Origin: Planctomycetaceae bacterium
GTDB taxonomy: Bacteria > Planctomycetota > Planctomycetia > Planctomycetales > Planctomycetaceae
DNA: 64,000 nt
Assembly (NCBI GenBank): GCA_024742875.1
Contig: JANSXP010000030.1
Span: 1-64,000 of the forward strand
Direction of reading: 5' to 3'
Shown here: piece after piece, positions 1-64,000 of the stretch
How positions within the stretch are numbered: the first letter of the stretch is position 1
How the letters are laid out: the number at the start of each line of letters is the position of its first letter
The notes under the pieces: model-generated
Databases searched by the model: none
The model's input: the letters and a program-made list of their open reading frames with translations, nothing else
What the model was told of the DNA's origin: nothing
Made by a program: the position numbers and the translations under genes

Positions 1-1929
1 TACTCACTGCTGCAGCCGCAATACATCACCGACCTGAGCTACAGGCTGACGCCTGAAAACGGAAAGGCCACGCTGCAGGGACGCGTGTGCTTCAACGGAC
101 TGGGGCTGTACGCCGGACGCGTCAACTTCAAAGGACGCGTGCTGCCCGTGAACTCGACGGCACCGGCAGAAGATCCCGACGCAGATATTCGCATAGAAAT
201 CACGCAGTTCTCTGCCCCGGCAGCGGGCTCGATTGTCACACGTGGGGACGATGGGTTATGGCAACTGTCCAAGGTTGCACCCAGCAGTGACGACGCCTTT
301 GGTGACGACTACGATCTGTCTTTCGTTCCGGCGGCTGCCACTGAAGTGCACGGCTTCAGCCCTCGCCGCCTGCACGCCGACGATCGATTTGTGCGCTTGA
401 TGAAGCATCTGGCGATCAGCCCCATGAACTGGGCGACGCTGTTTGACGGGCGTGTGGAGCAGGCTTTGGTGGTGAAACTCGGCAACGGGGAAATGGGGGC
501 CAGTCCGGTGATCGGGCTGCTGACCATCGGTGAAGGGACCGCACTGGAGTTTGCTCGGTCACTGGCTCCGGACGCATTTTCTGATGCATCCCCCGCTTTG
601 CAGCTGGCAGACGCCCTGAGTCGCCCCGCCCAGCTCTATCATCGTCGCCACGCGTTTCGAATTCTTGATGCACGCACGGTTGCCATTGGCGAACCGCAGG
701 ATCTGGATCAGCTGACGAAACTTCAGGCAGAGCCCCATGACGGAGAGTTTGTGGCGGCTTCAGCGACGTTCAACAAACGCGTTCATCAGTCCTTCTCGCT
801 GGCCAAACCGATGGACACCATCTGGTTACAGGCCATGATGCGGGAGTCGCCCGAGTCACTTCCTGTTTCTCTCATCATGCCTCATCTCCCTCTGGTGACG
901 GACTGCTCATCACTGGCGGTAAGCCTCACGCTCAACGACAGGCCTCGCCTGGCACTGCACATCCGCGTGCCCGACAGCAGCAAGCTGCCTGTGATGACAA
1001 AGTCGCTGCAGGAACTGGTCGGCACACTGACGCGGCTGTCGCAGAGGATGTCTGGCGGTGGGCAGCGAGAGGGTGTCCCGTGGGGACTGCAGCTGGGGAC
1101 ACTCGCCAAAGCCGTCCTGCAGGAAGCCCTGCGGACGGCCACGGTCACCAACCCCACCGACTCAGACGCGCGGCTGTCGATCCCGCTGCAGAATGTGGAA
1201 CCGCAGTTGCGGCCGTTCATCGAATCTCTGCTGACAGCCAGTACCAGCCGGGAGTCGGTGGAAGACGCGATTTCTGCCAACCGGCTGAAACAACTGGCGC
1301 TGGCCTTCCTGCTGTTTGAACAGGATCATGGCTATTTGCCTTCGATAAAGACAAAGCTGCCGGACGCAAAGTTCCCCGTGTCCTGGCGGGTGGCCATTCT
1401 GCCATATCTGGGAGAAGACGAACGGTACAGACAGTATGATTTGAACCAGCCGTGGCACAGCGAGCACAACAAAAAGCTGCTGCAGTCCACGCCGACCGTG
1501 TATCGACATCCATCTCAGAAACCAGATGCTGGCAAGACGAATTATGTGACGATTGCCGGCGCTCACACCGCAACCGGAGATGGGCAGACCGAACTGTCCA
1601 TGGACGATGTGCAGTCAGGCGATGATCCACATCGCACGGTGTTGCTGGCAGAATCCACGGCGGACATTCCCTGGACCAGCCCGGAAGACCCGATCTTTGA
1701 GCAGGGCAAGCGCGTGCCAGCATTGGGTGGGATCTTTTCCAGAGGCTTTCAGGTGGCCATGGTGGACGGATCGGTGCACCCCATCGCCGCGACAGTCAGT
1801 GACGAACAGATGTCTGCCCTGCTGACGCGTAACGGAAATGAGCTTGTCGACCTGGAATTGCTCAGGGCCGCCTTTGAGCAGGCGCGTCAGGGAATGCCGG
1901 CTGTGCGACAGCCGAACGGTGCCCGGTAG
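1..1929 (+). CDS. DUF1559-type protein, 5'-truncated by the window edge
   Basis: The frame is open from base 1 to the TAG at 1927-1929, so the start lies to the left; 642 residues are visible. The last third (about window residues 420-615) has DUF1559-like features: an N-R-L-K-Q-L-A-L-A-F helix, a W-R-V-A-I-L-P-Y-L segment, an S-x-P-T-V-Y-R-H-P stretch, a tyrosine-valine segment followed by A-G, and near the end a G-x-x-V-A-M-V-D-G-S-V-H motif. In that very large planctomycete family the segment usually follows a type IV prepilin-like N-terminus; here a long unrelated upstream region precedes it, so this is an atypical member. Function of the family is not established. A separate secreted sulfatase starts 107 bases downstream. 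Confidence 0.8.
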   Translation, partial: YSLLQPQYITDLSYRLTPENGKATLQGRVCFNGLGLYAGRVNFKGRVLPVNSTAPAEDPDADIRIEITQFSAPAAGSIVTRGDDGLWQLSKVAPSSDDAFGDDYDLSFVPAAATEVHGFSPRRLHADDRFVRLMKHLAISPMNWATLFDGRVEQALVVKLGNGEMGASPVIGLLTIGEGTALEFARSLAPDAFSDASPALQLADALSRPAQLYHRRHAFRILDARTVAIGEPQDLDQLTKLQAEPHDGEFVAASATFNKRVHQSFSLAKPMDTIWLQAMMRESPESLPVSLIMPHLPLVTDCSSLAVSLTLNDRPRLALHIRVPDSSKLPVMTKSLQELVGTLTRLSQRMSGGGQREGVPWGLQLGTLAKAVLQEALRTATVTNPTDSDARLSIPLQNVEPQLRPFIESLLTASTSRESVEDAISANRLKQLALAFLLFEQDHGYLPSIKTKLPDAKFPVSWRVAILPYLGEDERYRQYDLNQPWHSEHNKKLLQSTPTVYRHPSQKPDAGKTNYVTIAGAHTATGDGQTELSMDDVQSGDDPHRTVLLAESTADIPWTSPEDPIFEQGKRVPALGGIFSRGFQVAMVDGSVHPIAATVSDEQMSALLTRNGNELVDLELLRAAFEQARQGMPAVRQPNGAR

Positions 1930-2036
1930 TTATCAGGTGACCGGATCTCGTAACCGCTGCGGATTGTCGGCACCGCAGCGGCCGGGTACGCTGGAAGGTG
2001 GTTCTTCAGCAAACCGTCATTCAGCGGAACGTCACG

Positions 2037-3920
2037 ATGCAGACAGCAGGTGGGGCACAGTTATCCGGACCGTTAACCGGTTCTGACCGTCGAACGCTGT
2101 ACCACAGTGGTCTGGTATTGTTGCTGGTGCTGGCAGCGCACAGCCAGCTCACCGCGGCCGATCGGAATACAGCCAGCCAGAGTTGTCCCAATATCATCCT
2201 GCTGTTCGTGGATGATCTGGGCTGGCGGGATTTGGGATATCGCAACGAGACGTTCGAGACACCGGCTATTGATCGGCTGGCGGCAGAGAGTGTCGACTTT
2301 CAAAGAGCCTACGTTCCTAACCCGGCCTGCAGTCCCAGTCGGGCCGCTCTGCTGACCGGGCTGCATCCTGTGCGGCTGGGCCTGCTGCGGCACATCCCGA
2401 CGACGGCGAAGGCCGGGAAGTCGCCAGGCAAAGCCGCAGGCGATGTTTCAGGCGGTGATGACGGGCCAGGGTTTGATGTGCATGGCCGCACCTCACAACA
2501 GTGGGCTCGGCTGCCTTCCGATCCGTCCGGCATGCGGTCCCGCAACTGGCTGCCGCTGGAGGAGACCACCTATGCGGAAACGCTGGCCCCTTTGGGCTAC
2601 ACCAGCCACTTCGTGGGCAAGTGGCATCTGGGGCATGAACCGTTTCATCCGGTCAAACAGGGGTTCGATACTCAGTATGGGACGACCAATTTCGGTCATC
2701 CCAAATCTTACAATGCCCCGTTTTTCCTCAACTCTGATGTACTGCAGAATGTCCGGGAAGGCCATTTGACGGACGTGCTGACTGACCACGTGGTTGATCT
2801 GATCAGCCGTCACGACGGTCGTCAGCCCTTCATGCTTTCCCTGTGGTATTACGGCGTGCATCGCCCGCCGGTGGGACGAGCGGATCTGGTCCGCCATTTT
2901 GAGCGGCAGGGACACACGGGGCAGCAGGCCATCTACCGAGCGCAGGTCAAAGCGGTGGACGAATCGGTGGGCCGCATCCGTGCGGCACTGGCCAGTCGCG
3001 GGCTGGCCAAAAATACGGTCGTCCTGCTGACGTCGGATCAGGGCAGTCTGTATTCCAATGCGCCGCTGCGGGGCAACAAACGCGTCGATACGCTGTGTGA
3101 AGGGGGCGCCCGTGTGCCGCTGCTGATTCACTATCCGGACGTCTTTGAACCCGGCAGGTGCGACGTGGCCGTGCAGACCACAGACATCTACCCCACGCTG
3201 GTGGAACTGGCGGGAGGTCAGCTGGCTGCTGATCGACCGTTAGACGGTGTCTCTTTGCTGCCAGTGCTCCACGGTGGGACCCTGTCGCGAACAGAGCCGC
3301 TGATTGGCTATCGTTCCTATCAGGACTTGTATGCGTCTGTGCGGCAGGGGCCATGGAATCTGCTGGCGTATCGCAGCGGACAGGTGCGGCTGTACAACAC
3401 ATTCAGCGACATCGGCGAGCAGCACGATGTGTCCGCACAGCAGCCGCAGCGCGTGGAGTCCATGTTGACCAGCCTCGTGAACTGGGAACGGCAGATGGGC
3501 GTCGAAGAGTTTTCAGGTTTCCCACGGCGGGTGGCAGATGCCGGTAAGGCCACCTTCACCCATCTGTTTGGTGCCCAGCTGTTTCGTCGCCGTCTGGAAA
3601 AACTGGATCCCACCAGGGAACAGCTGGCAAAATTTGACGCTCTGGGCCGGAAGTACAAACAGGAGATGATGGCGCTGCGGAAAGAGGCGGGGATCAGCCG
3701 CGAAGACATCAAACTGCGGGACAAGGTCTATCGCACGCTGTCGCAGTCAAATCTGGAGGGCGACGCCTTCTGGCGACAGTTGCAGCAGGACGGCAATTTT
3801 ACCGACGCCCAGCGAATGGGATTTGAAGAAAGTAAACGCCGTGCTCGTCAGTTCAAACAGGACGCCATGAAACTGCTGACAAAAGACCAGCGGCGCCAGT
3901 GGGGCAGCACGAAACCGTGA
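2037..3920 (+). CDS. Secreted sulfatase (type I, formylglycine-dependent)
   Basis: A 627-residue alkaline-phosphatase-superfamily sulfatase. It should hydrolyse sulfate esters outside the cytoplasm. Residues 18-40 form a signal peptide ending near L-T-A-A-D. The metal-binding N-I-I-L-L-F-V-D-D-L segment follows, then the C-S-P-S-R-A-A-L-L-T-G motif whose Cys98 would be converted to formylglycine, then G-K-W-H-L-G. The last 130 residues form a charged helical extension beyond the usual sulfatase fold. ATG 2037 was chosen because it places the signal peptide close to the N-terminus; a GTG at 1998 is an alternative. The gene faces the sulfate-assimilation genes, which suits use of released sulfate, but no anaerobic maturase or FGE gene is in the window. 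The substrate cannot be told. Confidence 0.9.
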   Translation: MQTAGGAQLSGPLTGSDRRTLYHSGLVLLLVLAAHSQLTAADRNTASQSCPNIILLFVDDLGWRDLGYRNETFETPAIDRLAAESVDFQRAYVPNPACSPSRAALLTGLHPVRLGLLRHIPTTAKAGKSPGKAAGDVSGGDDGPGFDVHGRTSQQWARLPSDPSGMRSRNWLPLEETTYAETLAPLGYTSHFVGKWHLGHEPFHPVKQGFDTQYGTTNFGHPKSYNAPFFLNSDVLQNVREGHLTDVLTDHVVDLISRHDGRQPFMLSLWYYGVHRPPVGRADLVRHFERQGHTGQQAIYRAQVKAVDESVGRIRAALASRGLAKNTVVLLTSDQGSLYSNAPLRGNKRVDTLCEGGARVPLLIHYPDVFEPGRCDVAVQTTDIYPTLVELAGGQLAADRPLDGVSLLPVLHGGTLSRTEPLIGYRSYQDLYASVRQGPWNLLAYRSGQVRLYNTFSDIGEQHDVSAQQPQRVESMLTSLVNWERQMGVEEFSGFPRRVADAGKATFTHLFGAQLFRRRLEKLDPTREQLAKFDALGRKYKQEMMALRKEAGISREDIKLRDKVYRTLSQSNLEGDAFWRQLQQDGNFTDAQRMGFEESKRRARQFKQDAMKLLTKDQRRQWGSTKP

Positions 3921-4011
3921 CAGAAAAATCACCGGGAGGTGCCTGTGCCAGTCACCCGGTCTTCCGAAAGACTATTGACCGGTCGTGCTGATGCCGCCTG
4001 GTTGCCATTCG

Positions 4012-5961
4012 CTACGAGCGGATGAAGCCCTTTTCGGCCAGCAGGCTGATGACGGCATCCGCACACTGCTCAATTGACTGTTCACCCGATTTGAGCACCA
4101 GATCCGGGCTTTCCGGCGCTTCGTAGGGAGCCGTCACACCGGAAAAGTCTTTCAGGCGACCTGCGTCGGCTTCGGCATACTGACCACGGGAGTCGCGTTC
4201 GCGGCACAACTCCAGCGGCGCATCCACATGCACGGTCAGGAATCGTTCGCGTCCCACCACACCGGCCACCTTGTCGCGGACATTGGCGTTGGGCGCGACG
4301 AATGCGGCGATGCAGATCATGCCGGATTCGTTGAGGATGTTGGCCAGATGAGCCGAACGCCTGAGGTTCTCCGAGCGTTCTTCGGAAGTGAAGCCCAGGT
4401 CTTTGCTGAGGCCGCGACGCACCTGTTCGCCGTCCAGCACCATGACGGCGCGTCCGGAGTCGAACAGTTTGCGTTCGACCGCACGGGCGATGGTCGTCTT
4501 GCCGCTGCTGGTCAGACCGGTCAGCAGGACGGTGGCCGGTTTCTGGCCGTAACGGGCTTCATGCTCCTCGGCGGTGACGGCGCCCAGTTCCGTGGACTGG
4601 TCGGACGCATCGTCGCTTGCCATTTCCTCTTCCCAGGCGGCCAGCTTCTTGCCGCCCGTGCTGCGGTCGAGAATCATGGCGGCCGCCACGGTTTCGTTGG
4701 TGAGCCGATCGATCAGAATCACCGCGCCGGTGGAGCGATTGCTCTTGTAAGGGTCAAAGCAGATGGACTCATTCAGCGACAGGCGACAGCGACCAATCTC
4801 GTTCAGGTTCAGCTGCGGAGCCGGACTGCTGTGGAGCGTGTTGACGTCGATGCGATAGCGGAGTGATTCAATGGAGCCGGTGATCATCTGCGCTGACTGC
4901 TTCACGATGTAGGTTTTGCCCGGCACCATGGGCTGCTCAGACATCCAGACAATCATCGCCTCCACGGCGTCTGACGTGGCCGGCACATTGCCCGGTTTGA
5001 CCACCATGTCACCACGGCTGGCGTCAACCTCGTCTTCCAGCGTGAGGGTCACCGACAGCGGGGCGAAGGCCTCTTCCAGGTTGCCATCTGCGGTGACAAT
5101 CTCTTTCACCTTTGTCGTTTTGCGGCTGGGCAGCAGCATCACCTCATCGCCCTGACGAACGATGCCGGAACTGATCGTGCCGCAGAAACCGCGGAAGTCC
5201 AGATTGGGACGGTTCACCCACTGCACGGGCATGCGGAAGTCCTGCAGGTTGCGGTCTGAGCCAATGTAAACGGACTCCAGCCGGTCCATCAGCGTGCTGC
5301 CATTGTACCACGGCGTATTCTCACTGCGATCCACCACGTTGTCGCCGTTGAGCGCGGACAGCGGAATGAAGTGCAGGTCGGGCAGGTCGAGCCTCTGGGA
5401 GAAAGCCTTGTAGTCCTGGCAGATTTTGTCGTACACCGCTTCATCAAAGTCGACCAGGTCCATCTTGTTGATGGCGATGATCACGTGGCGAATGCCCAGC
5501 AGCGACACAATGAAACTGTGCCGCCGAGTCTGCGTCATCACGCCATGGCGGGCATCAATGAGAATCACGGCCAAATCGGCGGAGCTGGCGCCCGTGGCCA
5601 TGTTGCGGGTGTACTGCTCGTGGCCTGGCGTGTCGGCAATGATGAACTTGCGTTTGGCCGTGCTGAAATAGCGGTAGGCCACATCGATGGTGATGCCCTG
5701 TTCGCGTTCTTCCTTCAGACCATCGGTGGCCAGTGCCGGGTCAAACGCACCGCCTACGGCGCCCTGCGTTTTGGAGTCGGCTTCAATCTTGGCCAGTTCG
5801 TCCTCGTACAGCATTTTCGAGTCGAACAGCAGGCGGCCAATCAGCGTGCTCTTGCCGTCATCCACGCTGCCACAGGTGATGAACCGCAACAGCTGCTTCT
5901 GCTCGTGCTGCTTCAGGTAGGCGTCGATGTCGGTGGAAATCAGGTCGGATTTGTGAGACAT
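4012..5961 (-). CDS. cysNC: Bifunctional sulfate adenylyltransferase subunit 1 / APS kinase
   Basis: A 649-residue fusion. The N-terminal part is the GTPase subunit of ATP sulfurylase: P-loop G-S-V-D-D-G-K-S-T near residue 32, D-T-P-G-H-E-Q-Y-T, and N-K-M-D. The C-terminal 170 residues are APS kinase: P-loop G-L-T-S-S-G-K-T-T near residue 482, followed by D-G-E-Q-V-R-R-G-L and the [12 protein letters not shown] segment. Together these make APS and then PAPS from sulfate in the cytoplasm. The length fits NodQ/CysNC proteins. It is the second gene of a cysD-cysNC operon, 95 bases after cysD. No reductase gene (cysH, cysI) is nearby, so PAPS could serve assimilation or sulfation. Confidence 0.96.
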
Positions 5962-6056
5962 GGATCGGGATTGTGCGAAGGGTGGTTGTGTGTGTGACGG
6001 TCGAATCGGGGGAGCGTGATCAGCGGGCCATGCCGCCGTCGCAGTGCCGCCGCGCG

Positions 6057-6968
6057 TTAGAAATAGCCGCGCTCTTTTTTCTTCTGCATGCCGGCGCCGC
6101 CTTCGTCCTGGTCGATCACGCGGCCCTGACGTTCACTGGTGCGTGTCAGCAGCATTTCCTGGATGATCTCCGGCAGCGTGGTCGCCTCAGACTCCACGGC
6201 GCCAGTCAGTGGATAGCAGCCCAGCGTGCGGAACCGCACCATCTTTTCCATGGGCTCTTCGCCGGGATGCAGGGGCACCCGCTCGTCATCCAGCATGATC
6301 AGGACGCCGTCGCGTTCCACCACTTTGCGTTTGGCGGATCGATACAGCGGCACGATGGGGATGTCCTCCAGATGGATGTACTGCCACACATCCAGCTCGG
6401 TCCAGTTGCTCAGGGGAAACACGCGGATGCTCTCGCCCTTGTTGACCTTGGTGTTGTACACATTCCACAGTTCAGGCCGCTGGTTTTTGGGATCCCAGCG
6501 GTGATTGCGGTCACGGAAGGAAAACACGCGTTCCTTGGCGCGGCTTTTTTCTTCGTCCCGCCGAGCACCGCCAAACGCCGCATCAAAGCCGTATTTGTCC
6601 AGAGCCGCTTTGAGGGAGTCGGTCTTCATGATTTCGGTGTGTTTCTCACTGTCATCCAGCGGGTGGATGTTCAGCTTCCGACCTTCCTCATTGATATGAA
6701 CGAGCAGCTCCAGGCCCAGCTCTTCCTTGATATAGCGATCCCGAAACTCCACCATCTCGCGAAACTTCCACGTGGTGTCCACATGCAGCAGCGGGAATGG
6801 AGGCTTGGCCGGATAGAAGGCCTTCAAAGCCAGCTGCAGCATGACGGCGGAGTCTTTGCCGATGGAATACAGCATCACCGGGTTGTTGAATTCGGCGACC
6901 ACCTCACGAATGATGTGGATGCTTTCTGCTTCAAGCTGCTTCAGATGAGTCAGGTTGTAATCGCTCAT
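6057..6968 (-). CDS. cysD: Sulfate adenylyltransferase subunit 2
   Basis: A 303-residue PP-loop ATP pyrophosphatase-type subunit that activates sulfate to APS together with CysN. The PP-loop S-I-G-K-D-S begins at residue 36; downstream are the family stretches [24 protein letters not shown] and [15 protein letters not shown]. The protein ends in a basic K-K-K-E-R-G-Y-F tail, as in other CysD proteins. It is the first gene of the operon with cysNC. About 400 bases of non-coding DNA lie upstream; an AT-rich patch 35-50 bases before the ATG may hold the promoter, but no convincing -35/-10 pair was found. Confidence 0.97.
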
Positions 6969-7369
6969 GGTTATTGCGGAGCGCCGTCTTCTTGTGAGAT
7001 GATTTTGATATGAGAATGGCCGCCAAACCGGCGCAGATCACTGGCTCGTCTGAACCGGTGACACGCGACAGGATGCGTGAGTGTCACGGGATCGAAATTG
7101 TTCCCCGACAATCGGTCGTTCACAGTCTTTTCGGCCGTATCGGCGGGATTATGGCAGGAACGCCGGAAACCCTCCACCTTTGTTGCAAACATAGGAAAAT
7201 GGCTTCCTGTGGTCAAAATGCAGTCTGCCGCAGGACTCTCAGTACGCCGCAGATTCTGCTGGTTTCCCGTCGTTGGCGTCGGGTGTGGGGCACATTTTCG
7301 CGGTTTCGGTGAACTGGCTGTGGCCTCCAGTCAGACGTGGTGAGGTCGGCAACGGTCACCGGTGCCTGA
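6969..7369. other. Intergenic region between cysD and the LRR gene
   Basis: About 400 bases. Frames are open on both strands, but their translations look arbitrary. It must carry the cysD promoter. No riboswitch, clear terminator or repeat was recognised. Confidence 0.5.
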
Positions 7370-8920
7370 TCACTCATCGTCGTCGTCCCAGTCTTCTTCG
7401 CCGTACTCGGCGCCGCTTTCCGTGTAGGCGTCGAAATAGGGCATCGTCTCTTCAGGCGGCAGGTAGCCCTCGTACCACGGGTCGGCCTGTTCAACATTCA
7501 GGCGCATCAGCCGGCGGCCCAGTTGGGAGATCGCCAGAGGTTTGTACCCCAGCTGTTTGTTGTCGCCTGCATGCAGCACGAGCAACCGCTGCAGTTGGGG
7601 CGTGGTTCCCAGTGCCTGCCTGGCCGTGGATGTCAGGCCGTTCTCGGCCAGATCCAGTTCGATCAGCTCGTTGGAGGCCGGGGAATGCGCCAGGGCGGCG
7701 ACCCCCGCTTCGTTCAAAGAACTGTTACGCAAACGCAGCGTGTGCAGCGTGGAAGAAGCCCGCTCAAGCATTGCCTGCAGCCCTGCATTGCCAAAATGAT
7801 TGTGGCTCACATCCAGCATCCGCAGCCCATCCAGAAACGCGGCCGACTGGACGAATCGCACGCCGCTGTCTTCCGGGATTTCACAGCGGTCCAGTTTCAG
7901 GACCTTCAGGTCACGCAGGCAATCGGCGGCGGCCAGCGTCTCGGCGCCACGGCCGATGATGTTTTCCCCGAGGTCAAGCGAATCCAGTTTCAGCGCGGGC
8001 GAGGCATCGGCGAACTGCGCCATCGTCTCCTCCGTCAGCCGGCCGCTGCGCAGAGACACGGTTTTCAATCCGCCTGCCAGGGGCGAACGCAGCAGTCTGC
8101 TGAGTCCGGCCGCTCGCACGTCGCTGCCGGACAGCAACAGGCATTTCAAACTGGCCAGTCCCTTCCATTCGGACAGGATCTCCATGCCGGCCACATCGAT
8201 GAGAGGATCATCGTAGTAGGACTCATAGTAGCCAGGTCCAGTCAGGTCGAGTGTCTCCAGCTGAGTCATGGTGGCCGACTCCACCAGGCTCCGCACGCCA
8301 GCGGTGCCCACGCCATTGGACGTCAAGCACAGCGTGCGCAGATTGCTCAGGTGCGGTGATGCCGCCAGTCTGCCCAGGTCGCGTGCATCCAGCCCCAGCG
8401 CCCGGAGCACCTGCAGTGTGGTCAGTTGCGGCGAATCGGCCAGACGCCGCGACTCTCCGCCCCATGGACGACCTGTCAGGACCAGTTCCCTCAGTTCGGC
8501 AATCTCGGGGAAGGGCTCACCGACGTCACGCCGTCGTGGCCAGTGCACACGCACGGACTCCACCGGTGCGATCCTGCGGCACACGGAGGCCGAGTTGCGT
8601 AAAGCTTCAAAGCTGGCAAAGGACACCATGGCCACGATGCCCCGGCGAAAGCCATCCCACCGCACGCCTGGGATTTCGGGCATTTCTGCCAGCCACTGTT
8701 CTCCGTGTGACTGAATCAGCTCCTGTTCTCGCAGCTTCAAAGACACCTGTGCCGCATCCCAGGCCGGCAGCGTGGCTCGCTGCACCTGCACTCGGATAAA
8801 CTCCGCCCGCTCAAACTGACCATCTTCTTCCAGCCAGTCCGCAAACACGAGGCGGTTGGTGTCGTCATCGGGGTCGGCCGTGATTTGCTCGAGAAAAGCA
8901 TCGCTCATGCGTCCGGTCAT
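7370..8920 (-). CDS. TIGR02996 domain / leucine-rich-repeat protein
   Basis: A 516-residue protein. Residues 5-50 match the TIGR02996 repeat-companion domain (F-L-E-Q-I-T-A-D-P-D-D-D-T-N-R-L-V-F-A-D-W-L-E-E-D-G). After a linker there are about nine ribonuclease-inhibitor-type leucine-rich repeats, each with an L-x-x-L-x-L-x-x-N/S core followed by a G-x-x-x-L helix. The tail is strongly acidic (E-E-D-W-D-D-D-D-E). There is no signal peptide, so it is probably cytoplasmic. ATG 8920 overlaps the stop of the upstream nucleotidyltransferase gene in an ATGA arrangement, which indicates translational coupling and fixes the start; the frame is open further upstream but only as the shadow of the previous gene. 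Such LRR proteins are expected to bind proteins; the partner is unknown. Confidence 0.85.
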   Translation of the reverse strand: MTGRMSDAFLEQITADPDDDTNRLVFADWLEEDGQFERAEFIRVQVQRATLPAWDAAQVSLKLREQELIQSHGEQWLAEMPEIPGVRWDGFRRGIVAMVSFASFEALRNSASVCRRIAPVESVRVHWPRRRDVGEPFPEIAELRELVLTGRPWGGESRRLADSPQLTTLQVLRALGLDARDLGRLAASPHLSNLRTLCLTSNGVGTAGVRSLVESATMTQLETLDLTGPGYYESYYDDPLIDVAGMEILSEWKGLASLKCLLLSGSDVRAAGLSRLLRSPLAGGLKTVSLRSGRLTEETMAQFADASPALKLDSLDLGENIIGRGAETLAAADCLRDLKVLKLDRCEIPEDSGVRFVQSAAFLDGLRMLDVSHNHFGNAGLQAMLERASSTLHTLRLRNSSLNEAGVAALAHSPASNELIELDLAENGLTSTARQALGTTPQLQRLLVLHAGDNKQLGYKPLAISQLGRRLMRLNVEQADPWYEGYLPPEETMPYFDAYTESGAEYGEEDWDDDDE

Positions 8921-9696
8921 GCCAGCTCCCTGAATGTGGGGGTCAGTCGAGCTGCGACGGCAGCGACGACATCGGAAAGGCTCGTTGGACAAGCCCATGG
9001 AGTGCGGATTGTGAAGTCGCTCCATCGGGCGGCCGCATGCTTCATCGACCACCAGGAAGACGCGGCAAACACGCCTCGCGCATCGCCGGTGGTCCCATTC
9101 AGTTCGGCAAAACAGGCGCTGATGGCCGCCGCCAGCGCGACGGCGTCCATGGGCACGCGTTCCAGCAGCAGACGCAGGTCGTCCAGATCCCTCGCCCGCC
9201 AGCCGAGCACGCCCAGGTGCCACAGCGCCTGCAGCTTCTGCGCTGCGATCGATTCAGGACGACACGCCAGCAGTCGAACCGCACCAGTGGAGGTGGGCAG
9301 CTCCGTCATGACGGCCGCCGGCACCGGAGACGGTCCGCCCGTGATATCCACCTGAATGTCGGCTTCGTGCCAGGCGATGTGACCGCGAACATGGAGCCGG
9401 ATGCCGGGATGCGAAGACTGCAGCCAGATGCCTTCGGCTTCCATGTCCTGATGCTCAAACTGCACGCCATCGTCCACGGTCTCGGCAAACAGACGTTCGA
9501 AGCCGTCGACCTGATTGGTGTGCAGTGGCTGCGGGGCCACCAGGTCCAGATCCTGCACGGGGCGCTGGATGGGCCGAAACCAGTGATGCAGGAGCATGCC
9601 GCCGCGCAGGACGAGTCCGCCGGCGTCCGGCAGGATGGCCAGACGCCGCAAAACTCCCTCCAGCAGTCGGTGGCGAACAGTGGCCGGATTCATCAC
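8917..9696 (-). CDS. AbiEii/AbiGii-type nucleotidyltransferase
   Basis: A 259-residue protein resembling the nucleotidyltransferase toxin half of AbiE-type systems. A G-G-L-V-L-R-G-G-M-L-L-H segment lies near residue 24 and the metal-binding D-L-D-L near residue 46. Further on, a D-I-Q-V-D-I strand supplies the third acidic position, and a C-R-P-E-S-I-A-A-Q-K-L-Q-A-L segment with a following R-A-R-D-L-D-D-L motif matches the family's Lys and Asp positions. Such enzymes transfer nucleotides to RNA or protein targets. The expected AbiEi antitoxin with a winged-helix N-terminus is absent; the overlapping partner is an LRR protein. Chromosomal relatives may have housekeeping roles, so toxicity is not implied. 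Confidence 0.8.
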   Translation of the reverse strand: MMNPATVRHRLLEGVLRRLAILPDAGGLVLRGGMLLHHWFRPIQRPVQDLDLVAPQPLHTNQVDGFERLFAETVDDGVQFEHQDMEAEGIWLQSSHPGIRLHVRGHIAWHEADIQVDITGGPSPVPAAVMTELPTSTGAVRLLACRPESIAAQKLQALWHLGVLGWRARDLDDLRLLLERVPMDAVALAAAISACFAELNGTTGDARGVFAASSWWSMKHAAARWSDFTIRTPWACPTSLSDVVAAVAARLTPTFRELA

Positions 9697-9782
9697 AGTG
9701 TTATAGGCGATTGGACATCACCCGCACAGCTGGCCGCCCGGCTCGCTTTTGCGGCCCTGTGACAACTCCTGCTGAGGCTGAT

Positions 9783-10688
9783 GTGTCTGTTCCTGATCCT
9801 TCTTCGTATGCCGCTCACGTCAGCGCGCAGGATGCGTCCGTCAACTGGGATCGGGGCGTCAGCGTGGGGCGACTGGAAGCCCGCTACGTGCGTCGCTGTC
9901 CGGACTATTTTGTGGTTTACCTGTCGTCTCAGACGGGCTGCTCCCATGCGTGTCGTATGTGTCACCTGACTGCCACCGGTCAGGTGAAGCACCGCGACGC
10001 TACGTCTCACGAGATCATCCAGCAGGCAGAAACCGTGCTGGACTACTACCGAACGCAGTCGGCGGCACGCATCGTCCACTTCAATTTTATGGCTCGCGGA
10101 GAACCGCTGGCCAGTGAAGTGATCTGCGGCGAAGGCGACCGGCTGCTGGGCGAACTCTCTGCTCTGGCGGCCGACCTTGGTCTGCGGCCGCGTCACTTAA
10201 TTTCCACAATCTACCCGACGTCATTCCATCGACGGCTGGATGATATTTTTGTCACACAGCATCCGGAGATTCATTATTCCATTTACAGTATGAGCGCTCG
10301 TTTCCGCCGTCGCTGGCTGCCCAAAGCCGCACCTGCAGAAGCGGCCCTGGATCGACTCACGCAGTGGCAGCGCAGTTCCCGCAAGGTGGTGTCACTGCAC
10401 CACGCCTACATCGCCGGAGAAAACGACGCACAGATTGATGTGCAGCAGATCTGCGATGCCATCGAACAGCGGGGACTGATGGTCGACATTAACATCGTAC
10501 GCTACAACTCTCCCGATCCGCAGCGGTACGGCGTGGAGTCCGAGGAATCCATTATCCAGCGTAACGCCGACATCTACCGCGAGCGTCTGCCACAGTCACG
10601 CGTGACTGTGATTCCCCGTGTTGGCTATGACGTGGCCGCATCCTGCGGCATGTTTCTGGGAGCGGATGGTTCAGCGCCCGCACGTTAA
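9783..10688 (+). CDS. RlmN/Cfr-like radical SAM protein, short form
   Basis: A 301-residue radical SAM protein with RlmN-type surroundings. S-S-Q-T-G-C-S-H-A-C-R-M-C carries the cluster cysteines C53, C57 and C60; A-T-G-Q follows after a three-residue insert, and V-G-Y-D-V-A-A-S-C-G holds Cys288, equivalent to the methyl-carrying cysteine (Cys355 of E. coli RlmN). The position equivalent to RlmN Cys118, seven residues before the first cluster cysteine, is Tyr46. The N-terminal accessory domain of RlmN is missing. GTG 9783 was chosen for the GAGG six bases upstream; GTG 9759 is an alternative. The gene is divergent from the nucleotidyltransferase gene and is probably a paralogue of rlmN with another RNA target. 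The substrate is unknown. Confidence 0.8.
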   Translation: MSVPDPSSYAAHVSAQDASVNWDRGVSVGRLEARYVRRCPDYFVVYLSSQTGCSHACRMCHLTATGQVKHRDATSHEIIQQAETVLDYYRTQSAARIVHFNFMARGEPLASEVICGEGDRLLGELSALAADLGLRPRHLISTIYPTSFHRRLDDIFVTQHPEIHYSIYSMSARFRRRWLPKAAPAEAALDRLTQWQRSSRKVVSLHHAYIAGENDAQIDVQQICDAIEQRGLMVDINIVRYNSPDPQRYGVESEESIIQRNADIYRERLPQSRVTVIPRVGYDVAASCGMFLGADGSAPAR

Positions 10689-10768
10689 CAGCCGACCGTC
10701 ATCAACCCTGATCGGAACAGCCGCCATGCGTCGCTCACGCGGCGACCCGCTGGACCGCACCGGCTGCC

Positions 10769-11002
10769 TCACTCGCTCATCGGTGAGTCAGCTGCCTCCA
10801 CGAACAGCGCGATCTGCAGACGGTCCGACGGGCTGTAGGCATGATGTGCCGCATTGACAGTCCGATGGTGTTTCGAGGCGGCTTGCTGCCGACCGGGCGA
10901 TTCGCGCGAGGCGGGCGGCCGCCACGCCAGTGGTAAGGCAAGGGCGAAGTAGAGAGAGATCAGTGTCATCACCGAAATGCTCAGCTCATTCCTGTTGTTC
11001 AT
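10769..11002 (-). CDS. Small membrane protein, hypothetical
   Basis: A 77-residue frame starting at ATG 11002, preceded by GGAG with a seven-base spacer. After a polar M-N-N-R-N-E-L start there is one hydrophobic segment (about residues 8-26) and then a basic, proline-rich tail. A single-pass or secreted small protein is plausible. No family was recognised. The ribosome-binding site and the hydrophobic segment are the only support; it could still be a chance frame in an 800-base gap. Confidence 0.4.
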   Translation of the reverse strand: MNNRNELSISVMTLISLYFALALPLAWRPPASRESPGRQQAASKHHRTVNAAHHAYSPSDRLQIALFVEAADSPMSE

Positions 11003-11486
11003 GCGACAGCTCCAGTGTTCCGCTTCGTAATGCACCACAAGTATCACGCCTGTCGCCTGAGATAACGCTGTCTGGTTGATGGGGTGCCGTCAAAACGTTC
11101 AGCCCTTTTCCATCGTCGAACTGTGATAGCGATTGTTCAGCAATTCTGCACCCTGTGGGTAGTGCTTGCGCAAATGTGCGGATCTGCACGACGTTCGCAT
11201 CGGGGTGGGAGTGGCCCAGCCCGGGCGTGGAACGCAGTACGGGCTCGGGGGCGGAACCGGCATGTGGGCATGTCCCGTGTGCGTCGAGCCCATGGCGGGG
11301 CAGTCCCCTCAGCTTCGATGCTGGCGGCATCCCGGCCGTCCTGCTGCGGCGCACAGCGGCGACAACAACATGGCAACGTCGGGATAGCAAACCATGGCCT
11401 GCAGCCGCAAAATGGAGCCAGCAGATGTTGCGTCCAGGCGCTGCACTGTCCCCATTTCGTTTTCTCGCTGTCTTAGCGGAGCCATT
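11003..11486. other. Intergenic region, no gene seen
   Basis: About 480 bases with open frames on both strands whose translations look arbitrary. It must include the promoter of the downstream amidotransferase-like gene. No repeat or clear terminator was seen. Confidence 0.4.
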
Positions 11487-12266
11487 ATGACAATCAATAT
11501 CTGGCATGTAGGCAACTGGTGCATTCACACCGGGAACGAATACATCGAGTCGCCCTTCCTCTCCGCCAAAAAGAATGTCGAAGTGCTCAATTACGGTCAG
11601 CCGTTCGTGGACGCCATACGCAGAATTCCGTCAGCCGAGGTGATCAGCCAGCCCTCATGGGAACTTTACAACAGCTCTCCGGAGCAATTTGAACAGCGAC
11701 TTGCCTGGGCGGACGTCATTGTCTTCGGGGACGTCGAGACAAAATGCCTGATGCTGCATCCGGACTTCTTCAACCGCGCCAAATGGGACGACGGCTATGT
11801 CACGTTTCCCGATCGTTTCAACATCCTGCGACGATGGGTGGAGGATGGCGGCCATTTTCACATGCACGGCGGCTGGTACTCCTTCAGCGGGCAGCAGGGC
11901 AAAGGCGGATGGGGCCGCAGCCTGTTTGCCGACGTGCTGCCGGTGGAATGCCTTGAAACGGACGATCTGTTGGAATCCACAGAAGCGTTTGCCACACGTG
12001 TGAACCTGCCTGAGCATCCGATGGTGCAGGGCATTGACTTCAGCACCCTGCCACCGCTTCTTGGCTTTAACGAATCACGACCACGCGCAGACTGCGAAGC
12101 CATCGTGGATATAGAGTTTGCCGGAAAATGGTACCCACTGCTGGCCGCCCGAAAGTTCGGTCGTGGAAAAGTCACCGCGTGGACAACCGGCGCCAGTCCC
12201 CACTGGGGCATCAATTTTGTCCGCTGGCCGCTGTACGACCAATTCTGGCAGCAGGTGTTTGATTAG
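11487..12266 (+). CDS. Glutamine amidotransferase-like protein (GATase1_like)
   Basis: A 259-residue cytoplasmic protein that resembles the 'putative glutamine amidotransferase' family (PF07090, class I glutaminase-like fold). It opens with an I-N-I-W-H-V-G-N-W strand. D-V-I-V-F-G-D-V-E follows near residue 75, then G-G-H-F-H-M-H-G-G-W-Y-S-F near residue 124, then K-F-G-R-G-K-V-T-A-W-T-T-G-A-S-P-H-W-G close to the C-terminus, as expected for a family in which a sugar- or trehalose-utilisation-like Rossmann fold ends in such a segment. ATG 11487 has GCGGAG upstream. The biochemical role of the family is not established. It is followed at once by a duplicated hairpin repeat and a convergent AraC gene. 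Confidence 0.75.
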   Translation: MTINIWHVGNWCIHTGNEYIESPFLSAKKNVEVLNYGQPFVDAIRRIPSAEVISQPSWELYNSSPEQFEQRLAWADVIVFGDVETKCLMLHPDFFNRAKWDDGYVTFPDRFNILRRWVEDGGHFHMHGGWYSFSGQQGKGGWGRSLFADVLPVECLETDDLLESTEAFATRVNLPEHPMVQGIDFSTLPPLLGFNESRPRADCEAIVDIEFAGKWYPLLAARKFGRGKVTAWTTGASPHWGINFVRWPLYDQFWQQVFD

Positions 12267-12267
12267 A

Positions 12268-12438
12268 GCTGTGCAACCCGATCTGATTCGCTGGGCGAAA
12301 TCAGAATTCGCTTCGGCTGCGCCTGCAGCATCGGGTTGCTCCGCGGGGTTGGGGTAGGGCTGCGCAACCCGATCTGTTTCGCTGGGCGAAATCAGAATTC
12401 GCTTCGGCTGCGCCTGCAGCATCGGGTTGCTCCGCGGG
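12268..12438. repeat. Tandem pair of REP-like hairpin repeats
   Basis: Two copies of an 80-base unit, 12268-12347 and 12359-12438, period 91 and two mismatches. Each unit has outer inverted arms (GCAACCCGAT and ATCGGGTTGC) and inner arms (GCGAA and TTCGC), so each folds into a long imperfect hairpin. The pair lies between the stop codons of two convergent genes, where it could act as a two-way terminator; the near-identity suggests recent duplication of a REP-like element. Confidence 0.85.
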
Positions 12439-12448
12439 CAGTGTTCCG

Positions 12449-13333
12449 CTATCTGGAGGCGCTGTTGCAGGCCACCAGATGCGCCTCGCGAAACTCGCTG
12501 GGAGACATCGCGTAGCGGGCGCGAAACAGTTTGCTGAAGTGCGACAGCGACGAAAAGCCTGACTCGTGGCAAACGTCAGTGACGCTGTTGGCCTGATCAA
12601 GCAGCAGACGACGCGAGTACCCCAGCCGCACTCGGTTGATGTACGTCGTTGGCGTATGGCCGGTGACGTTGCGGAACCGCCGCGAAAACGCGCTGCCGTT
12701 CATGTTCACCAGTGTTGCCAGTTGACTGGCCCGCAGTTCCCAGTCCTGAAAATGACGATTGATGTAATCCAGCGCGACCGTCATGCGATTGTCGGCCGAC
12801 TCGCGATGACAGACCACAAACCCTTCACTGGCCAGCAGTCGGGCCTGGTGGCAGTCGCACAGGCGTTCCAGGCACAGCAGCAGTTCGGCCACTCGCTGCA
12901 TGCCGTCGGCACGCATGATCCGACGCATTCGCTCGCCGATCTCAACCGCAATGTCGGGCGGGAACCAGATGCCCCGCTGTGCGGCATCAAACAGTTCCCG
13001 AAGTCGGGCGGCTTCCGGAATGTCGAAGAAGCCACGGCCCAGAAAGTCACGGCGAAAATACATCACCACCGCCTCATGCATGTCAACCCGCTGGCCGCGA
13101 TACTCATCGGCACTCCAGTTGTGCGGCAGATTCTCGCCCACCAGCACCAGATCGTGATCCTGATACCGATCAACATGATCACCGATGAGCCGACGTCCGC
13201 CGCCATAAGGGACATACGTCAGTTCGATTTCCGGATGCTGGTGAAATCGCGCGGGGAGCCGGTTTTCGCGACGGTCAAAGCAGCGGAAAGACTCAGACAG
13301 CCGCGGTGGCAGTGTTTCAACAAAGGTGTCCAT
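12449..13333 (-). CDS. AraC family transcriptional regulator with cupin-type sensor
   Basis: A 294-residue regulator. The N-terminal part resembles an AraC-type cupin (H-Q-H-P-E-I-E-L-T-Y-V near residue 32, then a G-D-H-V-D-R-Y loop and an L-P-H-N-W segment). The C-terminal 100 residues hold two helix-turn-helix motifs: L-R-A-S-Q-L-A-T-L-V-N-M-N-G-S-A-F-S-R-R-F, and V-T-D-V-C-H-E-S-G-F-S-S-L-S-H-F-S-K-L-F. It is divergent from the GH20 gene across 196 bases, so control of that gene and of itself in response to a sugar is likely but not shown. No classical AraC half-sites could be assigned. Confidence 0.92.
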   Translation of the reverse strand: MDTFVETLPPRLSESFRCFDRRENRLPARFHQHPEIELTYVPYGGGRRLIGDHVDRYQDHDLVLVGENLPHNWSADEYRGQRVDMHEAVVMYFRRDFLGRGFFDIPEAARLRELFDAAQRGIWFPPDIAVEIGERMRRIMRADGMQRVAELLLCLERLCDCHQARLLASEGFVVCHRESADNRMTVALDYINRHFQDWELRASQLATLVNMNGSAFSRRFRNVTGHTPTTYINRVRLGYSRRLLLDQANSVTDVCHESGFSSLSHFSKLFRARYAMSPSEFREAHLVACNSASR

Positions 13334-13529
13334 GGGCCGATTCTAGCCAAATCACCAGGCAGGCGCGCAATCGGACCAAGTCTTTGCCAAATCTGCTGTA
13401 GAAAGGGGGCAGCCGGCCGACCGAAAATCACAAACCTGGCCTGACTGTGTCGTGAGTGATGTCAGGCCTGGTCAGACAAATCGAATTTCGCGGCAGGCGC
13501 GGCGGGACCATCAGAAAAAGGGATCGGGT

Positions 13530-15641
13530 ATGAGGGCGAAGATCAATCGGGGACTGTTGGCGGGCTGCGTGCTGTCTGTCCTGGCACAGGCGGCTGCGGT
13601 GGCCGATGATTCTCATCTCGCGATCGTGCCCCGGCCCGTGAGTGTCAACGCTCATGGCGGCACCTATAGGCTGCCCGCCGTACTGAGTGTTTCCAGCGCC
13701 CCGGTAGACTGGCAGCCCCATGTGGCCGTGCTGGCGGACGCGGTCGAACGTTTAACGGCCGGTCGTCATCAGGTTCGTCTGGTGAAGGCAGATCCCGCAT
13801 CACTCGTGCTGGAGCAGGATGAGAGTCTGGCCGCGGAAGCCTATCGACTGACGGTCACAGACAAAGGCATTCGGATTGCCGCCAGTTCGCAGAAGGGGCT
13901 GGCTCACGGCACGGCCACTTTGCTGCAGTTGATGGGCACGCATGGCGGTACTCTGCCTACGTTGACCGTCGAGGACGCCCCACAAGCGGCGTACCGCAAC
14001 TTCATGATTGATATGGGCCGCAATCCGCACAGCGTGGCACTGCTGAAGGAGACGATTGATCTGCTGTGGTTTTACAGGATTGACTCGGTGCATCTGCATC
14101 TGACCGACGACCAGCGGTTTGCCTTTCCTTCCACGGCATTCCCCAAACTGTCGGATGGCCTGATCTCTGTGGACGAATTTCGCGAGCTGGAAGCCTACGC
14201 GGTCGCCCGGGGCGTCACCATTATTCCCGAACTGGAGGTGCCCGGTCACTCTGGCATCCTGCGAAGCAAATATCCGGAGGTCTTCGGCAAAGGCCCGGCC
14301 GATCTGGCCACCAGTGAAACCGCACTGCGGGGCATCAAAACACTGCTGGATGAAATGATGGATGTGTTTGCATCCAGCCCGTACATCCACATCGGCGGTG
14401 ACGAAGCGTTTGGAGTGCCCGAAGAACCACAGCGTGACCTGATCAACAAACTGCACGCCTATCTGAAATCCAAAGGGCGGCAGACGATGGTCTGGGAAGG
14501 TCCGCGGCCCGGCAGGGGGGAGAACAAAGTCCACGAAGATGTGATTCACGTGAACTGGCGGACGATCAACTACCCAGCCGACCAGATGCTCAAAGACGGC
14601 TACCGGGTTGTCAATGCGGCATGGGACCCACTGTACATTGTCGATCACTATCCGCGTATCAATTTTACGATGACGTCGCCGCAGCACATTTACGAGACAC
14701 TCAAACTGACCCGATTCAAACACGTCAATCCCGGTATTCGCACTTACGCTCAGCCTGTTGACGTGGAACAGACAGAACGACTGATTGGTTTCTGCATGCC
14801 GTGGTGGGAAGGCCGGGAAGCAAACTTTTTCGCCCAGAACGTGCCGCGCCTGATCCCATTTGCCGAAATCGCGTGGAATCCCGACGTGCAGCGTGACTAC
14901 GACGAGTTCGCCGCGCGCACGTCGGCCACGGAGGCCACGCGTCGGGCCGCCTTTTATCCCGTCACGATCAAGGCGTCGGATCTGGTCGTGCCGGCGGATG
15001 GCGTCTTTCACAATCAAACCACCGTCACGCTTTCCTCGGTGCGTGACCCAGCGGAGATACGCTACACGCTGGACGGCTCACTGCCATCCGCCTCTTCCAG
15101 CGTCTATCAGCAGCCGCTGACACTCACCAAATCGGCGACCGTCCGAGCCGCGCTGTTTGTGGACGGACAGCCGGTGGGGCACGGCAGTCGACTCAATCTG
15201 ACAGGCGTGGAGCCGGTCGAGAATCTGGCTCTGGGCAGGCCCGTCACGTCGTCACGCAGTTCCGGCCCACCGTTTTCCGTCCAGCGCGTGACCGATGGCG
15301 GGACGCACTTTCTGGATTTTTATCTGGGCTATCCGGCGGATCCGGATCCGGTGCTGATCACCATTGATCTGGAGCAGCCGCAGCAGATCAACCGGGTGGT
15401 CGTCCACGCCTTTGCGGTGAGTAACTCGTTCGAGAAATACAGCGTGGAAGTTTCCACAGACGGACGGTCGTTTGAGCCCGTGGCCTCACGACAGGAGCGG
15501 CCGGAAAAAGAGCAGCGGGTGATGGAGCACTCCTTTTCCCCGCGGCAGGCACGGTATGTGCGCATCCGCAGCCTCGGTAACAAAGGCTATGTGTTTGACT
15601 CGTTTTCGAAAATTGTGGAAGTGCAGGTGTTCGGTCCCTAG
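13530..15641 (+). CDS. Secreted beta-N-acetylhexosaminidase (GH20)
   Basis: A 703-residue exported glycosidase releasing terminal N-acetylhexosamine. After a signal peptide (residues 1-26) comes a GH20b-like domain, then the GH20 barrel: D-M-G-R-N-P-H-S near residue 156, H-L-H-L-T-D-D-Q near residue 186, and H-I-G-G-D-E whose Asp291-Glu292 are the catalytic pair (Glu as acid/base, Asp orienting the acetamido group). Residues about 490-550 resemble the chitobiase C-terminal domain (R-Y-T-L-D-G-S-L-P), and the last 130 residues an F5/8-type sugar-binding domain. ATG 13530 follows AAAGGGA; the frame is open upstream, but only this start gives a clean signal peptide. The symporter gene downstream probably imports the product. 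Confidence 0.93.
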   Translation: MRAKINRGLLAGCVLSVLAQAAAVADDSHLAIVPRPVSVNAHGGTYRLPAVLSVSSAPVDWQPHVAVLADAVERLTAGRHQVRLVKADPASLVLEQDESLAAEAYRLTVTDKGIRIAASSQKGLAHGTATLLQLMGTHGGTLPTLTVEDAPQAAYRNFMIDMGRNPHSVALLKETIDLLWFYRIDSVHLHLTDDQRFAFPSTAFPKLSDGLISVDEFRELEAYAVARGVTIIPELEVPGHSGILRSKYPEVFGKGPADLATSETALRGIKTLLDEMMDVFASSPYIHIGGDEAFGVPEEPQRDLINKLHAYLKSKGRQTMVWEGPRPGRGENKVHEDVIHVNWRTINYPADQMLKDGYRVVNAAWDPLYIVDHYPRINFTMTSPQHIYETLKLTRFKHVNPGIRTYAQPVDVEQTERLIGFCMPWWEGREANFFAQNVPRLIPFAEIAWNPDVQRDYDEFAARTSATEATRRAAFYPVTIKASDLVVPADGVFHNQTTVTLSSVRDPAEIRYTLDGSLPSASSSVYQQPLTLTKSATVRAALFVDGQPVGHGSRLNLTGVEPVENLALGRPVTSSRSSGPPFSVQRVTDGGTHFLDFYLGYPADPDPVLITIDLEQPQQINRVVVHAFAVSNSFEKYSVEVSTDGRSFEPVASRQERPEKEQRVMEHSFSPRQARYVRIRSLGNKGYVFDSFSKIVEVQVFGP

Positions 15642-15644
15642 CCG

Positions 15645-15660
15645 ACCAGGCATGCCTGGT
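15645..15660. promoter_or_regulatory. 16-base perfect palindrome
   Basis: ACCAGGCATGCCTGGT begins four bases after the GH20 stop codon and ends 38 bases before the symporter ATG. It could be an operator or a small hairpin between the two genes. No T-tract follows, so a terminator is unlikely. Confidence 0.35.
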
Positions 15661-15698
15661 GGCTGCTTTGATCCTTTCTCCCCTGTGACGACAAGCCC

Positions 15699-17525
15699 AT
15701 GAAACTGTCCGCGATTGATTATGGCGTGATCGCCGCCTTCTTTGTCATCTCAACCGTGATTGGCGTGGTGGCCTCGCGTCGAGCCGGAAAAAGTTTCTCC
15801 GAGTATTTTCTGGCGGGTGGACGGATGAGCTGGTGGATGCTGGGGCTGTCCATGGTGGCCACCACATTTGCTGCCGACACGCCCAACCTTGTGACTGACA
15901 TCGTTCGCAAAGACGGAGTCAGCGGCAACTGGGTGTGGTGGGCCTTCCTGCTGACCGGGCTGCTGACCGTGTTTGTCTATGCCCGGCTGTGGAAACGCAG
16001 TGGCGTGCTGACCGATCTGGAGTTCTACGAGATCCGCTACAGCGGTGCGGCGGCCGGCTTTTTGCGGGGCTTTCGCGCCATCTATCTGGGAGTGGTGTTT
16101 AACTGTCTGGTGATGGCCAACGTCATTTTAGCGGGCATCAAGCTGTGCGGAATTCTGGTCGGCGCCTCGCCGTTGCAGACGGTTCTGGTGGCCGGCAGCG
16201 TGACGGTCACATACACGCTCATCGGCGGATTGCGGGGCGTGATTCTTACGGACTGCTTTCAGTTTCTGATGGCGATGGTGGGCGCTGTGGCGGCCGCGTA
16301 TGTGGTGTGTGATCTGCCGGAAGTCGGTGGTTTTGCCAGTCTGCTCACGCACGAGAACGTGGCCGGCAAACTCAGTCTGCTGCCCGACTTTTCTGACACG
16401 AATGCCCTGATCCCCCTGTTGATTGTGCCGCTGGCCGTGCAGTGGTGGAGCAGCTGGTACCCCGGCGCAGAGCCGGGCGGTGGCGGCTACGTAGCACAGC
16501 GCATGCTGGGCGCTCGCAGCGAGCAGGATGCCACCACGGCCACACTGCTGTTTCAGATCGCCCACTATGCGCTGAGGCCGTGGCCGTGGATTATCGTGGC
16601 CCTGGCGTCGCTGATTGTGTTCCCAACGCTGGACAGCATTCAGGCCGCGTTTCCGCATCTTGATCCGGACATCGTCAAAGATGACCTCGCCTACCCGGCG
16701 ATGCTTACCTTTTTGCCGGCCGGTTTGCTGGGCGTTGTCATCGCCAGTCTGGTGGCCGCGTTTATGTCCACCATTTCCACGCATCTGAACTGGGGCGCAT
16801 CGTACATCGCGCACGACTTTTACCGTCGGTTTGTGAACCCGCAGGCCAGTGAAAAGCGACTGGTGGCAATTGGCCGCTGGTCGACCGTGGGGCTGATGGT
16901 ATTTGCCGGTGCAATCGCGCTGACGCTGGAGAGTGCCACGGACGGTTTCAGCATCATTCTGCAAATCGGTGCCGGCACCGGGCTGATCTACATCCTCCGG
17001 TGGTTTTGGTGGCGCATCAATGCCTTCACCGAAATCACAGGGATGGTGGTTTCGTTTCTGGTGGCCGTCTTCTTCAAATACGGCTATGAATTCACCGGCC
17101 GCCCCGAATTGGAAGGCTGGCAGCAGCTGATCATCGGCGTGGGAGTGACGACGGTGGCCTGGCTGGTGGTCACCTTTCTGTCTCCGCGAACCGATGAAGT
17201 CACTCTGACCGCCTTCTACGAGAAGATTCGTCCCGATGGCCCCGGCTGGGAACCGGTGAAGGCCGATCTGGCGGCCCGCGGTGTGACGGTGACGACAGAC
17301 GAATCCATCACGGCCGGACTGGCGTCGATGCTGGCGGCCACGTTTCTTGTCTATTCCCTGCTGTTTGGCACCGGCTATTTCCTGTATGGCCAGTGGGTGT
17401 CGTTTGGGTGCAGTGCCGCCGTGGCCGTGGTGGCAGGGATGTTTCTGCTTAAGTGCTGGCCCGCACTGAGCATGGATCAGTCGACAGGTGAAGTGTCGAT
17501 CGCTGACGCCGCCACTGATCGTTAG
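15699..17525 (+). CDS. Sodium/solute symporter (SSS family)
   Basis: A 608-residue integral membrane protein with about 14 hydrophobic segments. It carries SSS-type stretches: F-F-V-I-S-T-V-I-G-V in helix 1, F-L-A-G-G-R-M-S-W-W-M-L-G-L-S-M-V-A-T-T-F before helix 2, a G-G-L-R-G-V-I-L-T-D loop, and S-T-I-S-T-H-L-N-W-G-A-S-Y. The family imports sugars, amino acids or other solutes with sodium. It follows the GH20 gene with a 57-base gap, so amino-sugar import is the natural inference; the sequence does not identify the substrate. The start ATG 15699 begins directly before helix 1. Confidence 0.93.
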   Translation: MKLSAIDYGVIAAFFVISTVIGVVASRRAGKSFSEYFLAGGRMSWWMLGLSMVATTFAADTPNLVTDIVRKDGVSGNWVWWAFLLTGLLTVFVYARLWKRSGVLTDLEFYEIRYSGAAAGFLRGFRAIYLGVVFNCLVMANVILAGIKLCGILVGASPLQTVLVAGSVTVTYTLIGGLRGVILTDCFQFLMAMVGAVAAAYVVCDLPEVGGFASLLTHENVAGKLSLLPDFSDTNALIPLLIVPLAVQWWSSWYPGAEPGGGGYVAQRMLGARSEQDATTATLLFQIAHYALRPWPWIIVALASLIVFPTLDSIQAAFPHLDPDIVKDDLAYPAMLTFLPAGLLGVVIASLVAAFMSTISTHLNWGASYIAHDFYRRFVNPQASEKRLVAIGRWSTVGLMVFAGAIALTLESATDGFSIILQIGAGTGLIYILRWFWWRINAFTEITGMVVSFLVAVFFKYGYEFTGRPELEGWQQLIIGVGVTTVAWLVVTFLSPRTDEVTLTAFYEKIRPDGPGWEPVKADLAARGVTVTTDESITAGLASMLAATFLVYSLLFGTGYFLYGQWVSFGCSAAVAVVAGMFLLKCWPALSMDQSTGEVSIADAATDR

Positions 17526-17562
17526 GCGACCAGGCAGCAGTGACAGGAACGGTTACCGGTAG

Positions 17563-17710
17563 GGCGACGGGCGACGGGCGACGGGCTGACGCGGCCAGAC
17601 GGCCAGACGGACGGACGGACGGTTGGACGGTGTTCGCACCAACGACTGGCGCACCAACGACTGGCGCACCAACGACTGGCGCACCCACGACTGGCGCACC
17701 ACGACTGGCG
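17563..17710. repeat. Low-complexity region with a 15-base minisatellite
   Basis: Positions 17637-17710 hold five tandem units of CACCAACGACTGGCG (the last one base short, the fourth with one change). Just before them lie short direct repeats of GACGGGC, CGGCCAGA and GACG. There are no spacers, so this is not a CRISPR array. The block sits between the symporter and the large glycosidase gene. Confidence 0.9.
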
Positions 17711-17802
17711 AAGGCGGGCTGGACAAAGTTCCATCCGCTGCCGCAGGCGCGTATGATCGGAGCTGCCCCTGCCGTGCACCCCATGAAGAGGATGAAGCTT
17801 TG

Positions 17803-20766
17803 ATGTTCCGGCGCTGCTGGCACCTGCTGCCATTCCCCCTGCAATCTGTGGCCTGCTGCCGTGTTCTTCTCGTGAGTCTGGTTATCGTCGCGTTGGGCCG
17901 GTTTTCCAGCGACGCGACCGGACAGGTCACGCTGGAGGAACTTCCCGTGGCACCCGCTGCGCGGCGGTCCGTTGCCGATTACCTGATCACACCGCAGTCG
18001 TTTTCGGCAGGCGTGTATCGCAGCAAAGACGGACGTGACGTCGTTCTGGACAATGGGCTCATTCGACGGACGTTTCGGGTGACACCCAACGGCGCGTGCG
18101 TGGGCTTCACCAATCTGATGACCGGCCAGCAGATGCTGCGGTCCGTTCGCAGCGAAGCGGTGGTTACCATTGACGGCCGATCATGGCCGGTGGGTGGTCT
18201 GGTCGGTCAGCCCAGCCACGCGTACCTGACGGACTCTTGGCTGGATCAGATGACGGCAGACCCCAAAGCCATGCGGCTGACCGGGGTGCACGTGGGCCAG
18301 CCGACTGAGCGATTCGCCTGGGCAAGGCCGCGTCATGCGGCGCCTGATGTTGTCTGGCCGCCGCGTGGTGTGTCGCTGCGGATGGACTATGTCTTGCCGC
18401 CGGACGCGGAGAGGGGACTGCCGTCCGAGTTGGCCCGTGTTCCACAGTGGTCGGACAACTTCTCTGATCTGACTGGCTGGAAGACGAATGCCTCCTCGGT
18501 GCATCCGCGCGTCAGTTTCGAAAATGAAGGCAAGCCGGGCGAAATCTATGCCCCGCCCGGGGCGTTCTGTTTCGCCCAGCGTCCGCTTGCCGCAGATACC
18601 TCGCTGGTTGAAGTTCTCCTTCGTCCCGGCACAGACACCGCCACCAGTTGGGGGCCGGGGCTGGCTTGGGTGTTTGAAGGCGGCACCGTGAAGCTGAATC
18701 TTCGGCCCGGTGACCGGGGAGAGCACGGACTGTTTGAACTGCGGGTCAATGGACGCGAGCAGCTGGCTTCGCCCGCAGGATTTGCGGTCGCTGACGGGGG
18801 GCTGGACCTGAGCTGTCACTACCGGCTGCGACTGCGAATCGACGCCGATCATGTGGTGGCCGAAGCGGCCGCCGTCCGGGATGCGACGACTCTCAGGTGG
18901 ACAACCCTGTTTCGTATTTCGCGATCGTCCGGCTGGGGGCGATCGGTGGCCCTGCGAGTTGGCAAGATGGATCGGCAGGCAGGGGCCACTGATGACCCCC
19001 ATGGACTGGAAGGACTGGCGCGAATGCGGATCGAGTCCGCCGCCGCATGGGGCCCGCTGGATATGGCAGCGGTGCAGGCACACCGCCGGAGCCGGACTCT
19101 GCCGGCAGACTCGCCGCTCGTCAGCGTCCACTACGAGTTGTACGACGGCGTGCCCGTCATCAGCAAGTGGATCACCATTCGCAACAACGGCGAGAAGGAG
19201 ATCCTGCTGGACCGCTTCACGGGGGAGCAATTGGCCGTGGTTGAGCAGGACAGCTGGGTGGAGACACGGGACGGCGTCCCGCTGCCAGAGCCTCGCTATC
19301 TGCACGCGGAAACAGATTACTGCTTTGGCGGGATGAATGCAGAAAACGCCAATCGCCATGGGGTGCACTGGCGAGAGGATCCGCTGTATTCCTCGCAGGT
19401 TAACTGGGCGCGAAAGACCCCCTGTTTGCTGGTGTGCGAGCCGACGTATGGCCCGGCTCAGCGGATCGCACCGGGGGAGACGTTTGCGGGCTTCCGTGTG
19501 TTCGAACTCGTTTTCGCCAGCGAAGAGCGGGAGCATCAGGGGCTGGCGCGACGGAAAATGTATCGCACGATCGCGCCGTGGGTGACGGAAAATCCCATCA
19601 CCCATCATTTGCTCAGCAAGGACCCGCAAAAGGTGCGGGAAGCGATCGACAAAGCGGCTGATGTGGGGTTTGAAGCCATCATTCTGAGCTTCGGCAGTGG
19701 CTTCAACATGGAGAACACGGATCCGGAATTCTTGAAACAGTGGAAGTCTGTGGCGGACTACGCACAGCAGCGCGGAGTTGAACTGGGCTGTTATTCGCTG
19801 CTGTCTTCGCGCGGTGTTGCCGCCGAACATATGTCCGTACTGCCAGACGGGCAGAAGGCAACACACGGCCGCATTCCTTCGCTGGCATCACAGTGGGGGC
19901 AGAACTGGATCCGTACCGTCCGCGAGTTCTATCGGACCACCGGCTTTGCGCAGTTTGAAAACGACGGTCCCTGGCCGGGCGATATCGACATCACACCGCG
20001 GCCCCCCATTCAGCGAGGGATCGACGATTCCCGCTGGGCCCTGTGGCAGCAGAATAACCGACTCTACCGCGGACTGCGTCACGATGGTGTGTACATCAAT
20101 CAGCCCGACTTTCATTTTCTCAATGGCGGCAACAAGGGCACGATGGGATATCGGGAGGTCAACTGGTCGCTGCCACGTGCCCAGCAGGTGATCCACACCC
20201 GACAGAATATCTACGATGGCACGTGGACGCGGACCCCCAGTATGGGCTGGATGCACGTGCCGCTGACTCAGTACCACGGAGGCGGCGCTGCGGCAACCAT
20301 TGAACCGCTGCACGAACACCGTGATCACTATCGACGCATGCTGCAGTCGAATCTGGGGATGGGCGTGCAGGCCCATTATCGCGGGCCACGCCTTTACGAT
20401 ACGCCGGAAACGCGACAGACCGTGCGGGAGGTTGTGGACTGGTTTGTGCAGTACCGCGACATTCTGGAGTCCGACATCGTGCACGGTCGTCGGGCCGACG
20501 GACGGGCGATGGACTGGGTGCTGCATGCGAATTCGCAGCTGGAAAACTGCGGCATGCTGGTGGTCTACAACCCGCTCGATGAGGCGATGACGCGGACACT
20601 TCGCGTGAACTTGTACTACACGGGGCTGACAGAGACGGCGGTAGTAACCGACAGTCAGGGCGGCTCCACGCCACACCGCCTGGCCAGAGATTTCACCGTC
20701 GATCTGCCGGTATCCGTTCCGGCCGGGCAAATGGCGTGGTACCGGATTTCGCGTCCCCAAAGGTGA
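17803..20766 (+). CDS. Large secreted protein, putative glycoside hydrolase
   Basis: A 987-residue exported protein, signal peptide about residues 1-41. A beta-rich N-terminal half carries a stretch like the N-terminal domain of GH36-type alpha-galactosidases (S-V-H-Y-E-L-Y-D-G-V-P-V-I-S-K-W). A barrel-like region follows (D-V-G-F-E-A-I-I-L-S-F-G-S-G-F-N near residue 622, then Q-F-E-N-D-G-P-W-P-G-D). Many acidic residues could be catalytic; I cannot assign the pair. GH36-type or a related barrel family is the best guess. ATG 17803 was chosen for the signal peptide. The open frame extends upstream into the minisatellite. The gene follows the GH20 and symporter genes and probably serves the same substrate. 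Confidence 0.6.
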   Translation: MFRRCWHLLPFPLQSVACCRVLLVSLVIVALGRFSSDATGQVTLEELPVAPAARRSVADYLITPQSFSAGVYRSKDGRDVVLDNGLIRRTFRVTPNGACVGFTNLMTGQQMLRSVRSEAVVTIDGRSWPVGGLVGQPSHAYLTDSWLDQMTADPKAMRLTGVHVGQPTERFAWARPRHAAPDVVWPPRGVSLRMDYVLPPDAERGLPSELARVPQWSDNFSDLTGWKTNASSVHPRVSFENEGKPGEIYAPPGAFCFAQRPLAADTSLVEVLLRPGTDTATSWGPGLAWVFEGGTVKLNLRPGDRGEHGLFELRVNGREQLASPAGFAVADGGLDLSCHYRLRLRIDADHVVAEAAAVRDATTLRWTTLFRISRSSGWGRSVALRVGKMDRQAGATDDPHGLEGLARMRIESAAAWGPLDMAAVQAHRRSRTLPADSPLVSVHYELYDGVPVISKWITIRNNGEKEILLDRFTGEQLAVVEQDSWVETRDGVPLPEPRYLHAETDYCFGGMNAENANRHGVHWREDPLYSSQVNWARKTPCLLVCEPTYGPAQRIAPGETFAGFRVFELVFASEEREHQGLARRKMYRTIAPWVTENPITHHLLSKDPQKVREAIDKAADVGFEAIILSFGSGFNMENTDPEFLKQWKSVADYAQQRGVELGCYSLLSSRGVAAEHMSVLPDGQKATHGRIPSLASQWGQNWIRTVREFYRTTGFAQFENDGPWPGDIDITPRPPIQRGIDDSRWALWQQNNRLYRGLRHDGVYINQPDFHFLNGGNKGTMGYREVNWSLPRAQQVIHTRQNIYDGTWTRTPSMGWMHVPLTQYHGGGAAATIEPLHEHRDHYRRMLQSNLGMGVQAHYRGPRLYDTPETRQTVREVVDWFVQYRDILESDIVHGRRADGRAMDWVLHANSQLENCGMLVVYNPLDEAMTRTLRVNLYYTGLTETAVVTDSQGGSTPHRLARDFTVDLPVSVPAGQMAWYRISRPQR

Positions 20767-20809
20767 GCCAGCAGCAGCGGTCCGGCTGTGCGTTCGGCCA
20801 TGGCTTTTG

Positions 20810-21157
20810 CTAGTAGAGTGTCGCTTCCGGATAGTTTGTGGTCATGACGCGCCTCCGCAGCACGGCCAGCGTGATTAGGTTGATCAGTTTCAGCCAGATC
20901 AGCCAGGAGCTTTGCTGCCACGCTTCCTGCAGGTCGGTCAGGCCAAACGTCGCAAAGGCGAAAGCGTAGCCGACTTCCAGGCGAGAGGGCCTGCCGGCGA
21001 CCGAATGCTGGCGGCCTCGCTGCCAGACAAGCCCAGCGAACACAAACCAGGCAAGCCCCTCACTGACGTTGAACCAGTGGTAGATCTGGTCAAACACAGA
21101 ATATGGCGGTGCAAATTCCCACCACGTGCGAACAAACAAAATCTCTGCGATGTCCAT
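20810..21157 (-). CDS. Small integral membrane protein
   Basis: A 115-residue protein, very rich in aromatic residues, with three hydrophobic segments: about residues 36-45 (L-A-W-F-V-F-A-G-L-V), 65-80 (Y-A-F-A-F-A-T-F-G) and 86-98 (W-L-I-W-L-K-L-I-N-L-I-T-L). The family was not recognised. ATG 21157 was chosen because the upstream extension in the same frame is basic and unlike a membrane protein. It lies between the glycosidase gene and the M48 protease gene with no clear functional tie. Confidence 0.7.
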   Translation of the reverse strand: MDIAEILFVRTWWEFAPPYSVFDQIYHWFNVSEGLAWFVFAGLVWQRGRQHSVAGRPSRLEVGYAFAFATFGLTDLQEAWQQSSWLIWLKLINLITLAVLRRRVMTTNYPEATLY

Positions 21158-21305
21158 ATGCTGCCCCGTCGCCAGTCGATGCGACGAGAAACGTGATACG
21201 GACGTGGTGCTCCGCCGCAAAATACGGGTGGGAAGAAAAAAGTCGAGACGCGCTCGGTCCGTTTCTCCACGGTGGGGGGCTCCACTTGAGCCTGTCACCG
21301 GCCGC

Positions 21306-23153
21306 TCAGACGTCCGGCGTGCTGATGGTTTTCTGGGCTTCTTTGGCGGTCAGGTAGCGGCCATAGTAGTGCTGCAGCGCCTGCAGGAAGTTCTGCTGCT
21401 CTTTCCCCATGCGCGAAACCTTGATCTTCTGCGGGCCCTGAGACGACGTGCTGATTGTCAGCAGTGCTTCGTTCAGCTCGCAGTTCGTGACATCGGACCA
21501 GGGAATCTCACCTGGCAGCTTGCCGCCCTGCAGACCATCCATGTCCAGCACGTAATCGCCGTCTTTGGAGGCAAACGTGACCGCAGGAAAATGCTTCAGG
21601 ACGATTTCGCGTTCGCGCGGTGTGGAGGGCAGGTAGCGGTAGCAGAGCGTCTGCTCGTGGAATTCGCGGAACTGCCGTTCATAGTCATCCCACTGATTTT
21701 TCTCCACGTCGACCGCGTTGCGAACGTTCTCAAACCAGACGCCGTCGGCCGTTTCGGTCAGCATGTCTTTGGCGGTTTCGGGCGTTAGCGTCACGCCCAG
21801 CGCGGCGAGTCGATCGATGGTAGCCGGATGAGCGTCAAACGGGTGTGAAGTCTCCATGTGCCCGATGTCGACTTCGCTGTTGGCGAACTTCTGAGCGAAG
21901 TCGGGAAAGCCGGTGCGGATTTTTTCGGAGATGTCACTGATGGCCGACGTATCTTCCTGCTCAAACAGATCTTTCTCGATCTCACCGCGATACTGGGAGA
22001 AGGCGATGATGCGAACCAGCGCTGAAGCAAATTCCCGTGGTGACGTCACGCGGGCCGCGATTTCGTCCGCCCGAAACTCGCGTTCTTTGCTGAGCTTGCC
22101 CAATGAGAGCTCAAACAGGGCACGAAAGCACAGCATAAACTGATACACGGGCGCTGTAATGCCGCCTTCGCTGAGGGCGTGCAGATAGGTGTTGTAGCGA
22201 GCCAGCAGCGGTCCGATTTTTCGGGAGTAGAGCGTGTCGTTACCGCTGAAGTGGGCCATTTCGTGAGCCATCACCGCGTCGGCCTGAGAGCCGTTGAGCT
22301 GTCGCAGCAGCGACAGACTGACAAACAGCGTTCGCCCCTCAAATTTGAGGTCGCCCACGAATACGGGCTGTTCTGTCACGAAGAAACTGTCGTCAATGCC
22401 ACCGATAATCTGATCGGGAGGCTCGGTGCCCACTTCATCACACACTCCTTCCAGGTCGCGCCACAATTCGTCTGCCTGATCGCGTTCAATAGCCACGCCC
22501 TGAATGTGGAAGTCGGTATTGGGCCGCGTGAAGATGGCCTTGAGAATGATGCCGACAGCCGCAATCGCCAGCACGGCAACCAGCAGGATCAGCTTGACGA
22601 TGTAGATCTCAAACCACAGTGCTGTGACCCAGAACGACATGGCGACCAGCAGTGCGGCCTGGCCGATCACCTGCACGGCGCCAATGATTCTCAGCAGATG
22701 CCAGCTTAAAGACAGCGACGTGTACTGGGCGCTTTGCGACCGCAGGGAAATGGGGATCGAGACGGCGGCAAACAGGAAAGCGCCCAGCGCCAGTGCCATG
22801 CACGTGGCGGCAATCCGCTTCATCCAGCGGAAGGTGGCGTAGTGAAACACCAGTTCGCTGTCCAGCTGTTGCGCAAAGTCCGGTTCGTCGACCAGCAGCT
22901 GGGAAACGCGAAATTCTTCGATGTTTCGCAGCGCTTCGGTGCGCTGCTCGGCGGTCAGATCTTTATCCGCACGGATCTGCTGCTGCAGGGCCTGTTGAAA
23001 ATTGCCGTCAAACGAGTTCTCCGCATGTGAGAAGAACAGATAGCCCAGCACGGGAAACAAAAAGACCCACAGGGCGGGAATAAAAAACGTCCTGGCAAAT
23101 CCCAGTTTCGTCAGATCATTCTGTTCGGTGGTGTCGTCGGATTCGTGGGACAT
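21306..23153 (-). CDS. Membrane-anchored M48 family metalloprotease
   Basis: A 615-residue zinc protease. The N-terminal 210 residues hold about four hydrophobic segments, with polar stretches between the first and second (residues 45-110). The catalytic H-E-M-A-H motif is at residues 297-301, and the third ligand is probably in E-F-R-A-D-E, the usual M48 position. HtpX and Ste24-type relatives cleave misfolded membrane proteins. The C-terminal 200 residues, ending in a Q-K-I-K-V-S-R-M-G-K-E-Q-Q segment, are outside the protease core and not recognised. Its 5' end overlaps the end of the acyltransferase-like gene by 43 bases on the same strand, suggesting an operon. Confidence 0.9.
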   Translation of the reverse strand: MSHESDDTTEQNDLTKLGFARTFFIPALWVFLFPVLGYLFFSHAENSFDGNFQQALQQQIRADKDLTAEQRTEALRNIEEFRVSQLLVDEPDFAQQLDSELVFHYATFRWMKRIAATCMALALGAFLFAAVSIPISLRSQSAQYTSLSLSWHLLRIIGAVQVIGQAALLVAMSFWVTALWFEIYIVKLILLVAVLAIAAVGIILKAIFTRPNTDFHIQGVAIERDQADELWRDLEGVCDEVGTEPPDQIIGGIDDSFFVTEQPVFVGDLKFEGRTLFVSLSLLRQLNGSQADAVMAHEMAHFSGNDTLYSRKIGPLLARYNTYLHALSEGGITAPVYQFMLCFRALFELSLGKLSKEREFRADEIAARVTSPREFASALVRIIAFSQYRGEIEKDLFEQEDTSAISDISEKIRTGFPDFAQKFANSEVDIGHMETSHPFDAHPATIDRLAALGVTLTPETAKDMLTETADGVWFENVRNAVDVEKNQWDDYERQFREFHEQTLCYRYLPSTPREREIVLKHFPAVTFASKDGDYVLDMDGLQGGKLPGEIPWSDVTNCELNEALLTISTSSQGPQKIKVSRMGKEQQNFLQALQHYYGRYLTAKEAQKTISTPDV

Positions 23154-24655
23154 CGCTTTGTCTGTCTGTCAAAGGGCGGTCGTCGGCTGGACCTTAAGTT
23201 TACAGCAGCCGCCTCGCAGAGCAAACGCAGCGGACCGTCATCCACCCGACCGGTCTGCCCCACATGCCTGTGCTGTCGCAACAGCCATCCCACTGTTGGA
23301 GCGATCGGGCAGGTTTCTGCCAGCACCCACCGCTCGATTCGCACACGAAAGCCGGCTCTGGCGATCGCGGTCGTGAGGCCGCAGACGACAAATGCCATTA
23401 CCAGTGATCCACAGATGGCTGCGGCGGCGGACCGGGACGAAGCGTAGCTGCGGATAGTTCCGCCTGTCCCTGTCAGCGACATCACGGACAGCAGGATCGG
23501 GTGCATCAGGTAGGCGATAAGCGGGTTGGCGCCCGCCGAAACCACGGGCTTCGCCCAGACCGTCCACTGGCGCATGTCGATAATCGCATACAGCACAGCC
23601 CACGTGAGCACGGCCAGAGAACTGCACCAGAAACACCAGGTAGGGGTGGCGGCAATCTTGTTGACGCCCGCCACCGCATCCGTCATGGCGCCTGCCAGAA
23701 AAAGCAGCGTCGCGTAGCCGAGCGCCCAGCGAATTCGGTCACCGCCCGGGGCAACATCCGAGTCCTGCTTCAAAATCGTGCCCAGCAGCACGCCGCAGAT
23801 TACGACCGCCGGCAGGGATCCGAGCTGACTGCCGAGCGATACATACTGGTCGACGTACTCCACCGCCGTTCGCAGCACATCGGGGACGGGCCGCAGCGGT
23901 GTCAGCCAGGGCTTGTCGTCCAGCCGAACAAAGAACCCGCCCAGACCGGCCACCACAAAGTTGGCCATCAGCAGGCCGCCGGCCATGGCCAGCCACTCGC
24001 GCCGTTTTCCGATCAGCAGATAAATTACGCCGGCCGTCAGGTAGGCCCAGCCGATCAAACCAAGAATGCCCCACCACTGGGTCTGCAGCCACGTCCAGTC
24101 CTGCACTTCCCCACGAAAGGCAACTGTTGTGGTGACCGGATCGCGGCGATAGACGGCGAAAAGCACAATCAGTCCCGTCAGGCCAGCGGCGCGGAGGGTC
24201 AGGAGTATGGTGCGGCGTCGCCCGGCGGTCTTCGGGCCGACGCACCATGTGCAGAGAATACACAGATAACACAGCAAGCCCCACAGGGCGGGGGACAGAC
24301 TGGTGATGGCCGCGCGATTCACGCCCACCAGCCCCATCAGGAGCAGGCCGCCGGTCCGCTGCAACACGTGCAGGAAGATGGTGCTGTAAGACTGTCCTCG
24401 CCGGCGGGCCGTTTCGACGGCCAGTGGCAGGGAGACGCCCACAATGAACAGGAAGAACGGAAACACAATGTCCGCCAGCGTCATGCCGTCGGCATCGGAT
24501 GGCTGGATGTGCAGCATCCACGCGGGCGCCGCAGGGCCCAGATCGTTGACGAACACCATCAGCAGGATGGTGAGTCCCCGCAACACATCAACGGAGACAA
24601 TTCTCTGTGGGCGGTCGGTGCCTGAGTTCACACTGTTTTGGGTTTTCTCGCTCAT
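23111..24655 (-). CDS. HGSNAT-like membrane acyltransferase (DUF5009 type)
   Basis: A 514-residue membrane protein with about 11 hydrophobic segments, resembling heparan-alpha-glucosaminide N-acetyltransferase. The family opening S-V-D-V-L-R-G-L-T-I-L-L-M-V-F-V-N-D is at residues 21-38, and D-I-V-F-P-F-F-L-F-I-V-G-V-S near residue 63. A-N-P-L-I-A-Y-L-M-H-P lies near the C-terminus. Such proteins acetylate glucosamine across a membrane in animal lysosomes; the bacterial role is unproved. The last 60 residues are basic and cysteine-rich and run 43 bases into the protease gene, so the true end may be extended by mutation. Neighbourhood to GH20 genes suits an amino-sugar role. Confidence 0.85.
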   Translation of the reverse strand: MSEKTQNSVNSGTDRPQRIVSVDVLRGLTILLMVFVNDLGPAAPAWMLHIQPSDADGMTLADIVFPFFLFIVGVSLPLAVETARRRGQSYSTIFLHVLQRTGGLLLMGLVGVNRAAITSLSPALWGLLCYLCILCTWCVGPKTAGRRRTILLTLRAAGLTGLIVLFAVYRRDPVTTTVAFRGEVQDWTWLQTQWWGILGLIGWAYLTAGVIYLLIGKRREWLAMAGGLLMANFVVAGLGGFFVRLDDKPWLTPLRPVPDVLRTAVEYVDQYVSLGSQLGSLPAVVICGVLLGTILKQDSDVAPGGDRIRWALGYATLLFLAGAMTDAVAGVNKIAATPTWCFWCSSLAVLTWAVLYAIIDMRQWTVWAKPVVSAGANPLIAYLMHPILLSVMSLTGTGGTIRSYASSRSAAAAICGSLVMAFVVCGLTTAIARAGFRVRIERWVLAETCPIAPTVGWLLRQHRHVGQTGRVDDGPLRLLCEAAAVNLRSSRRPPFDRQTKRCPTNPTTPPNRMI

Positions 24656-24902
24656 GAGCTCAGCTTAAATCCGCGCAGGCGGAATGCAAAATGCGAAAAC
24701 CCAGACGGCAGATTATCGAAAGTCGTCAGGACCGGCGTGCGGCCCTTCTTCGACCACCGTGTCTTTGCGACAATCCCGTCCGCCCTTCCGCCACAAAATT
24801 GGACTTTCACGGCACGTCGGTTACGATCCGACCGCAGACACATCTCAGAAGATCCCATGAAGGGTGATCCAGCGGAGCGAACCGCGCAGCAGGTCACCCT
24901 CC

Positions 24903-25118
24903 ATGCAGCATTCTGACGCTTCTTTAGAGTTCTGGACGCGTGAAGACGATCAGGCGGTCTTCGAAATGGTCGTGCACCGCGCTGCTGACGGCATTCGCAG
25001 CATCGAATTTCGCGACGTCAGCCTGGCCGAATTCAGTCTCCGGGTGCTCAGCGACAGCGCTGTGGACTACCTCGATCCGTTCACTGGCCGCGTGATGCGG
25101 CTGCGGTGGGATTCCTGA
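24903..25118 (+). CDS. Small hypothetical protein
   Basis: A 71-residue, acidic, soluble protein with a well-behaved composition (F-W-T-R-E-D-D-Q-A-V-F-E-M-V-V, then R-S-I-E-F-R-D-V-S-L-A-E-F). No family or signal peptide was recognised. ATG 24903 is favoured; GTG 24864 in the same frame is possible. It is flanked by a divergent and a convergent gene and so is transcribed alone. Confidence 0.55.
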   Translation: MQHSDASLEFWTREDDQAVFEMVVHRAADGIRSIEFRDVSLAEFSLRVLSDSAVDYLDPFTGRVMRLRWDS

Positions 25119-25174
25119 TGTCACGCATGGGCACGGCGTTGGTCGGCGGACCGTCGCGTCTGCCCCACAATGGG

Positions 25175-28100
25175 CTAGGGCAGGGATTCGGCTTTCAACT
25201 GCTGCAGACGCTGGGGGCCGCCGTCGTGGATCTCCATCAGGAAACGGGCGATGTCCAGAAACTGTTCGCGACTGGACAACTGGTTGGCCAGTCCCACCGG
25301 CATCGCCGAGGTCTTTGACGGGATTGTGTCATCGATGGAGTCGGTGGCAATCGTGATGTGTTTGCCGGCCGCAGGTTCACGCAGGGTGAGCTGCCCCTGC
25401 TTTTCGTGGAGCCTGTAGCCGGTAATCACCAGTCCCTCGTCGGTAATGACGCTGATCTGTTCAAAGCCCTGGCGAATGAACTTCGACGGCTGCAGCACCG
25501 ACTCGATTAGAAACTCGTCCGAAACGCCGTCCCGCTTCGAGGCCAGGTCAGGCCCCAGGCGTTCGCCCTGGGCGGGGTCGTGACATTTGGCGCACGAAAT
25601 GGCGGGGCTGTAAAAGAGCGCCGCGCCGCGACGCGCGTTGCCGGACTGCCGCGCGCTGACGGCCAGTTCTGACAGATCGGCAGCGGCCAGTCGCTCGGCC
25701 AGCGACTGCACTTTGGGTTCGCTGCCCGTCAGTCCCCGGAGCGACAGTTCATGGATCGACCAGTACTTGTTGCTTACGTGCCCGGTCTGCGTGATCTTCA
25801 GAAAACGGGTGGGCGCGGGCAGTGACAGCTCGATCGTGGTGATGGGATTGTCGCCGCGTCCTTCCGCCATGGTGTCTGTCCATGATTCGCCGTCGAGGGA
25901 TGTCTGCACCTGGTAGCCACGGGGATAATCAAGGTCGGACCCCTGAGTGTTCAGCGTCAGTGAGGCGACGTGGACCGGCTCCGGCAGTTCGATGGTCAGC
26001 CACATGCCGGGAACCTGCGGTGTGCCGGTGTCCCAGCGGGACCCTGGATTGTCGTCAATCGCGTTTCCGATTTTGTCGTTGCCATGACTGGCCGACAGTT
26101 TCCAGTTGCGCCGCAGTTCGGGAGGATCGAACGGCTGCAGTTCCGCCAGAGTCCACGGTCCCACACGATCGGCGGAGGCCGCACGAATGGCCGACACGTC
26201 GCTGGCTTCAATCAGCGGCGCGCGATTGTCCCAGCTGTTGCGGACGTAGGTGGCGACATCGGCGATCCACTGGTCGGTATTGGCTCCCATCGGCAGCATC
26301 AGTCCGCCCGCGTAGGTCGTTTCATCCACCGGACCAATCAGCCCGTTCAGCAGGATGCGGGTCAGCCGTTCCCGATGACCATTGACTCGTGCGGAACCGG
26401 CCAGAGCGGGAGCCAGACGCAGGCCGTGTCCATCCGGGCTGGGCAGCCCTTTGCCATCAGCACCATGGCAGTTGATGCACAAAGTCGTGTAGATGGCCTT
26501 GCCGCGGACGACGGATTCCGCCAGCAGTTTGTTGCGTCGCTGCAGTTCCTGCAGACGCTTTTGTTCGGCCATCATGGCCTCGCGTCGAGACTTAACCTGT
26601 GCGGCAATGCGACCAACCGAATCGCTGGCCGCCGGAGCTTCCACGAGGGCCGCCGTGAGGTGCTCCGCCTCGGGATGCAGACCACGACTGAGCGACAGCA
26701 CGCCCTGGATCAAAACGTTGGGGTCGGCGTCATCGGCCAGGGCGACCAGCGCCGAGTCATACGAGCGATTGGTGGCCATGTCGGCTTCACACAGGCGAAG
26801 GGCGGCCGCACGCACGCGTCCGTCAGCATCATGCAGGGCAGCGGTCAGCAGCTGCGCGCTGACGGCGGACAGTCCCTCCAGGGTCCACAGTGCGTGCAGT
26901 CGAGCCAGCGGGTTTTCGTGCGTGGCCGCCATGTCTTTCAGCGCCGGGACCACCGACCTGTCACCGTGCAGCACGATCAGTTTTTGCGCTTCGCTCCGCC
27001 ACCAGCCGTTGGGGTGCGACAGATGGGCGATCAGTTCAGCCGGGGTTTCGTCCAGCATTCGTGGCTGGGGGCCACGCTGTGTGGATTCGTGATCAACGCG
27101 GAAGATCCGGCCGCGGCCAATGTTGCGATCGAGCTCGTATTCCTGCACCACTTCCCGCAGGTACGATCCTTCGCGGACCCAGTTGCCTTCCTGGATGATG
27201 CCGCGATACATGTCCACAATGTACAAACAGCCGTCCGGCCCTGTCGCGCTGTTGACAGGGCGAAAGTTGGGATCCGTGGAACGGATGAATTCGGCCTGCT
27301 CGTACGCGTTGCTGACCTGAATGCGGCCTTCATCGTTGGTGACGTGGGCGCGACGAATCAGCCGTCCCACTGGTTCGCAGATGATCAGATCGCCATAGAG
27401 GTCACTCGCCATGCGGTCACCCCGGAAAATCGACTGACCGCAGCTCGCCGTGAAACGATTCAGGGAATTGTCTTCCCGCAGACGTCCACGGCCACCCTGT
27501 GTGTCGGGCACGTCATCGATGGGGAAGACTTCGCGGAAGTTGTCCGCCTGCTCGCCGGGCAGTGACAGCTGGCCGTAGATGATCGGCCGCTGAAAATCGG
27601 TGGCCGGATTCTCGCCGCCCGCGCTGGAGTAAAAAATTCGGCCTTCGTCATCATGCGTCAGCCCCCACTGTCCGGCGCCATGAGGCAATGGCTCACGAAT
27701 GATCTGACCGCCGGTGAATCGATAGCGATGGCGGGAGTACGTCGTGTACATCCAGTTGTCGATATTCCAGATCAGTCCGCTGGGCTGATGTTCCAGGTTG
27801 CCGCCTCGCGGTCCGCCTTCGTGCCAGAGTTCGATTTTGTCCGCCACTCCGTCGTCGTCGGTGTCCTGGTAGCTTTTCAGATCAAGCGTGTTGGTCTCGC
27901 GAATGATGACACGGTCCAGCAGCGGCAGGACCATGCGGGGCAGCGACAGGTTGTCGGCAAAGACTGTGTGCCGATCGTAGATGCCGTCGTTGTCTGTGTC
28001 TTCATGACGGGACACGCGACTGACTGGCTGCAGCTGATTTTTGCCGTCAATCTCCTGCATGTACGTCCGCATTTCGATCACGTACAGCCGACCGTTCCCG

Positions 28101-28324
28101 TCCCACGCGATGGCGGCCGGCTCGTGGATCTGTGGCTCCGTGAGTACAGGCGAGATGCGATAGCCACTTTGAATCTCCATGGTGGCGATTGATTGTTCCG
28201 GAGACAGCGGTGGGGCTTTTGAGCTGAACGTCTCTGACTGTGGCGGTGAGGGAGTGTCGTTTTCACCGGCCATGACAGGGGTAAGCGGAATGAACAGCAA
28301 CAGAGCGAAACTGAGACGTGTCAT
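25175..28324 (-). CDS. PVC-type beta-propeller protein with two c-type heme sites
   Basis: A 1049-residue exported protein. A signal peptide ends at about V-M-A-G (residue 20). A membrane-bound-dehydrogenase-type propeller (D-G-N-G-R-L-Y-V-I-E-M, D-T-D-N-D-G-I-Y-D) is followed by a HEAT-like region, a cytochrome c-like domain with C-I-N-C-H at 616-620, an F5/8-like beta domain, and a second C-A-K-C-H at 911-915. Relatives are common in planctomycetes and are thought to oxidise sugars or related substrates; the electron path is unproved. ATG 28324 was chosen because the signal peptide begins there. It is divergent from the DUF1592 gene, so the region between may hold two promoters. Confidence 0.88.
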   Translation of the reverse strand: MTRLSFALLLFIPLTPVMAGENDTPSPPQSETFSSKAPPLSPEQSIATMEIQSGYRISPVLTEPQIHEPAAIAWDGNGRLYVIEMRTYMQEIDGKNQLQPVSRVSRHEDTDNDGIYDRHTVFADNLSLPRMVLPLLDRVIIRETNTLDLKSYQDTDDDGVADKIELWHEGGPRGGNLEHQPSGLIWNIDNWMYTTYSRHRYRFTGGQIIREPLPHGAGQWGLTHDDEGRIFYSSAGGENPATDFQRPIIYGQLSLPGEQADNFREVFPIDDVPDTQGGRGRLREDNSLNRFTASCGQSIFRGDRMASDLYGDLIICEPVGRLIRRAHVTNDEGRIQVSNAYEQAEFIRSTDPNFRPVNSATGPDGCLYIVDMYRGIIQEGNWVREGSYLREVVQEYELDRNIGRGRIFRVDHESTQRGPQPRMLDETPAELIAHLSHPNGWWRSEAQKLIVLHGDRSVVPALKDMAATHENPLARLHALWTLEGLSAVSAQLLTAALHDADGRVRAAALRLCEADMATNRSYDSALVALADDADPNVLIQGVLSLSRGLHPEAEHLTAALVEAPAASDSVGRIAAQVKSRREAMMAEQKRLQELQRRNKLLAESVVRGKAIYTTLCINCHGADGKGLPSPDGHGLRLAPALAGSARVNGHRERLTRILLNGLIGPVDETTYAGGLMLPMGANTDQWIADVATYVRNSWDNRAPLIEASDVSAIRAASADRVGPWTLAELQPFDPPELRRNWKLSASHGNDKIGNAIDDNPGSRWDTGTPQVPGMWLTIELPEPVHVASLTLNTQGSDLDYPRGYQVQTSLDGESWTDTMAEGRGDNPITTIELSLPAPTRFLKITQTGHVSNKYWSIHELSLRGLTGSEPKVQSLAERLAAADLSELAVSARQSGNARRGAALFYSPAISCAKCHDPAQGERLGPDLASKRDGVSDEFLIESVLQPSKFIRQGFEQISVITDEGLVITGYRLHEKQGQLTLREPAAGKHITIATDSIDDTIPSKTSAMPVGLANQLSSREQFLDIARFLMEIHDGGPQRLQQLKAESLP

Positions 28325-28789
28325 GGGACGAAAGACTCTGCAGGAGGTGTTGTTTTGCCAGCTGCGACCCAGAGGCAAGCGTCGCACAGGGACGGCGCTG
28401 TGATCACAGGTGGAGATCAAATCTCCATTGTTGTGACCGATTTGCGAGCGGTCGCATTATTCCGGCGCACGCTGCCGGAGTAAACACAATGCGGCGGCAG
28501 TTGTCCTCGGTCGTGAAAGTTGTTTTTCCCTCGTAGCCTGCCAATACACGTGATATACTCTCGACGTGCCCGGTGGCCGTGTCTTACAGGCGGTCACTCC
28601 CACCCTGGCACACTCACCCCGGCACACTCACCACCAAAAATCCTTCCCCACCACCATCGTTCGGTTATTCGCCCACACACGCGGCGGGACTGTGCGATCT
28701 TCCCTCCCGTTTCTTCAGCCCACCCCTCGTATTTGTCGCGCCGTGTCGTCGTTAATGACGACATCACCGGCAGCGCGTTTCGTTCACGC
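28325..28789. other. Divergent intergenic region, 465 bases
   Basis: Separates the propeller/cytochrome gene from the DUF1592 gene. It holds a TCCGGC/GCCGGA hairpin at 28461-28479, an extended -10-like element at 28551-28559, and two copies of a 14-base repeat (CTGGCACACTCACC and CCGGCACACTCACC) at 28605-28632. No convincing gene is seen; the frame of the DUF1592 gene is open through part of it. Confidence 0.6.
28551..28559 (+). promoter_or_regulatory. Possible extended -10 promoter element
   Basis: TGATATACT reads as TG-n-TATACT. No good -35 is present 17 bases upstream. If used, transcription would start near 28566 and leave a leader of about 225 bases before the DUF1592 gene. Confidence 0.25.
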
Positions 28790-31468
28790 ATGACGACTTC
28801 CAAGACCAATCGACGCTCGCCACGCGCGTTCCTGTTTCTGCCCGTCATGCTCGCGTTTGCCGTGTTGATCGTTGTTTCGCTTGTTGCCCGGGGAAACAGC
28901 GCCTCAGCCGATGATCGCTTAGCCGATGTCCGCTCAGCGCCCTCGCCTGAGGTCATCAGTTTGCAGCAGGCGTGGCAGCAGGGACGAGCCGCATCCGTGC
29001 TGCGAAAGCAGGACACGAATCCGCCAGCTGATCCAGGGGCGGATCGCGAGGCTGCATCGCCCAACCTGCAGACATTTGCCGATTCGATTCTGCCGGTCCT
29101 GAAACGCAGCTGCCTGGATTGTCACGGGCCGGACCATTCGGAGGGACGGCTGCGAGTTGATCAGCTGGATCCCAATCTGCTGACAGGCGACAGTGTGGCG
29201 CAGTGGCGGGAAGTCTACAGCGTGTTGAGTAATTCCGAGATGCCACCGGAAGGTGAAGAGGATTACGCGCTGTCTAATGAGGATCGGGGTCAGATTGTCG
29301 ACTGGCTCAGCGACGAACTGAACAAAGCGTCGCGCGTGCGTCAGAGCGAACGACCGCGTTCGTCGTTCCGGCGACTGGCCCGTTACGAATACGATTACGC
29401 TCTGCGGGATCTGCTGGGACTGCAGCACTCCTTAGTTGATCAGCTGCCGCCCGAGAGCACGTCAGACGATGGGTTTCGCAACAATGCGGAACTGCTGCAG
29501 ATGTCCGCCATGCAGTTTCAAACGTACCGGAAGATCGCGCGAACAGCGCTGAGTCGTGCCTGCGTCACGGGTGATCGACCGCCGCCGGTGACCTATGTGC
29601 TGTCGATGCCGGAGGAATTGGCGCGAGTGGCTGCTCCAGAGGGAGCAAAGACGTTTGATGTCCATGATGACGACAGTCGCGGTCAGGTACGCCGAGCGCA
29701 TCTGGTGGATCAGGACAGCGGACTGGCAATAGCCTACCGCGCCGCCAGTCCGCAGCCGACAGACCAATTGCCCGGTCCACCGCCAGAGGTCTCCACGGTG
29801 GCTTTGGTGCTGCCGGCCAACAATGAGCTGAAGCTGAATCTGGATCGTTTTCTGCCGGATGAAGGTCGCCTCAAGGTGCGGATTCGGGCAGCACGGTCAG
29901 ACAACGAGCTGGCTGGAGATGCCTGCCTGCAACTGAGTTTCAGTGCCCACACCAGTAACAACGCCAACTTCTCCAACATCGTCAGCGATCGCGACGTGCG
30001 TGTACCGGCAGCCGCCGCCCCGCAGTTTGTCGAATTCGATATTTCCCTGGGCGACATTCAACGCAATCCGTTTCGCAAGCTGGAAACGAAATTCCCCCGG
30101 CGCGATGAGTTTCTGCACATCCGAAATATCACGCCAACGAGCGGGCTGAATGTGCTGATTGACTACGTTGAGATCACGGCCCCGTATTACGAGCAGTGGC
30201 CCCCTGCGTCGCACACGGCCATCTTTTTTGAGAGCCCCGATCAAAGCAACGAGTCGGTTTACGGGCGGGAAGTGCTGCAGCGGTTTGTGCGGCGAGCGTG
30301 GCGGCGTCCGGTGACAAATTCGGAGCTTGATCGGCTGATGCTCCTTTTGGAAAGCTACCGTGGCGAGTTTGACACGTTCGAAGCGGCCATGCTGGAAGTG
30401 CTGGCGACCGTGCTGGTGCATCCCGACTTCCTGTACCTGGCGAGTCACGAAGCGGAGCCGTCTGCTGCGGCGGTGATGACCGATCACGAACTGGCCAGCC
30501 GACTGTCGGCATTCCTGTGGGCCAGCATCCCCGATGACGAATTGCTGTCGTTGGCGGATAAAGGACGGCTGCAGGACCCTGACGTGCTTACGCAGCAGGT
30601 GGGTCGCATGCTGGCGGATCCCAAATCAAAGCGATTTGCCCGTCATTTTGTTGAGCAGTGGCTGGGGCTGGAAGGGCTGGACAACACCACACACATTAAG
30701 GATCGAACGCTTCGGCAGTCGATGCACGATGAACCTGTCGCGTTCTTTGAGAACGCGCTGCGGCACAATCGCAGCATCATGGAGTTTCTGCATTCTGATT
30801 ACGCGGTCGTCAATGAGCGTCTGGCACGGCACTACGGAATTCGTGATGTATACGGCGTGGCGTTTCGCGAAGTGCCCGTCACGGCCGGGCAGCATCGCGG
30901 GGGACTGCTGACGGCAGCCGCCGTGCTGGCCATGAATTCTGACGGACAGCATTCCAATCCGCTCAAACGCGGCGTCTGGATGCTCGAACGCGTGCTCCAC
31001 GATCCTCCTCCTCCACCGCCGCCCGATGTGCCCGAGGTGGATTTGACCGATCCCCGCATTCTGCAGATGACACTGAAAGAACGCATTGCCGATCACCGTG
31101 ATAACGCCGCCTGTCGATCGTGTCACTCTCGGATTGATCCCTGGGGCATCGCCCTTGAAAACTACGATGCCATGGGCGCCTACCGCACGAAGATTGGCAA
31201 AGAGCCGGTGGACGCCTCGGCGGAACTGTTTGACCGCCAGACGCTGGACGGCATGGACGGACTCAAACGCTACCTGCTGCTGGAACGGCAGGATCAGTTC
31301 ACCCGCGCGATGGTTCACAAGCTGGCGGCTTATGCACTCGGGCGGTCGCTCACCTTTGGTGATCGCGTTGAGCTGGAGAACATAGCGGGCGAGTTGCGAC
31401 GGCAGGGCGATGGTCTGCGGGACCTGATTCATCTGGTCATTCAAAGTCCGCTGTTTCACACACTCTGA
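28790..31468 (+). CDS. DUF1592 domain protein (PSD/cytochrome-type planctomycete family)
   Basis: An 892-residue exported protein. One hydrophobic signal/anchor segment is at residues 13-37. A c-type heme motif C-L-D-C-H is at 108-112, in a PSCyt1-like region. Then come the DUF1587-like R-L-A-R-Y-E-Y-D-Y-A-L-R-D-L-L-G-L segment, a carbohydrate-binding-like beta region, DUF1595/DUF1592-like stretches (L-A-S-R-L-S-A-F-L-W-A-S-I-P-D) and C-terminal DUF1588/DUF1585-like parts (C-R-S-C-H-S-R-I-D-P-W-G). It always travels with a DUF1552 gene in planctomycetes, as here. The function is unknown; heme-linked oxidation at the cell surface is the usual guess. ATG 28790 fits the signal peptide. Confidence 0.88.
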   Translation: MTTSKTNRRSPRAFLFLPVMLAFAVLIVVSLVARGNSASADDRLADVRSAPSPEVISLQQAWQQGRAASVLRKQDTNPPADPGADREAASPNLQTFADSILPVLKRSCLDCHGPDHSEGRLRVDQLDPNLLTGDSVAQWREVYSVLSNSEMPPEGEEDYALSNEDRGQIVDWLSDELNKASRVRQSERPRSSFRRLARYEYDYALRDLLGLQHSLVDQLPPESTSDDGFRNNAELLQMSAMQFQTYRKIARTALSRACVTGDRPPPVTYVLSMPEELARVAAPEGAKTFDVHDDDSRGQVRRAHLVDQDSGLAIAYRAASPQPTDQLPGPPPEVSTVALVLPANNELKLNLDRFLPDEGRLKVRIRAARSDNELAGDACLQLSFSAHTSNNANFSNIVSDRDVRVPAAAAPQFVEFDISLGDIQRNPFRKLETKFPRRDEFLHIRNITPTSGLNVLIDYVEITAPYYEQWPPASHTAIFFESPDQSNESVYGREVLQRFVRRAWRRPVTNSELDRLMLLLESYRGEFDTFEAAMLEVLATVLVHPDFLYLASHEAEPSAAAVMTDHELASRLSAFLWASIPDDELLSLADKGRLQDPDVLTQQVGRMLADPKSKRFARHFVEQWLGLEGLDNTTHIKDRTLRQSMHDEPVAFFENALRHNRSIMEFLHSDYAVVNERLARHYGIRDVYGVAFREVPVTAGQHRGGLLTAAAVLAMNSDGQHSNPLKRGVWMLERVLHDPPPPPPPDVPEVDLTDPRILQMTLKERIADHRDNAACRSCHSRIDPWGIALENYDAMGAYRTKIGKEPVDASAELFDRQTLDGMDGLKRYLLLERQDQFTRAMVHKLAAYALGRSLTFGDRVELENIAGELRRQGDGLRDLIHLVIQSPLFHTL

Positions 31469-31493
31469 TCTGAAAAGTACGGAATCAATTCCT

Positions 31494-32891
31494 ATGACTC
31501 ACCGGACATTTTCCATGGATCGTCGTCGATTTCTGTGCGGAACGGGCATCGCTCTGGCGTTGCCGCACTTTGAAACGTTCGCTGACACGTCCGGCGCAGC
31601 AGCGAAAACGCCGAAGCGTTTCCTGAGTGTCTACCATCCCGATGGCGTGGGGCTGCCGGTGAAGGATGATCCGGCATGGAAGGACTGGAGCTGGTTTCCA
31701 CGGGGCGGCGAACGGGACTTTGAACTGACCAAAGTGCTGGACGTGCTGGAGCCGCTGCGGGAACAGATCACGATTTACTCCGGACTGTCACACCCCGCCG
31801 CACGACGGGTGCACGGCCACTCCAATGCGGATCAGTATCTGACGGGCGCCGACACGAAAGGGCACGGGCCTTATCAAAATTCCATCTCGCTGGATCAGGT
31901 GATTGCCGCCCACGCCGGGCGGTTCACGCGGCATGCCTCGCTGGTGATGTCCACCAACGGCGGGATTGGCGGACCGCGTGGTGCGCAGACACAGTCGTTC
32001 AACCGGGACGGTCGTCCGATCCCCGCGATGAATAAGCCCAAACAAATTTTCGACATGCTGTTTGAAACGGGCAGTCAGCAGGCCGCCGCGGAACTTGCCC
32101 GCAGCAAAAGCGCGCTCGATTTTCTGATGGACAGTTCCCGCTCACTGGATCGCAGGCTGTCGCAGCATGATCGACGGACGCTGCAGCAGTATCTGGACTC
32201 GGTCCGTGACACCGAAGTGAAACTGACGAAGGCGCAGCAGTGGATTGAAACGCCAATTCCGCAGGTGGACACCAGCAATCTGTCACTGGATGCGGATCCG
32301 CGGGAGGCCAAACTCTATTTTGAAACCATGTACGAACTGATCTATCTGGCTTTTGCCAGTGACTCCACAAGGGTCGCGACGTTTCAGCTGGGACGAGAGA
32401 ATGGCGAAGGGCCACACGATCTGCTGTCGCTGGCGGTGGGGCTGGGCGGCGCCCATCGTTTGACGCACGAAGTCAAGAAGCCGGGCGGCTGGCAGAATCT
32501 GGGCACGTACAATCGCTATCAGGCGCAGGAGTTCGGTCGCTTTGTGAAGAAGCTCCAGGACACGCCTGAGCCCAATGGCAACGGCACGATGCTGGACAAT
32601 ACGTTTGCCATGCACGGCTCCGCATCCAGCAGCTTTCATCTGTCCCGCAACTACCCCATCATTTCCGCCGGGGGAAGGAATCTGGGATTTGACAACGGCC
32701 GCTACCTGAAATTTGGCAGCGGCAACGAAGACAATCAGGCGGGGGCCGGCGTGACGAGTGATGCCGGATGGCGTGGCGAAATCGAAGCGGAAGAACTCCC
32801 GCTGGCGCATCTGTTTGTGACCGTGCTGCAGCGAATGGGCGTGGAGACGGACACCTTTGCCGGCTACGCGGGAACGCTGGATCGGGTTTGA
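31494..32891 (+). CDS. DUF1552 domain protein, Tat-type signal
   Basis: A 465-residue protein with an N-terminal twin-arginine-type signal (D-R-R-R-F-L-C-G, then G-I-A-L-A-L-P). The rest resembles DUF1552: S-V-Y-H-P-D-G-V-G near residue 43, then H-G-H-S-N-A-D-Q-Y-L-T-G-A-D, Y-Q-N-S-I-S-L-D-Q, and H-D-L-L-S-L-A-V-G-L-G-G-A-H. The family has an alkaline-phosphatase-like flavour and is the standing partner of DUF1592 proteins, but its reaction is unknown. It starts 25 bases after the DUF1592 stop and so is co-transcribed. ATG 31515 is a second possible start and also keeps the Tat motif. Confidence 0.9.
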   Translation: MTHRTFSMDRRRFLCGTGIALALPHFETFADTSGAAAKTPKRFLSVYHPDGVGLPVKDDPAWKDWSWFPRGGERDFELTKVLDVLEPLREQITIYSGLSHPAARRVHGHSNADQYLTGADTKGHGPYQNSISLDQVIAAHAGRFTRHASLVMSTNGGIGGPRGAQTQSFNRDGRPIPAMNKPKQIFDMLFETGSQQAAAELARSKSALDFLMDSSRSLDRRLSQHDRRTLQQYLDSVRDTEVKLTKAQQWIETPIPQVDTSNLSLDADPREAKLYFETMYELIYLAFASDSTRVATFQLGRENGEGPHDLLSLAVGLGGAHRLTHEVKKPGGWQNLGTYNRYQAQEFGRFVKKLQDTPEPNGNGTMLDNTFAMHGSASSSFHLSRNYPIISAGGRNLGFDNGRYLKFGSGNEDNQAGAGVTSDAGWRGEIEAEELPLAHLFVTVLQRMGVETDTFAGYAGTLDRV

Positions 32892-33103
32892 CAGATTGTC
32901 GTGGCGGACTGCAGTTGGCCGGGCAGCCCCGCTCACTGTGTGCACCGCGCACCGGCTGGACGTGCTGCTGTCAGTCGCATAGTCCGGAGAGGCACTGTAC
33001 ATCCGTTCGTGTGGTCGTGACATGCCGCCCGTCCTGGGTCGCTGACGCACAGCGGAGATTTGCAGTCCCGCGGCCGAGTGGTCACCATGTGAGTTGAGCC
33101 GCT

Positions 33104-33123
33104 CCTGACGCTTTCGCGTCAGG
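33104..33123 (+). promoter_or_regulatory. Perfect 8-bp hairpin upstream of the kinase gene
   Basis: CCTGACGC and GCGTCAGG pair with a TTTC loop. It ends 20 bases before the kinase ATG at 33144. No T-tract follows. It could be a leader structure or the end of the DUF1552 transcript. Confidence 0.45.
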
Positions 33124-33143
33124 CGGCGGTGCGGAGCCACACG

Positions 33144-36100
33144 ATGAATGAAACAGACTGCCCGTCATCAGAGACACTGCTGGCATTCGCGCTGGGCAAA
33201 CTGACGACAACACAAGCCGACGGTGTTGTCCGGCATCTGGAAGAATGCGACGACTGCCGACAGATCATGGAATCGCTGTCGTGTTTTCAGTCTCCCGTAT
33301 CGCCGAAGCACGACGATGCGGCGCCGGAGAGTGATTTTCACGCTGACGCTGGTGCCGACGTTCACGCCGAGACCGACATCCGGCAGTCGGACCCGCAGGA
33401 GACAACCGCCGGTCCCGCGGACGGGCACGTCCTGCTGTCGGCGCTGGAGTCGGGCGATCGGGTGAGTCGCTACGAGCTGACCCGTCTGCACGCCAGCGGC
33501 GGCATGGGGCGTGTCTGGCTGGCGCGGGATCCTGCGGTGGGGCGTGAGGTGGCGCTGAAAGAGCTTCTGCCTCAACAGGCTGACGCACCGCAGATCTGGG
33601 CCCGTTTCATGCACGAAGCCCGCGTCACCGGGCAGCTGGAACATCCGGGGATCGTGCCCGTCTACGAAGTCAATTCGGGCGATTCGGACAAGCCGTTCTA
33701 CACGATGCGCTTTGTGAAGGGGCAGACACTCCATCAGGCGGCCAAAGACTTTCGTCAGCTGCGGGAATCGCAGGGGGACATCAGCAAACGACTCCGCGAA
33801 CTGGTTTCGGCCGTCATCGGTGTTTCCAACGCCATCGCCTATGCGCACTCCCGTGGTGTGCTGCACCGGGACCTGAAAGGCCGCAATATTGTGCTCGGTG
33901 ACTTTGGCGAAGTGATTGTTCTGGACTGGGGGCTGGCGGGCAGCATCGATGGGGATCAGCAGGCCGACCTGCCGGTGATCCGGTCGTCGGATTCGAAGCA
34001 GACTCAGGTGGGGCAGATTCTCGGCACTCCCGGCTTCATGGCGCCCGAGCAGGCGGTCGGCGATCCTTCCCTAATCTCCAGCAGGACAGACGTGTATGGA
34101 CTGGGGGCTGTGCTTTATGAAGTGCTGACCGGAGGCCCCCCCATTCAGGGTAACTCTTCCAAAGATATTCTCTATCGGGTGCAGCACGAGTCGCCCGTTG
34201 ATCCGCGTGATGTGTGGCCGGAAATTTCTCGCCCGCTGGAGGCCGTCTGCCTGAAAGCGATGGCCAAAGATCCCGGCGCGAGGTACGCCACGCCCCAGGC
34301 CTTCGCGGCTGACCTGACCAGTTGGCTGGCGGACGAGCCGGTTTCGGTGTTCACCGATCCGGTTCTCGTACGGGTGGGCCGGTGGGCTCGCGGACATCGA
34401 GTGCTGGTGGCCTCCACCGTCGCTCTGCTGGTCACGGCCGTCACTGCGCTATCGATTGGGACGGTGGCGATTTCCCGTGAGCAGCAGCGGACACAGACGG
34501 CGAAAGTCCAGGCAGAGAAAAACCTCCGTAAAGCGCGTGAGGCGGTCGACAGCATGCTGTCGCGTGTCGGCCACGAACGCCTGCGCAACATTCCGCAGAT
34601 GGAATCTCTCCGTCGGGAACTGCTTGAAGAGGCGGCGCGGTTTCACGAGGAGTTTCTGGAGGATTCCGGAAATGCGGACCTGCAGATTGAGGCGGCTCGC
34701 ACACAGCAGCGACTGGGCGGCATCTACCGTCTTTTGGGTCGCATGGACGAAGCCTTTGACGCCATGGAAGAGTCGGAACGGATTCTTTCGGGGGCTGCCG
34801 CATCAGGTTCTCAGACCGCCGCATTTCTGCGAGCCGAAGGCCTTTCACAGAAAGCAAAGCTGAAACTGGAACTGGGGGATCATGAGTCGGCGGGGGACCT
34901 TGCCGAGCATGCCGTCCAGGCATTTCCATCGGCGCTGCCTTCTGTGTTTTCGCCCGAGCAAACAGTGGCGCTGGCCACGGCCTGGCAAACGCTGGCCACG
35001 GCGCAGCAGCGAGACGGCGACGCCCCGGCGTCCGAGGCATCCCTGCGGCAGGCGGTGGCGGCTTATGAGCAGTCCACCCAGCCGGAACACCCGGACTGTC
35101 AGCTGGGGGAATCGCAGGTCAGAGCGCAGCTGGCCGGCCATCTGTTTGCCACCGACCAGCATGGACCGGCCGAGTTGGAATATCAGCGTGTCATTGACAG
35201 CCAGACAGAGCTGTCGCACGCCGCGCCGGATAATGCGGACATCACCGAGGCCCTGGCTGAATCGTATCGTGGCTACGCGGTGTTGCTGAAAACGACCGAC
35301 GAACGCGGGGCCAGTTTAGATACGCTGCAAAAGAGTCTGGAAATTCATCAGCGTCTGGCCCGCGACTTCCCGCAGGTCATCCAGTACCGCCGCGCGTTGA
35401 CGGACTGCCAGACGCAGCTGGCGAGCGTGCAGGCGGTGCTGGGAGACAGCCCGTCGGCGGAGTCCACGTTTCTCAAGGCAAAGACAGAAGCCGTCATCCT
35501 GGCGGATGAGTACCCGGCGATTCTCGAACTGCAGACTTCGGCCACCGCCTCGGCGGAAGCACTCGGCGCATTTTACGCCAGTGAACGTCGTGACGAAGAT
35601 TCCGAAGCGGTCCTGGCCGAAGCCGCCACAAGGCTGCGCAGCCTGTCCTCGCAGTACAAAGATTCACGTGATTACCGCGCGGAACTGGGACGCGTTCTCC
35701 GCGGCTGGTCGGATGTGGCGGGTCGCAACGAAAAGTTTGAGCTGGCACTGCAGCTGGCCGACGAATACGTGCGGCTGCTGGAGCAGAATGCCAGCCAGAG
35801 TGATGCGCGGGCCGAAGACCGCAATGAGCTGGGCCGCGGCTACCGCCAGCTGAGCAATCACCATCAGGAACTCGGTGATGTGGCCGCCGCCACAAAGTGG
35901 CTGCAGCGGGCCGTCGATGTGCAGCGACAGCTGACCGTCGATCACCCGGATGTGGGAGACTATCAACGTCAGCTGGCCGCCAGTTTGTCGAACCTTGCCG
36001 GTATCCATCTGCAGCAGGCCGAATTTGACGTGGTGCATCGGCTGCACGATGAAGCGCTCGCGATCCGCCAGCGGCTGCATGCTGCAGAGCCCGACTGGAC

Positions 36101-36755
36101 CACCGCGCAGCTGGATCTTGCGTGGGCCCATCGTTTTCAGGCGAGGATTCTTACCGCCGAAGGCCGCTGGGACGACGCGGACCAGGCGGTCAATGAGACG
36201 ATGAGGCTGCTGGAGCAACTGCGGAAACATGATGGCGTGTCCGATCTGTACAATCAGGTAGGCCTTGCCTGGCTGCAGCGGACGCAACTGCTGCTGGCCC
36301 AGGACAAACTGCCGGCCGCCCTGACCGCCATCGAGCAGGGGATTCAGGCGTACCGACAGGAGCTGAGCGAGAATCCGCAGCGGCTGCACGCGACGCGCGG
36401 GCTTTATCGGTTCACGCGGCGCAAGGCCGACATCTGGATCCAACTGGGCCGCTTTTCCGAAGCCTGCGAGCTGATTCAATCGGCCGAGAAACTGACGCTG
36501 CCGCAGGAATGGGGCAACCCGTTCGAGATCGCCATTCTGATCAGTCGCGTGCTGCCGCTACTGGAGACGGCCGACGAACTGGACGACGCGGAGCGGGCTC
36601 GGCAGCGGCAGCAACTGGCCGAGCTGGCAGTCAGCAACCTCCGCAAAGCGCTGGAATTTGACTGCCCGCCGGAGGAGCTTCTCAGTATCCGCGACGAGCT
36701 CACCGCTCTGGAGTTCTACGCCGGATTCCAGCAGTTGATGACCGAGCTGAATTGA
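33144..36755 (+). CDS. Serine/threonine kinase with zinc-finger N-terminus and TPR tail
   Basis: A 1203-residue membrane protein. Residues 6-38 look like an anti-sigma-type zinc finger (Cys6, then H31-x3-C35-x2-C38). A Hanks kinase follows: Lys139 in E-V-A-L-K-E, H241-R-D-L-K-G-R-N, D261-W-G in place of DFG, and A-P-E-Q. A single transmembrane helix is at about 420-443, then some 750 residues of TPR-like helical pairs outside or beyond the membrane. The DWG variant is common in planctomycete kinases. The tail should bind proteins. ATG 33144 is preceded by GCGGAG; a GTG at 33129 is less likely because it lies right after a hairpin. The input signal and targets are unknown. Confidence 0.9.
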   Translation: MNETDCPSSETLLAFALGKLTTTQADGVVRHLEECDDCRQIMESLSCFQSPVSPKHDDAAPESDFHADAGADVHAETDIRQSDPQETTAGPADGHVLLSALESGDRVSRYELTRLHASGGMGRVWLARDPAVGREVALKELLPQQADAPQIWARFMHEARVTGQLEHPGIVPVYEVNSGDSDKPFYTMRFVKGQTLHQAAKDFRQLRESQGDISKRLRELVSAVIGVSNAIAYAHSRGVLHRDLKGRNIVLGDFGEVIVLDWGLAGSIDGDQQADLPVIRSSDSKQTQVGQILGTPGFMAPEQAVGDPSLISSRTDVYGLGAVLYEVLTGGPPIQGNSSKDILYRVQHESPVDPRDVWPEISRPLEAVCLKAMAKDPGARYATPQAFAADLTSWLADEPVSVFTDPVLVRVGRWARGHRVLVASTVALLVTAVTALSIGTVAISREQQRTQTAKVQAEKNLRKAREAVDSMLSRVGHERLRNIPQMESLRRELLEEAARFHEEFLEDSGNADLQIEAARTQQRLGGIYRLLGRMDEAFDAMEESERILSGAAASGSQTAAFLRAEGLSQKAKLKLELGDHESAGDLAEHAVQAFPSALPSVFSPEQTVALATAWQTLATAQQRDGDAPASEASLRQAVAAYEQSTQPEHPDCQLGESQVRAQLAGHLFATDQHGPAELEYQRVIDSQTELSHAAPDNADITEALAESYRGYAVLLKTTDERGASLDTLQKSLEIHQRLARDFPQVIQYRRALTDCQTQLASVQAVLGDSPSAESTFLKAKTEAVILADEYPAILELQTSATASAEALGAFYASERRDEDSEAVLAEAATRLRSLSSQYKDSRDYRAELGRVLRGWSDVAGRNEKFELALQLADEYVRLLEQNASQSDARAEDRNELGRGYRQLSNHHQELGDVAAATKWLQRAVDVQRQLTVDHPDVGDYQRQLAASLSNLAGIHLQQAEFDVVHRLHDEALAIRQRLHAAEPDWTTAQLDLAWAHRFQARILTAEGRWDDADQAVNETMRLLEQLRKHDGVSDLYNQVGLAWLQRTQLLLAQDKLPAALTAIEQGIQAYRQELSENPQRLHATRGLYRFTRRKADIWIQLGRFSEACELIQSAEKLTLPQEWGNPFEIAILISRVLPLLETADELDDAERARQRQQLAELAVSNLRKALEFDCPPEELLSIRDELTALEFYAGFQQLMTELN

Positions 36756-36777
36756 TCCTCACCGCGTGAAGGCGGCT

Positions 36778-37614
36778 TCAGGGAATCCAGCGAACCATTT
36801 CTGCCGGGAGGTCGTGAGTGAACGCCACACCGCTGATGCGCCAGGTCTCTTTGCTGCGCCACTCCGGTGGCTGCTTTGCTGCGATGGCGTTCGCGTCGTA
36901 ATGCGTGTACTGGCTGACGTGGGGATACCAAAGGCCCGGTGAGAATTCGCGAGGTGTAACGTGCCCCTCGCCCACGGGAACCGTCAGGGAAACATCCGGG
37001 GCATAAATTTTCACCTGCACCGGCAGGAAGTTGCGATCCTCCGCCAGCCAGAGGACATGGATGCGGTCCAGCTTCCCGATGTTGCGGCGGAAGGCATTGA
37101 CAGCCACGACATGACAGGTCAGCCCATCCACTGTTTCAGTGCCGCGATACTCGATCCGGGGCGGGGCGTCTCTCGGGTTCCGCTGTCTCATGAAAGTCGA
37201 CAGAGGCCATTGACGGATGGAGCGGAACAGCAAACTGTGAGGCTGAATGCTGAACCCATTGTCGACTCTGTGGTACTGCACCTGCGTTTCGCCGTCGTTG
37301 AGACGTATTCTCGACACTTCGCCATCAAATGTCGTGATGCTGGACCACTTCGTCTTTTGACCATCGCTCGCTGTGTGACTGGCGGAGACACACGTGCGAA
37401 ATTTTTCGTCGAGCCGGACTTGCCAGACAGACGTCTGCTGCTGCCTGGGAAAGTCGTTCGGAAACGGGAGTTCGTTGTTGAATTCGAATAACGAGTCGTG
37501 CTTTGCAGCGACATTGCGATATCGCGACTCCTGCACTTCAATCAGACGCACGATACGCTCTGCATCGTCGAGGGCGGCAAGGAATGCGATCGCGGTCACA
37601 GATGCAGTGATCAT
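36778..37614 (-). CDS. Exported hypothetical protein, LolA-like features
   Basis: A 278-residue protein. The first 15 residues (M-I-T-A-S-V-T-A-I-A-F-L-A-A-L) suggest a short signal peptide without a clear cleavage site. The rest is beta-rich: W-S-S-I-T-T-F-D-G-E-V-S-R-I-R-L-N-D-G-E near residue 90, then Y-R-G-T-E-T-V-D-G-L-T-C-H-V-V, and W-L-A-E-D-R-N-F-L-P-V-Q-V, features shared by outer-membrane lipoprotein-sorting-like proteins. ATG 37614 has GGAG with a six-base spacer. It is convergent with the kinase gene. Confidence 0.65.
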   Translation of the reverse strand: MITASVTAIAFLAALDDAERIVRLIEVQESRYRNVAAKHDSLFEFNNELPFPNDFPRQQQTSVWQVRLDEKFRTCVSASHTASDGQKTKWSSITTFDGEVSRIRLNDGETQVQYHRVDNGFSIQPHSLLFRSIRQWPLSTFMRQRNPRDAPPRIEYRGTETVDGLTCHVVAVNAFRRNIGKLDRIHVLWLAEDRNFLPVQVKIYAPDVSLTVPVGEGHVTPREFSPGLWYPHVSQYTHYDANAIAAKQPPEWRSKETWRISGVAFTHDLPAEMVRWIP

Positions 37615-37757
37615 AGAGTACTCCAGAGGCAGTCAGCAGAGTGACGATTGACAGCGTTACGATCCACGACGTCACACATCGTGACCTCTGACTTCTTCCC
37701 GTTGTTTGCCTCTGTCTGGTTCTGGCAGGGGCGGCATACGACTGTCGACGGCAGGGA

Positions 37758-39104
37758 CTATTCTCGCTCCGGCAGTGTGAAGCGAAATTTTCGGCCGTCG
37801 CGAATGCGATAGGTGACCACATCGCCCGCTGTGTGGTTGAGACGAAACCACGTGATCAGTTCTCGGGTGGGCAGGTCTTTGGTCATGCCATCAATCGCCA
37901 CGATTTCCATGCCGGGCCGCAGTCCCGTGGCGAACACCGGTTTTTTGGCGGCCTGCGGGCCCATGAATGGGCGTATGGACAGTCCCTTGCCTTTGCCCGC
38001 AGCTGGTCCACGCAGTGGAAAAAAGCCCATCGTGGGGCCGTAGACGCCATCGTAAACCGACTTACGCCAGCTGGAATTGGTCTCCCGCCACCCCGGTTTC
38101 ACCTCCAGGTTGCCGGCTAAGATCTGGTCTCCGCGTTTCCACGCCAGGGCAATGGTGTCGTCGCCATAGCCGGCCCGATGCAGCACACCACGAAAGTCGG
38201 CCTGACCGAACAACCGCACGCCGCCCGCCATGCCCAGACGGTCTCCCGGCTGAACGCCGGCGGCCTGAGCCGGGCTGCCTGCGGTGACTTTGGAAACCAG
38301 CAGGCCGTCGTCACGGTCCAGCAGGATGCCCACGTTTTCGGGAAGGGGCCAGCGACCGGTCAGCTGTTTCACGTCAAAGTCACCGGCTTCCAAAGACTCG
38401 TTGATGAGCATGTCGGCCACCTGATGGCAGTGGATGCAGCTGCCGTACTGCTCATGGGGCTTGTTCAGCCATGGCTGTTTGGCTTTCAGCAGCCGGTAGG
38501 CGTTCGATTCGCTGGGCACCGCTGACGTTGGGGACGCATGACCAGTCGGCAGATCAATTTTCCATTGGGGACGCCGCGGGTCATAGTGATGATCGAGAAT
38601 CCGCCGCAGGTTGTTGACGAACGCTGCTTCGCTGATGCGGGTGTTCTCTGACACTTCATCTTTGCCGCCGAACACGCCGTACAAATCACCGTCTGGTGAC
38701 AGAAAGTAGGCCCACCATGACAGATCCAGATCCTGATGGGTGCGATAGGGAAAGTAGCGCTCATCGAGCAGATCGGCATTCGTCAGTCGCACGGTGATGA
38801 ACTGATGCAGCAAAGGATCCAGTCGCTCGCTGCCTTCCAGAATCTCCTCGTCAAACTCGGCACACTGCTCACACGGCAGGCATCGCCACGTCACCAGCAG
38901 TGGCTTGCTGGTCGCTTTGGCCTGCTTCAGCGCGGCGGCAAAGTCCTTGCGCCACACGACATCCCGCAGGGCGAAGGCGGGGGGCACATGGCCTTCGGAC
39001 GGGCCCAGGATTTTCTGCCAGCGGGGCGGGGCCGGATCTTCGGCCAAAGCCACAGAGCACAGCAGCAGACTGCCGGCCACGCCGATACTTTTCAGGTATG
39101 ACAT
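37758..39104 (-). CDS. Exported thioredoxin / heme-motif / double-PDZ fusion
   Basis: A 448-residue exported protein; the signal peptide ends near A-L-A (residue 21). A thioredoxin-like domain follows, with C75-L-P-C78 and another Cys81. A C223-I-H-C226-H227 motif could bind heme c. Two PDZ-like domains then come: G-S-P-A-Q-A-A-G-V-Q-P-G-D-R-L near residue 280 and G-L-R-P-G-M-E-I-V-A-I-D-G near residue 395. The combination suggests a periplasmic redox sensor or protein-quality factor; no catalytic protease triad is seen. ATG 39104 follows GAGGACGACAG. No obvious operon partner. Confidence 0.75.
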   Translation of the reverse strand: MSYLKSIGVAGSLLLCSVALAEDPAPPRWQKILGPSEGHVPPAFALRDVVWRKDFAAALKQAKATSKPLLVTWRCLPCEQCAEFDEEILEGSERLDPLLHQFITVRLTNADLLDERYFPYRTHQDLDLSWWAYFLSPDGDLYGVFGGKDEVSENTRISEAAFVNNLRRILDHHYDPRRPQWKIDLPTGHASPTSAVPSESNAYRLLKAKQPWLNKPHEQYGSCIHCHQVADMLINESLEAGDFDVKQLTGRWPLPENVGILLDRDDGLLVSKVTAGSPAQAAGVQPGDRLGMAGGVRLFGQADFRGVLHRAGYGDDTIALAWKRGDQILAGNLEVKPGWRETNSSWRKSVYDGVYGPTMGFFPLRGPAAGKGKGLSIRPFMGPQAAKKPVFATGLRPGMEIVAIDGMTKDLPTRELITWFRLNHTAGDVVTYRIRDGRKFRFTLPERE

Positions 39105-39275
39105 CTGTCGTCCTCGTTCTGGTCGATGGAACAGAATTACCGGGGCGTGCCCTGGCAGACAGATTATAAACCTGATGCTGCCGCGTCGTCACCTGAGAGG
39201 ACTGCAAGCCGGCCGCCAGACTGTTGTGAGGCGGTGAACGCATGTCGGCCGTCTACTGACCAACGCCCCGGCCGG

Positions 39276-42200
39276 CTATTCGTCGAGGCTCACCGCGGGA
39301 ACCGCCTTCTTTCTGACCAGTTCGTTGAAGGCTTTGACGTCCTTTTTCAGCAGTCTTTTCAGCTTCGCCAGCTGTTCGTCGATGGCCGCGACCACTTCTT
39401 TATGGAAGGCAATCGCCTGGGCCGTCGGACGGAACGCGCCCACGGAAACCGTGCTGCCCAGCGCGCTGAGACGGTTGTTCAGGCGGATTGGGAAATTGAG
39501 CGGGTCCTGGGGGCTTTCGTTCTTGGTCTGGTACAGGGACTTTTCGATGGCCGTGAGCTGGTCCACCAGCGATTTGCCGGCTTCTGTGACGGCCTGGAAG
39601 GTGTCGTCGTCTTTGACTTTTGTCAGGACAGCGTCAATCTGCTGTTTGGCGGAGCGAATCTGTTTGATGGCCTGGTGGGTTTCGGAAAGCTTGTCCCGCA
39701 CCTCGATCAGAAAGTCAAACTGCTGCTGATAGTCCTTCGACGTGGCTGTCGCATTGGGGTCGGGCACAATGTCAAAGTTGATGGTTTGCGTGTCCTGGCC
39801 AACGGTCAGGTGGGCGGAGTAGGAACCGGGCACGGCCACTGGGCCGGACGTACCGCCCGACCACAGCACCATGCCGGGAAATGTTTCGGCGTCCGGGTAA
39901 CGCAGTGACCAGCGGACCTCGTTCAGCCCCGGTTCCAGCTCCAGGGGGTTCTCGCCGTCTTCCGGTTTGGTCGCGAACGCCTGAATGAGTTTGCCGCTGG
40001 CATCGTGCAGTTCCAGCCGCGCGGTCAGATCGGGAGACAGCACGTTGTCGTTGATCCAGAAGCGAATGGCGGCACCGCCCGCCGCGTTGGCTCCCCGAGT
40101 GAGTGACGCTTTGCCACTGCCGCGCTGGCTGCGCAGTACGGGCGGCGTCTGGTACAGGTGGACGTCTTCGCGTTGCTGCGCGGGATCAAGCTGATGCAGC
40201 AGTGTCAAATCATCGAGGACCCAGAACGATCGCCCCTGAGTGGCGACGATCAGATCGTCGTCTTTGATGGCCAGGTCAGTGATGGGGACGATGGGCAGGT
40301 TCTGCTGGAACGGGTGCCATTGTGCGCCGTCATCAAACGAGATGTACATGCCGGATTCCGTGCCGGCGTAGAGCAGTCCTTCTCGCGCAGAATCGGCGCG
40401 AATGACGCGCGTGAAGTGAGTGCGATCGATTCCTGCTGTGATCTTCTTCCACGTCTGTCCGTAGTCTGTCGTCACATACAGATACGGCTTGAAGTCGTCC
40501 AGTTTGTAACGTGTGCCGGCCACATACAGGCCCCCCTTTTCAAACGGGTGCGCTTCGATGCTGTTGATCTGCGTCCACTCCGGCAGATCGGGTGGCGTCA
40601 CGTTGTTCCACGTCTTTCCACCGTCGCGGGAGACGTGGATCAGGCCGTCGTCACTGCCGGCCCACAGCACGCCTGCTTCGTGCGGTGACTCCAGTGCGGA
40701 GAAGATCGTGCAGTAGTATTCGACGCTCGTGTTGTCTTTGGTGATCGGCCCGCCGGACGCTCCCAGTTTGGATGGGTCGTTACGAGTGAGATCCGGGCTG
40801 ATGGCCGTCCACGACTGACCTTCGTCCGTCGATTTGAACAGCATCTGCGCGGCCGTATACAGGGTGCCGGAATCGTGTGGCGAAAAGAAAATGGGATAGT
40901 TCCACTGGAAGCGATACTTCAGATCTCCGGCCGCTCGTCCAATCGGATTGTCGGGCCAGACATTCACAGCCCGCACTTCGCCCGTGCGATGGTTGACGCG
41001 GGTCAGAAAGCCGCCATACGAGCCGCCGTAGACGATTTCCGGATCATCGGGTTTGGGGGCAATGTGCCCGCTTTCGCCTCCGGCCGTCGATTCCCAGTCT
41101 GACTCCGACAGGGAGCCGCGACGTCCCTGGCTGAGAATACGAACCGTGGAGTTGTCCTGCTGGGCGCCGTAGATGCGATAGGGGACGTGGTTGTCGGTGG
41201 TCACGCGGTAGAACTGCGACGTGGGTTGATTCATCATCGTCGACCACGATTCACCGCCGTTGTAGGTCACCTGCGCTCCGCCGTCGTCGCCGATGATCAT
41301 GCGGGCGGGGTTGGAGGGATCGATCCACAGGTCGTGGTGATCGCCATGCTCGGTGCCAATGCGCTCGTACGTTTTGCCACCGTCTTTGGATTTCCAGAAA
41401 CCGACATTCAGCACGTAGACCACATCTTCATTTTGTGTGTCGGCGTAGATGCGACTGTAGTACCAGGCTCGCTGTCGCAGATCGCGCTGGTCGTTGATTT
41501 TCTTCCACGTGCGGCCGGCGTTGTCGGAGCGGAAGACTCCGCCGTCTTCGGCTTCAACGATCGCCCACACGCGGTTGGAGTTCTGTGGGGAAACGGTGAT
41601 GCCCGCCACACCGATGGTGCCCTGTGGCAGTCCCGTGTTGCGTGTGATTTCTGTCCACGTATCGCCCGCGTCGTCGCTTTTCCAGAGTCCTGAGCCTTCG
41701 CCCCCGCTTTCCAGACTGTACGGCGTGCGTTTGATCTTCCACGTGGTCGCGTACAGCACGCGGGGATTGCCGGGATCGAGCGTGAGTTCAAAGGCTCCCG
41801 CTTCATCGTTGACAAACAGAACGCGTTCCCAGGTCTGACCGCCGTCCGTGCTTTTGAAGACTCCTCGCTGTTCGCTGGGGCCAAACAGATGGCCCAGTGC
41901 CGCCACGTAGACCGTGTCGGGATCTTTGGGATGGATGCGGATGCGGGGAATGCGACGTGTGCTTTCCAGTCCCATGTGCTGCCAGGTCGTGCCGCCATCA
42001 ATCGATTTCCAGACGCCATTGCCGTGTGACACGTTGCCGCGAACAGACTTCTCGCCGCCGCCCACGTAGATGACGTTCGGATCGGATTCGGCCACCGCGA
42101 TAGCGCCAATGGACCCGCCAAAAGAGCCATCAGAGATGTTTCGCCAGGTGGATCCGGCATCGTCGCTTTTCCAGACACCTCCTCCAGCGGCGCCAAACAG

Positions 42201-42449
42201 ATACTCCATGGGACGCCCGGGGATGCCCGTCACGGCCGCGCTGCGACCACCGCGAAACGGTCCGATCAATCGGTAGTTCATGTCCTGCAGAAAGTCGGCG
42301 AACGGGGACGGCTGCCTGGCCGTTTGCCCCGCTGCTGGCTGCCCGCAGGCGATCGTCACGGTCAGGACGAGAGCCAGACAGACAAAGGGAGGACGTGAAC
42401 AGAAGACGGAAGCAGTCATCAATGGAAGTTTCATTAAAGGACGGTCCAT
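39276..42449 (-). CDS. Sortilin/BNR-type beta-propeller exported protein
   Basis: A 1057-residue exported protein with a hydrophobic signal at residues 11-36. Many BNR/Asp-box repeats follow (G-V-W-K-S-D-D-A-G-S-T-W, G-V-W-K-S-I-D-G-G-T-T-W, G-V-F-K-S-T-D-G-G-Q-T-W), making a VPS10/sortilin-like ten-bladed propeller as in proteins often annotated as glycosyl hydrolases. The last 220 residues are a beta domain plus coiled-coil helices. No sialidase Arg-triad is apparent, so catalysis is uncertain. The start is uncertain: ATG 42449, 42434 and 42419 lie in frame, none with a clear ribosome-binding site. Confidence 0.82.
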   Translation of the reverse strand: MDRPLMKLPLMTASVFCSRPPFVCLALVLTVTIACGQPAAGQTARQPSPFADFLQDMNYRLIGPFRGGRSAAVTGIPGRPMEYLFGAAGGGVWKSDDAGSTWRNISDGSFGGSIGAIAVAESDPNVIYVGGGEKSVRGNVSHGNGVWKSIDGGTTWQHMGLESTRRIPRIRIHPKDPDTVYVAALGHLFGPSEQRGVFKSTDGGQTWERVLFVNDEAGAFELTLDPGNPRVLYATTWKIKRTPYSLESGGEGSGLWKSDDAGDTWTEITRNTGLPQGTIGVAGITVSPQNSNRVWAIVEAEDGGVFRSDNAGRTWKKINDQRDLRQRAWYYSRIYADTQNEDVVYVLNVGFWKSKDGGKTYERIGTEHGDHHDLWIDPSNPARMIIGDDGGAQVTYNGGESWSTMMNQPTSQFYRVTTDNHVPYRIYGAQQDNSTVRILSQGRRGSLSESDWESTAGGESGHIAPKPDDPEIVYGGSYGGFLTRVNHRTGEVRAVNVWPDNPIGRAAGDLKYRFQWNYPIFFSPHDSGTLYTAAQMLFKSTDEGQSWTAISPDLTRNDPSKLGASGGPITKDNTSVEYYCTIFSALESPHEAGVLWAGSDDGLIHVSRDGGKTWNNVTPPDLPEWTQINSIEAHPFEKGGLYVAGTRYKLDDFKPYLYVTTDYGQTWKKITAGIDRTHFTRVIRADSAREGLLYAGTESGMYISFDDGAQWHPFQQNLPIVPITDLAIKDDDLIVATQGRSFWVLDDLTLLHQLDPAQQREDVHLYQTPPVLRSQRGSGKASLTRGANAAGGAAIRFWINDNVLSPDLTARLELHDASGKLIQAFATKPEDGENPLELEPGLNEVRWSLRYPDAETFPGMVLWSGGTSGPVAVPGSYSAHLTVGQDTQTINFDIVPDPNATATSKDYQQQFDFLIEVRDKLSETHQAIKQIRSAKQQIDAVLTKVKDDDTFQAVTEAGKSLVDQLTAIEKSLYQTKNESPQDPLNFPIRLNNRLSALGSTVSVGAFRPTAQAIAFHKEVVAAIDEQLAKLKRLLKKDVKAFNELVRKKAVPAVSLDE

Positions 42450-42750
42450 GGGGGAAGTGGCGCGGCGCTGCGTCCGCTGGTCTGGCCTGTCGCTGGCCGA
42501 CTGACCCTGGGGGGGCAGCGAGGTCGGTTCGTCAGGCGCCGTTCAGCCGGAACGGTCACCCCGGCAGGAGTGGATTGTGGGCTGGCACACCACAGCCGCG
42601 TTTCGGCCGCTCAGGTGTCTGTGGGTGAAATGGTCAGTCAGGGCGCCATGTCTGAGGCACGGGAATAGAAGAACACGTGCGGCCCCCTGCCGCAATGGAT
42701 TTCAGTCGATTAGCAGCAGGTTGACTGGGTTGCGGGCAGCCCTCGCGCTG
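42450..42750. other. Intergenic region, nothing seen
   Basis: About 300 bases between two minus-strand genes. No convincing frame, repeat or terminator was found. Confidence 0.4.
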
Positions 42751-43641
42751 TCACGGCCGCCCGGCCTGCGGAGACATCAGCGGCGTCAGAAAGCGAAACA
42801 GTTCTGCGGTTGCCGGGTCGTCCGGTTTGCCGAGGTCGTTGTTGAGCTGCCGATGATTGGTGTCGCCTTTGCCGAACGCCCTGGCAGTAAAGCCCGCCGC
42901 GTGCAGGACAGACTCCAAACGCAGGGCCTGCGCTCGGGTGTCCGGATTGCCAGAGAAGTACAGCAGCAGAAACGGGGGAATGTCTTTGCCGGCGGCCACA
43001 TGCGTCACGGCAGAAAAGTCGACGTGTTTCTGCGGATCATTGCCAAACTTCTGGCGATGCCCAAACGTGAACATCTTTCCGCCGTACAGCATCTGTCGGT
43101 GTTCGGCTGTGGCAATGATTTTGGGGATGTCGTAGGTGTCTCCGTCGACGGGAATGCAGCCTGTCAGCACGGTGGGCGGCACATTTTGTTCCTGCAAATA
43201 GCGTTCATCAACAGCAAGCAGTGCGGCCAGCTGAGCGCCGGCCGAATGACCGCCGATGACGATCCGATTTGGGTCGCCACCGTATTCCGCAATATGACGA
43301 TGCACCCAGCCGACGGCTTTTGCGACATCCCGGGTCAGCACGTCCATGGTAACGTCCGGCAGCAGTCGGTAATTGGTAGAGACAAACAGGAAACCGCGGT
43401 CAGTGAGGACTTGAGGCTTTAAGGCCACATTGGCTTTGTCGCCCGTCTGCCAGCCGCCGCCGTGGATCCAGAAGATCACGGGGAGAGGAATGTCGGCTTT
43501 TATTTTCGGCGTGTAGATGTCGAGCACCTGACGTTCATCGCCGTTTTCGACGTACGGCACGTCGGATGTGCGCGTCTGTGCGAATACGCAGACGCCGTGC
43601 AGCATAACCACCAGGAAAACACATGGGGTGAGTCTGTTCAT
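42751..43641 (-). CDS. Exported alpha/beta-hydrolase esterase
   Basis: A 296-residue exported hydrolase; signal peptide ends near F-A-Q (residue 22). It resembles hormone-sensitive-lipase-type esterases: oxyanion H-G-G-G-W near residue 57, nucleophile Ser133 in G-G-H-S-A-G, and a C-terminal D-T-N-H segment that likely carries the catalytic His. Planctomycete relatives are often annotated as carbohydrate or acetyl esterases. ATG 43641 follows AAGAAGAGA and yields a clean signal peptide; the frame is open 58 codons further upstream but that part looks arbitrary. Confidence 0.85.
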
Positions 43642-43838
43642 GTGATCTCTTCTTTGTGCCGTCGTGAGTCTCGGCTTTGTCTGTGATCTCACGGTGCTGA
43701 GTCCCGAAGTCGCCAAAGGTCGCTGGCGGGAAAGAATGGCAGAGCCACAGAAACGTGGCCGCTCGCTTTGAATTTTACCAGGCGATGGTCGAAACTTGCG
43801 AGCCTGACAACCCACGACCTGCCCGGGCCTAACTGATT

Positions 43839-45422
43839 ATGCTGCATACGTCCCAATCTTTGGTTCCCCGTTCGTTTTGCACGATGCTGGCTGGCCCGGT
43901 GCTCACTGTCCTGCTGGGAGCAGTGGCAGTCGCTGATGAGCGCCCCCCGAGTGAGGGGCCCTCGAGTGAGGGGCACTCGAGCGAGAAGGTTCCGTTAGAG
44001 GGGCAGTCAATTGACGTGCAGTTTGGCAAAGAGGCTTTCAAAGAACCCTTCAGCGGCGACGTGTTTATTGCGTTCGCTCAAAGCGGCGAGCCTCGCAGGT
44101 TGATGCATCAGTGGTTCGGCGCTCCACCACTGGCCCGTTTTCACGTCACGGACGTGGCGCCGGGCGGCAGCGTGACTTTGAACCTTGAGAAAGCCGCAGC
44201 CCGCCATCCAGCTGACTTCACGGATGTGATGGGCAAGCCCTGGAAAGTGCAGGCGGTGGCCCGTGTAAATGACCTCACGCGGGAAGCCGGAGAGGGAGAA
44301 GGCGATGTGTATAGCCTTGTGGGCGATCTGCCGGCGGACGGTGAGACGACTGTGACGCTTCAGTTGGATCAGGTGGTCGGAAAACCGTCTTTTGAACAGA
44401 CCGACCGGATTCGTCTGTTCTCTGTGGAGAGCGCGGCGCTGTCAAAGTTTCATGGGTTTAGCTACCCGATTCAGGCGGGCGTGATGTTGCCTCGGGACTA
44501 CGACCCCAATACCAAATACCCGGTCGTTTACGACATTACGGGCTTCGGCGGCACGCACACCAGCATCCACCGCAAGCTGGCGCGGTTATCTGCGGACAGC
44601 TTTCTGCAGGAGTGCATCGTGGTGATTCCGGATCCCGGCAATCGCTACGGGCATTCGGTGTTTTGCAACTCCCGCAGCATCGGGCCGTGGGGAGACGCGC
44701 TGGTGCGTGATCTGATTCCCCGCCTGGAAAAGAAATATGGCGGAGCGGGGGCGACGCAGCGTTATGTGACGGGTGTCAGTTCCGGCGGCTGGTCGTGCCT
44801 GTATCTGCAGATTACCTACCCCACCGAATTTGCCGGCTGCTGGAGTCATGTGCCCGATCCCATTGACTTCCACGACTTCCAGCAGATCAATCTGTACGAA
44901 CCGCTGGCGGACGGCACACCCCGCAACATGTACATCGACGAGCAGGGTGGACGGCGACCACTGGCCCGGCGCGGCAATCAGGTGATGCTCACCTATGAGC
45001 AGTTTGTCCGCAGAGAACACGTGACCAATCCTGGCGGTCAGATCCGCTCCTTCGAAGCCACGTTCAGCAAACCGGCCGCCGATGGTACGCCCCAGCGCGT
45101 CTTTGACGTGGCCACCGGCAACGTGAACCACGCGGTTGCTGCTACCTGGCAGCCCTACGATCTGTCGCACGTGCTCCTGAGCAACTGGGCCGATCTGAAG
45201 GAGGACCTTGCGGGCAAGATTCATATCTTCGCCGGTGCCCAGGACACGTTTTATCTCAACGGTGCGGTGGAGAGATTTCAAAAACAAGCCGAGGCTGCCG
45301 GGTTACTGCAGGACATGGAAGTGCGCGTGATTCCCAATATGCCGCACACGCTGTATCAACCGGGTGAGAAGCAAATGCTGCAGGTAATTGAGGCCAACGT
45401 TCGGTCGTCCGCGTCAAAGTAG
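43839..45422 (+). CDS. Exported esterase D-like alpha/beta hydrolase
   Basis: A 527-residue exported protein; signal peptide within residues 1-32, after which an E-G-P-S-S-E-G-H-S-S-E linker comes from short direct DNA repeats. A 170-residue beta region precedes an esterase-D-type catalytic domain: Y-P-V-V-Y-D-I-T-G-F-G-G near residue 226, and Ser314 in G-V-S-S-G. A late P-N-M-P-H-T segment probably carries the His. Such enzymes often deacylate polysaccharides. It is divergent from the other esterase gene, with about 200 bases between, so the two may share control. Confidence 0.78.
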   Translation: MLHTSQSLVPRSFCTMLAGPVLTVLLGAVAVADERPPSEGPSSEGHSSEKVPLEGQSIDVQFGKEAFKEPFSGDVFIAFAQSGEPRRLMHQWFGAPPLARFHVTDVAPGGSVTLNLEKAAARHPADFTDVMGKPWKVQAVARVNDLTREAGEGEGDVYSLVGDLPADGETTVTLQLDQVVGKPSFEQTDRIRLFSVESAALSKFHGFSYPIQAGVMLPRDYDPNTKYPVVYDITGFGGTHTSIHRKLARLSADSFLQECIVVIPDPGNRYGHSVFCNSRSIGPWGDALVRDLIPRLEKKYGGAGATQRYVTGVSSGGWSCLYLQITYPTEFAGCWSHVPDPIDFHDFQQINLYEPLADGTPRNMYIDEQGGRRPLARRGNQVMLTYEQFVRREHVTNPGGQIRSFEATFSKPAADGTPQRVFDVATGNVNHAVAATWQPYDLSHVLLSNWADLKEDLAGKIHIFAGAQDTFYLNGAVERFQKQAEAAGLLQDMEVRVIPNMPHTLYQPGEKQMLQVIEANVRSSASK

Positions 45423-45462
45423 TGGTCCGTGGCCTGCCGGCGGATCTCAGGGAATAGCAGCC

Positions 45463-45500
45463 GGTAACAGTCGGTAGCCGCGGTAGCAGTCGGTAGCGCG
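45463..45500. repeat. 19-base imperfect tandem duplication
   Basis: GGTAACAGTCGGTAGCCGC is followed directly by GGTAGCAGTCGGTAGCGCG. It lies between two convergent genes, 40 bases past the esterase stop. Confidence 0.7.
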
Positions 45501-45522
45501 GTGCGGACGTGTGCGCGGGCGG

Positions 45523-45894
45523 TCACCTGCGTTTGTACTTCCGCAATCGCACTCCCAGTGCCTCCAGTAAACGCAGGCGAATCTCGTACAGTTGTCGCAG
45601 CGACCCGGCCTTGCCCGTTTCTTCCAGCTGTTGCAGATAGCGGTCTGCCAGCGTCATCAGGCGACTGGCCTGCTGTGTGCGGGCAACGACGGCTGGTCGA
45701 TTGGCCTTTTTGCTGCCAGGCAGCACATTGGAGGAGCGTCTTTCATTGGGCAGCAGTGTCTGCTGCAAAGCGAACTGCATGCACTGCACGGATCGTTCGG
45801 CCAGTTGTCGACGTTCTGCCGACGTTTCCGTCAGGGTGTCAGCCGGTGGCGTCATCTGAAAACAGGCAAGAAAGCAGATGAGGGTATGGGACAT
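45523..45894 (-). CDS. Small exported hypothetical protein
   Basis: A 123-residue protein. A short hydrophobic start (M-S-H-T-L-I-C-F-L-A-C-F) could be a signal peptide. The rest is helical and polar, rich in Gln, Arg and Leu (S-V-Q-C-M-Q-F-A-L-Q-Q, then L-A-D-R-Y-L-Q-Q-L-E), ending in a basic R-K-Y-K-R-R tail. ATG 45894 follows AAGAGCG. No family was recognised. It is convergent with the esterase gene. Confidence 0.55.
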   Translation of the reverse strand: MSHTLICFLACFQMTPPADTLTETSAERRQLAERSVQCMQFALQQTLLPNERRSSNVLPGSKKANRPAVVARTQQASRLMTLADRYLQQLEETGKAGSLRQLYEIRLRLLEALGVRLRKYKRR

Positions 45895-46633
45895 TGAACG
45901 CTCTTTTGACAATTCCAGGCAGCAGGCATCGTCGATGAAATCCCAGGTGTGGTCAATCGCCGGCGTGTTGCGGCAGGGCACCATACGAGGGCCAGCCGCC
46001 TGCCGGAAGGACGAGCCCGGAGCGTCGCTGAGAAAGTCGGGTTAACCAGCGTCACGCGTTCGCGATCTGACGATCCTTTTCAGGAGCCACAGTCTGTGCC
46101 CCGTGGACCATTGTCGAGCGCCCGTACGACCGCGGTGGCGTGGATGATGGAATTGCTGCTGTGCGGACCTGCGGCTGTTGCCGCTGGGCGTCCTTTCGAT
46201 CACAACTGTTCGTGGCACCCGGGTCTGGGGGACACGAGATACGACTTTGGCTGTTCGTTCACTTATCTGAGCACCCACCTGAATGCGAAACAGCCGGTTG
46301 CCTCCCAGTGGTCCAGGGGCCGTCCGAAATGCCGCACTCGGCAGCACTGCCGCGGCAGAGGCTCGTCGCATTCTCCCTGTCTGAGGAAAGGACCGTCTGT
46401 GTGACAAGTGTCCCCACGTCGGCCGGTAGCGTGTTTCGACTGGGAAAATGTTGGGTTTCCCGCTGACTCGTGCCGGAAACATTCTGGCCGAATTGGCTCT
46501 GGTGTCTAACAAAGACACAGGTGGCCTGCGATAAGAGCGTGTCTCACGGAACGACAGGTCGCCTGGATCTCGAAAAACAGCATCGTGGTCATCCCAGCGA
46601 GTGGGAGCCGCGGCTGAGTAAGGTTGTCAGAAC
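45895..46633. other. Intergenic region upstream of folE2
   Basis: About 740 bases. Open frames exist on both strands, but their translations look arbitrary. A hairpin GTGTCT-AACAA-AGACAC is at 46502-46518. No Zur-like palindrome or tetrahydrofolate/preQ1 riboswitch was recognised upstream of folE2. Confidence 0.45.
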
Positions 46634-47734
46634 ATGCTTGCCCCCACACCGACGTCGCGACCCGCCGTGATTCCTCCTGCTCCAGCACCGACCGTCTATG
46701 AAGCGGAGGAAGCACTGGATGTGCTCCGCAGACTGGCTGCCCACGCTCCCGCTGATGCGGCGGCCCTCGGATTGTCACGCTTCATCACGGATGGCGGCGT
46801 GGCCCTGCAGCGTGAGTATCCTGCCGAGTTTGAGGCAGGGGCAGATTACCGCGCGACCCTGCCGGACTTGCAGAATGGCCCGGAGAGTCTGATCAAGGGG
46901 GCCCATGCGGAAATTCAGAACGTAGGGATCTCCAACTTTCGGTTGCCCCTGAGTCATCGCCGTCGGGAAGGCGGTCTGATCAGTCTGGAGACCTCCGTGA
47001 CCGGATCTGTCTCTCTTGATGCCGCGAAGAAAGGCATCAACATGAGCCGCATCATGCGATCTTTCTATGGTCACGCCGAAGAAGCGTTTGATTTCGCGCG
47101 CATCGAGTCGGTTCTCGACAGCTATCTGAACGACCTGGAAAGCGCAGACGCACGTCTGCAACTGTCTTTCCGCTATCCCATGGTTCGCCCCTCGCTTCGC
47201 AGTAACCTTGAGGGCTATCAGTACTACAGCGTGTCGTTCGAAAGCGTCCGCCGCGGCGATGACAGTCTGCGGATTCTGCACCTGGACTACGTCTATTCAT
47301 CGACATGTCCGTGCTCATTGGAACTGTCCGAGCATGCCCGAGTGACTCGCGGCCAGATCGCGACACCTCACTCACAGCGCTCGGTTGCCCGCGTGTCTGT
47401 CGTGATTGAAGGCAATGAGACCCTGTGGATCGAAGACCTGGTCGGGTTGTGCCACGCCGCCATCCCCACCGAAACCCAGGTGATGGTCAAACGTGAAGAC
47501 GAGCAGGCCTTTGCAGAACTGAACGCCTCCAACCCCATTTTTGTTGAGGACGCCGTGCGATTGCTCTGTGAGGCGATGGCCAGCGACCAGCGGATTGGCG
47601 ATTTTCGTGTTATCGCCAGCCATCAGGAATCACTCCACAGCCACGATGCCGTCTCGATTCTGACCCGTGGCGAGACGTTCTCCCAGGCCAGCTATGACCC
47701 ACGGCTGTTCGCCTCACTGGTGCACACCGGTTAG
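46634..47734 (+). CDS. folE2: GTP cyclohydrolase FolE2
   Basis: A 366-residue type IB GTP cyclohydrolase. It converts GTP to dihydroneopterin triphosphate, the first step of tetrahydrofolate and queuosine synthesis. The family segments are present: G-I-S-N-F-R-L-P-L near residue 98, and S-T-C225-P-C227-S-L-E-L-S-E-H, whose first cysteine is the metal ligand and catalytic residue. It is longer than the usual 260-300 residues, chiefly through an N-terminal proline-rich extension. FolE2 enzymes use metals other than zinc when zinc is scarce, but no zinc-responsive site was seen here. ATG 46634 lacks a clear ribosome-binding site. No other folate gene is nearby. Confidence 0.94.
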   Translation: MLAPTPTSRPAVIPPAPAPTVYEAEEALDVLRRLAAHAPADAAALGLSRFITDGGVALQREYPAEFEAGADYRATLPDLQNGPESLIKGAHAEIQNVGISNFRLPLSHRRREGGLISLETSVTGSVSLDAAKKGINMSRIMRSFYGHAEEAFDFARIESVLDSYLNDLESADARLQLSFRYPMVRPSLRSNLEGYQYYSVSFESVRRGDDSLRILHLDYVYSSTCPCSLELSEHARVTRGQIATPHSQRSVARVSVVIEGNETLWIEDLVGLCHAAIPTETQVMVKREDEQAFAELNASNPIFVEDAVRLLCEAMASDQRIGDFRVIASHQESLHSHDAVSILTRGETFSQASYDPRLFASLVHTG

Positions 47735-48213
47735 CCGCACGCCCTGCTGTGGAGCGATCTGCGGGAATATGTGAGGTGACGTCGGGCTGCTGCAGCCGCG
47801 GGGCTCCTCACCTCACTCAGGCTTTCCCGTCACAGACTGACCAGGTCTGTCACGCTCCCTGGGGTTGACTTTCAAGCCACAGCATGACGGACGTGTGCTC
47901 TGCTGAACTCCAGCGGCCACGCGTTTGTCGCCGGCTGCCGGCTCGCGATTTCGATCGCCGCGGTAGGGTTCCGCGTTCCATGCGGCGCACCACCAGAATG
48001 ATGGATGTGACGATCAGCAGCTTCGCTGCGACTTTCCGCTGCTCGCTGGCTCCCTGCTTTACATTGATGCGGGCGTGCAGGACAATTGGCAGGTAAGAAA
48101 AGCAGGGGATGTCGGGCCGCGGATGAGACTGACCTGGCGTGCTGTCTGCCATGATGGTGAGTGAACTGGGAAAGAGGGCATGGGAATTGGCGACCCGCCG
48201 AAAGGAACTGACG
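47735..48213. other. Intergenic region, nothing certain
   Basis: About 480 bases. A weak hairpin ACAGAC/GTCTGT is at 47832-47850, beyond folE2. No convincing gene is seen. Confidence 0.4.
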
Positions 48214-48795
48214 ATGAGACAGGCGATCGGACTGCTGCTGCTTGTGCTTCCTGTGACTGGATGTGGAAAGCCGACGCCGGCCGGGGCCGGTGGCAAGCCG
48301 GTCAACGCGGTTCGTGTGCCGGATCTTCAGGAACGTCATGCACGAAACTTTCTGACGATGGCGCTGGAAGCAAAGAACGACGGTGACACACAGCGTGCCA
48401 TCACGGGGCTGGAGAAAGTGATCGCCGACTACCCCACGTCGCAGGCCGCTGACAGAGCGCAAGTCGTGCTGAAGAAACTTCAGGATGGCAGCGCGAAAAC
48501 TGACACGGAAGACGGTGAGACGCCGCAGAATCCGGATCGTGACCGAGCCCAGGAGTTTCTCTCCCAACTGTCGCAGATCAAATCGGCCGAAGAAGAGATG
48601 AAGCTGCTGACAGAATTTGCCGACTGGCTGCGGGACAACAAATACACCGTCAGGCTGGAGATTGTGGATGACGCGACTCGGCTGACGTGTCCCGACTTTC
48701 CGCCTGTGACGCCGTGGGTGTCGCACACCTTTCTGGACTCGCAGAACATGGCGCTACTGCCTGTGATGACGGAGCCTGCCGCGGAAAGCCCGTAA
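48214..48795 (+). CDS. Lipoprotein with TPR-like helices
   Basis: A 193-residue lipoprotein. The lipobox V-T-G-C ends at Cys17. A helical pair follows (M-A-L-E-A-K-N-D-G-D-T-Q-R-A-I-T-G-L-E-K, then I-A-D-Y-P-T-S-Q-A-A-D-R-A), typical of a TPR in BamD/YbgF-type proteins, then a less clear C-terminal region. ATG 48214 follows AAAGGA with an eight-base spacer. It should sit on the periplasmic side. Function unknown. Confidence 0.75.
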   Translation: MRQAIGLLLLVLPVTGCGKPTPAGAGGKPVNAVRVPDLQERHARNFLTMALEAKNDGDTQRAITGLEKVIADYPTSQAADRAQVVLKKLQDGSAKTDTEDGETPQNPDRDRAQEFLSQLSQIKSAEEEMKLLTEFADWLRDNKYTVRLEIVDDATRLTCPDFPPVTPWVSHTFLDSQNMALLPVMTEPAAESP

Positions 48796-49059
48796 AGCAC
48801 CCGGCGGACGAAAGTTTGCTGTCTGGCTCCCTGCCCGCCGTGTTACGACAGCACCGAGACCTGCAGGACCGCGTTGATCCGGGCGCGGAAAGTCGGAAGC
48901 CCGCGAAACTGGGCAGCTCGCGTTAAGGCCAGTGAGGTGACAGCGCCGTTGCGCACCCGCGGTCCTGAGTGACGGTCGGCACGGGCGATCGAATTCCTCC
49001 GGATCGAGGAAAAACTTCATCCATGACTGCAGTGCCAGCGTTGGACGTAAAACACACGG

Positions 49060-49686
49060 ATGGTGCCACCACACCCTCACTGGGACATCCGTTTCCCACC
49101 AGCACCCGGGCAGGAGCCAGTCTTCGAAGATCAACTGTATATTCACGTTCTCGATCGATTCCAGCGGTTCAGCGGCGGACAGGAGTGTGGAAAATGGAAT
49201 CAGACGCTGCTGGCGGATTTCACAGACGATGACCAGTTTTGGCGTGACGCCAGAGAAATGATCGAACGCTGTGTCACGCGGGCCGTTTCAATCGATGGGC
49301 CAGTCGCCGACGGTCTTGACCTGCACAGCGTGCTGTTTGAGGCCGGAGTGTCGATCTGCATTCGCTTCCATCATCATTTCCTGGACCCTGTGGGCGTTTG
49401 TCCTTTGGGCTACACGCTGTCTGCCGTCGGGAACAGGCTGCATCGCGTGGAGTTCGCCTGCGGCCACCCCAACGAGCTCGGTGGTCTCAGGTGCAGCTAC
49501 CCGGACCGATATCGCGGCCGCTACGAGTCGTTTCCTGATGCTCCTCACCAGTGGGCCGTCTTCAGGACGTGGGACGTCGCGGTGTCGGATGCGGCACCGG
49601 AAATGGGCCTGTCACGTGCGAAAATGCCCTCTGGGTCTTTAATGAAAAGGCGACAGTGCCATGCGCAGGGGGACGGCAAACGCTGA
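49060..49686 (+). CDS. Hypothetical protein
   Basis: A 208-residue soluble protein. The middle is well structured (Q-F-W-R-D-A-R-E-M-I-E-R-C-V near residue 59, then D-L-H-S-V-L-F-E-A-G-V-S-I-C-I-R-F-H-H-H-F). It is rich in His and Cys. The final 25 residues are basic and may be poorly defined. A stop at 49048 limits the start to ATG 49060 or later. No family was recognised. It is convergent with the membrane protein gene, 15 bases away. Confidence 0.5.
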   Translation: MVPPHPHWDIRFPPAPGQEPVFEDQLYIHVLDRFQRFSGGQECGKWNQTLLADFTDDDQFWRDAREMIERCVTRAVSIDGPVADGLDLHSVLFEAGVSICIRFHHHFLDPVGVCPLGYTLSAVGNRLHRVEFACGHPNELGGLRCSYPDRYRGRYESFPDAPHQWAVFRTWDVAVSDAAPEMGLSRAKMPSGSLMKRRQCHAQGDGKR

Positions 49687-49701
49687 CGGCCTGCGGATCG
49701 C

Positions 49702-50115
49702 TCAAGAATCGGTCGACGTCCCGTCTGCATACACGCCGCCCAAAACGCACAGCAACAAAAGTGTGGACACGGCCAGCAACAGGATTCCGGCCGTGTGCAG
49801 TTTCCAGCGGGGCGCCGTTTGCACGGACGCCATGGAACGCAGATTCCCGTCCGGGTGCAGAAAGATCACCGTGGACTTCAGAATGTAGGCCCACCCGATC
49901 AGAGTGAGCACGACCGCAGGGCCACTCCAGACGTTATGGAATGCAACGATGATCGATCCCGTGATCAGCGTGAGCAGGCCATTGGCGAAGGCCCCCGGAC
50001 GGCCCATCGCGTGCAGTGCCAGGAAGAACTCACGCCACGCCTGCTGCTGGCAGATGTGCGAAAGGCCAATAATGGCGAAATTGACAGCGGCAAAGACAGC
50101 GACGCATTTTTCCAC
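49702..50115 (-). CDS. Small four-helix membrane protein
   Basis: A 137-residue integral membrane protein. Four hydrophobic segments are seen: residues 5-18 (V-A-V-F-A-A-V-N-F-A-I-I-G-L), 42-60 (F-A-N-G-L-L-T-L-I-T-G), 62-80 (V-W-S-G-P-A-V-V-L-T-L-I-G-W) and 105-127 (A-G-I-L-L-L-A-V-S-T-L-L-L-L). The start is a GTG at 50115, supported by AAGGAG six bases upstream. The family was not recognised. Confidence 0.75.
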   Translation of the reverse strand: MEKCVAVFAAVNFAIIGLSHICQQQAWREFFLALHAMGRPGAFANGLLTLITGSIIVAFHNVWSGPAVVLTLIGWAYILKSTVIFLHPDGNLRSMASVQTAPRWKLHTAGILLLAVSTLLLLCVLGGVYADGTSTDS

Positions 50116-50576
50116 AGAACACTCCTTGTGTTGCCCGGATACACCATAGCAGGTCAACGGTGACCTGTGGCGACATCGTGACTTCATTTCGCACCCATCT
50201 GTTACTCGCCCATAATGGTTTGGTCTGAGATCTGCGGCGAACACCAGTTGCCCGGCAGGTATTCGGTCGCCAGTGGGATTGCTGGAAAAGCAGAGGCGCA
50301 GCGCGGTGGCTTCGGCCACCACGACACCGGTGGCCCGCCTCGATGGTGCCGATCATCGTTGGCCGACTATTGTCGGCCATGCGCCCGTCACGATTATTGG
50401 CGGCAGTCTGCAACCGGTTTCCTGAAGGCGGCAACGGAGAAGTTTCCTCGATCTTTGACTGTCGTGTGAGCTTTTTGGGAAAAGAAACCGTGCCGCGACA
50501 TTTGTGATGCACAGTGCAGTGTTGTCGCCCCACGTTTTCTCATGTTAAGAGCGCCCCCACACTGGCTGCGGACTCC
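50116..50576. other. Divergent intergenic region, nothing certain
   Basis: About 460 bases between the membrane protein and the receiver-like gene. It must contain two promoters. No clear gene, repeat or terminator was seen. Confidence 0.4.
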
Positions 50577-50975
50577 ATGAACAATCTGAGCGCTGGGCGA
50601 GTTGGAATTCGCGTACTGTTGATATCCGCAGAGGCCGAATCCCGACGGGCCATGGCTCTCCTTCTGCGGAAGGCCGGTTTTGAAACCTCGTGCGAATCCA
50701 CCGGGGCGGTTGCCACGTCGCCCCTTGTCGAAAATCGCACGCTGGCGAATCACTTTGACGTGATTGTCGTCGACGAGCCGGACACCCTTCTGAACGAGAT
50801 TGACGATGAGGAACTGCCCGAACTGTTGACCTGTCGCAACATCGAGGTGCCCGTCGTGGCTCTGTCCGTGATGCTTTCGCGGGACAAGATGGCAGAAGCC
50901 GGCTACCGAGCGGTCGTCGCCAAGCCGGTCTGCCCGGAGAGCCTGTTCGCTGCCATTCTGGCCTGCCAGAGATAA
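50577..50975 (+). CDS. Degenerate response-regulator receiver protein
   Basis: A 132-residue stand-alone CheY-like domain. The usual acidic pair at the end of strand 1 is replaced by S-A-E-A-E in R-V-L-L-I-S-A-E-A-E-S-R. The phosphoacceptor Asp is kept in F-D-V-I-V-V-D-E-P-D, and the conserved Lys in V-V-A-K-P-V. Without the acidic pair normal phosphorylation is doubtful. No kinase or output gene is adjacent. The start is ATG 50577. Confidence 0.7.
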   Translation: MNNLSAGRVGIRVLLISAEAESRRAMALLLRKAGFETSCESTGAVATSPLVENRTLANHFDVIVVDEPDTLLNEIDDEELPELLTCRNIEVPVVALSVMLSRDKMAEAGYRAVVAKPVCPESLFAAILACQR

Positions 50976-51285
50976 ACGCAGAACGCCGAACGCTGCGGGT
51001 GACGTCGCAAGGCGGGCGATCCCGAACCGCCCGTGCGTCCCTGGGTTTGCGTGGCTGCGAAGTTGTTTGTCTCGTATCCGGTGAACGTTGCTGCACGCAG
51101 TCACCGACGGCCACCGTGCGGCACACGTACAATTCTTCGCCTCAAACCTCCAAGACTGAACAGCGGTATTGGAAGAAGATCGACGCCATCACGGGCTCAG
51201 GCACGTGGCCGGCTGGGTTTATGACGGCACACGGCCAGGGCCCTTCCCAAACCCTTTGTATTTTCGCTACGAAAAAGACGACAGC
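50976..51285. other. Intergenic region, nothing seen
   Basis: About 310 bases with no convincing gene; the frame of the following propeller gene is open through part of it. Confidence 0.4.
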
Positions 51286-52413
51286 ATGTCGACGAGAAGA
51301 CATTTTCTGCACGCGGGAGCCAGCCTGGCTGCCGGTTTGTTCGCCACCACGGCCACCAATGCCACTGGCCTGTCCTCGTCAGAGGACAATGAGATCATTG
51401 GGCACGGCGAGTTCCGTTATCGGGTTCACAAAGACTGGGCCGACGTGAATCCGTCAGACGTCCCCATCACCAACTGCCATGAGATGGTGCAGGACAGTCA
51501 GGGCCGGCTGGTCATGATCGGAGACAACCCCCGCAACAATGTGATTGTCTTTGATCGCTCCGGCAGGGTCCTCAAGGCGTGGGGGACCATGTGGCCGGGA
51601 GGTCATGGCTTGACGCTCAATGACGAGGGCGGCGAAGACTTCCTGTATATTGCCGAGTGCGGCTATTCCAACAACATCGATGGCACGGGGTACCGTCAGA
51701 ACGGTTTCGTCAGCAAGACAACCATGGATGGCAGTGTGATCTTCACAATTGGTCATCCCATGACGGCGGGCGCCTACAAGCCGGGAATGCGTTTTCAGCC
51801 CACAGAAACCGCTGTAGCGCCCAACGGCGATATCTACGTGGCCGACGGGTACGGTTCCAACTACATTCTGCGATACGACAGCAACGGTCGATTCATCGAG
51901 AAGTTTGGTGGCAACAATAACGCTGATGACAACTACAATCTGCGCAGTGCTCACGGCGTGGCCGTCGATCTGCGTGATCCTGATGCTCCGCAGCTGATTG
52001 TCACCAGCCGGTCCGAATCTGCGTTCAAGTACTTCACACTGGACGGCAAGTGGCTCAAGACCGTGCGGCTGGCCAATATGCAGCCCTGCCGTGCGGTGAT
52101 CGACGCCGACAATGTGTATGCGGGCGTGTGCTGGAGTCACGATTTTTCTCAGGCCCGAAAAGATGGCGTCGGGCAACCGTGGCTGGTGCAGTCGGGCTTC
52201 ACTCTGGTGATGGACGCTAACGATCAGGTCGTGTCTTGTCCCGGCGGTGAGCAGCCTGTTTACGAGGCGGAGCAACTGCAGCATGTCAGTCAGAATGCGT
52301 CCCGAACATTCTTCAACGGCCACGATGTGTGTGTCGACAACGACAAGAATGTCTTCGTTTGCCAGTGGAATGGCCGCCAGACGCCGCCTGTGATGCTCGA
52401 GCGGGTCAGCTGA
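51286..52413 (+). CDS. Tat-exported NHL/six-bladed beta-propeller protein
   Basis: A 375-residue exported protein. The signal S-T-R-R-H-F-L-H-A-G-A-S-L-A-A resembles a Tat signal. Repeated propeller strands follow: G-R-L-V-M-I-G-D-N, P-N-G-D-I-Y-V-A-D-G-Y-G-S-N-Y-I, H-G-V-A-V-D-L-R-D-P, and D-N-V-Y-A-G-V-C-W. It is a member of the 6-phosphogluconolactonase/SMP-30-like or NHL propeller group; substrate unknown. ATG 51286 is the best start for the signal. Confidence 0.8.
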   Translation: MSTRRHFLHAGASLAAGLFATTATNATGLSSSEDNEIIGHGEFRYRVHKDWADVNPSDVPITNCHEMVQDSQGRLVMIGDNPRNNVIVFDRSGRVLKAWGTMWPGGHGLTLNDEGGEDFLYIAECGYSNNIDGTGYRQNGFVSKTTMDGSVIFTIGHPMTAGAYKPGMRFQPTETAVAPNGDIYVADGYGSNYILRYDSNGRFIEKFGGNNNADDNYNLRSAHGVAVDLRDPDAPQLIVTSRSESAFKYFTLDGKWLKTVRLANMQPCRAVIDADNVYAGVCWSHDFSQARKDGVGQPWLVQSGFTLVMDANDQVVSCPGGEQPVYEAEQLQHVSQNASRTFFNGHDVCVDNDKNVFVCQWNGRQTPPVMLERVS

Positions 52414-52825
52414 GCGACCCGCCGCTGGATGGATGCCGCCTGTCTGTCACTCTGGCAGGCGGCACATCCATAACCCGCAGCGCCGCCCAGGCCACATCCA
52501 GTCGGCTCCGCGACCGTCTGTCTGGCCCGGATCAGACGGCAGACAGCAGACCTTACGTCGTCAGAAAGTCCTGTGGCGTGGCCGCGGGACTTCCCGTGAT
52601 CCCGATTTTGTCGGGACAACATACCTGTTCGGACACACTCTGTTTGCGTACTCTTGCGGCGATCAGGGAGAGACGACTGCCCCGAAACACGGAACCAGCC
52701 AGCAGGCTGCCGGGGCAGGTTGTCGGATCAACCACGCAATTATCGCAGAACGCACTGACAGTGGCACACAGAAGCATTCGACGCTTCTTCAGGGCCACTG
52801 AAAAGTTGCTGCCACGGAGGTGTTC
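52414..52825. other. Intergenic region, nothing seen
   Basis: About 410 bases. Some open frames exist, but none has convincing composition or a ribosome-binding site. Confidence 0.4.
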
Positions 52826-53941
52826 ATGTCCCTGTTTCCATTATTGGTCGCGGCCATTGTGACGATTGCCGGTCAGGTCACGGAGGCACCAAGGTGCTGC
52901 CCTGATGAGGGGCCCCAACGTCCGCCAGATACCCAGTCGCGAGATCAGCAAAACGACGGGCCGTCTGAGCGTCCTGCACAGCCTCTGGATCGACGCGAGT
53001 TACCGAGCGCAACTTACATCGATGGCAATACTGAGCCGTACACCGACACGAAGCTCAGGTCTCGCACAGACCGCAAGCCAGCAAAGGATCGGGCCGACAT
53101 TAAGGTGCCGCCACCCCCCGCTGAGCCTGTGCCGCTGCTGGATGGTGCACCAACAGCCAGGGCCGCACTGGATGCGATGGTGGCGGCATCCAGTGCGGGG
53201 GACGAAGAAGCGGCCCTGATGCTGGTGGATCCCGCCATTCGCCCCCTGATGATGCCTGACATTGCCATAGAGCGAGTGGCGATTGATTCCATTCTGCTGG
53301 AGCACGCCTGTTTTGGAGAGCCAGAGTTTTCGCTGGGTGGAATTCTGTTTTGGTTCACGCTGCGAGATCTGGTCCGCATTCGCAGCCTCGAGGTGCAGGA
53401 GACGCGAGTCGTCGACGAAAACCGTGTGGTCTTCACGGTGAAAACGGTGGAGAAAAGCTACCACTCAGACGAGCACCATCAGGTTCCCCGCCAGATTCTC
53501 ACTGTCCGCCGTGAGGGGAAATGGTACGTGTTTCGGCCCTACGGCCTGTTGGTGACTTTGCTGCGCGGGGAAGTGTTGCAATTGCCAGACAACAGTCCGC
53601 CGCCGATTGTCGTGTATCATGAGTCGAAGGAGCAGGACAAGGCAGACGTCAAAGGGCGGATCGAATATCTCATTCCCATAGAAATCGTACACGAACATCT
53701 GGCGAAGGCTGCGACAGCCCCCAAATTCCGGGAGTTTGAAGTGAAGGCTCGCAGAATCGAGCGGCAGTTTCGCAGTGTCGTGGCGCGGGCCAAGCGGGGC
53801 GACTTCAAAACCCGAGAGGAACTGAAGGCGGCTCTCAATTCCTTTGAAGACAGTTACGATCAGTTCGCAGAGGTGAACCCCATTCTGACGCCAGGCATCC
53901 GGAAGCTGGCTGAGCAGCACCTTTCCCCCGCTTCGAAATGA
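52826..53941 (+). CDS. Exported hypothetical protein
   Basis: A 371-residue protein. A signal peptide covers residues 1-20 (M-S-L-F-P-L-L-V-A-A-I-V-T-I-A-G). A long polar, proline-rich linker (about 20-100) precedes a well-folded alpha/beta region (R-A-A-L-D-A-M-V-A-A-S-S-A-G-D-E-E-A-A near residue 112) and a basic C-terminal helical part. ATG 52826 follows GGAGG. No family was recognised. The next gene begins four bases after the stop, so the two are co-transcribed. Confidence 0.75.
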   Translation: MSLFPLLVAAIVTIAGQVTEAPRCCPDEGPQRPPDTQSRDQQNDGPSERPAQPLDRRELPSATYIDGNTEPYTDTKLRSRTDRKPAKDRADIKVPPPPAEPVPLLDGAPTARAALDAMVAASSAGDEEAALMLVDPAIRPLMMPDIAIERVAIDSILLEHACFGEPEFSLGGILFWFTLRDLVRIRSLEVQETRVVDENRVVFTVKTVEKSYHSDEHHQVPRQILTVRREGKWYVFRPYGLLVTLLRGEVLQLPDNSPPPIVVYHESKEQDKADVKGRIEYLIPIEIVHEHLAKAATAPKFREFEVKARRIERQFRSVVARAKRGDFKTREELKAALNSFEDSYDQFAEVNPILTPGIRKLAEQHLSPASK

Positions 53942-53945
53942 TCCT

Positions 53946-54491
53946 TTGGGCTATCAACAAGTGTCAGGTTACTCGCAATCTCGAAAGTGTGGCCAGTGCG
54001 GACATGTCGAATCACGCACGCTGACGACATTAGAGGCGGCGTTTGAACAGCGACGCGCGTGGGCTACACCCTGTCCGGAATGCGGCAGTCATTCGTTCTC
54101 ATCGGGCGGCTGCGCCATGCCGGAGATGAATGAAGAGATTCTGGAGGCCTGGGGGAGCGATGAGGGGCTTTCTTTTCTTTCTCAGGACGAAGATCTGATG
54201 ATGGCGGACGCAGCCTCGCTACCGCTGCTGCAGTCCATGGTCAGACGCAGCGACATTCCCACGCTCAAACGCGGCGTGCTGCTGTCTGCCATTTGTGTGC
54301 TGGTCTTCGACAACGTACCCGACTGGGACGATGACGAGCCTGACTGCGATCCTGACGTGGGGCAGGAGGCCCTGTCATTTCTTGTTGAGCACAAGGCGTT
54401 GGTTCGCGAAATCGGAGAGGACAGCATCAGCGACTACCTCAAAGAGGTGGTCTACCCGCTGATCGGACTGGAGTTCGAGGGCGAGATCTGA
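53946..54491 (+). CDS. Zinc-ribbon protein
   Basis: A 181-residue soluble protein. Residues 15-46 hold two C-x2-C pairs (C-G-Q-C and C-P-E-C), likely one zinc ribbon. The rest is acidic and helical (S-L-P-L-L-Q-S-M-V-R-R-S-D-I-P, then D-D-D-E-P-D-C-D-P-D-V). No family was recognised. The frame starts at TTG 53946, just four bases past the preceding stop; GTG 53961 is an alternative. Neither has a clear ribosome-binding site, so re-initiation after the upstream gene is likely. Confidence 0.6.
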   Translation: MGYQQVSGYSQSRKCGQCGHVESRTLTTLEAAFEQRRAWATPCPECGSHSFSSGGCAMPEMNEEILEAWGSDEGLSFLSQDEDLMMADAASLPLLQSMVRRSDIPTLKRGVLLSAICVLVFDNVPDWDDDEPDCDPDVGQEALSFLVEHKALVREIGEDSISDYLKEVVYPLIGLEFEGEI

Positions 54492-54513
54492 CGACGCCGC
54501 GCCGCTGGCTTCA

Positions 54514-55439
54514 TCAGGTGCTGCGCTGTTTGCGTTGCACCAGGCCTCCAATGAGAGCAAACACGGCCAGCAGGAAGAGAATGACCGTGCCTGTTCGCGA
54601 TGGTGTCGGCATGCGGCCATTTTCCGGCGGTCTGGGCGGGGGCGATTCCATCAGGGGCGGACCAACTCTGTAGACCAGACGCGGGACCCTGGGATCCGTC
54701 TTCTGGTCCACCACCTTTGTTCCCTCAGCGAGTTCAAGGCTGCCTGCTGCAAACAATGTGGGGTCGATCTTCCCGTTGACCTGTTGCCACTGAAAATTCA
54801 GCTGCCGCACTGTCTTTGGCCGGTGGTTGGAAGTGAATGTGGCCGAGGTCGGAAGCCAGACATCACTGATGCTCTTCCACGTGATCTCAAGTCTGTGTTT
54901 CAACTCAGTCAGCGTGCCGTCCTCATTCACAGACCGCTTCTCCAGCAGGACGGGGGCGTAGCCCTTGCCGGGATCCAGAACGTGCCGGACCTAAACGAGG
55001 CCCTTCGCCACGGTACGCGTGAACTGCGCCATTCCCGTGTCATCTAGCGGCTGCAATGTGCAGCTTTCGGTAATCTCGATGAACGTGTTCCGGAGTTCCG
55101 GCAACAGCCCGGACCTTAGTTCGCTGGTGGAAAATGGACCGATGCAGCGCACGTCGAAAAATTCATCCGGACGGTCACCGCGGTCTTCGACGGGCCCTTT
55201 TGTGATTTGGAATCCGGTGATCTCGGAGTAGACGGTGCGTTCTTCTGGCGATTCGATGTAGTGGAAAACTCTCTCAGGCCCGCGAGGTTGCCTTCCGGTG
55301 CGGTGCCGATGGGCAGGAATAGGTGACCCGCGTCGTTCAGTCGGAGTAAAGCCGCGTTTCGCTGAAGTTGACAGTCCGCCCGTCCGGATTCATAGTCGCG
55401 TGCTGCAACCAGAAGAGGATTCTCAGCGTGAACGATCAA
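54514..55439 (-). pseudogene. Broken gene: exported/membrane-anchored hypothetical
   Basis: Conceptual translation runs in one frame from 55439 to about 55275 (H-L-F-L-P-I-G-T-A-P-E-G-N), then continues in another frame from about 55270 (R-V-F-H-Y-I-E-S-P-E-E-R-T-V-Y-S-E) through an in-frame TAG at 54991-54993 and on to a stop at 54514, ending in a transmembrane helix (T-V-I-L-F-L-L-A-V-F-A-L-I-G-G). Read together these fragments make a plausible single protein of about 300 residues, with one frameshift and one stop. The intact N-terminus is not seen. The final part (54514-54930) retains a GTG start and could still be expressed. No known family. Confidence 0.75.
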
Positions 55440-55688
55440 ATCATTGTAGAACTGGCTGGCGACCTGGACTCAGCCAGGCAGGGAATACTCATGGATGCGC
55501 TGGATGACGCTGGTTATGCGATGACAGCCCAAATCCTGCGAGGCTACCGTGAAACGCAGAATGACCGACAATTGGAGTACTGGCGGGCCAGACTCAGTGG
55601 TGACCTCGAGGTCTGGTCGCCACCTCTTGTCGAAAAATACTGGCGGCATATTCACACGCTGCGGAAAGCGTGCGTGGATCAGGATTAA
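55428..55688 (+). CDS. Small hypothetical protein
   Basis: An 86-residue soluble, acidic-to-neutral protein. Its start (V-E-L-A-G-D-L-D-S-A-R-Q-G-I-L-M-D-A-L-D-D-A-G-Y) has a spacing reminiscent of TIGR02996-type companions, but the resemblance is weak. GTG 55428 follows GAAGAGG with an eight-base spacer. Its start overlaps the 5' end of the broken gene on the opposite strand by 12 bases. Confidence 0.6.
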   Translation: MNDQIIVELAGDLDSARQGILMDALDDAGYAMTAQILRGYRETQNDRQLEYWRARLSGDLEVWSPPLVEKYWRHIHTLRKACVDQD

Positions 55689-55857
55689 TGAACTGCGCTA
55701 TTATGAAACGCTGGGACTGCCACGCGATAGCAAACGCTGCCACCCAGATTGGTGTCATGGCCTTCCGGCCGCCCTGTGAAGCACGCCTCGCGCCCTTCCG
55801 CGGCCGATGCCGGCGTGCTTAAAAAAGTCACCGGGCATTGTTGTGACAGTACAAATG

Positions 55858-57423
55858 TCATCGCACTTCCGTGTTATGTTCAATGAGGCGACGCAGTGTA
55901 CAGGGGAAGTCTGGCCGCAGCCTTCCGGTTCGCGATGAGTAAAGGCGTGACGATGACGCTTCTTCCTCTGTCACCACTCCGTCACCGTCCGTGTCCATCC
56001 GGAAGAATGACACAGCAGGCATGAGTGTTGCCGAGGAAACCTCCAGTTCCATATCGTGAAGCGAAAGTCGTCCCATCGCTTCAGTCAGGATATCGTCCGG
56101 TATCGTAATCGTTACCGGCTTATCCAGCGGCGTCCGCTCGAAGGCAAGTGTCTCATTCCGCAGGAAGCCCGAGCGTGTATAGCTGCGAACAGGTCCCCGA
56201 GTTAGCTGATTGAGCGCTCGGCGGAAAAAGGGGGCTGGGGCAAGTAGAGGGGCGGCCGTAGCGAAGTACTCGAGGTCTTTGGTTGGGGGACTGGTGGCAA
56301 GTTCGGCAGCTTCCAAAAAAGCGAACGAACTGACCTGAAAATCGTCGGTGCGAATGGCGATGTTGCCCTCCTGAAGATCTGTCCCGGAGTACACCGTGGC
56401 TACCGACGGCTCTGATGCCGGTGCCTGCCTCGCAGAGCTTGACAGGGCCTCGTCCATGTAGATGTCTCCTTCGCAGTATTGCAGGCTCTGGCCTGGCCGC
56501 GCCAGCACCACAACTCGGCGATGACTGCTCCACGAACGATCTGAGATCTGCGATGCTCTCCCTTCGCTCACCACGAAGGCAAGAACGATGTCTTTGCGGT
56601 CTGCAAAGAAGGCGGGCCACTGGACGTTAAGAGCGACGGGCTTCTTTTCTGGTGGTTCACCTGGGCAGATGACCGTCTCGAGGTGATCCATGCCGGGATA
56701 GACGTCGAGGCTGCCTCGACGCTGAGACTGCCATGGGCTGGTGATCGTGAACTGCACGGTGCCTGGTCGGACCAGCCCAAAATCGATTTCTCCGTTTTCG
56801 TCAGACTCGCGGTCCATCCGGGCATCAGTGGTTTCTGTGTGCAACTTGCCTTCAATTTCCACAGTGAAGCCAACAGCAGGGGCACCCCCGGACTCGTGCG
56901 ATTCCAGCTTGAATTTGAGGGGATTCCAAACTGCAGATCGTGAAGCCTCCTGCGGTTGCTGCGCCATCATCGTCAAACGTTCGATGACGAGCTGATTCTG
57001 TTTCTGGCTTTCCGCGAGCAGTTCACGGTTGGCGGCTTCAGAATTTGCAATGAGTTCTCGGGTGGCGTCTGCGGAATCGCGAAAATCGTGAGCCAGGCCG
57101 CGGACCATCCAGACAGCGCCGAGGCAGGCGGCCAGTGCCGCGATGGATGTGGCGAGAGTTACATTTCGAATCATCAGTCTGCTCCTCATTTCTGTAAACC
57201 AGAGCCGGCGAACAGTTGCCGCGGGATCTCCAAACTTCTCAATGACTCGCTGCTGTGCGTCGGTTTCGTCGCCGTTCGACAGCAGTTCCTTCTGCAGACT
57301 CTGCAGCAAATGATCCTGCACTTCGTCAATGATGTTGGCACGCAGGGACCCAGGTTCATCCGGGTCACGATGTGGCAACTGCGCAGCCAGCTGGTCACTG
57401 GAGAAAGACTCAGGTAAGTCCAT
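55858..57423 (-). CDS. HAAS-domain membrane protein with EF-hand-like loop
   Basis: A 521-residue protein. Residues 5-75 resemble the HAAS/permease-prefix domain (N-I-I-D-E-V-Q-D-H-L, then R-V-I-E-K-F-G-D-P-A-A). A transmembrane helix lies at about 85-110, a short coiled coil at 115-150. Then a large beta-rich part follows, and near residue 480 an EF-hand-like loop D-T-D-G-D-G-V-V-T-E-E-E. It begins 14 bases inside the padR gene, so the two are translated together. HAAS proteins usually accompany PadR regulators; the target is unknown. Confidence 0.78.
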   Translation of the reverse strand: MDLPESFSSDQLAAQLPHRDPDEPGSLRANIIDEVQDHLLQSLQKELLSNGDETDAQQRVIEKFGDPAATVRRLWFTEMRSRLMIRNVTLATSIAALAACLGAVWMVRGLAHDFRDSADATRELIANSEAANRELLAESQKQNQLVIERLTMMAQQPQEASRSAVWNPLKFKLESHESGGAPAVGFTVEIEGKLHTETTDARMDRESDENGEIDFGLVRPGTVQFTITSPWQSQRRGSLDVYPGMDHLETVICPGEPPEKKPVALNVQWPAFFADRKDIVLAFVVSEGRASQISDRSWSSHRRVVVLARPGQSLQYCEGDIYMDEALSSSARQAPASEPSVATVYSGTDLQEGNIAIRTDDFQVSSFAFLEAAELATSPPTKDLEYFATAAPLLAPAPFFRRALNQLTRGPVRSYTRSGFLRNETLAFERTPLDKPVTITIPDDILTEAMGRLSLHDMELEVSSATLMPAVSFFRMDTDGDGVVTEEEASSSRLYSSRTGRLRPDFPCTLRRLIEHNTEVR

Positions 57424-57742
57424 AGTTCTCTCCCAGCACGCGTCCCACTGCCTGAGAGAATTCGAGCCAGTCCTGCTTTCGTGCCTGCAGAGTTTTTTTT
57501 CCGGCGGGAGTCAGCCGATAGTATTTCCGCCGGCGTCCATCGACCTCACGCCACTCGGACGTCAGCAGCTTGCTGCGTTCCAGGCGATGCAGTGCCGGAT
57601 AGAGACTGCCTTCCTTCAGCTCCAGTTTGCCCTCGGAACGCTGCAGCACGGCCTGGGTGACGGCGTAGCCGTACGTGGGACCGTCAACGGCGACCTCCAG
57701 AATCATCATGTCGACAGTGCCCGAAATTAGCTTTTGATCCAT
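57410..57742 (-). CDS. PadR family transcriptional regulator
   Basis: A 110-residue winged-helix regulator of the short PadR type. L-I-S-G-T-V-D-M-M-I-L-E near residue 4, G-P-T-Y-G-Y-A-V-T-Q near residue 21, then E-G-S-L-Y-P-A-L-H-R-L-E and the wing Y-Y-R-L-T-P-A-G-K-K. ATG 57742 follows AAGGGGG. Its 3' end overlaps the HAAS gene by 14 bases. A palindrome overlapping the likely -10 just upstream suggests self-repression. Confidence 0.93.
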   Translation of the reverse strand: MDQKLISGTVDMMILEVAVDGPTYGYAVTQAVLQRSEGKLELKEGSLYPALHRLERSKLLTSEWREVDGRRRKYYRLTPAGKKTLQARKQDWLEFSQAVGRVLGENYGLT

Positions 57743-57765
57743 CGCATCCCCCTTTACATCGACAG

Positions 57766-57777
57766 TCTATGCATAGA
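57766..57777. promoter_or_regulatory. Likely PadR operator
   Basis: TCTATGCATAGA is a perfect 12-base palindrome, 23 bases upstream of the padR ATG and overlapping its proposed -10. Confidence 0.5.
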
Positions 57778-57802
57778 TAGCCAATGTGTTGTGTGATTGC
57801 AA
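57774..57802 (-). promoter_or_regulatory. Likely padR promoter
   Basis: On the minus strand, TTGCAA (57802-57797) and TATCTA (57779-57774) are 17 bases apart. Both fit sigma-70 boxes moderately. The palindrome at 57766-57777 covers the -10. Confidence 0.4.
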
Positions 57803-57961
57803 GGGTGAGCCGACCTTCACAGCAGTTTCCAGGAGTGATTCTTCAGGCAAATCGGCGTGAACTGTCGTGCGGACGAAGATCCCGTGTACGAGGTGAGTGT
57901 TTTGCCGGGTGGGAACGCGGCTGGTTATGCTGCATGCGTGGTAAAATGAATACACAGAACG

Positions 57962-58150
57962 TCAGTTGGAGTATTGACGGCGGGCTTCATTGATTTCCGG
58001 AACGGGAACGGTGTCCATGTGGTTGATGGTCCGAATCGGAGCAAGCCTTGGACGTCTGGCGAAGCCCTTTTGGGGCGTGTCCACGGTGAGGAAATCCCAG
58101 TGATGCGGTTGATCGGGTGACTGTTTGTAGAGGCAGGCATCCGTCTTGAA
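57962..58150 (-). pseudogene. 62-codon remnant of a lost gene
   Basis: An open stretch ends at TGA (57964-57962) and is cut off upstream by TAG (58153-58151), with no good start. Its translation looks like a real C-terminus (D-Q-P-H-H-W-D-F-L-T-V-D-T-P, later M-D-T-V-P-V-P-E-I-N-E-A-R-R), unlike the neighbouring frames. The family was not recognised. Confidence 0.4.
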
Positions 58151-58362
58151 CTAGTAAGGCCCAACTTCTAATTGGAATTGCATGTTCCGACTGGGAGCTC
58201 AGAATCGGCAGCAAAAGGCACGGTGCCTTCTTTGACCCTGTCACAACGCAAATTCGTGGAATCCTAAAAAGGACGTTTCCGCAGTTCGCTTCAGGACATA
58301 GCCAGTCAATGTGGAAGGCTGGCGTCATCTCAAGCCTAAACGAAGCCGCCGAGCCAAGCGGT

Positions 58363-58453
58363 GGCATAACAAAATGATGCAGCGGAGTTGTGGTCCGCCC
58401 GCAATCTGAAATCCACGTCAACGGCCACAACCCGCTGGTCATCGTTGTTAGCC
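58363..58453 (+). mobile_element. Integron attC-like recombination site
   Basis: A 91-base imperfect inverted repeat. The left arm starts GGCATAAC-AA, the right arm ends TT-GTTAGCC, giving the outer R-box pair with GTTAGCC close to GTTRRRY. An unpaired spacer follows, then a paired block CAGCGG with GTTGTGG, interrupted on the left by one extra A, as in the extrahelical base of attC L-boxes. A variable middle of about 31 bases separates the arms. No integrase or second attC was found. Confidence 0.65.
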
Positions 58454-58458
58454 AGCAG

Positions 58459-58479
58459 GGGCATCATCTATCGATGCCC
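58459..58479 (+). terminator. Hairpin just after the attC-like site
   Basis: GGGCATC and GATGCCC pair perfectly over a seven-base loop, followed by TTAAAAATC. The T-tract is weak, so termination is only possible. Confidence 0.3.
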
Positions 58480-59235
58480 TTAAAAATCGTTGTCACGACG
58501 CTCGGATGCGTCATCGTTGCGCACTCTTCTATTTCTCGCTAGACGAACCAATTGGAGACGGCCCCATGAACACTGGCGTCAAGCTGCTCGGCAAACTCGA
58601 TGCAAAATCGCGAGCAATCGCCGTCATCGAACCAACCACTCTGCGCAAGGCTGTCTGTTACTCGTGACGGCGATCGGCCTGTCCTCCCATCGCTCGAAGA
58701 GATAAGGCAGTGCCGCTGAAATGCCTCCCGTTGGTTGAGTGGTTCCAAGGTCGTTACGGCGCCCCTCATTCAGCTCCGCTTTAGGCGCACTCTGAAAGAC
58801 CTGACACTGCTGCAATTCTGCAGAAACAACAATGCAGAGTTTAATGACGATTATGCCCGCCCTTTAGGAACACTTTGCCTTCGGATGCTCATCGCCGTTC
58901 TACGTATGCCCGGATGGAGGGATGAATCTGTGATCGCAATCTACACCCACGCGAGACAACTGCCCACCTGATCTACTCCAAGGCGTTGTATTTCAGGCTG
59001 CGTTCTGGGACGCTGAATGTCAGTATCAGCATCGGGGAACGACCTATGCACGTAATCACTGCCGGAATGATCTCAGCATGTCTACTTCCGGTCATTGCGG
59101 AGAGGACCGAAATCGAGGTCAGTTTTCTTGTTGGGGATGTCGCTTCCGTTCTGAATTCCCCCAAATACTGTGACATAGAATATTCGGACGTAATCTTGCA
59201 GTGGGCGTAACCGGCAGCGTTCTATCCAAAGAGGT

Positions 59236-59271
59236 GGATATTCATATCCGCTCGAACCGGGTCTGGTTCGA
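59236..59271. other. Two adjacent hairpins upstream of the surface protein gene
   Basis: GGATAT-TC-ATATCC (59236-59249) is followed at once by TCGAACC-GGGTCT-GGTTCGA (59252-59271). They lie about 200 bases before the surface protein ATG and 26 bases after a short dubious frame. Confidence 0.55.
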
Positions 59272-59469
59272 ACGCGGGTGGGATGCTCGTTGCTTTTGGT
59301 CCAGTGTTACGGGCAACGCCGAAGGCGCGATGGGAGCCAGGACGTCGACTGACCGGGCTTTGCCATTGGTAGGGCAGCTAGCTTCCGGATTAGTCAGCCC
59401 CGTGATACGATCTTGCCGGCGCTTTGCACCAAGCTTGCAGAATCTTCTCCACCAAACCAGGGGCCAATT

Positions 59470-62400
59470 ATGCTGAGTCGGTTCGTTTCGTTCGTGGAAA
59501 TTTTTTCTCGCTTTCAGAATCGTTCGCAGCAGCGACGCCGCAGAACCAGCTTTGCTGCCCGGGCAGAAGCAACGGAACCGCGTGTAATGCTCACGACTTT
59601 CCTTGTGGATTCACAGGGAAGCGGAGACTTCCTGACCATTCAGGAAGCGGTAAACGCTGCAGGGCTGAACAGCGAGGACGATGTCATTCAGATCGCTCCG
59701 GGCACTTACTTCGAAAACATCACGATTGGTCAGCAGCAGGAAGAGCTTGAACTGATTGGCCTCTCAGGAATAGGCCCCAATGGTGAGTCCGGGGTCATCA
59801 TTGATGCTCAACTCGACGGCAATCATGCGCTGGCCATCACGCCCAATTTCGGTAGTCGAGTGCGTATTGAGAACCTCCTGGTCACGGGAGGGCTTGACGG
59901 AATTCGTGTGGCCGGTGCCGTCGCCCCGAATCCTCATCGTGTTGAAATCCACAACGTGACCTCGGTTGGCAATACCTACAGCGGACTTGCCGGAGTATAC
60001 GCCGGGGACATCAGTGTGACTGACAGTCACTTCTTCGAGAACGGACACAACGGCATCTACCTGTGGCAGAGCCTTTCACTGTCAGCAGACAATGTCGTTT
60101 CCGAGTTCAACATTCGAGACGGGATTTACGCCGGGCAGACCTCGACCATTCAGGTCCAGAATAGTCAGCTCAGCGGCAATGACAGCGAAGGACTGTTCAC
60201 ATCTGATGCCGCACGGGTTCAGGTGACCAACACGACGATTACCGATAACAAGGACAACGGGATCGACGTTCGAAGAGTGGGCTCCGTGACAGTGGCAGAC
60301 AGCGATGTGTTACGCAGCGGACCCCTTCCAGGGTTTGGAAATGTCGCCGGATTCTACTCCGGAGGAAGTTCGTCTGTGACGGTTACTGGTTCCACGTTTC
60401 ATGACAATTCGGCGATGGGAATCGGTATTTTCAACACCCTGGGGGCCGTCACATTCGAGGACTCTTCGGCGAACCGAAACGGCTACGCCGGACTAGTTGT
60501 CGGCAACGCTGGACTGGCGATAGCGGATCAGGCGGGCTCGTCGGCTGTCGTTTTGAATGCCACCACCGAGGGCAATGACTATCGAGGGATGAACTTTGAG
60601 TACGTCGGTAGCACGACGGTTTCGGAATCAACCATTGACGCGAACGGCACAACTCAAACATCCAGTTCCCTGGCTGGGGGTGGGATTCGATTTGTGGGAC
60701 CGGGCAGTCTTAATGTCAGCACTACGTCGATCACCAACAACACCGTTGTTGGCGAAGGCGGTGGTCTATTCGCGTTAGGCGATGCGGACCTTGGACCTGC
60801 GAATGTCACTTTGAATCAAGTTACTGTAGGCGGTAATACGGCCGAAGGCTGGGGAGGAGGCATCAGTCTGAACAACGCCTCTTTGACTGTTGAAAATTCT
60901 ACCATCTCCCGAAACTCCACTCAAAACGCTGGCGGAGGAATCTTCGCCCAGCTGTCGTCCCTTGACCTCGCGAATGTCACAGTTTCCGGCAACCAGGCGG
61001 TTGGGAACGGAGGTGGCTTGAGTACACGAACTGGGAGTAACCGCTTCGGCATCGTTAATTCAACGATCGTCAACAATACGGCGGGTGTGTCCACGACAGC
61101 CGTGAGTGCTCTCGGTGGTGGCATACATGCAGACGGTGGTGCCGTGCTGCTGTTGAATACTCTTGTCGCGGGCAACACGGCAGCGAATTCGAACACGGAC
61201 AGTTACGAGCCTTCCAATCTGTCCAGCCCCCTAAACTCCATTTTTTCACTGGGCAACAACCTTTCCGATGATGCAGCGGACGGAACCATCTTGTCTGCGG
61301 TGGGAGATATCGTTGGGCAGGATCCGTCTTTGGGCCCACTGCAGAACAACGGCGGCTTCACTGAGACTCACGCTCTGCTCGCAGGTAGTCCAGCTCTTGA
61401 TGCCGGAGCCCCGAATGCCGACAACCCGGCTCCCAATCTGATCCCACCGACCCACGATCAGCGAGGTTTCAACCGTGTCGGTCAGCTGGACATCGGAGCC
61501 TTTGAGAACCAGCCTCCGACGGCCGTCGAGGACTTTGCTTCGACGAATGAAGACACGCCCGTTGTGATCGATGTTCTGAGCAATGACATCGAACTGGACG
61601 GTGAAGTACTGACGATTGAACGCATCGTCAACGTAGAAAACGGTGAAGTGACTCAGAACGAAGACGGCACGGTCACTTTCACTCCAGCTGTCGACTTCTT
61701 TGGTGAAGCTTCTTTCTGGTACATCGCAGAGGATTCTGTCGGGAATCAGTCGCGGACGTCAGTTGTGATTGACGTCGTGCCAGTGAACGATGCACCCGTC
61801 ATCTCACCTCAGTCGTTTTCCATTGATGAAAATTCAGCAGCCGGAACTGTCGTAGGAGAAGTAACTGCAACCGACGTCGACAGCACAGAGCTGGTCTTCA
61901 GCATTGAGTCGGGCAACGAACTCGGAGGCTTTTCAATTTCCGATTCCGGGTTGCTGGAAGTTGCAGACTCCTCCGTGCTGGACTTCGAAGAGACATCTGT
62001 TTTCGAGCTGACCGTTGCTGTTACCGACGGTCAGGCCACGTCGACGGCAACTATCACCGTGAACCTGAATGACGTTGACGAAGTGCTGGCGGTGGAAATC
62101 GACATTGACCCGAATGACGCCAGCAACACGATCAATCTCCGGAAGGACAAGCGAGTCGACGTTGTTCTGTTTTCGTCCTTCGAATTCGATGCAACTCTTG
62201 TTGACATCGATTCCCTCCGCTTCGGAGCGACGGGGACCGAAGACAGTCTCAGTCGAAAAGGCCGTCAACAGTCGCCCAGAATTCGATTCGAAGACATCAA
62301 TGGTGACGGGCAACTGGACCTGATCGCAACATTTGACGTCGCGAACACTGGCTTGACCACAGACGATACTGAAGCGATCCTGACCGGTCGACTCCTCGAT

Positions 62401-62475
62401 GGAACAGATTTTATGGCTCGCCAAACTATCGTGGCGACCAACAGTGGTGGAGGACGAGGTAAGGGCCGAAAGTAG
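59470..62475 (+). CDS. Surface protein: beta-helix, cadherin-like repeats
   Basis: A 1001-residue exported adhesin-like protein. Its basic N-terminus (residues 20-40) carries the planctomycete-type E-P-R-V-M-L motif, which probably replaces a normal signal peptide. Residues 45-90 (Q-G-S-G-D-F-L-T-I-Q-E-A-V-N) open a right-handed parallel beta-helix up to about 600. A choice-of-anchor Q-like D-I-G-A-F-E closes it near 675. Tandem cadherin-like domains follow (P-V-V-I-D-V-L-S-N-D near 700; V-N-D-A-P-V-I near 775). The last 120 residues have calcium-type loops (D-I-N-G-D-G-Q-L-D). The end is basic and glycine-rich. ATG 59470 was chosen to place the EPR motif at residue 36. Confidence 0.88.
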   Translation: MLSRFVSFVEIFSRFQNRSQQRRRRTSFAARAEATEPRVMLTTFLVDSQGSGDFLTIQEAVNAAGLNSEDDVIQIAPGTYFENITIGQQQEELELIGLSGIGPNGESGVIIDAQLDGNHALAITPNFGSRVRIENLLVTGGLDGIRVAGAVAPNPHRVEIHNVTSVGNTYSGLAGVYAGDISVTDSHFFENGHNGIYLWQSLSLSADNVVSEFNIRDGIYAGQTSTIQVQNSQLSGNDSEGLFTSDAARVQVTNTTITDNKDNGIDVRRVGSVTVADSDVLRSGPLPGFGNVAGFYSGGSSSVTVTGSTFHDNSAMGIGIFNTLGAVTFEDSSANRNGYAGLVVGNAGLAIADQAGSSAVVLNATTEGNDYRGMNFEYVGSTTVSESTIDANGTTQTSSSLAGGGIRFVGPGSLNVSTTSITNNTVVGEGGGLFALGDADLGPANVTLNQVTVGGNTAEGWGGGISLNNASLTVENSTISRNSTQNAGGGIFAQLSSLDLANVTVSGNQAVGNGGGLSTRTGSNRFGIVNSTIVNNTAGVSTTAVSALGGGIHADGGAVLLLNTLVAGNTAANSNTDSYEPSNLSSPLNSIFSLGNNLSDDAADGTILSAVGDIVGQDPSLGPLQNNGGFTETHALLAGSPALDAGAPNADNPAPNLIPPTHDQRGFNRVGQLDIGAFENQPPTAVEDFASTNEDTPVVIDVLSNDIELDGEVLTIERIVNVENGEVTQNEDGTVTFTPAVDFFGEASFWYIAEDSVGNQSRTSVVIDVVPVNDAPVISPQSFSIDENSAAGTVVGEVTATDVDSTELVFSIESGNELGGFSISDSGLLEVADSSVLDFEETSVFELTVAVTDGQATSTATITVNLNDVDEVLAVEIDIDPNDASNTINLRKDKRVDVVLFSSFEFDATLVDIDSLRFGATGTEDSLSRKGRQQSPRIRFEDINGDGQLDLIATFDVANTGLTTDDTEAILTGRLLDGTDFMARQTIVATNSGGGRGKGRK

Positions 62476-63458
62476 TCGTTATCTGAAAAGGCACAACCTT
62501 GGGTGATATGGTCGCAGATGAAGGCCTGAGGTACCTAAGACAGAATACGGCCCAGATGACATCATCGCCTGACCAAACCTGCGAGCAATGTGTTGAACGT
62601 CGCAGTCGGCTGCAGGTGTTTCGACTCGCTTAAACAATTGGACAAATCATCTCAGGGGCTGCGATCGTTGCGGCTTTTGAAACGACGAAACCGTCCAGTC
62701 GCTGTATCGCGAAGTTACCTCAAATCTGTGTCGAATCAGAATCGGACGTGAAGCCCAGCAACGAACAAAAAGAAGATGCACACACGTATTTCTTGAGCTA
62801 CCGTTAATTTCTATCCCGCGAGGCGGTTGTCAGCCGTCAGAAGCACCGTATTCGAATGAATGCGGTGCTTTATAATTACTGCACCAGTAAGGCCTTGGGG
62901 AAATGAAGGCTCCGTCTAAAGAATAGATCCAGATCGCACAACGCGAAACAGATCGCCTGATCGGCTGCGAAATCAGGCCGCTGGACGCTTTCAGCGTTGT
63001 CAAGAGACGCGTTGCTGTGGAATCAGACGTTGACTGGAGTCTGGTGGAATGCGACCCATCAACGGGGCGACTTTCGCGAGTTGAGCCGGGTGGATTCCTG
63101 TACAGAACGCGTCGACCAGCTTCGATTGGTGAATGACACCTCACCGCGCAACGGCCCACTCTGGAGGTTGCACCGAGTTCCGCCCCCTCCCTGATTGTGT
63201 TGACGTTCTTCTGTTGCCCTGCCGCCACGGTTGCAAAATAGCATCATGGCGATGACGACAAATTGCCATGCCGCGTTGCCCAGAATGTGGCCACCGCAGG
63301 ACACGTTGTTCGTAACCGTTTCATCCGTGTTCCCAATGCCGATATTCCCTTTTTGGAAGGTCAAATTTCACACACATTCTGAATTTCGACATGAGTGAGC
63401 AAGTCTTCATCTGAACAGCGGGCCGGTTAGTCTGTTCCGTTGAAAATCAGCTAAGGGG
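62476..63458. other. Intergenic region of about 1 kb
   Basis: No convincing gene. It contains the terminator at 62841-62876 and, further on, only short arbitrary frames. The promoter of the TadE-like gene should lie in its last part. Confidence 0.5.
62841..62876 (+). terminator. Rho-independent-type terminator
   Basis: AAGCACCG and CGGTGCTT pair perfectly across a 14-base loop and are followed by TATAATTA. It lies 365 bases past the surface protein stop. Confidence 0.55.
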
Positions 63459-63911
63459 ATGACATTGCGAAGGACAACGATCCACAGAACGTCACCCGCA
63501 CGCAAAGGGGCGGCCATGATCGAGATGGCCGTCTGCTTTCCCATCTTCATGCTTATGCTGCTTGGCATTGTCGAGTTTGGCCGGGCTCTCATGGTCTCAC
63601 AACTGCTGACAGGAGCGGCACGTGAGGGCTGTCGAGCTGCCATTCTAGACGGGGCAACCAACAGCGTAGTCGAGGCCGAAGTGATCACGCAGGTGGTCAA
63701 CACCGTCGGCTGCACGGCCGGTGATGTAACGGTAACTATTGTTGTGACAGACATCGCCACCGGTAACGAACTGCCTGACCTGTCATCCGCTGAGCAGCGG
63801 GACCTGATTGAACTGGATATCTCGGTACCGTTCAGCGCGGTCAGCTTTGGGGCAGATCGGTTCTTAAGCGGCAATCAATTGCGGGGTCAATGCGCGATGC
63901 GGCGCGAATAA
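63459..63911 (+). CDS. TadE/TadG-like pilus assembly protein
   Basis: A 150-residue protein with the TadE-type N-terminal segment (R-K-G-A-A-M-I-E-M-A-V, then a hydrophobic stretch F-P-I-F-M-L-M-L-L-G-I-V-E-F-G-R) and an A-A-R-E-G-C-R-A-A motif. The rest is beta-rich and secreted. TadE-like proteins are minor pseudopilins of Tad pili. ATG 63459 is directly after AAGGGG; a TTG at 63465 would have a six-base spacer from the same AAGGGG and may be the true start. A second gene starts 27 bases downstream. Confidence 0.85.
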   Translation: MTLRRTTIHRTSPARKGAAMIEMAVCFPIFMLMLLGIVEFGRALMVSQLLTGAAREGCRAAILDGATNSVVEAEVITQVVNTVGCTAGDVTVTIVVTDIATGNELPDLSSAEQRDLIELDISVPFSAVSFGADRFLSGNQLRGQCAMRRE

Positions 63912-63938
63912 CGCGGAAAACCAAAAACGGAGAACGTG

Positions 63939-64000
63939 ATGATTCGAAGTATGCTGTCAGGCATTCTGGCGCTGTCTGCCTGTATGCCCGCCGCGGTGTC
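63939..64000 (+). CDS. Start of an exported protein, cut by the window edge
   Basis: ATG 63939 follows GGAG with a short spacer. The first 20 residues are a signal-peptide-like M-I-R-S-M-L-S-G-I-L-A-L-S-A-C-M-P-A-A-V. Its position right after the TadE-like gene suggests a Tad pilus component, but the visible part is too short to identify it. Confidence 0.55.
   Translation, partial: MIRSMLSGILALSACMPAAV

Follow-up and report, generated by a model that had tools for sequence, protein, structure and literature searches.

The integron components that bear on this locus have all been described before, namely attC sites, single attCs without an integrase, the attCs of Planctomycetes and the IS1111 elements that target attC sites. 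Planctomycetes are one of the 11 taxa with a published attC model of their own (PMC8352920). Under the current default, at least two attC sites are needed for a CALIN, and a lone attC is a SALIN (PMC9024848, PMC12690207). Certain IS1111 elements, ISKpn4 and ISPst6 among them, have one end of attC sites as their target (PMC11187229).

The site described here lies in a window of 64,000 nucleotides (the whole stretch of DNA analysed), which is part of contig C149 of a planctomycete genome of 8.18 Mb in 168 contigs. It resembles the attCs of chromosomal integrons in its R'', L'', L' and R' boxes, its extrahelical base, its unpaired spacer, its variable end and the gene upstream, and the source genome has an integrase and arrays, whereas it differs in being isolated and in the altered bases after L' and before R'. 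It shares with a CALIN an attC without a neighbouring integrase but consists of one site only. With one attC and no integron integrase nearby, it falls under the definition of a SALIN.

A full attC layout had been claimed at 58363-58453 by a sequence-only reading, and the sequence (checked directly, with GGCATAAC beginning at 58363), the coordinates, the L boxes, the extra A, the GTTGTGG/CCACAAC stem and the 31-nt end are all as it described them (Table 1). Two details are redrawn. What was taken for an unpaired spacer of 9 nt is partly paired through ATGA and TCAT, and the unpaired centre is therefore only about 4-5 nt. The two boxes of the outer R pair are both present, with two mismatches between GCATAAC and GTTAGCC instead of perfect pairing. 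Relative to the consensus RYYYAAC/GTTRRRY, the AAC and GTT are exact and each box shows one departure; both boxes also occur in other sites of the same genome. In an array, the final six bases of an attC derive from the adjacent cassette or target, so that a mismatch between R'' and R' is expected at such a junction. Crossover would presumably take place between G58447 and T58448 of the R' box.

Table 1. Features of the attC locus and related transposase pieces (window positions unless a locus is named)
Feature	Position	Strand	Remarks
Whole attC recombination site	58364..58453	+	90 bases; cassette-strand orientation, gene on left, R' on right
R'' box GCATAAC	58364..58370	+	most frequent R'', 17/65 aligned sites
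Outer L'' arm ATGA	58374..58377	+	pairs with TCAT 58439-58442
L'' box CAGCGG	58380..58385	+	layout scan; pairs with L' 58432-58437
Extrahelical A	58386..58386	+	T on the recombining bottom strand; A in 56/58 usable sites
Variable terminal structure, 31 nt	58394..58424	+	within 60-nt core identical to C127:2975-3064
L' box CCGCTG	58432..58437	+	layout scan
R' box GTTAGCC	58447..58453	+	R' of 4/65 sites
3' part of cassette gene, 5' half missing	58150..58377	+	homologues in four other planctomycete genomes
IS110-family transposase remnant	58055..58150	-	32 codons of N-terminal part; 78% aa identity to C159 transposase, 91% nt
Terminal scrap of IS3-like element, 32 bp	59278..59309		100% identical to ends of five other contigs
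Transposase pieces	L053:1-789; L054:7753-7854; L057:4070-4392; L025:1-408; window 58055-58150		

The outer helix of four base pairs shows covariation over 58 sites. Counted from the inside outwards, its positions are paired in 58, 52, 49 and 43 of these, whereas shuffling the partners leaves 40-55% paired. In the window it reads ATGA/TCAT and in the twin site on contig C127 AACA/TGTT, which are compensatory changes flanking an identical core of 60 nt. In the 65-site alignment a conserved TG stands opposite the single A, and A58386 is the counterpart of the conserved extrahelical T of attC sites (PMC2727003). Two window bases depart from the usual state, namely the base following L', which is G where 55 of 58 sites have A, and the base preceding R', which is T where 59 of 65 have C. 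A substitution at the latter position had a limited effect in a V. cholerae attC (PMC2727003).

The stretch 58364-58453 is a genuine attC of the source planctomycete's own integron, because of its score with a covariance model, the number of attC sites in the genome, and the integrase and array on C127 that holds a near copy. The model, R1, rests on 19 sites from the source genome and two relatives and is distinct from the published Planctomycetes attC model; the window site and its C127 twin were held out. Its alignment leaves out two rows that were misplaced by one base in the first alignment. A covariance-model check had been named by the sequence-only reading, and R1 gave a high score, 75 bits over the full length 1-90 (E 1.4e-18), which is its single match in the 64 kb. 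The opposite strand of the site reached 13.6 bits, and the orientation is therefore gene on the left and R' on the right. A scan for the layout (AAC, spacer of 4-12 nt, 6-nt L'', one extra base, 5-bp stem, complementary arm, similar spacer, GTT) matched a single place in the window, and 60 first-order-Markov sequences of 64 kb gave no match at all. In folding, both strands do better than every one of 200 dinucleotide shuffles (z -4.6 and -4.7). Conservation extends from the sequence to the structure, with a covariation of 0.493, against 0.161 when shuffled and at most 0.094 when slid, the inner helix having been chosen for complementarity and the outer L helix not. No Rfam family matched the site at gathering or relaxed thresholds.

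The genome search for an integrase and further copies, likewise proposed beforehand, returned dozens of similar sites and an integron integrase on C127; neither of the two outcomes that the sequence-only reading had named as refuting it was thus seen. A BLAST-type search yielded a 91% identical copy at C127:2975-3064 and weaker copies on C110, C144 and C88, and the R1 scan about 44 attC sites at E<=1e-4 and 48 at E<=1. The C127 integrase (TIGR02249, 291 bits for a cut-off of 265) adjoins a cassette array that reads away from it and contains the 91% twin. Its nearest sequence relatives are planctomycete integrases, with 71% to Planctomycetaceae UBA11363. Pfam assignments among the cassette genes include a DNA methylase, a DMP19-like protein and a member of the glyoxalase/bleomycin-resistance superfamily. 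In one cassette of the home array (L021:2243-2980, on C127) the DNA methylase gene (PF01555) points against the direction of the array.

In an alignment with congeners for which only loci L026 and L028 were used, an insertion of about 80 bases separates the central part of the C127 integrase (L021:4622-5721) from the conserved C-terminal CHTFRHSFATHL box, and the reading frame differs on its two sides. The extra stretch holds the palindrome CCGGAACGAAGCGTTCCGG. The gene thus looks broken unless the assembly is wrong. Short of an assembly error, no integron integrase over the cut-off would be intact in this genome, and the window site could at present be moved only by an outside integrase; its mobility today is doubtful.

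The site had also been described as isolated amid gene remnants with no integrase nearby, which holds. No integron integrase was found near it, the nearest tyrosine-recombinase fragment (C149:72640, 28.8 bits) being far below the cut-off. The nearest further attC candidate is degenerate and lies about 10 kb away, outside the window (C149:68604-68689, or L022:8605-8690; 20.2 bits). Located 4.6 kb past the window and directly after an open frame of 165 codons, this candidate probably marks another decayed cassette of contig C149.

Among congeners, the R1 scan found no attC site in G001 and G007, which speaks for the specificity of the model. In G004, which is a single contig, an integrase is found at 1.099 Mb and an array at 1.101-1.112 Mb. 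About nine additional attC sites, each more than 4 kb from any other, are spread over 8.9 Mb. Dispersed lone attCs are therefore a property of the genus rather than an effect of assembly. A tyrosine recombinase gene stands 0.3 kb from one of these lone attCs, at 2042600; two more copies of the gene, with equal scores, are present elsewhere in G004.

Upstream of the window attC, 58171-58374 encodes the final 68 amino acids of a cassette gene whose TGA (58375-58377) falls inside the site, the arrangement being that of a gene cassette, with a gene ending just upstream of attC. In other planctomycetes its homologues (E 7.4e-16 to 5e-8; the three best at 45-47% identity) span about 160-190 codons as open frames. 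When aligned to a homologue of about 160 amino acids, the window gene begins at residue 84, exactly at 58150, which is also the end of the transposase remnant and makes a sharp junction between the two. No attC was found beside the homologues in other genomes. A cassette starting at the GTTATGC of 57924, with one frameshifted protein from MNTQNVSW, was considered and dropped, since 58055-58150 is an antisense remnant of an IS110-family transposase.

The family of this transposase is assigned by PF01548 and PF02371, both above cut-off; NF033542 gives 132.7 bits for a cut-off of 140 on a copy that is cut by a contig end. All five transposase pieces of the genome stand beside an attC, four of them at contig ends and the fifth in the window, most copies being cut by the contig ends. 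The order antisense transposase, cassette gene, attC is common to the window, C159, the right end of C127 and C71, and at C88 the element lies with its opposite end directly against the R' end of an attC. This transposase was not found in seven congeners at E<=1e-20. Like ISKpn4 and ISPst6, the element belongs to the IS110 family; it shares with them a long non-coding region after the transposase and subterminal ends resembling inverted repeats, and it may likewise be specific for one end of attC sites. It differs as a planctomycete element whose best plasmid match is 42% identical and of which the window holds a remnant only. It resembles the attC-targeting IS1111 elements and is a putative member of that group.

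On the other side, 0.8 kb downstream of the attC, stands a scrap which we take, on reading it by eye, to be of IS3 type. The same sequence ends contigs C106, C164, C28, C18 and C165, and C106 and C165 also have an attC match nearby. The attC and its gene tail lie within debris of mobile elements. Further on, 59413-62475 encodes a large protein that combines a right-handed beta-helix with cadherin-like/Ig domains; searches of seven congeners at E<=1e-40 returned no equivalent, and a TadE-like protein comes after it on the contig. In a search of seven congeners for an empty site, the proteins of the left flank (55861-57423) and right flank (59503-62472) had no counterpart. No relative sharing these flanks turned up, and so neither the original nor an empty form of the locus was seen; DNA similarity to relatives is limited to the PadR gene and attC-like matches.

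With a probability that we put at about 0.7, the attC and the 3' half of the cassette gene are what is left of one or more cassettes of the genome's own chromosomal integron after disruption by an IS and deletion. The cassette would probably have belonged to a small array distant from the integrase. An attC-associated IS110-family element may have sat on its left boundary, and a later deletion would have left little of the IS and taken with it the upstream attC and the gene's 5' half. An array residue is favoured by the IS remnant, which occupies the place of the left cassette boundary, and by the TTAGCC that opens the right flank; cassettes elsewhere in the genome also start with this sequence, although the match could be due to chance. 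Within 10 kb of the site no other attC remains, so that the array is not directly visible, and the lack of attCs beside the gene's homologues in other genomes likewise counts against this reading. The anatomy of the site, its kinship with the home array and the gene and IS remnants are shown directly, whereas recombination and the history, for which no relative sharing the flanks was found, are inferred. The sequence-only reading had offered a CALIN or a cassette at a secondary site; the CALIN-like option, an array residue, is the one favoured here, not proven, and a single site is called a SALIN by current convention. The integrase could instead have put a single cassette straight into a non-attC genomic site, followed by decay in place, in an attG-type event of the sort reportedly treated by Loot et al. 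in 2024. Lone attCs are indeed widespread in the genus, the singletons of G004 show the pattern that genome-wide insertion would give, and a GTTATGC exists upstream at 57924-57930. However, the stretch from 57924 to 58055 is without recognisable cassette content and the right flank opens with a proper cassette start. The IS remnant at the expected left boundary comes from an element seen nowhere but at attC sites, which suggests that an attC once lay upstream. Such an insertion is thus held to be unlikely, and the decayed single-attC remnant is more likely the residue of a small array.

A further alternative is a hairpin formed by chance, or another repeat such as a REP-like element, a terminator or a structured RNA. 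Nothing was found in its favour, apart from one weakly complementary palindrome elsewhere in the region, whereas the held-out E value, the empty random sequences, the lack of an Rfam family and the location of the site's relatives between genes beside an integron integrase make it exceedingly improbable. The site might also still be functional, as a docking point where an integrase adds or removes cassettes. By the mechanism proposed from established integron biology, its bottom strand would fold as a hairpin, bound by the integrase via the extrahelical bases and cut at the R' box, and the hairpin is intact, with conserved paired arms that include compensatory changes relative to the twin. Retained function is nevertheless quite improbable, given the insertion and frame change in the sole integrase over the cut-off, the two altered bases and the lack of an intact cassette gene attached. 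The site appears to be mostly inert now, since that sole integron-integrase frame appears disrupted. As for what broke the arrays, an attC-targeting and presumably RNA-guided IS110-family element could be a main agent, the lone attCs of this genome then being debris generated by the IS rather than secondary integrations, a generalisation that we regard as rather doubtful.

The probable residue of a cassette from the genome's own integron is an ordinary feature and a real one; what is new is another example of known integron debris, with an unusual neighbour. It adds a well-supported case for Planctomycetota, a phylum known for integrons but little studied, and the genome offers an example of dozens of dispersed attC sites together with an IS110-family element found only beside them. 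A genome-specific model can assign a lone attC confidently even where default tools hide single sites.
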